DNA from: a virus
IMG/VR virus record: IMGVR_UViG_3300036399_000241
Coordinates: 1 to 21,681 of that record
DNA length: 21,681 bases
Direction: 5' to 3' (one strand)
Below, piece after piece: positions 1 through 21,681 of the stretch; the first letter of the stretch is position 1; each line of letters starts with the position of its first letter. The notes under the pieces were generated by a model, which did not search any database, had not been told where the DNA came from, and saw nothing but the letters and a program-made list of their open reading frames with translations. Both the position numbers and the translations under genes were made by a program.

Positions 1-1208
1 ACTGGATCAGCCAATTCACCAATTGGGCCAGCACAGACACATGGACTTGCAACAACGGCGTGCTGAACATTGGGGCATGGTCGCTGGCTGTTGATTCAGG
101 TTCGGCGCTGACAAAGACCACAGCCATTAGCAGCTTAACTACGACAACCACGATCACCGTCAACGGTACAACTGACGTTACATACACCGACAACACAGGT
201 ACTCGCGTAACGATCCGTGAGCGCACAGACAAGCTGTTGTCTACCTACGTGACCATCAACGGCACGCCCGTGGGCGGCACGGTTGTTGACGGCACGCTGC
301 GAGCCGGATGGGTGCCGCTGTCAGCGGCTCGCGTTATCACCGTGCAGCCCGCCGATGCCGTGCGAATCGCGGCAAGCTACTACGGCTCCAAGCCTACCGT
401 GTTCAACATGCTGGGCAGCGAGATCGACAAGTTCACGCTTTCGCTTGATACTGAACCCGCGATTGACACGACAACCAACACCACGATCCGCGATGCGATC
501 ACGGCCAGTTTTAGCACGGTCATTAACGGCGCAACTCTTGAAGTCACGATCAACCGGACGCTCAAAGAGTACACGCCCAAGCAGGTGCTGGCCGGACTGG
601 ATTACTACATCGTTTCGCGTGGATTCTTGCTGCACGGGGCCATCGCGCAGAACAACAATGCAAGCCTGTACTCAATGAGTGAAGGCACTATCGTTACTTA
701 TTCCCAGGCCTACAAAATCCGCATGGCAGACCTAGACTCTGGCGGCAGCGCCATCGTGCCGACGACCGTGGGCTACGAGGTGCCGCTGGTAATCTACTAC
801 GAAGACCCGATAACTGGCGTCAAGTCCACCATGACCGTGCTGAACGCATCAGGCGCGTTCCTGGGCACAGCGCCTTGGACGCAAATGCAAGCCAGTATTG
901 GCGATGCGGACCAGTCCAGCATTGCGGCCAAGGTAGACGCCTCAACCGTGCTGGCGAAAGAAGCGACCAGCGCAGCCATCAAAGCCAAGACTGACACCTT
1001 GGTAAATGGTCCAACACTTGTGCAAATTGAAGGGTCAACCGTTCTTGCGAAAGAAGCCACACTTGCAGACAAAGCATCGCAAGCATCGGTGACAGCCTTG
1101 GGCACTCCAATGCAAGCCGGTGAGGTGGTTGATGCAAATATCGTCAAAGTCAATGACGTCTTTATTGACGGCGTGGGCACTCAAGCAGATCCATTTGGGC
1201 CAGTATGA
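1..1208 (+). CDS. Phage structural protein, 5' end missing
   Basis: The reading frame is open from the left edge (first full codon at base 3), so the gene starts outside the window; the first internal ATG/GTG codons are not convincing starts. The visible part, about 400 residues, is Thr/Val/Asn-rich and reads as alternating beta strands up to about 300 residues in. A helical part follows in which the short module STVLAKEAT occurs twice (bases 942-968 and 1036-1062) with AIKAKTD between. The last residues (VNDVFIDGVGTQADPFGP) resemble the C-terminal tags seen on several phage virion proteins. It lies just before the scaffold gene, where P22-like phages normally have the portal, and overlaps the next gene by ATGA. 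Virion protein is likely from composition and place; fibre, decoration and baseplate-like roles are all possible and I cannot assign one. Confidence 0.7.
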   Translation, partial: WISQFTNWASTDTWTCNNGVLNIGAWSLAVDSGSALTKTTAISSLTTTTTITVNGTTDVTYTDNTGTRVTIRERTDKLLSTYVTINGTPVGGTVVDGTLRAGWVPLSAARVITVQPADAVRIAASYYGSKPTVFNMLGSEIDKFTLSLDTEPAIDTTTNTTIRDAITASFSTVINGATLEVTINRTLKEYTPKQVLAGLDYYIVSRGFLLHGAIAQNNNASLYSMSEGTIVTYSQAYKIRMADLDSGGSAIVPTTVGYEVPLVIYYEDPITGVKSTMTVLNASGAFLGTAPWTQMQASIGDADQSSIAAKVDASTVLAKEATSAAIKAKTDTLVNGPTLVQIEGSTVLAKEATLADKASQASVTALGTPMQAGEVVDANIVKVNDVFIDGVGTQADPFGPV

Positions 1209-1651
1209 TGCAAACATGGGATGCTTGGGGCGGTGCGTGGGGTAACTCATGGGGCTTCTCATGGGGCTTTTCTGAGCAAGTACAGGGCGGCGGAGGCTCT
1301 GGCAAAACCCAAAAGAAACGGGGTTGGGCAAACGAACGCGCAGCCTTGGAGCAATCGCTTACATTGCGACAGGCTCAAACTGTTTTGCGTGAAGTCAAGA
1401 AACCCGAAGCCGTCAAACTCGCTCAGAAAATCAACGCTTACGAAGTTGGTAACATTGATCTTGAATCACTGAGAATTGAAAACGCTCAACTGCAAGCAAG
1501 ACTTCAAGTCAAAGAAGAATATCAAGCGGAAATGCAATTGGCCCAACAAGCAATTCAGGCTTACATTGAAGACGAACAAGACGCCATTGATGCATTAATG
1601 CTCAGTGTTGAGATGGATTCAGACATTATTTTGAATGCATTTGCAAATTAG
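1205..1651 (+). CDS. Trp/Gly-rich N-terminus plus coiled-coil hypothetical phage protein
   Basis: A 148-residue protein whose start overlaps the previous stop (ATGA; a second in-frame ATG follows directly), so the two genes are probably translationally coupled. Residues 4-22 are a striking repeat of Trp, Gly, Ser and Phe (WDAWGGAWGNSWGFSWGF), then a Gly-rich linker and a basic patch (KTQKKR). The rest, about residues 45-148, is helical and Gln/Glu-rich, with a clear heptad-like stretch near LRIENAQLQARLQVKEEYQ, and ends in an acidic segment. Short proteins with such a Trp-rich head paired with an upstream beta-rich protein are, as I recall, common in phages of betaproteobacteria, but none has a role I can name. 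A virion-assembly or attachment role is inference from place only. Confidence 0.75.
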   Translation: MMQTWDAWGGAWGNSWGFSWGFSEQVQGGGGSGKTQKKRGWANERAALEQSLTLRQAQTVLREVKKPEAVKLAQKINAYEVGNIDLESLRIENAQLQARLQVKEEYQAEMQLAQQAIQAYIEDEQDAIDALMLSVEMDSDIILNAFAN

Positions 1652-1724
1652 TTGCAGAAAAGCGACAATTAGAACAACGGTATCCACCCAGCCGTTTTAA
1701 TGGGTGAGTTTCACAGGGTCAACG

Positions 1725-2597
1725 ATGAACACACAGGCAGAACAGGACGACGACACCACGAACGACGACACCGCAGTCATCGAGGACGAGGCCACCGAGC
1801 AGCCCGAGGCGCAAGCCGAAGGTGAGCAGGCCCAAGCCCAAGACGACGAGGCCGAATCCGACGAGGTTGTAGTCTCCATTGGTGAGGAAGCGCCGCCTCC
1901 CGAAGAACCAGTACATGCACCTGAATGGGTACGTGAGTTACGAAAGACAAACCGCGAACTTCAGCGCCAAAACCGCGAACTTCAAACAAAGCTGCAAACC
2001 ACAGTACAGACTGAGACCAAGCCGGTCACGCTAGGCCCAAAGCCAAAACTTGAAGATCACGACTATGACGCTGACAAGTACGAGGAAGCATTGACAGGTT
2101 GGTTTGAGCGCAAGCGACAAGCCGATGAAGTCAACGCCAAGCAAGAAGCTGAAGTTATGAATCAGCAAAAAGCCTGGCAAGCTAAGTTGGATGGCTACGG
2201 TAAGGCGAAAGCTGAACTGAAGGTCAAAGACTTTGAAGATGCCGAAGCAGTCGCTCAGGAGTTATTCAACGTCACCCAGCAAGGCGTTATGTTGCAAGGC
2301 GCGGATAACCCCGCACTTGTTGTCTACGCACTCGGTAAGAACCCAAAGAAGGCGCAGGAACTGGCATCCATCAAAGACCCCGTAAAGTTTGCCTTTGCGG
2401 TAGCGAAACTGGAGAAAGATTTGAAAGTTACCAACCGCAGGGCAGCCCCACCGCCCGAAAGAATCGTGTCAGGAACTGGCCGAGTCTCTGGGGCGGTGGA
2501 CTCAACCCTCGAACGGCTGAGAGCAGAAGCGGAAAAGACTGGAAACATGACGAAAGTCATCCAGTACAAAGCGCAAAAGCGATCAGCTTCCAAATGA
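1725..2597 (+). CDS. Head scaffolding protein
   Basis: A 290-residue protein expected to guide assembly of the coat shell and then leave it. ATG 1725 is preferred over the in-frame GTG at 1704, because AGGG lies just upstream of 1725 and nothing similar precedes 1704. Residues 1-60 are extremely acidic and low in complexity (Asp, Glu, Ala, Gln, Thr). A coiled-coil heptad region follows at about 75-95 (NRELQRQNRELQTKLQ). The remainder is charged helix, with a basic C-terminus (final residues KAQKRSASK). Acidic, helical, Lys-tailed proteins directly before a P22-type coat gene are scaffolds; in P22 the basic C-terminal helix-turn-helix binds coat, and the basic end here fits that. Assignment rests on composition and position, not on a detailed match. 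Confidence 0.85.
   Translation: MNTQAEQDDDTTNDDTAVIEDEATEQPEAQAEGEQAQAQDDEAESDEVVVSIGEEAPPPEEPVHAPEWVRELRKTNRELQRQNRELQTKLQTTVQTETKPVTLGPKPKLEDHDYDADKYEEALTGWFERKRQADEVNAKQEAEVMNQQKAWQAKLDGYGKAKAELKVKDFEDAEAVAQELFNVTQQGVMLQGADNPALVVYALGKNPKKAQELASIKDPVKFAFAVAKLEKDLKVTNRRAAPPPERIVSGTGRVSGAVDSTLERLRAEAEKTGNMTKVIQYKAQKRSASK
1950..1984 (+). repeat. Short tandem repeat encoding coiled-coil heptads in the scaffold gene
   Basis: The 14-base unit AACCGCGAACTTCA occurs at 1950-1963 and again at 1971-1984, offset by exactly 21 bases (seven codons). The repeated residues NREL are thus placed one heptad apart, which suggests the zipper grew by a small in-frame duplication. Confidence 0.75.
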
Positions 2598-2619
2598 TTT
2601 TTTAATTTAGGAGCCCATC

Positions 2620-3891
2620 ATGGCTAATGCATTTTCTAAAGAAGAACGTGTCGCGTTTGAAAGTATCCTTGAGGGTTTTCAAGACGCCCTCGTTTTGTCC
2701 CGCAACGTGTCCGTGTTTAACACTGACAGCACCAGCATGGAGCGCAGCCGCGACACCATCTGGCGTCCAATGCCCTACATTGCAACATCTTTCAATTCGA
2801 CTGTTGGCTCGTCCATCTCGTCGAACTACGAAGACATGACGCAATTGTCCGTCCCTGCGACCCTTGGGTTTTCCAAGACAAGCGCATGGAAACTGGACGC
2901 AAAAGAACTGCGCGACGCCTTGCAAGAAAACCGCCTTGGCCAAGCTGCACGCCAAAAGCTGGCCAGCGACATTAACGTGTCTGTCATGAACGTGGCCGCT
3001 AACCAAGGAACTCTGGTCGTGCCTGTTGCTGGTGCATCTGGTGACTACGACGATATCGCCCTGTGCGACAGCTTGTTGAACGAGCAAGGCATCCCAATGG
3101 AGAACCGTTACCTCGCACTGAACAGCCGCGATTACAACGGTCTGGCAGGCAACTTGGCCGCAACCACTCGCAGCTTTGGCAACAGCAAGTCTGACAAGGC
3201 CTATGAGCGCAGCTACGTTGGCATGGTCGCAGGCTTTGAGACCTACAAGCTCGACTACGGCAACCGCATTGCAGCGCAAGCCACAGCGGTCACCATCGCC
3301 ACCAACGGCGCTCAAGTTCGCTTTGTGCCCCGTGCCACCTCCAACTCGGTCGGCGGTCAAATCAACGTGGACAACCGCTATCAAACAGTGACTGTGAGCA
3401 CCACCACCGGCGTCAACGTTGGTGATGCTTTCACGATCCCTGGCATCAACGCACGCCACCACATCACCAAGCTGTCTACCGGCCTGCCCAAGACCTTCCG
3501 AGTTATCTCGGTGGACTCGGGCACGACCATGACAATCAGCCCCCCGATGATTGGCGCAAACTCTAGCCCAACCGACCCAGAGTTGCAGTACCAGAACATT
3601 GAAGTGGCCAGCACATCCGCTACCGCAACGCTGAACTGGCTCAACGACAACGCCACCGGCGTAAACTGCTTCTGGCACAAAGACAGCATCGAGTTGCTGC
3701 CCGGTCGCTACGCTGTCCCCACCGATGCAGGCACATCCGTTATGCGTGCCAGCACCGACCAGGGCATCGAGCTGGTGATGCAAAAGTTCTACGACATTGA
3801 CACCATGACCACAAAGTATCGTCTGGATACTTTGTACGGCGTCACAATGTCCAACCCGCAAATGGCTGGCATCTTGCTGTTTAATCAATAA
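2620..3891 (+). CDS. Major capsid (coat) protein, P22 gp5 type
   Basis: A 423-residue protein that forms the icosahedral head shell. It follows a strong ribosome-binding site (TAGGAG) 6-7 bases before the ATG. Length, the start (MANAFSKEERVAFE), the early conserved-looking stretch RDTIWRPMPYIATS and the place between scaffold and gp4-like genes all fit the P22 coat family (Pfam P22_CoatProtein); P22 gp5 is 430 residues. Residues about 215-340 are Thr/Val-rich beta and probably correspond to the inserted telokin-like I-domain of P22 coat; the C-terminal part returns to the HK97-like core (VMQKFYDIDTMTTKYRLDTLYG). Fold assignment is from family knowledge. The gene is followed by a terminator at 3907-3930, as suits a very highly expressed product. 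Confidence 0.92.
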   Translation: MANAFSKEERVAFESILEGFQDALVLSRNVSVFNTDSTSMERSRDTIWRPMPYIATSFNSTVGSSISSNYEDMTQLSVPATLGFSKTSAWKLDAKELRDALQENRLGQAARQKLASDINVSVMNVAANQGTLVVPVAGASGDYDDIALCDSLLNEQGIPMENRYLALNSRDYNGLAGNLAATTRSFGNSKSDKAYERSYVGMVAGFETYKLDYGNRIAAQATAVTIATNGAQVRFVPRATSNSVGGQINVDNRYQTVTVSTTTGVNVGDAFTIPGINARHHITKLSTGLPKTFRVISVDSGTTMTISPPMIGANSSPTDPELQYQNIEVASTSATATLNWLNDNATGVNCFWHKDSIELLPGRYAVPTDAGTSVMRASTDQGIELVMQKFYDIDTMTTKYRLDTLYGVTMSNPQMAGILLFNQ

Positions 3892-3906
3892 GCAGCACCA
3901 AAGAAT

Positions 3907-3930
3907 GGGGGGCTTTGGCCCCCCTTTCTC
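3907..3930 (+). terminator. Rho-independent terminator after the coat gene
   Basis: A perfect 7-bp stem GGGGGGC/GCCCCCC (3907-3913 with 3918-3924) closes a TTTG loop and is followed by TTTCTCTT. It begins 16 bases after the coat stop codon. The short, interrupted T tract may allow some readthrough into the genes downstream, for which I see no clear new promoter. Confidence 0.85.
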
Positions 3931-3955
3931 TTAGGAAAGCACCCAAAAAGGCCAA

Positions 3956-4219
3956 ATGATGCAAGACGACATCCGCACCCCTCGACACAAAAAGCCGGTC
4001 AAGATTCGCAAACCCTCTCAACCGCTGGACGGCATCAATCATCGACTTCTGCGTGAACAAGCCGCAGCCCAAGCACAGCAGACAGACGAATTCAAACCCG
4101 ACGACACAGAACCCACCCGTGAGGAACTGGAGGCCAAGGCCGCAGAACTTGGTATTCGATTTGACGGTCGCACAAGTGACAAAAAATTGAATTCATTGAT
4201 TGAAGCCAAACTTAAATGA
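3956..4219 (+). CDS. Small protein with C-terminal HeH/SAP-like motif
   Basis: An 87-residue basic-then-acidic protein. ATG 3956 is chosen, with AAGG a few bases upstream; a second ATG follows immediately. Residues 1-35 are basic and Pro-rich (TPRHKKPVKIRKPSQP), the middle is Gln/Ala-rich, and about 54-87 carry TREELEAKAAELGIRFDG then TSDKKLNSLIEAKLK. That helix-extended loop-helix pattern matches the HeH/LEM/SAP-like motif found at the end of many small phage head-region proteins. Such motifs often bind nucleic acid, so a DNA or head-neck role is possible but unproven. The stop overlaps the next start by ATGA. Confidence 0.75.
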   Translation: MMQDDIRTPRHKKPVKIRKPSQPLDGINHRLLREQAAAQAQQTDEFKPDDTEPTREELEAKAAELGIRFDGRTSDKKLNSLIEAKLK

Positions 4220-4683
4220 AAATCGCTTTCCGCAAAACAAACGCCCCAGGATTGATAGCCGGGTTGTTTAATCGCTACACAAAATGGACGCTCAAAACAG
4301 GCTATGCCCATGGTGGCGTAGTCATTGGTGATCAACTTTGGCACACGACAAGATCGGGGTTTTTGGCGGAAAAGTTTACTGATCAGGAAAATTGGGATTT
4401 GTTTGAAACACCAGTAACGGATAAAATCGCATCAGAACGGACTACTAAAGTTCTAAAAATGCGGTATGACCCGTTTTCGCTGCTTGGTTTCAAATTGCCC
4501 TTTAGGTTTTCTGACTCAAAAGGTTTGTATTGTTTTGAAGTCCAATGGATCGCGTTGACGGGGATGCACCCCAATCAACCCATCAGCCCTGACAGTGTTA
4601 TGGCTGAGATCCTGAGGATGCTTAATGCGAAAAGCAATCAAGCTTGCGCTCACGCTGTCAGCGATAATGACGCTCACGGGTAG
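4216..4683 (+). CDS. Putative NlpC/P60-superfamily (permuted papain-like) amidase-fold protein
   Basis: A 155-residue protein translationally coupled to the gene before it (ATGA). Two blocks suggest a circularly permuted NlpC/P60 or LRAT/YiiX-like cysteine hydrolase fold. The first is residues 30-45 (YAHGGVVIGDQLWHTT), with candidate catalytic His32. The second is residues 103-113 (GLYCFEVQWIA), with candidate nucleophile Cys106 at the start of a helix, as in the family pattern 'C-(S/F)-E'. In this superfamily the permuted members have His before Cys, as here. Substrates in the family include peptidoglycan peptides and acylated lipids or proteins; nothing here tells which. It could act in lysis, in entry, or on a host target. 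Its C-terminal end overlaps the next small gene by 59 bases. Confidence 0.65.
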   Translation: MKIAFRKTNAPGLIAGLFNRYTKWTLKTGYAHGGVVIGDQLWHTTRSGFLAEKFTDQENWDLFETPVTDKIASERTTKVLKMRYDPFSLLGFKLPFRFSDSKGLYCFEVQWIALTGMHPNQPISPDSVMAEILRMLNAKSNQACAHAVSDNDAHG

Positions 4684-4801
4684 CATACTCATTCCAATTG
4701 TTCAAACATTTGACCCAGTCATGCAAAATATCATCTATCGAATTCTGTCGCTTCCTTTGATGGTAGCCGTGGCCTATGGTATTTATGGGAGTGAGAAATG
4801 A
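4625..4801 (+). CDS. 58-residue membrane protein with two predicted transmembrane helices
   Basis: A small frame starting at ATG 4625, with GAGG at 4614-4617 (7 bases upstream), overlapping the end of the amidase-fold gene and ending in an ATGA overlap with the next gene. The product begins MRKAIKLALTLSAIM and has hydrophobic stretches at about residues 7-25 and 36-53, separated by a short polar turn with Asp30. The basic N-terminus predicts both ends inside the cell. Size and topology resemble small phage holin-like or accessory membrane proteins, but I recognise no family. Coupling on both sides and a good ribosome-binding site support that it is real. Confidence 0.65.
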   Translation: MRKAIKLALTLSAIMTLTGSILIPIVQTFDPVMQNIIYRILSLPLMVAVAYGIYGSEK

Positions 4802-5043
4802 CAACTGATGAATACACAACAGAAGCATTTGGATTCAAGGTCTTGTTGGGTGGTGGTGCCATGACAACCTTTTCAACTTGGCTTTCATCGCTTGATTGGA
4901 CTACAGTGATAGGTGTGACTGTGATGATTTGCGGTGCAATCCTGCAAATCATTGGCTCTCTCAGAGCCAAAAAAGCTGATCAGCGTGAGCAAGAAAAACA
5001 CGCTATTGAAATGGCTGTTTTACGCAAAAAACTGGAGGAATGA
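4798..5043 (+). CDS. Holin-like small membrane protein
   Basis: An 81-residue protein with one clear transmembrane segment (about residues 34-54, TTVIGVTVMICGAILQIIGS), followed by a strongly charged, helical tail (LRAKKADQREQEKHAIEM to KKLEE). A single helix with a charged cytoplasmic tail fits several small phage holin-like families. The start at 4798 has GGGAG upstream and overlaps the previous stop; a second in-frame ATG at 4861 (MTTFSTWL) could give a 60-residue short form, a dual-start pattern known in lambda S. A structural or membrane-anchoring role is the main alternative, because the recognised lysis genes are about 12 kb away. Confidence 0.65.
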   Translation: MTTDEYTTEAFGFKVLLGGGAMTTFSTWLSSLDWTTVIGVTVMICGAILQIIGSLRAKKADQREQEKHAIEMAVLRKKLEE

Positions 5044-5044
5044 C

Positions 5045-5524
5045 ATGGGATGGACAAAGCGCCAATTTATTGAGCAAGCCTTTGACGAAATCGGGCTGGC
5101 CTCTTACGTTTTTGACCTGACACCTGAGCAACTTCAATCTGCCCTTCGGCGTCTCGACATGATGATGTCCGCATGGAACGCCCTTGGCATTCGATTGTCC
5201 TACCCACTGCCATCAAGCCCTCAAGACAGTGACCTAGACGAACAAACCAACGTGCCCGACAGCGCCAATCAAGCCATCTACACCAACTTGGCAATTAAGC
5301 TGGCCCCGTCTTACGGTAAACAAGTTTTACCAGACACCAAAGCCACAGCCAAAGAGTCTTACAACACGCTCCTGTCACGCGCAGCCATGCCGATGGAACA
5401 GCAACTTCCTGCAACCATGTCAGCAGGCGCAGGTAACAAACCTTGGCGCATTGACAACCCATTCATTCGCCCACCATCTGACCCCGTTTTAGCCGGTGGT
5501 GATGGCCCCATTGAATTTAACTAA
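5045..5524 (+). CDS. P22 gp4-type tail accessory factor (head-tail adaptor)
   Basis: A 159-residue protein. ATG 5045 is chosen because GGAGGA sits at 5034-5039 and the start lies one base after the preceding stop; the upstream in-frame extension runs through another gene. P22 gp4 binds the portal ring and is the first factor that closes the filled head and begins the short tail. The sequence follows the gp4 pattern: helical start (TKRQFIEQAFDEIGLASY), a 'LRRLDMMMSAWNALGI' helix like the LEAMMAEW segment of gp4, then a later helix NLAIKLAPSYGKQV like NLACRIAPDY, and KESYNTLLSRA. Length is close to P22's 166. In P22 this gene follows the coat gene directly; here a four-gene insert separates them. 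Confidence 0.88.
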   Translation: MGWTKRQFIEQAFDEIGLASYVFDLTPEQLQSALRRLDMMMSAWNALGIRLSYPLPSSPQDSDLDEQTNVPDSANQAIYTNLAIKLAPSYGKQVLPDTKATAKESYNTLLSRAAMPMEQQLPATMSAGAGNKPWRIDNPFIRPPSDPVLAGGDGPIEFN

Positions 5525-5532
5525 GGACAATC

Positions 5533-5988
5533 ATGGCCAACATCAATCAACTATCAGGACTTAGCCAACTTTCGGGTGGCGATCTAATTCCTGTGTACGT
5601 CCCCAATAACGGGGATGCTCGCAAAGTCTCAGTAACTCAGTTGCTGCAATACTTTCAGCAAACCTTCGCGGCCCCCACCGTGGCCACAAATCTCTACACC
5701 CCTGGCACTGGATTCAATATCACAGTACCCACGCCAGTCAGTGAACAGCAATGGATGATCATCCAACCTGCTGGCACTTTGGCCGCTGGTACTGTGACCC
5801 TTCCCTTGAACACTGGCGTGCCAGACGGAACTCAGGTAAGAGTCACCACCACACAGATCATTACCACCTTCACGCTGGCCCTGAACGGCGCAACAGCGGC
5901 TTTTGGTGCTCCCACTACTTTGGCCGCTAACGCATTCTTCACAATGCGCTTCTACCAAGCCACCAATAGCTGGTATCGCGTTGGGTAA
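5533..5988 (+). CDS. Small fibre-like virion protein
   Basis: A 151-residue protein with AAGGA before its start. Residues 1-45 (MANINQLSGLSQLSGGDLIP to VSVTQLLQYFQ) resemble an N-terminal attachment segment found on various phage fibre or head-appendage proteins. The rest is beta-rich: Thr/Val/Gly strands and a segment ending in MRFYQATNSWYRVG, typical of small trimeric beta domains that hold an ordered C-terminus. It sits between the gp4-like and gp10-like genes, where P22 has nothing, so it may add a decoration or a fibre to the neck. Role is inference; virion location is likely. Confidence 0.7.
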   Translation: MANINQLSGLSQLSGGDLIPVYVPNNGDARKVSVTQLLQYFQQTFAAPTVATNLYTPGTGFNITVPTPVSEQQWMIIQPAGTLAAGTVTLPLNTGVPDGTQVRVTTTQIITTFTLALNGATAAFGAPTTLAANAFFTMRFYQATNSWYRVG

Positions 5989-5991
5989 GCC

Positions 5992-7389
5992 ATGCAGATT
6001 CAAATTCTTAGCGGGATTTATGCTGACAGCACACCCGAACTGCGAACAGCGTATCCGGTCAACATGGTGCCAGTACCTAAGCAGTCTGGGATTAGTAATG
6101 GGTTCTTGCGCCCCGGTGATGGCATCGTCGCAAATGGGACAGGCCCAGGCATTGATCGAGGTGGTGTGAACTGGAATGGAACTTGTTACCGTGTCATGGG
6201 GACAAAGCTGGTTTCAGTGTCTAGCAATGGAACGGTGACGGTCTTGGGGGATGTGGGCAGCGGTGGGCCTGTCACCTTTGATTACAGCTTTGATTCTTTA
6301 GCCATTGCATCCGGTGGGCGCTTGTATTACTTGAATGGATCACTTACCCAAGTGACAGATACAGACCTTGGTAACGTGGTGGATTTTTGTTGGGTTGACG
6401 GTTATTTTTTGAGCACGGATGGCGAGTTTCTCATTGTGACGGAACTCAACGACCCGACCCAAGTTAACCCATTGAAATATGGAAGCTCAGAGGTTGACCC
6501 GGACCCGGTCTTGGCTATTGTCAAACTTAGAAACGAGGTCTATGCGTTAAACAGACACACTATTGAAGTGTTTGATAACGTAGGTGGTGACTTGTTCCCC
6601 TTTGCACGTATTGAGGGCGCACAGATTCAAAAAGGCGTGATTGGCACACATGCTTGCTGCGTTTACATTGACCGAATTGCTTTTTTAGGTGGAGGCAGAA
6701 ACGAAGCCCCTGGCGTTTACGTGGGCGCGTCATCTGCCACCCAAAAGATCAGTACTCAGGAAATTGACGAACTGCTTTTGACCTACACCGAAGATCAATT
6801 GTCTCAAGTCAGGCTCGAAGCACGTAACGACAAGTCACACCAACATTTGTACGTCCACCTTCCCGACCGTACGATGGTCTACGATGCAGCCGCATCCGAG
6901 GCGCTTGGCGATCAGGTTTGGTTTACCCTTACAACCACAGTTGTCGGATTCAGTCAGTACCGCGCACAAAACATGGTTTGGGCCTACGACAAGTGGCTGG
7001 TTGGCGACCCACAATCTAATTCAATCGGTTACTTGGTGCAAAACACAGGACACCATTGGGGCCAACAGGTTCGATGGGAATTCGGCACGACTATCGTTTA
7101 CAACGAAGGCAACGGCGCAATCTTCAACCGACTTGAATTAGTCAGTTTGACGGGTAGCGTAGCCCTTGGCAAGAATCCACAAATCAGCACCAGTTACAGC
7201 GTCAACGGCCTTGCATGGAGTCAGGACCGAAGCATCTCAGTTGGAACCACTGGAAACACTGCCAAGCGTCTTGCATGGTTTCAGCAAGGCCACATGAGGA
7301 ATTGGAGAATCCAAAGGTTTCGTGGTGACAGTGATGCCCACATTTCCTTTGTTCGCCTCGAAGCTCAGATTGAGGCATTGGCGTACTGA
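5992..7389 (+). CDS. P22 gp10-type packaged-DNA stabilisation (tail hub) protein
   Basis: A 465-residue protein that in P22 forms a hexameric ring below gp4, seals the filled head and receives the tail needle and spikes. P22 gp10 is 472 residues. Shared features include an N-terminal stretch with YPVNMVPVPKQSG and then GFLRPGDG (P22: YLPVNMLATPKE, GYLRSFPG), CYRVMGTKLVSV (P22: VYRVCGGKLYKG), a central IQKGVIGTHACCVYIDRIAFLG (P22 VQKGIAGTYCKTPFADSYAF), HQHLYVHLPDRTMVYDAA (P22 HELLIIHLPRHVLVYDAS) and a C-terminal RNWRIQRFRG. Repeated beta blades are expected. The start at 5992 is the only sensible one, three bases after the previous stop, with a weak ribosome-binding site. The stop overlaps the next start by one base (TGATG). 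Confidence 0.93.
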   Translation: MQIQILSGIYADSTPELRTAYPVNMVPVPKQSGISNGFLRPGDGIVANGTGPGIDRGGVNWNGTCYRVMGTKLVSVSSNGTVTVLGDVGSGGPVTFDYSFDSLAIASGGRLYYLNGSLTQVTDTDLGNVVDFCWVDGYFLSTDGEFLIVTELNDPTQVNPLKYGSSEVDPDPVLAIVKLRNEVYALNRHTIEVFDNVGGDLFPFARIEGAQIQKGVIGTHACCVYIDRIAFLGGGRNEAPGVYVGASSATQKISTQEIDELLLTYTEDQLSQVRLEARNDKSHQHLYVHLPDRTMVYDAAASEALGDQVWFTLTTTVVGFSQYRAQNMVWAYDKWLVGDPQSNSIGYLVQNTGHHWGQQVRWEFGTTIVYNEGNGAIFNRLELVSLTGSVALGKNPQISTSYSVNGLAWSQDRSISVGTTGNTAKRLAWFQQGHMRNWRIQRFRGDSDAHISFVRLEAQIEALAY

Positions 7390-8183
7390 TGGCAACCGCA
7401 CCCCAATCCCGCAGGCTTAACCTTACCCGTGACCAACTCGCGGCGTTCTTGACCGATCAACAACAGATCAGGCAGTTTGAACTGCTGTTCTCCACAGTCG
7501 ATCAAATCCAAGCTATTACGGGTACTGATTTTGAATATCAGGCCGACAGCGCAGCGGCCACAGCCAACAGCGCATTGGCCCAGCTTGCTGCATTTGCCCA
7601 AGAGTCGGCCATCAATTGCGCCTTGGCTGAAAACAAAGCAAATCAGGCATTGGAACTGCTAGACAATCTGACCAAGGCTGTAGAGGGCTTGCAAATGGCA
7701 CCCCCGCCAAGGGAATTTAAGCGTTCAAGATACGGCTCGTTCTACGACACCACCACGCAGACAGCCACCACCATCAACACGGCCAAGGCCGTCACGTTCA
7801 ACAACACCGATTTGAGCAATGGCGTGTATCTTGGCACCCCGACATCGAGGGTGTACGTGGACACACCGGGCATTTACAACTTCGACACTTCGTTCCAACT
7901 GGACAAAACAGCAGGCGGAACGGGCGAGTTCTTTTTTTGGTTTAGGCTCAACGGCGTAGACGTGCCAGACAGTGCCAGTCAAATCAGAATTCAGGGCAAC
8001 AACGCTGAAATTTTTTCATCGCTGAATTACTTTTTTGATCTCAAAGCCAATGACTATATTGAGCTGATGTTTTCGGTGAGCGACCTCACTGTCGAAATTG
8101 CTGCATTTCCTGCGGCTGCACCCCACCCAGGCATCCCGTCCATTATTCTCACAGTTGCCAACAACATTGAAGGTGTCTTATGA
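7389..8183 (+). CDS. Coiled-coil plus jelly-roll virion protein, candidate tail needle
   Basis: A 264-residue protein coupled to gp10 by TGATG. Residues about 10-35 (LTRDQLAAFLTDQQQIRQFE) form a conserved-looking head; 45-105 are Ala/Glu/Gln/Asn-rich and helical with heptad spacing. From about 112 to the end is a beta domain that starts YGSFYDTTTQTA and includes TPGIYNFDTSFQLD and FFFWFRLNGVDVPDSAS, the look of a trimeric C1q/TNF-like jelly roll. In P22 the gene directly after gp10 is gp26, the trimeric coiled-coil needle that plugs the tail; the related Sf6 needle (282 residues) carries a C-terminal TNF-like knob. Length, order and domain plan agree. I see no residue-level match to gp26, so needle is inference; a head-fibre or decoration role is the alternative. 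Confidence 0.7.
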   Translation: MATAPQSRRLNLTRDQLAAFLTDQQQIRQFELLFSTVDQIQAITGTDFEYQADSAAATANSALAQLAAFAQESAINCALAENKANQALELLDNLTKAVEGLQMAPPPREFKRSRYGSFYDTTTQTATTINTAKAVTFNNTDLSNGVYLGTPTSRVYVDTPGIYNFDTSFQLDKTAGGTGEFFFWFRLNGVDVPDSASQIRIQGNNAEIFSSLNYFFDLKANDYIELMFSVSDLTVEIAAFPAAAPHPGIPSIILTVANNIEGVL

Positions 8184-8515
8184 CCGTATCCATTAAAGTT
8201 CTGATCCCAGCAAAGCAGGCCGAGAACAGCCAGACCACGCAGTACACAGCAGTGAACTGCAAGGCCATCATTGACAAGTTCACGATCACCAACACCAGCG
8301 CCGGTAATCTGACCATCAGTGTCAACTTGGTGACAAGCGGGGGCAGTCCAGGTGCATCCAACTTGATTATGGACACACGATCAATCGCACCCGATGAAAC
8401 CTATACCTGTCCTGAATTGGTGGGGCAGGCTTTGGAGACGGGTGGTTTTATTTCCACCATTGCCAGTGCAGCCACATCACTGACCATCCGAGCATCAGGA
8501 CGTGAAATTACTTGA
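8180..8515 (+). CDS. Small beta-rich virion-associated protein
   Basis: A 111-residue protein starting in an ATGA overlap with the jelly-roll gene. It is predicted to be nearly all beta (SIKVLIPAKQAENSQTTQYT, then FTITNTSAGNLTISVNLV), with a conserved-looking PDETYTCPELVGQALETGGFIS segment. The pattern suggests a small beta sandwich of the kind found on phage surfaces. No family name comes to mind. A similar beta-rich small protein lies at 16053-16406. Position between the needle candidate and the ejection proteins matches P22 gp14, a head-maturation factor, but I see no sequence likeness to it. Confidence 0.7.
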   Translation: MTVSIKVLIPAKQAENSQTTQYTAVNCKAIIDKFTITNTSAGNLTISVNLVTSGGSPGASNLIMDTRSIAPDETYTCPELVGQALETGGFISTIASAATSLTIRASGREIT

Positions 8516-8580
8516 TGCACGAAATGCAAATGTGGGACAATCAAGCCGCTGAGAAACATGCTACCAGCGGCATCCAATGA
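8515..8580 (+). CDS. Possible 21-residue leader-like ORF
   Basis: ATG 8515 shares its A with the preceding stop codon (TGATG), and the frame runs 21 codons (MHEMQMWDNQAAEKHATSGI, one more residue, stop) to 8580. It fills the otherwise empty gap before the first ejection gene. It may be only translational run-on from the gene above. No homology can be judged at this length. Confidence 0.25.
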   Translation: MHEMQMWDNQAAEKHATSGIQ

Positions 8581-8596
8581 ATATTGAGGTGTTTTT

Positions 8597-9352
8597 ATGG
8601 GTTTACTTAGCGCACTAGGCGGCATTGCAGGCAACTTCTTGCTTCCAGGCATTGGCGGCGTAATTGGCGCTGGTCTTGGTGGAGCAATCGAAGGCCGCGA
8701 GTCAGTGGGAGATGCCTCACAAGTCCAACAGCAAGCAGCGCAAGGTGGCATTGATGAACAGCGCCGACAGTTTGACGCCATTCGGCAACTCTTGCAGCCC
8801 TACAACGAAGCAGGCACAGGCGCACTCGCACAACAGCAGGCATTGCTTGGACTAGGCGCACCAGGCGCACAGCAACAAGCCATCACAGCCTTACAAGGCA
8901 GCCCACAATTTGCTGCACTGCAACAGCAGGGTGAAAACGCCATCCTTCAAAACGCATCTGCCACAGGTGGTTTGCGTGGCGGTAACGTACAAGGCGCACT
9001 CGCACAGTTCCGTCCAGCCCTGCTCTCTAGCCTCATCAATCAGCAATACGAGCGCCTTGGTGGTCTGTCATCCATCGGACAGAACGCAGCAGCCGGTGTC
9101 GGCAACGCTGGCATGTCCACAGGAACCAACATCGCAACCTTGCTAGGAAGGCAAGGACAAGCCCAGGCTGGAGGCATCCTAGGCCAACAAAGCGCCCTCA
9201 CTGGCGGCATCAACAAAGCCTTTGGCGCAGTCCAGGGCGCAGGTGGTTTTGGTCAATTGTTTGGTGGTGCATCCAGCCCATTCAGCGGGACTGCAATCTC
9301 TGGACCAACAAGCATGTCACAAGCCGATTACGCAGCCCTCAGCGGCTTTTAA
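8597..9352 (+). CDS. Ejection (DNA transfer) protein 1
   Basis: A 251-residue protein with GAGGTG before the start. Residues 1-36 are a Gly/Ala/Leu zipper (LLSALGGIAGNFLLPGIGGV then GAGLGGAIEG) suited to membrane insertion. The body is Gln/Ala-rich helix with repeated small motifs (QQQAAQGG, QQALLGLG), and the C-terminus is Gly/Ser-rich. This composition and the place after the neck genes match the P22 ejection group (gp7, gp20, gp16) and the family often named 'DNA transfer protein p32'. In P22 these leave the capsid with the DNA and form a channel across the envelope. It is the first of three consecutive large ejection-type genes; which P22 gene each replaces cannot be told from sequence. 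Confidence 0.8.
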   Translation: MGLLSALGGIAGNFLLPGIGGVIGAGLGGAIEGRESVGDASQVQQQAAQGGIDEQRRQFDAIRQLLQPYNEAGTGALAQQQALLGLGAPGAQQQAITALQGSPQFAALQQQGENAILQNASATGGLRGGNVQGALAQFRPALLSSLINQQYERLGGLSSIGQNAAAGVGNAGMSTGTNIATLLGRQGQAQAGGILGQQSALTGGINKAFGAVQGAGGFGQLFGGASSPFSGTAISGPTSMSQADYAALSGF

Positions 9353-9361
9353 GGAATAGAC

Positions 9362-10882
9362 ATGGAACCCATCAACTACCTCGCACAAGTTGCAGACCCT
9401 TTCGCACAGGCAACGCAAGGCTTGCAACTTGGCGCAGGCATGGTCGAATTGCAGCAAAAACAAGCCGCCATGGTCCAACAGCAGCAGCGGCAACAATTGG
9501 CGGCGCAAGAACAGTCCAAATTCTTTTCAAACCCAAAGCCAACCATGCGCGATGCTGCACGGTATGCCTCACTACTTTCACCAGAGCAAGCAAACGCATT
9601 CCGACCATTCATGGAAGGCATCAGCAAAGAACAACAGCAAGGCGCATTGAAATCAACCGGGCAGCTTCTTTCTGCACTACAAGCCAACCCACAAACCGGA
9701 ATCAGGCTTTTGCAAGAACGCGCAGTTGCAGCCCAAAATAGTGGCGACCAAGATGACGCAAACCTGTTTAACCGTCTCGCAGAAGCCGCAATCAAAGACC
9801 CGGTGCAAGGCACGCAAACAGCTTTCAAAGCATTGGTGCAAAGTTCCGCAGGCATCCCCGGTGCAAAAGAGTTCTTTGAGACCATTGATAAAGGTCTAGG
9901 AACGGCGCGTGATGAAGCAATGGCCCCAGAAAAGCAACGCGAAGCCATAGCAGTTGCAGACAAAGCAGTAGCTGATGCAACGACAGCGCAAGCCACAGCC
10001 AAGAATGCAGAAGAACGAGCCAAAGCCGATGCGGATAAAGCTAAAGCAGACGCAGACAAAGCCAGAATTGACGCTCAGTATGCAGGCCCATTGGCGCAAG
10101 CCAACCTGAACTTGAATGCAGCACAGATTAAGAACATCAACAGCGAAATCGGCAATCGAGCCGCCAAGCTGAATCTTGATCGCCAAACCATGCAGGTCAC
10201 AGTCGCTGAAAAGCTGTCAAGCATTCAAAAAAATATGACAGAGATGCCAGTCGACACTCGCAAGTTGGTCAACGAATCCGCTGTGACGGCGGCAGCGGCT
10301 AAACAATCGGCTGGTCAATTTAACGATCTTGCAAAACAATTGGAAGCCGCTGGTGGTGGTTACGGCGTGTTTAGCAGCGCCTCGGAATTTCTGAAAAAAG
10401 GAACAGGTTTTCAAGGTGGCCTTACGCAACTTAGAAACGAATACACACGTTTGCGAAACTCAGCCGCTATCAAGTCACTGCCACCAGGCCCAGCCACCGA
10501 TGCAGATATTCAATTGGCCTTAAAGCCCTTCCCGCCTGAAACCGCTGACGCTAAAACAATGGCGAGTTTTCTTCGGGGAATGGCTAAATTGCAAGACATT
10601 GAAGCATCCGTATCAAATGCCAAGACCGACTGGCTTGCTGGCAACAATGGCGTGTTGACCCGTGCGAAGAACACATTTCAAGCTGGCGACTACGCAACCA
10701 AAGCGGGTGAATCCTTCAATGACTTTACCCAGCGAGTCGTGCAAGACGTTAGCAAGCGTTACGACCCAACACAGCAGACTTCTTTGGCGCAGCAGATCCC
10801 CACAGATCGCAATCCAAGACCAGCAGCAGCCCAAAACAACATCCGGTCACAAGCTGACGCCATCTTGAGTGGAGGCCGTTAA
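9362..10882 (+). CDS. Ejection (internal virion) protein 2, long coiled coil
   Basis: A 506-residue protein with AAGGA before its ATG, immediately after ejection protein 1. Start (MEPINYLAQVADPFAQATQG) then a Gln-rich helix (QQKQAAMVQQQQRQQLAAQE). Residues about 195-245 are a low-complexity charged helix with the tandem KADADKAKADADKARIDAQ, and 260-340 continue as helix. The C-terminal third has IKSLPPGPATDADIQLALKP and SFNDFTQRVVQDVSKRYDPT. A long, Ala/Gln-rich all-helix protein in this place corresponds to P22 gp20 or gp16 in role: it is stored in the head and delivered through the tail. No enzymatic motif is visible. Confidence 0.8.
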   Translation: MEPINYLAQVADPFAQATQGLQLGAGMVELQQKQAAMVQQQQRQQLAAQEQSKFFSNPKPTMRDAARYASLLSPEQANAFRPFMEGISKEQQQGALKSTGQLLSALQANPQTGIRLLQERAVAAQNSGDQDDANLFNRLAEAAIKDPVQGTQTAFKALVQSSAGIPGAKEFFETIDKGLGTARDEAMAPEKQREAIAVADKAVADATTAQATAKNAEERAKADADKAKADADKARIDAQYAGPLAQANLNLNAAQIKNINSEIGNRAAKLNLDRQTMQVTVAEKLSSIQKNMTEMPVDTRKLVNESAVTAAAAKQSAGQFNDLAKQLEAAGGGYGVFSSASEFLKKGTGFQGGLTQLRNEYTRLRNSAAIKSLPPGPATDADIQLALKPFPPETADAKTMASFLRGMAKLQDIEASVSNAKTDWLAGNNGVLTRAKNTFQAGDYATKAGESFNDFTQRVVQDVSKRYDPTQQTSLAQQIPTDRNPRPAAAQNNIRSQADAILSGGR

Positions 10883-12814
10883 ATGGCAACAGCCGATGAA
10901 TACGCATCTTGGATTGTCAAGAATTCTGCAAAGCGCGGAACGCCTGAGTTCGACACTGTGGCGCAGGCCTACCAGCTTGCCAAGGGCGAAGAGAACACGG
11001 CCACCTTCCAGCAGCAGAACGCACCACTGCCACAGCAGCCAGGCGTGATGGATCAGATCGTCGGTGCTGGTGAAACAGCACTGACCCTTGGCACTGGCGC
11101 AGTCGGTGGCACGCTCGGCACGTTAGCCGGAACTCTCCAAGGTTTGTCGCAGCAAATCCTGTCTGGCAACTTTGGCACGCCAGAAGCCATGCGTGCAGTC
11201 GAGCAAGCCGCGGCAAAGGGCGCACAGGCGCTCACCTACCAGCCACGCACCCAAGCTGGCCAGGAACAGGTGCAAGCAGTGGGCCAAGTCCTGGCCAACG
11301 TCCTGCCACCAGTCTTGCCTGCAATTGCAGCCCCAGGCGCAGTGATGCAAGCAGCACGCACCGCAGCCCCAACAGTTGGCGCAGCCCGTCAGATCGGGAC
11401 AGCAGCAGGCCAGCGTGCGGCCACAGCAACAGGCCAAGCCATCGCCAGGCCAGTGCAAGCGGCCACCACAGCCGTGCGCGAGACCTTTGGCATGGAGACC
11501 CCAGCCGTGGCCACCACAGCCCCAGCAGCCGGTGCGCGGGTTTCCGGTGGTGCAGCAGCCACCCCAGAGGCCATGCGACGCGCAACCACGGCAGAAAGCC
11601 TGCCCGTGCCCGTCACCCTCACCAAAGGCGCGGCCACCAGGGATGCCCAGCAACTGGCCTTTGAGAAGGAACAGATCAAGAGCGATCTGGGTGGACCCCT
11701 GCGCCAGCGTGCCGAGGAAAATAACCTGCAAGCCTTGCAGAACTTTGACGCACTGGTGGACATGACAGACGCCCAACTCATGGACTTGTCCAGCACAGGC
11801 GGCGCTGTCGTCAAGTCTTTGACCGAAGGCCTCACAGCAGCCAAGAACCGCACCCGCGCCGCCTACAAAGCAGCCGAGAAAGCTGGCGAACTGGAGAACA
11901 ACGTCACCCTCACAACGGTGGTGGACTACATCAACGAGAACATCCCAGAGGGTGACTTGGCTCCGGTACTCAAGGCAGCCCAGCAGAAAGCCATCGCAAT
12001 CGGTGCAGCAGCCCCAGACGCAGACGGAAGACTGGTGGCCCAGCCCATCACACTGCGCCAGGCAGAAAGCCTGCGCCAGACCTTCCAGCGTGCAGGCTTT
12101 GAAGGTGCAGACCAGTTTCACGGCGGCAGCCTGCGTCGGGTCTTTGACGTTGAGACCGAAGGCATGGGTGGTGACCTCTACAAAAAGGCCCGTCAGACTC
12201 GCATCGACCAGGCACGCAAGTTCGAGAATCGCGCCATCGTCGCCCGTCTCATCAAGAACCGCAAAGGCATGGAAGATCCTCAGGTTGCAGCCGACCAGGT
12301 TTTCCGCAAGTCCGTGCTGAACTCCTCACCAGAAGAAATCACGTTCCTGAAGCGCGTCTTGGTCACCAGCGGCAAAGATGGCCAGCAAGCCTGGAAAGAG
12401 CTGCAAGGCGCCACCGTGCGACACCTCAGAGACGAGGCCACCAAGGGCATGGGCACGGACTCACAAGACCGCCCCATGATCTCCCCAGCCAAGCTGCACC
12501 AGTCCGTGCAAGCCCTCGATGCCAATGGCCGCTTGGATGTGCTTCTCGGCAAGAAGAACGCACAGACCGTGCGCGATCTTGACGACGTGGTGCGCTACGT
12601 CACCACAGTGCCACCAGGCACACTGGTCAACAGCTCAGGCACAGCAGGCACGCTCATGGCAGCCATCGCAGAAGCCGGGGCCACAGGCGCACTCACAGGC
12701 TTGCCATTGCCGGTAGCATCTGGCCTGCGCCAGATCATCAAGATGCGCCAGGAAGGGCGCACCAAGGCCAGAATCAACGAAGCCCTCAACGCATTGCCAC
12801 CCGTGCAGCCTTGA
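10883..12814 (+). CDS. Ejection (internal virion) protein 3, GC-rich gene
   Basis: A 643-residue protein, start at 10883 with GGAGG eight bases upstream and the previous stop directly adjacent. Residues 1-35 (MATADEYASWIVKNSAKRGT to FDTVAQAYQLAKG) form an N-terminal motif I recall from other phage ejection proteins. Residues about 55-95 are a Gly/Thr/Leu zipper (ETALTLGTGAVGGTLGTLAG), and a further hydrophobic Ala/Pro stretch lies near 132-160 (LANVLPPVLPAIAAPGAVMQ). From about 250 on it is charged helix, ending in another Gly/Ala hydrophobic stretch near 590-625 and a basic tail. No catalytic motif is seen. Base composition differs sharply from the tail genes further on: the 60-base line at 11221 is 39/60 G+C by hand count, so this gene may have a different recent origin. 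Confidence 0.8.
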   Translation: MATADEYASWIVKNSAKRGTPEFDTVAQAYQLAKGEENTATFQQQNAPLPQQPGVMDQIVGAGETALTLGTGAVGGTLGTLAGTLQGLSQQILSGNFGTPEAMRAVEQAAAKGAQALTYQPRTQAGQEQVQAVGQVLANVLPPVLPAIAAPGAVMQAARTAAPTVGAARQIGTAAGQRAATATGQAIARPVQAATTAVRETFGMETPAVATTAPAAGARVSGGAAATPEAMRRATTAESLPVPVTLTKGAATRDAQQLAFEKEQIKSDLGGPLRQRAEENNLQALQNFDALVDMTDAQLMDLSSTGGAVVKSLTEGLTAAKNRTRAAYKAAEKAGELENNVTLTTVVDYINENIPEGDLAPVLKAAQQKAIAIGAAAPDADGRLVAQPITLRQAESLRQTFQRAGFEGADQFHGGSLRRVFDVETEGMGGDLYKKARQTRIDQARKFENRAIVARLIKNRKGMEDPQVAADQVFRKSVLNSSPEEITFLKRVLVTSGKDGQQAWKELQGATVRHLRDEATKGMGTDSQDRPMISPAKLHQSVQALDANGRLDVLLGKKNAQTVRDLDDVVRYVTTVPPGTLVNSSGTAGTLMAAIAEAGATGALTGLPLPVASGLRQIIKMRQEGRTKARINEALNALPPVQP

Positions 12815-12845
12815 GCGACAATCCACCATCCAGGAGAACCAGTAA

Positions 12846-13328
12846 ATGTCCGCACTCTCGATCAAACCGCCATACCCAGCATTTGCTGGCGCTGACGGCC
12901 TGCCATTGGAGAATGGTTACATCTGGGTCGGCACGGTCAACCTGAACCCTCAGGTCAACCCCATCTCGGTGTTTTGGGATTCGGCTTTGACCATCCCAGC
13001 AGCTCTGCCCATCCGCACGCTCAACGGCTACCCGGTGTACCAGGGCAGCCCATCGCGCTTCTACGTGGGCACAGACTACAGCATCCAGGTGCTCGACAGC
13101 AAAGGCAGCCTGGTCTACACCTCACTGAATGGCAACATCACTTCTGGATCGGTGGCCACCAATGCAACTGGCAATGGAACGCAGACAGTTTTTGCTGTCA
13201 GTTCCACACCATTCGCAATCTACATCAATGGCGTCTATCAAAACCAGAACACTTACACAGTGTCTGGCGGTAATGTGACATTCTCAGAAGCGCCACCCAT
13301 CACCTCTGTGATCGAATTCTTGGTTTAA
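12846..13328 (+). CDS. Tailspike head-binding domain as a separate adaptor protein
   Basis: A 160-residue protein with GGAG before the ATG. Residues about 8-105 match the N-terminal head-binding domain of P22-type tailspikes: PAFAGADGLPLENGYIWVGT, then a 'NP-ISVFWD' strand, 'PIRTLNGYPVYQG' and 'SIQVLDSKGSLVYTS' (P22 spike: NGKIYIGQ, IPVYIEN, LIINAAGKIVYNGQ, MAIYDANGSQV). That domain trimerises and docks the spike on the tail hub. In P22 a beta-helix enzyme follows in the same chain; here the chain ends after a second small beta module (QTVFAVSSTPFAIYINGVYQ to SVIEFLV), a module common in phage fibres. The protein is therefore probably an adaptor to which other fibre proteins attach. Confidence 0.85.
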   Translation: MSALSIKPPYPAFAGADGLPLENGYIWVGTVNLNPQVNPISVFWDSALTIPAALPIRTLNGYPVYQGSPSRFYVGTDYSIQVLDSKGSLVYTSLNGNITSGSVATNATGNGTQTVFAVSSTPFAIYINGVYQNQNTYTVSGGNVTFSEAPPITSVIEFLV

Positions 13329-13338
13329 GGAGACCGAA

Positions 13339-13923
13339 ATGCTCAAGACAGTTTCAGCAATTGCAACACAAATAATCTCGTCAATAACTGGCGGATTGGT
13401 TCAATTCACAGGCCCAGCAGCAGGCACGACAAGAGTTATCACAGTGCCAAATGCAAATGCAACAATGGCACGCACCGATGCAGCGCAATCATTCACTGGC
13501 GATCAAACTTTAAGCAATGGCAATCTCGTCATTGGAACCTCTGGCAAAGGCATCGACTTTTCTGCTACATCGGGCGCAGGCACAAGCGAGTTGCTGAGTG
13601 ACTATGAGGAAGGTGACTGGACGCCATCGTTTTTCAATTTGACGGTTGTTGGCACTCCCACATACACAGGCAAATACACCAAGATCGGACGACAAGTCAC
13701 ATTTGTGCTGCAAATCCAGTCTACAACCAGCACTTCATCAAATTTTGGGACGACTGGTTTTTCGTTACCCTTTAACCCTGCGGATAAATCAACACTCAGT
13801 GCTGTTCAATCTTCTGCTGGTGCAACTTACGGCGTCGGTCTTATATTTACAGACGGCAATGCCTACCCACCAACTTGGGCGGCTAATGCCAGTGTGACCC
13901 TTTCGGGCACATTTTTTGTTTAA
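13339..13923 (+). CDS. Tail fibre / receptor-binding protein with 'YEEGDWTP' domain
   Basis: A 194-residue protein with AAGGAG before its ATG, ten bases after the adaptor gene. N-terminal residues 1-60 are Thr/Ala-rich and fibre-like (GPAAGTTRVITVPNANATMA and RTDAAQSFTGDQTLSNGN). From about 66 the series GTSGKGIDFSAT, LLSDYEEGDWTPSF and YTGKYTKIGRQVTFVLQIQ marks a C-terminal beta domain seen in many phage tail fibres. It lies between the head-binding adaptor and the beta-helix spike, so it is likely a part of the same receptor-recognition structure. Whether it binds the host itself or serves as a base for the spike is not evident. Confidence 0.8.
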   Translation: MLKTVSAIATQIISSITGGLVQFTGPAAGTTRVITVPNANATMARTDAAQSFTGDQTLSNGNLVIGTSGKGIDFSATSGAGTSELLSDYEEGDWTPSFFNLTVVGTPTYTGKYTKIGRQVTFVLQIQSTTSTSSNFGTTGFSLPFNPADKSTLSAVQSSAGATYGVGLIFTDGNAYPPTWAANASVTLSGTFFV

Positions 13924-13932
13924 AGGGTTGTT

Positions 13933-15255
13933 ATGTCTCTTACCAAAGCAACTTACTCAATGATCCAAGGCGCTCCAGCCAATGTGCTGGACTATGGTGC
14001 TGATGCAACTGGCGTGGCCGATTCGACTGCTGCGTTTAATTTGGCGTTGGCTACTGGTCGCGCTGTGTATGCCCCAAAAGGCACATACAAGATAAACATT
14101 GTCATTTCAACAGACAATAAAACTATCTATGGTGATGGCATTGGGAAAACAATTTTTAGCCCTTTTACAGCAGCAAGCCCTGTCATTACTTTAAATGGTG
14201 ACATTGCCGGAACAATTATCAGAAACTTTTTGTTTGAAAATTTTACTATCAACGGTAATGCAAAACAGGGTCATGGTTTCTTAATCACAAATACCGCAGA
14301 CACACGCGGGGTTGACGAAATTGTTTGGCGTAATCTACGAATCAATTTTTGCAATTGCGGTATTTTCTGTGGTGGTAGAAGCATTTGGAACGAGCTTGAC
14401 AACGTATACTGTGATTACAACATCGACGGTATTCACATTGAGACAGATCAAGCCGTAAACACATGGGCTTTTACCAATTGCGGCGTTAGAGTAAATAATC
14501 GCGATGGGTTTTATGCCGAAAAAACTGATGTTTCTGTTACTGGAATGATTGGCTTTACGTTCAACAATTTCAACGCAGAATACAACGGTCAAGATACTTC
14601 ACTTACGACTGTGCGTGGAATGTATATCAGCGGCGCTCAAGGTTGGGTTTTCAACAATCTGACGCTTGAAGGCAATGGTGCTGATTTACCATCTGTTGAG
14701 AGTTACGGCGTTCATTTCACTGGAATATTAAACTCAGGCATCGTCATCAATGGCTGTTGGGCGGTAAATTCCAAGTACATGATTGTGTTTCAAGGAACTA
14801 GGGCTGGCGGTTCCGTTGACAATATTTATTTCATGTCCCCTTATGCTGGCGGTAAGGGCTTGTATATTGCTTCGCAATGGGCTAACGATCTTGCAAAAAT
14901 TCAACTCGGGCAAAGCATTAATGGCCTCATTGAAGTTGTTTTCGATGTCAACGGTCTTTGGCCCATCACTCAAGGTGTTGACTATTACGGCGGTGCTCAG
15001 ACAACACTGTCGTTGCAAAACCGCAAAAACGTCACGATTAACACCGTAGCAGCAACATCGAACATTGCAACTTTGACAGGTTTGATTAGCGGCGATGTTG
15101 TGTTTCTGTATAACTACGCAAACGGCGGAACAAACAAAATTACATTGGCTGCTGGTTTGATGGCTAGTGGTGTGGCGTATGACATCAATGCAGACACGGG
15201 CAAGCAATTCATGGTTCTTGGCTTTCCCTTTAACGGCAAACTTACACCAATTTGA
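13933..15255 (+). CDS. Tailspike, pectate-lyase-like right-handed beta-helix
   Basis: A 440-residue protein beginning at ATG 13933 (AAAGGG upstream). The N-terminal motif NVLDYGADATGVADSTAAFN followed by YAPKGTYKINIVIS and TIYGDGIGKTIF is the signature of the pectate_lyase_3 / SGNH-spike type of right-handed beta-helix that begins many tailspike depolymerases. The middle shows short repeating strands rich in Asn, Gly, Phe and Ile (FENFTINGNAKQGHG, NLRINFCNCGIFCGG, FNNLTLEGNGADLP), as expected for stacked coils. It probably binds or cleaves a host surface polysaccharide; the catalytic residues cannot be placed by eye. The gene is AT-richer than its neighbours (19/60 G+C in the line at 14221), a common sign of tailspike exchange between phages. 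No head-binding domain precedes the helix. Confidence 0.85.
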   Translation: MSLTKATYSMIQGAPANVLDYGADATGVADSTAAFNLALATGRAVYAPKGTYKINIVISTDNKTIYGDGIGKTIFSPFTAASPVITLNGDIAGTIIRNFLFENFTINGNAKQGHGFLITNTADTRGVDEIVWRNLRINFCNCGIFCGGRSIWNELDNVYCDYNIDGIHIETDQAVNTWAFTNCGVRVNNRDGFYAEKTDVSVTGMIGFTFNNFNAEYNGQDTSLTTVRGMYISGAQGWVFNNLTLEGNGADLPSVESYGVHFTGILNSGIVINGCWAVNSKYMIVFQGTRAGGSVDNIYFMSPYAGGKGLYIASQWANDLAKIQLGQSINGLIEVVFDVNGLWPITQGVDYYGGAQTTLSLQNRKNVTINTVAATSNIATLTGLISGDVVFLYNYANGGTNKITLAAGLMASGVAYDINADTGKQFMVLGFPFNGKLTPI

Positions 15256-15265
15256 AAGGTAAATC

Positions 15266-15562
15266 ATGGCACTTCGTAAAATCATCGAGGCAGAAGGTAA
15301 AGCTGTTATTCAAACCACAATGGGATCTATTGAAAACGGAACTCAGAAAGTCTCTTTTTCCGCTTACATCAAAGTGGTTTCGATTGACGGCGACAAAAGC
15401 AAAGTGAACGCCAATGTGCATTTCGCTGGAGATCAAGTTCAGTTCATCAAACACTATCAGCAGATCCCAGTGTCTGTTGAAGTCGGCGCCCCCAATTTCA
15501 TCGAGCAGGTCTACAAATATTTGAAGACACTTCCAGAATTCTCTGGAGCTGTTGACTGTTAA
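15266..15562 (+). CDS. Hypothetical protein after the tailspike
   Basis: A 98-residue protein with AAGG upstream of its ATG, ten bases after the tailspike. It alternates beta-strand-like segments (AVIQTTMGSIENGTQKVSFS, SAYIKVVSIDGDKSKVNANV) and ends with a helix (NFIEQVYKYLKTLPEF). No signal peptide or membrane segment. I recognise no family. Its place right after the spike is often used by spike chaperones or small virion proteins, but that is only position. Confidence 0.65.
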   Translation: MALRKIIEAEGKAVIQTTMGSIENGTQKVSFSAYIKVVSIDGDKSKVNANVHFAGDQVQFIKHYQQIPVSVEVGAPNFIEQVYKYLKTLPEFSGAVDC

Positions 15563-15567
15563 CCGTG

Positions 15568-15600
15568 CCAGTGCGGATCACTGGATTCTTGGTTTTGATT
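15568..15600 (+). terminator. Weak hairpin with T-rich tail after 15266-15562 gene
   Basis: Perfect 6-bp inverted repeat CCAGTG/CACTGG (15568-15573 with 15579-15584) around a five-base loop, followed by ATTCTTGGTTTTGATT. It starts five bases after the stop codon. The broken T run makes strong termination doubtful; attenuation or 3'-end protection is possible. Confidence 0.45.
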
Positions 15601-15610
15601 GGAGATCAAA

Positions 15611-15868
15611 ATGGCTTTAGAAAAAGTTGAGATTGTTGACCGCATTGAGGTCTTGGAAAGCGGCTCTGTGCAAGTTCGCACCAAGACCGTAATCAAAGAA
15701 GATGGCGTTGAAATCAGCAGCAAGTTTGCTCGCCACGTTGTCGCCCCCGGCGATGATTACAGCGCCGAAGATGCAAAGGTCAAAGCCATCTGCGCTGCCA
15801 TGCACACCGCTGACGTTGTGGCCGCATACAAGGAATTGCAAAATGCTGCTCAAACTTCTAAAGTCTAA
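15611..15868 (+). CDS. Conserved small phage protein
   Basis: An 85-residue protein. ATG 15611 is chosen because GGAG lies at 15601-15604; the in-frame TTG at 15599 would add four residues. The sequence contains VQVRTKTVIKEDGVEISSKF then RHVVAPGDDYSAEDAKVKAI and ends in a helix (TADVVAAYKELQ). I recall similar short proteins near tail and lysis genes of many phages, where they remain uncharacterised. No membrane segment. The last 26 bases overlap the start of the next gene in another frame. Confidence 0.7.
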   Translation: MALEKVEIVDRIEVLESGSVQVRTKTVIKEDGVEISSKFARHVVAPGDDYSAEDAKVKAICAAMHTADVVAAYKELQNAAQTSKV

Positions 15869-16031
15869 AACAGTCCTGTTTGCACTGCTTCTTGCGGTGC
15901 TTTCGATTGTGCAAGGGTATGTATTCTTGCTGCCCATCACGCCGACTGAGCAAATGTTTGTCGGTATCGCCATTTCAATTGCTGTGACGTTACTTCGTAT
16001 TGTTACGACACAGCCCATTTCTGAAAAATAA
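15843..16031 (+). CDS. 62-residue membrane protein with two helices, holin candidate
   Basis: ATG 15843 is preceded by AAGGA in the end of the gene before. The product has a basic start (MLLKLLKSK), hydrophobic segments at about 10-30 (TVLFALLLAVLSIVQGYVFL) and 40-56 (VGIAISIAVTLLRIV), a short turn with Pro residues between and a polar tail (TTQPISEK). Topology fits a small two-helix holin, and it is the membrane protein nearest to the lysozyme (about 550 bases upstream). Class II-like holin is my best reading; a different small membrane function cannot be excluded. Confidence 0.7.
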   Translation: MLLKLLKSKTVLFALLLAVLSIVQGYVFLLPITPTEQMFVGIAISIAVTLLRIVTTQPISEK

Positions 16032-16052
16032 TTTTTTTGAAAGAAACCATAA

Positions 16053-16406
16053 ATGTCAACCAATTCTCAAATCGCATTTGCCCCCCTTGGCAAGACCGTA
16101 GTCGTAGCCGCAGCCGCATCAGCCCCCACAGGCGTGCAAGCTCCGGTCTACGAGAAGTTCAACCCTCAGAACGCAGGCCAATACCGTTTCATCAACAACG
16201 GCACGACCACCGTGTTCTTGGGCACTGGCCCAACAGCTGCACTAGCCCAGGCTGCTTCGGTTGCTCCAGTCGCTGGCACGCCTTCGGATGCCATCGTCTT
16301 GGTGCCTGGCGCTGTTGAGGTCTTGCGATTCAATATCAACACATACTTTAGCGGCCTGTCCAGCGCAGCGGCTACTGTCTACATCACGCCCGGCCAAGGC
16401 ATTTGA
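16053..16406 (+). CDS. Small beta-rich phage protein
   Basis: A 117-residue, Ala/Val/Thr-rich protein with an Ala-rich early part (VVVAAAASAPTGVQAPVYE) and then likely strands (YRFINNGTTTVFLGTGPTA, AIVLVPGAVEVLRFNIN, ATVYITPGQG). The pattern fits a compact beta-sandwich virion or decoration protein like the one at 8180-8515. The ribosome-binding site is weak (GAAAG). The stop overlaps the next start (TGATG). Confidence 0.65.
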   Translation: MSTNSQIAFAPLGKTVVVAAAASAPTGVQAPVYEKFNPQNAGQYRFINNGTTTVFLGTGPTAALAQAASVAPVAGTPSDAIVLVPGAVEVLRFNINTYFSGLSSAAATVYITPGQGI

Positions 16407-16591
16407 TGCAAGACCGAATCTTAAAATTGATAGGCGAAAACCCACGAACAGCAAAAGAACTTGCCGATTCGTTGGGTGTTTCTAAACAAGAGATCATTGA
16501 TCTACTTGAAAATATGCCTGTCAAAAAGATTCGGTTAATCAGTCGAAACGGAAAATCTCAACCACTTATTTTTTATAAGTACACACTATGA
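16406..16591 (+). CDS. Small helix-turn-helix (winged-helix) protein
   Basis: A 61-residue protein; ATG 16406 shares its A with the previous stop (TGATG), and the stop overlaps the lysozyme start (ATGA). Residues about 3-35 read as a helix-turn-helix (ILKLIGENPRTAKELADSLG then VSKQEIIDLLENM), followed by a two-strand wing (KKIRLISRNGKSQPLIFYKY). The whole protein is one winged-helix domain, without a ligand or oligomerisation part. It could be a late-gene regulator made together with the lysis genes. Function otherwise unknown. Confidence 0.7.
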   Translation: MQDRILKLIGENPRTAKELADSLGVSKQEIIDLLENMPVKKIRLISRNGKSQPLIFYKYTL

Positions 16592-17211
16592 AACGCGCAT
16601 CCATTGCAGCCTTAACGCTTTCAGCCGCCGGTCTTGCTGGGATTGTCGCGCACGAAGGTTATACATCACGCGCCGTTGTCCCTGTTGCTGGCGATCCTCA
16701 GACCGTGGGGTTTGGAAGCACCACACGGCCCGATGGAACGCCCGTAAAGAAAGGCGAGACCATCACCCCCGTGGAGGCTGTTCGCTTTGCTGTTGAACAC
16801 ATCGCAAAGGATGAAAAGCGACTTGCAAAATGCGTGAAGGCTCCTGTTTCTCAGAAAGAATATGACATTCTTGTGGGTCACTCTTACCAGTTCGGTGCAG
16901 TGAAAACATGTAGTTCCACCATCGTCAAAAAAATCAACGCAGGTGACTATATCGGAGCTTGCAATGAGTACGAACGCTGGAAAAAAGTCCGGGGCAAAGA
17001 TTGCAGTGTCGAAGGTAGCGGATGCGCCGGGGTTTACACCAGGGCACTAGAGCGCCGGGACCAATGTTTGGCGGCACAAAATGTAAATACCCCAACACCG
17101 GATGACGAAGTTGATGTGGTGGTTTCTGAAGTAACCACTAACTATTCTTGGATTGTTGTTATTTTGTTAGTTATCGCCGGGTTTTTTGCTTACCGCCGCT
17201 GGAAACAATGA
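16588..17211 (+). CDS. Endolysin, GH24 lysozyme with N-terminal SAR-like and C-terminal membrane helices
   Basis: A 207-residue peptidoglycan-cleaving muramidase. The N-terminal Ala/Gly/Ser-rich, weakly hydrophobic stretch (about residues 5-21, SIAALTLSAAGLAGIVA) with basic MKR before it looks like a signal-anchor-release (SAR) segment. The GH24 catalytic set follows: Glu23 (AHEGYTS), Asp36 (AGDPQ) and Thr39 within TVGFGST; a helical domain to about 165 includes DILVGHSYQFGAV. Six cysteines lie between 82 and 161. Unusually, after an acidic Pro/Val linker the chain ends with a second clear membrane helix (YSWIVVILLVIAGFFAY, about 186-202) and a basic RRWKQ tail. Basic residues at both ends predict N- and C-termini in the cytoplasm and the enzyme domain in the periplasm. 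It overlaps the genes on both sides by ATGA. Confidence 0.88.
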   Translation: MKRASIAALTLSAAGLAGIVAHEGYTSRAVVPVAGDPQTVGFGSTTRPDGTPVKKGETITPVEAVRFAVEHIAKDEKRLAKCVKAPVSQKEYDILVGHSYQFGAVKTCSSTIVKKINAGDYIGACNEYERWKKVRGKDCSVEGSGCAGVYTRALERRDQCLAAQNVNTPTPDDEVDVVVSEVTTNYSWIVVILLVIAGFFAYRRWKQ

Positions 17212-17621
17212 ATCGCATTTTCATTGCATTGATTTTGGTCGCTGCCTCTGTCGCAGGTTTTATGCTTTACCAAGCTGGAAGAATCCACGAAAAAAGCCAT
17301 TGGCTTTCTTTGGAAAACTCCACCCTACGAGAACAGGCCAAAGAAATCGCTAGACAGGTCGAGCAAGCCGCCAAAGCACAAAAGGAATACATCCATGCCC
17401 AAGATGAAATTAATGACCTTGCTGTGCGTTTGCGCGATTCTGACCGGCTGCGCGTCCAGTCTGACCACAGAGCAAAGATCGAAAAAGCCACAAGCGCAAA
17501 TCTCAGAATCTACGCCCGTGGATTACACGATCTTTACTCAACGTGTCGAAAAGAATTTGAAGCAATGGGACTTGAAGGAGCAAGAGCTGCTTCAGGTGTT
17601 GGAGCCTTGAACGTAAAGTAA
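17208..17621 (+). CDS. Rz: Inner-membrane spanin (Rz-like)
   Basis: A 137-residue protein; ATG 17208 overlaps the lysozyme stop (ATGA), and the longer in-frame extension is discarded. One N-terminal membrane helix (about 4-22, IFIALILVAASVAGFMLYQ) is followed by a long charged periplasmic coiled coil (LENSTLREQAKEIARQVEQA to HAQDEINDLAVRLRDSDRLR). This is the i-spanin plan: it joins the outer-membrane partner to fuse inner and outer membranes in the last step of lysis. The partner gene is wholly embedded in another frame at 17395-17610. The C-terminal part is also antisense to the - strand gene at 17534-17851. Confidence 0.88.
   Translation: MNRIFIALILVAASVAGFMLYQAGRIHEKSHWLSLENSTLREQAKEIARQVEQAAKAQKEYIHAQDEINDLAVRLRDSDRLRVQSDHRAKIEKATSANLRIYARGLHDLYSTCRKEFEAMGLEGARAASGVGALNVK
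17395..17610 (+). CDS. Rz1: Outer-membrane spanin lipoprotein (Rz1-like), embedded in Rz
   Basis: A 71-residue protein encoded entirely within Rz in the +1 frame. It has a basic start (MPKMK), a hydrophobic signal and a lipobox LTGC with the acylated Cys at residue 19. The mature part is about 53 residues (CASSLTTEQRSKKPQ, then VDYTIFTQRVEKNLKQWDLK). Signal peptidase II cleavage and export to the outer membrane are expected. Lambda Rz1 is also embedded in Rz, but lambda's mature part is Pro-rich and this one is not. Met4 could be the start instead. Embedded position plus lipobox make the call secure. Confidence 0.88.
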   Translation: MPKMKLMTLLCVCAILTGCASSLTTEQRSKKPQAQISESTPVDYTIFTQRVEKNLKQWDLKEQELLQVLEP

Positions 17622-17851
17622 ACAACGGCTACCAAACACAAAAGCCATATCACCCCAACAATGCCAAGCAAAAACCACTTGGCTAGTGCCTTGCCGTAAC
17701 GCACCCAGAATGATGACAACCCCAAGGGCTTTGCTGCCATCATCACGGGCCTTGCCTTTGCTACCTTAGCGACACGTTCAATTCTTTCCTTGCGAATCGG
17801 GCAGTCACGGCCTTGGTTGCAGTTTCCGTAGTCATCACAACATTTTTTCAT
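17534..17851 (-). CDS. Cys-rich N-terminus membrane protein, last gene of the early-type operon
   Basis: A 105-residue protein whose start overlaps the previous stop by ATGA. Residues 1-20 carry four cysteines (Cys4, 5, 11, 17; MKKCCDDYGNCNQGRDCPIR), a possible metal-binding knuckle, followed by a basic helix. One strong membrane helix lies at about 57-80 (LAKWFLLGIVGVIWLLCLVA), and a short Pro/Ala/Ser tail follows. The start 'NCNQGRDCPIRK' is of a kind I recall in small proteins of betaproteobacterial phages, function unknown. Its 3' end is antisense to Rz over 88 bases and to Rz1 over 77. Topology N-in is expected from the basic N-terminal half. Confidence 0.75.
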   Translation of the reverse strand: MKKCCDDYGNCNQGRDCPIRKERIERVAKVAKARPVMMAAKPLGLSSFWVRYGKALAKWFLLGIVGVIWLLCLVAVVYFTFKAPTPEAALAPSSPIASNSFRHVE

Positions 17852-18177
17852 ACCCGTGCCACTCCATGTCTTTGGGTTAAATGCACATTAGGCACATAGA
17901 CCTCACGCATTGACCCGTTGCAAATCCTGGTTGATACACATTCATTCAGTGCCAATTCTTCACCCAGAGCAACCCGGCCCATTTTGCTAATTTCGTACAT
18001 TCCCGCTTGCCCCCCGAATTGTTTGATGTAGTGCATTCCATACATCCCGTTGATTGTCTTTGACAGCGGCCCGATGTTCAATTTCATTTCCAAGTCCAGG
18101 CGATTCAGTTTGCCGTTTTTGCGCAAACATTCCAAGACTGCTTTGGCTTTTTGACCGAGTTGAGTTCCTAGTTTCAT
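17848..18177 (-). CDS. Winged-helix-like putative DNA-binding protein
   Basis: A 109-residue protein. ATG 18177 is chosen because it overlaps the lipoprotein stop by ATGA; the open frame upstream has no better start and runs through two other genes. Residues about 9-60 suggest a winged helix: KAKAVLECLRKNGKLNRLDL then EMKLNIGPLSKTINGM and a wing with YIKQFGGQAGMYEIS. The remainder (KMGRVALGEELALNECV onward) is basic with a His-rich end. It may regulate phage or host promoters. No strong ribosome-binding site is present, so translation probably depends on the gene before it. Confidence 0.65.
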   Translation of the reverse strand: MKLGTQLGQKAKAVLECLRKNGKLNRLDLEMKLNIGPLSKTINGMYGMHYIKQFGGQAGMYEISKMGRVALGEELALNECVSTRICNGSMREVYVPNVHLTQRHGVARV

Positions 18178-18290
18178 ATTTGTTTTTCTAAAATTAAGCA
18201 AAAGTTGTCGCCGTCCGGTGTAATCCCGCAAACTTCTTGAGTTGTTGAACACGCCGAAAGCAGGGCGGCGATTAAAAGAAGGCGGGTCAT
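18174..18290 (-). CDS. 38-residue lipoprotein
   Basis: ATG 18290 has AGGGG seven bases upstream and overlaps the previous stop by ATGA; the longer upstream extension is basic, Cys-rich and unlike a protein start. The product MTRLLLIAALLSACSTTQEV continues with CGITPDGDNFCLILEKQI. Residues 2-13 form a short signal with the lipobox LSAC; Cys14 would be acylated, leaving a 25-residue mature lipoprotein with two more cysteines (21 and 31). It is not an Rz1 by position, since the Rz/Rz1 pair is on the other strand. Small early lipoproteins in other phages (T5 Llp, for example) block superinfection by masking receptors, so that is one possible role. It follows +2 Ser, which favours the outer membrane. 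Confidence 0.65.
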   Translation of the reverse strand: MTRLLLIAALLSACSTTQEVCGITPDGDNFCLILEKQI

Positions 18291-18502
18291 TCTTGTCCCC
18301 TTGCTCGGATGGCGGCGGCAGCGTGTTTTGTCGCATATGGGCTTTGTCCTTCTCTTTCGCACACCTTTGCACACGCCTCACGCTCATCAGCACGGACAAG
18401 GGCAGCAAATGCTGTGAGGTGTGCAATGCTTCCATCTACAGCATTAATTTGTACAACCACATCAAAGCCAGCCTCACGGGCCATGTCTATCGTGGTTTTC
18501 AT
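18287..18502 (-). CDS. Small conserved early phage protein
   Basis: A 71-residue protein; ATG 18502 has AAAGGA upstream and overlaps the previous stop by ATGA, so it is preferred to the ATG ten codons earlier. The sequence has MKTTIDMAREAGFDVVVQIN, a helix TAFAALVRADEREACAKVCE, and a C-terminal AAAAIRARGQE. The 'ADEREACA' helix occurs in many uncharacterised early phage proteins. No membrane or catalytic motif. Confidence 0.7.
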   Translation of the reverse strand: MKTTIDMAREAGFDVVVQINAVDGSIAHLTAFAALVRADEREACAKVCEREGQSPYATKHAAAAIRARGQE

Positions 18503-19233
18503 TTCATTCCTTTCAGCATCTCTGCTCTGCAATCGTTAAATCCCTGCACATATTGGGGATGCTCACCCTCTCGCGTTCCAAAGGCATCGGGCACGGCTGG
18601 CTGTGCTGCGTTGGTTTCTTCTAAAGGCTCAACAATACGCGCCATTGGATACAACACACTAAATTCATCAGAAAGCAACCTGTTTGCTATTGCTTTTGTC
18701 ATCCTGCCAGTTGTTGCCCATCGGCCAGATTCCATGGTGTCTTGCGCCCAATATTCAATTGCCACTGGTTTTTCATTGTCTTTTGTCATATCTACCTTTC
18801 GTTGATTGTTTGCTGGCTGTGCGGGTTGAACAGCAAGCATTGCATCCAGCATGCGTTGCGGTAGACCATCAACACCATTGGCCCGATGCAACACCTTCAC
18901 GGCTGCAATGTGCATTTCTTCGGTGACGCGAGCGGGCAATGGTGCTGGCTGTGCGGGTGTTGGCTGGACCTTCAGCGCCTTCGCAAGCATTGCTCGAATG
19001 CACTCAGTAGTGCCTTTGTTGTCAAACGCCCATTCATCGTATTCATCGGTAGCGGCTTGAATCATTTCATCGGTTGGCTTACCCAGCGCCACTGGCTCCT
19101 GCACAGTAGGTACTGCAAGGGCTTGCTTGATGGCGGTGATGGCTTCTTTTCCAACGCCATCAGTGTTCCCACCACAGTTAATCAACAACGCCTCCAGCGC
19201 CAGCTTCAATGCTTCGTCTTTTGTGTGTGTCAT
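18499..19233 (-). CDS. Ea22-like modular early protein
   Basis: A 244-residue protein. ATG 19233 is chosen: GGGAG lies about 6 bases upstream and the ATG overlaps the previous stop by ATGA; the longer frame begins in a weak region. It is built from helical segments that appear to repeat: TKDEALKLALEALLINC at the start, then PTDEMIQAATDEYDEWAFDN with IRAMLAKALK, then VTEEMHIAAVKVLHRANGVD with MLDAMLAVQ, joined by Pro/Ala/Gln linkers. The C-terminal part has EYWAQDTMESGRWATTGRMT and VQGFNDCRAEMLKGMK. Such patchwork early proteins are variable among phages and mostly of unknown function. No enzyme motif seen. Confidence 0.7.
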   Translation of the reverse strand: MTHTKDEALKLALEALLINCGGNTDGVGKEAITAIKQALAVPTVQEPVALGKPTDEMIQAATDEYDEWAFDNKGTTECIRAMLAKALKVQPTPAQPAPLPARVTEEMHIAAVKVLHRANGVDGLPQRMLDAMLAVQPAQPANNQRKVDMTKDNEKPVAIEYWAQDTMESGRWATTGRMTKAIANRLLSDEFSVLYPMARIVEPLEETNAAQPAVPDAFGTREGEHPQYVQGFNDCRAEMLKGMK

Positions 19234-19532
19234 GTCAACTCCCTCTCGGCCATCTCGTCGGCCATCTTTGCCCAATACTCCCGGCTCACGCTATCCACCA
19301 GGATTCCAACCTGATCGAACTTGCGCTCGGCCAGCACCTTGGCCAGCACCATCTTGACGTTGGTGCTTGCCTCGCCCAGCGCCTCGGTGATGTTGAACCC
19401 GTCCATCGGATCGCAAGCCTCACCGTGTTGCATCAGTTCAACAGACCGCGCCTCAATTGCCATTGATCGGCGTTCTGCCCGGTCTTCGTCATCTTGACGG
19501 TTGTTCATCATCATGGTGTTGTAATCGCTCAT
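19230..19532 (-). CDS. Hypothetical early protein
   Basis: A 100-residue, charged, helical protein with AGGAG eight bases before its ATG. It begins MSDYNTMMMNNRQDDEDRAE and continues with EARSVELMQHGEACDPMD and VLAKVLAERKFDQVGILVDS. No membrane segment or known motif. It is separated from the gene before by only three bases and overlaps the gene after by ATGA, so it belongs to the same transcript. Confidence 0.7.
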   Translation of the reverse strand: MSDYNTMMMNNRQDDEDRAERRSMAIEARSVELMQHGEACDPMDGFNITEALGEASTNVKMVLAKVLAERKFDQVGILVDSVSREYWAKMADEMAERELT

Positions 19533-19535
19533 GGT

Positions 19536-19778
19536 TTACTCCTGTGCTTTGGCAATGGCAAAACGTAACTTTTGCGTTTCGTGTGCAATAAATTCGTCAT
19601 CACATCTCAGTAATTTCAATTGAGATGTAATGCGGTTAACTGCGTCTTCTGCTGCCTCCAGCAATTCAGCATTGACTGAGTGCAAGCGTCGCAGTTCTGC
19701 GGCTGCCTCCCAATATCCAGTCTTTACTGTTCCATCCAGCTCATCAGCCAATCGCAAGGCTTCGGGTTGTGTACTCAT
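19536..19778 (-). CDS. Small helical early protein
   Basis: An 80-residue protein. ATG 19778 is preferred to upstream ATGs (19790, 19817) because it overlaps the stop of the 19775-19948 gene by ATGA. The start MSTQPEALRLADELDG is a common opening in small phage proteins, followed by helices WEAAAELRRLHSVNAELLEA and AVNRITSQLKLLRC. Probably an all-helix, possibly coiled-coil dimer. Function unknown. Confidence 0.7.
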   Translation of the reverse strand: MSTQPEALRLADELDGTVKTGYWEAAAELRRLHSVNAELLEAAEDAVNRITSQLKLLRCDDEFIAHETQKLRFAIAKAQE

Positions 19779-19948
19779 GACGACCACCATGCAACCAGCA
19801 AAGCGGCCATGCCGCAACCAATTGCCAAAGCCAAGGCATAACCAGCCAAACGCTCGCCCAATGGTTCTTTAGAGTCGTGGCTAACATAGCCTGGGGTGAA
19901 GTGACACTCATCAAGAGTGCGGGGGGTTTTGAGGTGTGAGTCTTTCAT
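19775..19948 (-). CDS. 57-residue protein with C-terminal membrane helix
   Basis: ATG 19948 has a strong ribosome-binding site (AAGGAG, 7 bases upstream). The product begins MKDSHLKTPRTLDECHFTPG and ends with a hydrophobic segment (about 35-55, AGYALALAIGCGMAALLVAW). The 'KTPRTLDECxF' opening is one I recall in other small early phage proteins. A tail-anchored inner-membrane protein is the likely form. It ends in an ATGA overlap with the next gene, which fixes that gene's start. Confidence 0.7.
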   Translation of the reverse strand: MKDSHLKTPRTLDECHFTPGYVSHDSKEPLGERLAGYALALAIGCGMAALLVAWWSS

Positions 19949-19965
19949 GTCGTTCTCCTTGATGT

Positions 19966-19979
19966 GGGGCCGAAGCCCC
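19966..19979 (-). promoter_or_regulatory. Stable UUCG-type RNA hairpin before 19775-19948 gene
   Basis: Read on the - strand the sequence is GGGGC-TTCG-GCCCC: a 5-bp all-GC stem with a UUCG tetraloop, one of the most stable small RNA hairpins. It lies in the 38-base gap between two early genes, 8 bases after one stop and just before the AAGGAG of the next gene. There is no T tract after it, so a full rho-independent terminator is unlikely; processing, pausing or mRNA-end protection fit better. Confidence 0.65.
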
Positions 19980-19986
19980 GGTTGGT

Positions 19987-20160
19987 TTAGATTGCTGTCA
20001 AAGAAGAAACTGGAAGTGACATTTCGCCTTTACGCGCTTTGCCAGTTACCTTGCAATACTCTTTAACCTGTGCGTATTGTTCTCCATCAATGCTGCGAAA
20101 GCCCAAGATGATGAACTGTCCGAATTTTGCTTTTACGATTTGATTAATGTTGAAAGTCAT
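19987..20160 (-). CDS. 57-residue conserved early protein
   Basis: ATG 20160 has AGGAG 8-12 bases upstream. The product reads MTFNINQIVKAKFGQFIILG, then FRSIDGEQYAQVKEYCK and KARKGEMSLPVSSLTAI. The combination FGQFIILGFR, GEQYAQVKE and GEMSLP looks like a conserved small phage protein family with a compact alpha-beta fold; function unknown to me. It is the first gene after the candidate promoter at 20193-20221. Confidence 0.7.
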   Translation of the reverse strand: MTFNINQIVKAKFGQFIILGFRSIDGEQYAQVKEYCKVTGKARKGEMSLPVSSLTAI

Positions 20161-20192
20161 TTGTTAGCTCCTGTTGTGTTGTTGATGGCTCA

Positions 20193-20221
20193 ATCATAAC
20201 ACGAACACCCACAAACTTAAA
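20193..20221 (-). promoter_or_regulatory. Candidate extended -10 promoter for the leftward early operon
   Basis: On the - strand TGTTATGAT (20201-20193) gives a -10 of TATGAT preceded by the extended-10 TG. A poor -35 (TTTAAG, 20221-20216) lies 17 bases upstream, which an extended -10 can tolerate. Transcription would start about 20186, giving a leader of roughly 25 bases before ATG 20160. It sits in the widest gap (85 bases) on this strand. Confidence 0.5.
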
Positions 20222-20230
20222 AGATTTTTT

Positions 20231-20250
20231 TATAGGGATAAACCCTTATA
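20231..20250. repeat. Imperfect palindrome upstream of the candidate promoter
   Basis: TATAGGG (20231-20237) and CCCTTATA (20243-20250) form an imperfect dyad with an ATAAA centre, flanked by a run of seven T (20225-20231) on the + strand. It covers the stop codon of the 20246-20734 gene and lies just upstream of the -35 region. It may be an operator or a weak RNA hairpin; the T run is on the wrong side for a leftward terminator. Confidence 0.45.
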
Positions 20251-20734
20251 TCGCAACATCGTTCGGTTTTCGCTTACCGTCCATCAAGTCATGCAATCGT
20301 TTCTCGGTCAGTCGGTGGCATCGAATCATCGTGCGTGCTGGCAACACGTCAAGAAGGGCGGCGTAGTCTTCCAAGATCGCCCTCACAGCCTGAATCCCTG
20401 CACCGTCCAACCGGATAGCGTTACCCGCTAGGTTTCTGCGTCCTGCCATTGCCATCGCTGTGATGGCATCCATCAACAGCCCTGAGTTGTCCTCGCAGAC
20501 TTGCATGGTTTCAATCAATGTCTCCATGAGGTTGACGGCATCTGAAACTACCCGCCAATCATCGGTAGTTGGGTTTTCGCCTTTTTCCATCGAGGCCAAA
20601 CCTTCATACATTCTGGTCAACTGGTGGCGGCGGTACTCCACTGGTAATGGCTCGGTCGGGCTTGCCATCATTTCATCCATGATGGTGTAGTGCTTGGGCC
20701 TTTGGGCCGGGCGTTTCTTCCCGGCCTTTCTCAC
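20246..20734 (-). CDS. Conserved early phage protein
   Basis: A 162-residue protein with a GTG start at 20734, supported by GAGG upstream and by the GTGA overlap with the previous stop; an ATG start at residue 19 or 22 is less well placed. The N-terminus is basic (MRKAGKKRPAQRPKH). The rest is helical, with EEYRR-like EYRRHQLTRMYEGLASME, DAVNLMETLIETMQ and AIRLDGAGIQAVRAILEDYA, then MIRCHRLTEKRLHDLMDGKR. It is a family I recall from betaproteobacterial phages but without a named function. Grouping with MazG-like and SSB genes suggests a nucleic-acid or metabolism context. Confidence 0.7.
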   Translation of the reverse strand: MRKAGKKRPAQRPKHYTIMDEMMASPTEPLPVEYRRHQLTRMYEGLASMEKGENPTTDDWRVVSDAVNLMETLIETMQVCEDNSGLLMDAITAMAMAGRRNLAGNAIRLDGAGIQAVRAILEDYAALLDVLPARTMIRCHRLTEKRLHDLMDGKRKPNDVAI

Positions 20735-21177
20735 ACAAAACCTCGCAAGTCTGGTGCTTTGTAGTCTTTGCCTTTGCCGATCTTGCCGCCAGGCAGTATT
20801 ACGGCCTTACCGTCTTCCAGCTTTGTATCGTTGGAATCAAGGACAGCAGCATCGGCCCCAATCTTGTCCATACCTGCCAAGTAAGCCACGCCATTACCCG
20901 TGACTTCGGTATCACACAAGGCGTCCAGGGCATCAATCCGAAAGTGTACCGGGATGTAAACAAATTGCTCACGGCGTTTCAGCTTTCCAGCAAACCACTC
21001 GAGCTCGGTGCGAGTACGGTCCAACAATTTGCCGTAACCCTCAGAGTCGCTTCGCAGCGCCCTTAGGAACTCGCAGAACTCCTCCAGGTGGCAGCCGATC
21101 TGCACAGACAGATTCTCGATGTCAGGCTCTTTGCCGCAGGCCTTTAACCAGGCAGCGGTGCGTTCGTAGTTGTTCAT
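20731..21177 (-). CDS. MazG-like nucleoside triphosphate pyrophosphohydrolase
   Basis: A 148-residue protein, start overlapping the previous stop by ATGA. It fits the all-helix NTP pyrophosphohydrolase superfamily (MazG, HisE-like), which splits NTPs or dNTPs to the monophosphate and pyrophosphate. Visible metal-binding candidates are Glu32, Glu33 and Glu36 in CHLEEFCEFLRAL, then Asp82, Asp85 and Asp89 in RIDALDALCDTEVTGNG. The C-terminal part, AAVLDSNDTKLEDGKAVILP then GKIGKGKDYKAPDLRGFV, is the usual end of phage members of this family. It probably cleans up unusual or excess nucleotides, or lowers alarmone levels as proposed for some phage MazG proteins; the substrate cannot be read from sequence. 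Confidence 0.85.
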   Translation of the reverse strand: MNNYERTAAWLKACGKEPDIENLSVQIGCHLEEFCEFLRALRSDSEGYGKLLDRTRTELEWFAGKLKRREQFVYIPVHFRIDALDALCDTEVTGNGVAYLAGMDKIGADAAVLDSNDTKLEDGKAVILPGGKIGKGKDYKAPDLRGFV

Positions 21178-21317
21178 TTTTTCACCTTCACAAGTTCAAT
21201 TCGGATGTAGTGCAAAACCTGCGCGGAAATGCTGCGAGTGTTTTTTTCTGCTTCGGCTTTCAGCTTTTCCATGACGTCATCGGGTAGCCGGACAGTGATG
21301 AATTTTGTTTTGTTCAT
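21174..21317 (-). CDS. 47-residue ribbon-helix-helix (Arc/CopG-like) DNA-binding protein
   Basis: ATG 21317 has GAGGT about 8 bases upstream. The product starts MNKTKFITVRLPDDVMEKLK and goes on AEAEKNTRSISAQVLHYIRI. A beta strand (KFITVRLP), a helix (DDVMEKLKAEAEKN), a short turn and a second helix (SISAQVLHYIRIEL) form one Arc-type domain that would bind DNA as a dimer through the strand. Likely a small transcription regulator of the early genes. It ends in an ATGA overlap with the MazG-like gene. Confidence 0.85.
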   Translation of the reverse strand: MNKTKFITVRLPDDVMEKLKAEAEKNTRSISAQVLHYIRIELVKVKK

Positions 21318-21325
21318 TGTTGACC

Positions 21326-21681
21326 TCAAAACGGGCAATCCGGCATGTCATCAAACCCGCTAGGCGCAGGGGTTTGTCGTGCAGGCGCTTGGCGTTGCGC
21401 TGGCGCTGCTTTTGGCGCTTGTTGTTCACCACCACCCTGCAAAGCCACATCATTCACGCGCACGTCCATTGCGGTCTTTTTGTTGCCGTCTTTGTCGGTG
21501 TATTCGCGCATTTGAATGCTGCCCGACACTGTGACCTTTTGGCCCTTTGCCATGTATTGCTGCAAAGTGGTAGCGCGTTTGCCCCACATCTGGCAGTTCC
21601 ACCAAAGAGTGGGTTTTTCCTTACCTTGCGAGTCAGCGACCGTAAAAGACAAGACCTGATCTTGTCCGATTTGTTTCAGTT
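21326..21681 (-). CDS. ssb: Single-stranded DNA-binding protein, N-terminus beyond the window
   Basis: The frame is open to the right edge, so the N-terminal 40 or so residues are missing; the internal TTG at 21652 is not a credible start. The visible part has the OB-fold core SFTVADSQGK, WWNCQMWGKRATTLQQYM then KGQKVTVSGSIQMREYTDKD with KKTAMDVRVNDVALQGG. A Gln/Ala/Pro-rich linker follows, and the acidic tip DDMPDCPF corresponds to the DDDIPF-type tail by which SSB recruits replication partners. It coats single-stranded DNA in phage replication or recombination. It is the most upstream of the leftward genes seen here. Confidence 0.93.
   Translation of the reverse strand, partial: LKQIGQDQVLSFTVADSQGKEKPTLWWNCQMWGKRATTLQQYMAKGQKVTVSGSIQMREYTDKDGNKKTAMDVRVNDVALQGGGEQQAPKAAPAQRQAPARQTPAPSGFDDMPDCPF

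Follow-up and report, generated by a model that had tools for sequence, protein, structure and literature searches.

A possible lysis-type module of three genes, with a predicted permuted NlpC/P60 enzyme, between the coat and gp4 genes of a P22-like phage

The permuted enzymes of the NlpC/P60 superfamily are the closest described relatives of the phage enzyme considered here, and a number of them are reported to work on lipids or lipoproteins. In the available text of PMC3142127 the catalytic set of these enzymes is given as a Cys, a His, a polar residue and a Tyr, and YiiX is described as having a hydrophobic pocket that holds a fatty acid. Tox-Act1 of the Salmonella T6SS is a phospholipase for which the His and the Cys are both needed for toxicity, according to the accessible part of PMC12994826, and the sections of PMC7387801 that are available describe LnsA of Staphylococcus, together with the membrane protein LnsB, as a two-part system for lipoprotein acylation. 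An enzyme that attacks lipids is also found in phage lysis, with LysB of mycobacteriophages being an esterase of envelope lipids that is carried in the lysis cassette for a third step of lysis (PMC5707550, text available in part). No description of a phage module of the kind set out below was found in those parts of the open-access literature that were searched.

The window (the whole stretch of DNA that was analysed, a viral record of 21,681 bases) is from a P22-like phage, with its coat protein (PF11651), gp4 (PF11650) and stabilisation protein (PF11134) all matched. An earlier note on this DNA had placed a group of genes at 3956-5043, running from coat to gp4, and ORFs were confirmed there, four in number and encoding 87, 155, 58 and 81 aa, with the coat gene (PF11651 at 1.4e-84) as the left border (Table 1). 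We give an even chance to the reading that the last three of these, for an enzyme, a protein with two TM helices and a holin-like protein of class II type, form a lysis-type module that has been moved into a head-gene slot.

That gp4 usually lies directly after the coat gene, and that four genes had been inserted here, were further claims of the earlier note, neither of which survived comparison with relatives. Loci were taken as the best 80 of 492 IMG/VR relatives by gp4 and the best 80 of at least 596 by coat, and the order of the slot was read in 14 loci, in 14 more and in one without gp4; coat is usually followed by small genes, often by a SAP gene, and then by gp4. Counts were made on the 128 contigs of these best-80 sets that have both the coat end and gp4, with L004 and L084-L087, which are the window or repeats of L002/L003, omitted, and among them the gap from coat to gp4 has a homologue of the SAP-like gene in 114 and the enzyme in 3. 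The SAP-like gene, for which Pfam and PHROGs gave weak family matches only, is therefore the resident gene, and the insert is one of three genes, at 4216-5043. The contigs that carry the enzyme in the slot are 3300034284_000604 and 3300042351_000343 (enzyme identical to that of the window) and 3300042890_001968 (95%, the contig of L003); L001 and L002 show no difference from the window across the region and may be of the same population. In other relatives the slot is occupied by GIY-YIG-like, 204-aa decoration-like, small basic and 158-aa proteins, these names having been given by eye. A terminator ahead of the insert had been reported as well, and a hairpin is present there, with no special link to the insert, since a simple scan of the nearest loci gave a terminator 3' of coat in 81 of 142.

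The earlier note had also allowed that the block might turn out to be present in all relatives as ordinary virion genes; most of the relatives examined are without it. An enzyme homologue went undetected in 25 of 27 long P22-like relatives, records which may be fragments, and thus the module looks dispensable. The two that do have the enzyme are the contig of L065 and the L002 contig of the window's own phage group.

Table 1. Positions of the features of the insert, its borders and the lysis region in the window
Feature	Position	Strand	Basis
Terminator-like hairpin with T-rich tail, 3' of coat	3907-3932 (hairpin 3907-3924)	+	
HeH/SAP-like 87-aa protein, resident clade gene	3956-4219	+	label from the earlier note
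Permuted NlpC/P60 (YiiX/LRAT-like) cysteine enzyme, 155 aa	4216-4683	+	predicted fold, 31-row alignment
His32 codon, candidate catalytic His	4309-4311	+	31 of 31 rows
His43 codon, candidate third polar residue	4342-4344	+	H 28, E 2, Q 1 of 31
Tyr84 codon, candidate conserved NlpC/P60 tyrosine	4465-4467	+	31 of 31 rows; equivalence presumed
Cys106 codon, candidate catalytic Cys	4531-4533	+	31 of 31 rows
58-aa protein, two predicted TM helices, trio gene 2	4625-4801	+	hydropathy peaks 1.96, 1.69
81-aa holin-like protein, trio gene 3	4798-5043	+	one strong hydrophobic segment, charged C-terminus
gp4 head-tail adaptor, right border of insert	5045-5524	+	PF11650 1.3e-12, phrog_637 1.5e-30
62-aa two-TM protein, candidate canonical holin	15843-16031	+	hydropathy and place only, without PHROG match
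HTH-like 62-aa gene	16403-16591	+	41-44% identity to L229, L230, L233
GH24-type endolysin, hydrophobic N- and C-terminal segments	16588-17211	+	PF00959 1.8e-21, phrog_7 7.9e-33
Rz-like spanin	17208-17621	+	phrog_13 1.3e-4
Rz1-like lipoprotein spanin inside Rz	17395-17610	+	phrog_812 1.8e-4

The ORFs behave as genes. The SAP-like gene and the enzyme overlap by ATGA, as do the 58-aa and 81-aa genes, with a longer overlap of 59 nt (4625-4683) between the enzyme and the 58-aa gene, where the final ~20 residues of the enzyme overprint the next gene; the linkage by overlaps that had been proposed is thus found inside the block and stops at its end, with the holin-like gene and gp4 one base apart. 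Compared with the relative that has the 95% identical enzyme, dN/dS is ~0.10 for the enzyme, 0.02 for the holin-like gene and 0.2 (from 5 changes only) for the 58-aa gene; selection on all three insert genes is purifying, the 58-aa gene offering few changes to judge by. Against 3300042890_001968 the identity is 99.4% for coat, 93% for the part of the enzyme before the overlap, 90% for the 81-aa gene and 78-81% for gp4, a gradient from coat through insert to gp4 which argues that the history of the block is shared more with coat than with gp4. The G+C content of the insert is 44.2%, below the 51.4% (sd 4.6) that the window has on average.

Searches made directly with the enzyme gave little, there being no meaningful match in Pfam, PHROGs or NCBIfam (one chance NCBIfam row, 0.087), nothing by tblastn in 50,697 phage records at E up to 10 or against plasmids, CFAP20 at E 1.2 only among PDB sequences, and 17 stretches in a first genome scan, none of them a relative. 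A degenerate pattern around His32 and Cys106 was found in 14 contigs. Three of these were known already, and L171 alone of the rest is a true homologue, with an open frame and an alignment score of 189; the other 10 were dropped, 7 having no frame that spans both motifs and 3 scoring 28-34. L171 led to weak tblastn matches (1e-3 to 0.5) in five named phages, Alteromonas phage V22, Pasteurella phages Pm86 and AFS-2018a, Pseudomonas phage pAN and Vibrio phage BONAISHI, and the kinship of these is argued by the match to phrog_1128 that all five proteins have in common with L171, at 3.4e-15 or better. Later scans based on alignments gave 12, and then 47, IMG/VR loci with enzyme homologues. At a threshold of 0.01, phrog_1128 is matched by 29 of the 31 aligned homologues; the enzyme of the window has no such match, and its 95% identical twin, L003, matches at 3.6e-5. 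The cut-off of Pfam PF05708 (Peptidase_C92) was not reached, with no match from the window protein and 0.0009, or 19.8 of 27 bits, from the best phage relative, that of V22.

His32 and Cys106 had been put forward as the catalytic candidates, and both are at these positions and are kept by 31 of 31 homologues. Of the two things that would have spoken against a hydrolase, the lack of a hydrolase match and the lack of conservation at these residues, neither was seen, the fold being matched as set out below. In the 31-row alignment (A8) the invariant residues are H32, W60, Y84, D85, Y105 and C106, and H32, Y84 and C106 are also invariant in an alignment of 8 rows that includes the 5 named-phage proteins found by tblastn; the homologues in alignments A5 and A8 were fetched via patterns at either the His or the Cys motif, thus the invariance of these two motifs is partly built in. 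By its spacing, position 43 would be the equivalent of Glu64 in BcPPNE/YiiX (PMC3142127), and on the same grounds the window enzyme may have a set that corresponds to the Cys, His, polar residue and Tyr of its described relatives.

An AF2 model made with the 31-row alignment has a pLDDT of 86 and a pTM of 0.80, an earlier model from 4 near-identical rows having reached a pLDDT of 44. At the top of the structures ranked by VIA-align is E. coli YiiX (2if6, Z 10.7, 118 residues, 2.5 A), followed by B. cereus BcPPNE (3kw0, Z 9.9), HRASLS3 (4dot, 6.9), PPPDE1 (5.5) and the related 2wp7 (4.9), with unrelated rows at Z 2.9 and lower. Foldseek gave BcPPNE in the PDB, with a probability of 0.99 and an E of 8e-3 only, and matches down to E 4.8e-12 among viral models, one BFVD match at E 3e-3 being named YaeF/YiiX C92. 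Judged by its predicted model, the enzyme is a member of the permuted NlpC/P60 superfamily (YiiX-like/LRAT-like), with a papain-like core and the His before the Cys, and the earlier call of a permuted papain-like (amidase-fold) enzyme is borne out. The top PDB profile match, to Ljungan virus 2A, one of the picornavirus 2A proteins that have the LRAT/HRASLS fold, is weak (E 0.27).

The next two genes encode the membrane partners of the enzyme. The 58-residue protein has two hydropathy peaks, in agreement with the two-helix membrane protein that had been suggested, and the holin-like character proposed for the fourth ORF is upheld by a match to phrog_4237 (holin) at 2.8e-8; it has no Pfam match, and in L202 and L216 the enzyme homologue has beside it a phrog_4237 protein that passes PF16082 (Phage_holin_2_4). 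By tblastn the holin-like protein has very weak matches (E 0.1-0.7) to annotated holins beside endolysins in Mannheimia and Pseudomonas phages, with no enzyme seen next to those holins. Nor was the enzyme seen beside the weaker holin-like relatives in L165-L167, so that the holin can stand without the enzyme, a point against the lysis-type module.

The same trio, in the same order, is found in two other contigs, L189 (3300006037_000688) and L190 (3300006805_002256), in which the identity to the window is 35% for the enzyme (tblastn), 31% for a 64-aa two-TM protein and 46% for a 92-aa holin-like protein. Upstream of the trio in both are tail-fibre-like genes (by eye), and downstream are one or two small TM genes, an endolysin, a Rz-like gene and an Rz1-type lipoprotein, the last recognised by motif. 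The endolysin is PF00959 in L189 and phrog_7 in L190, the Rz-like gene of L189 matching phrog_312 at 4e-8, and with different endolysins beside a common trio, the three genes appear to form an independent unit. When the holin-like protein was scanned for on its own, with a query alignment built from the window and two contigs that were themselves among the results, 5 contigs were returned, and all 5 have both the enzyme and the two-TM gene.

Amongst the roles that the earlier note had offered, besides entry, superinfection and host defence, which may still apply, was that of a second lysis device, and it is this one that is best supported, because the same trio comes before the endolysin and Rz-like genes of L189 and L190. 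To judge from gene content and order, the trio probably helps to open the host envelope. Its overlapping genes are probably translated together, late in infection, and as hydropathy finds no hydrophobic segment in the enzyme, the cytoplasm is probably where it is both made and retained. The two membrane proteins could bring the enzyme to the cytoplasmic membrane, and the triggering of the holin would then allow it to reach the periplasm and the outer membrane, where its Cys may serve to cleave lipids of the membrane, or lipoproteins, at an acyl or amide bond, a reaction of the kind reported for other permuted members of the family. The envelope would be weakened in this way beside the ordinary set of endolysin, Rz and Rz1, which in the window is 11 kb away. 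The module is in the slot between SAP and gp4 and not in the lysis region; late transcription could still serve it there.

The lysis region of the window has an endolysin, Rz-like and Rz1-like spanins and a candidate holin (Table 1), and the trio is not adjacent to its endolysin or spanin genes, the endolysin being ~11.5 kb off; adjacency to a lysis cassette is seen in L189 and L190. Counting against a role in lysis are the 11 kb between the module of the window and the endolysin, and the fact that a candidate holin and spanins are already encoded. In the siblings L229, L230 and L233, which have their lysis region in common, the arrangement is different, with the HTH-like gene followed by the enzyme and a coiled protein with one TM segment, and then by the endolysin; L229 and L065 are on one contig, and the gp4 of L065 has 89% identity to that of the window. 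L233 has one extra TM gene between the enzyme pair and the endolysin, and the sibling endolysins are phrog_465 in L229 and phrog_7 in L233, with that of L230 assigned by likeness to L229. The window has homologues of the sibling upstream genes, at 67-68% and 41-44% identity with one more at 82% in L233, and its endolysin comes directly after the HTH-like gene with no enzyme gene between. Thus the site of the enzyme appears to be filled in the siblings and empty in the window.

It was also considered that the enzyme and the one-TM coiled protein, which has a weak Rz-like match of about 1e-3, might replace the spanins, an idea that was rejected. A lipobox scan of 17 loci gave convincing Rz1-like lipoproteins in L189, L190, L202, L209, L222 and L240, with none that convinced in the seven loci with the coiled protein (the rows for L188, L227 and L229 were spurious by eye) or in L197, L216, L218 and L242. 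Among 20 lysis regions, one of them incomplete, a convincing Rz1 was seen by eye in G018, the window's group, and in G026 only, and 17 of the 20, G026 included, have no enzyme there. As siblings without the enzyme are mostly without Rz1 too, the absence of Rz1 follows the clade and not the enzyme.

Across the wider family, 50 loci were clustered at 85% into 28 enzyme groups. The next gene encodes a TM protein in 16 of these, against a background of 88 of 325 genes (P ~8e-4), a value that is indicative only, because the start of the next gene was allowed at -75 to +45 nt, which is looser than the picker of background genes, with TM segments called by plain hydropathy and the background including ORFs that may not be genes. 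In 8 of the 28 the next gene is from one coiled one-TM family. A lytic enzyme is encoded within 3.5 kb downstream in 14 clusters, 10 of them by motif and L190, L196, L197 and L202 by PHROG. No lytic gene was found within 3.5 kb in the other 14, some flanks being short, and by eye many of these have tail-fibre-like genes before them or head genes around them, L198 being an example. The rarity of the module, and its distance from lysis genes in half the clusters, also count against the lysis reading. In L241 (Limnohabitans lacus) a head/protease gene, phrog_4523, comes two genes after the enzyme, and 10 of 299 genomes of the family of its host have a match at E 0.001, that of L241 included, most of them weak. 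The bacterial matches to the enzyme are in Limnohabitans and Hydrogenophaga, presumably both of the Burkholderiales, and they point to Burkholderiales as hosts of the enzyme family.

These neighbourhoods bear on what else the module could be. The enzyme and its membrane partners might be a moron that alters host lipids or lipoproteins, and so blocks superinfection or changes the surface with no part in lysis, which we think rather unlikely, if a serious contender. The scattered presence of the enzyme is as a moron would have it (2 of the 27 long relatives and, among the best-80 sets, 3 of 128 in the slot), phrog_1128 is filed as moron/host takeover in PHROGs, and a lipoprotein acylation system of two parts is known in LnsA and membrane LnsB (PMC7387801, text available in part). 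Several homologues, moreover, come just after tail-fibre genes (annotated in V22, others by eye), and lipid editing for superinfection or surface change would explain that neighbourhood equally well. It is harder to see why the third gene of a moron should match a holin family, as it does in the window, L189, L202 and L216, or why the trio of L189/L190 should precede the endolysin with small TM genes alone between. The position among head genes, in the window, in L241 (phrog_4523) and by eye in L191/L198 and L194/L211, together with that after tail fibres, would also suit an enzyme that is packaged in the virion or carried by the tail and attacks the envelope as the DNA enters, and such a role is stated for permuted papain-like amidases in the available text of PMC9703825. 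This is nevertheless improbable, as the enzyme has membrane proteins for partners, stands alone in the loci read with no fusion to a structural protein, and is missing from most of the close relatives that have the same virion genes.

Cell-wall degradation is another role that PMC9703825, in its available text, assigns to permuted papain-like amidases, with no experiment there, and given the NlpC/P60-type fold and the holin-like partner, the enzyme could be an ordinary NlpC/P60 peptidoglycan amidase or endopeptidase that acts as a second endolysin behind the holin of the trio. We regard this as very unlikely, for the window already encodes a GH24-type endolysin, and the enzyme has the permuted order of His and Cys, which in other enzymes is reported to go with lipid substrates (PMC3142127 and PMC12994826, in the text available). 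Cargo without a fixed role that happened to land in a variable slot is hardly credible; the contents of the gap between coat and gp4 do vary among relatives, and the G+C content of the insert is low (44.2%, the window mean being 51.4%, sd 4.6), but the insert genes are under purifying selection and the trio is conserved in distant contigs.

The lysis-type module can be taken a step further. We suggest, tentatively and as a possibility on the unlikely side, that the trio serves Gram-negative phages as a lipid-attacking device made for lysis, comparable to LysB. A permuted NlpC/P60 acylase, delivered by membrane partners of its own, would break envelope lipids or lipoproteins at lysis, and the set would be portable enough to do so from a head-gene slot. 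If this is true there would be a component of lysis besides holin, endolysin and spanin, and if the enzyme acts on lipids then Gram-negative phages would have their own enzymatic attack on membranes at lysis. The three-gene set is in hand, and can be cloned and tested.

With the YaeF/YiiX enzymes (PF05708, MEROPS C92) the window enzyme has in common the fold, the permuted order of His then Cys, the polar residue after the His and the Tyr before the Cys. It differs in that it is only 12-14% identical to them, falls below the Pfam cut-off, is smaller and phage-encoded, and belongs to a family often found beside membrane-protein genes. The LRAT/HRASLS enzymes resemble it in fold, HRASLS3 having a Z of 6.9, with no significant relation in sequence, and their host and context differ. 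Amongst phage families, phrog_1128 carries the name enoyl-CoA hydratase/carnithine racemase-like in a main phage library, and V22 CDS-28, which is part of it, is annotated as a permuted papain-like amidase. Enoyl-CoA hydratases have another fold, and on the model this library name does not fit the permuted papain fold predicted for the member in the window. Mycobacteriophage LysB is a functional parallel only if the lipid reading is right; it works on another host envelope, its fold differs from that of permuted NlpC/P60 enzymes and it is not of the same family. LnsA/LnsB and Tox-Act1 are cellular, without a phage lysis context, and are likened to the trio by description only, but they are permuted NlpC/P60 enzymes, of lipoprotein acylation and phospholipid cleavage respectively, and LnsA needs a membrane partner.

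The enzyme of the window, a predicted permuted NlpC/P60 protein, has a C-terminus about 20 residues longer than that of its homologue at L189, a locus in another contig, and this extension is encoded over the beginning of the 58-aa gene (4625-4683), so the enzyme gene may have lost a stop codon. When compared with contig 3300042890_001968, a relative with a 95% identical enzyme, identity is 90% over the holin-like gene and drops to about 80% over gp4, with 5043-5045 a possible recombination border. Among P22-like relatives, the coat gene is followed by what by eye are GIY-YIG-like genes in L075, L081, L116 and L146, and the coat-gp4 gap of L013 holds two structural-looking proteins of 204 and 710 aa.

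The GH24-type endolysin of the phage (16588-17211) has a hydrophobic N-terminus that by eye is SAR-like, and a second hydrophobic segment at its C-terminus, which looks unusual.

In 8 of the 28 clusters of enzyme homologues the next gene encodes a one-TM protein, with W-x-WFT-x-KVLP at its start and a coiled end carrying TRxELLETMKRVE.

Members of the one-TM coiled family found at loci in other contigs
Locus	Position
L198	5423-5737
L227	5336-5614
L241	6420-6710

This family matches Rz-like proteins only, and weakly. The library name of phrog_1128, found in phage records, is enoyl-CoA hydratase/carnithine racemase-like, although the structure predicted here for one member shows the permuted papain fold.
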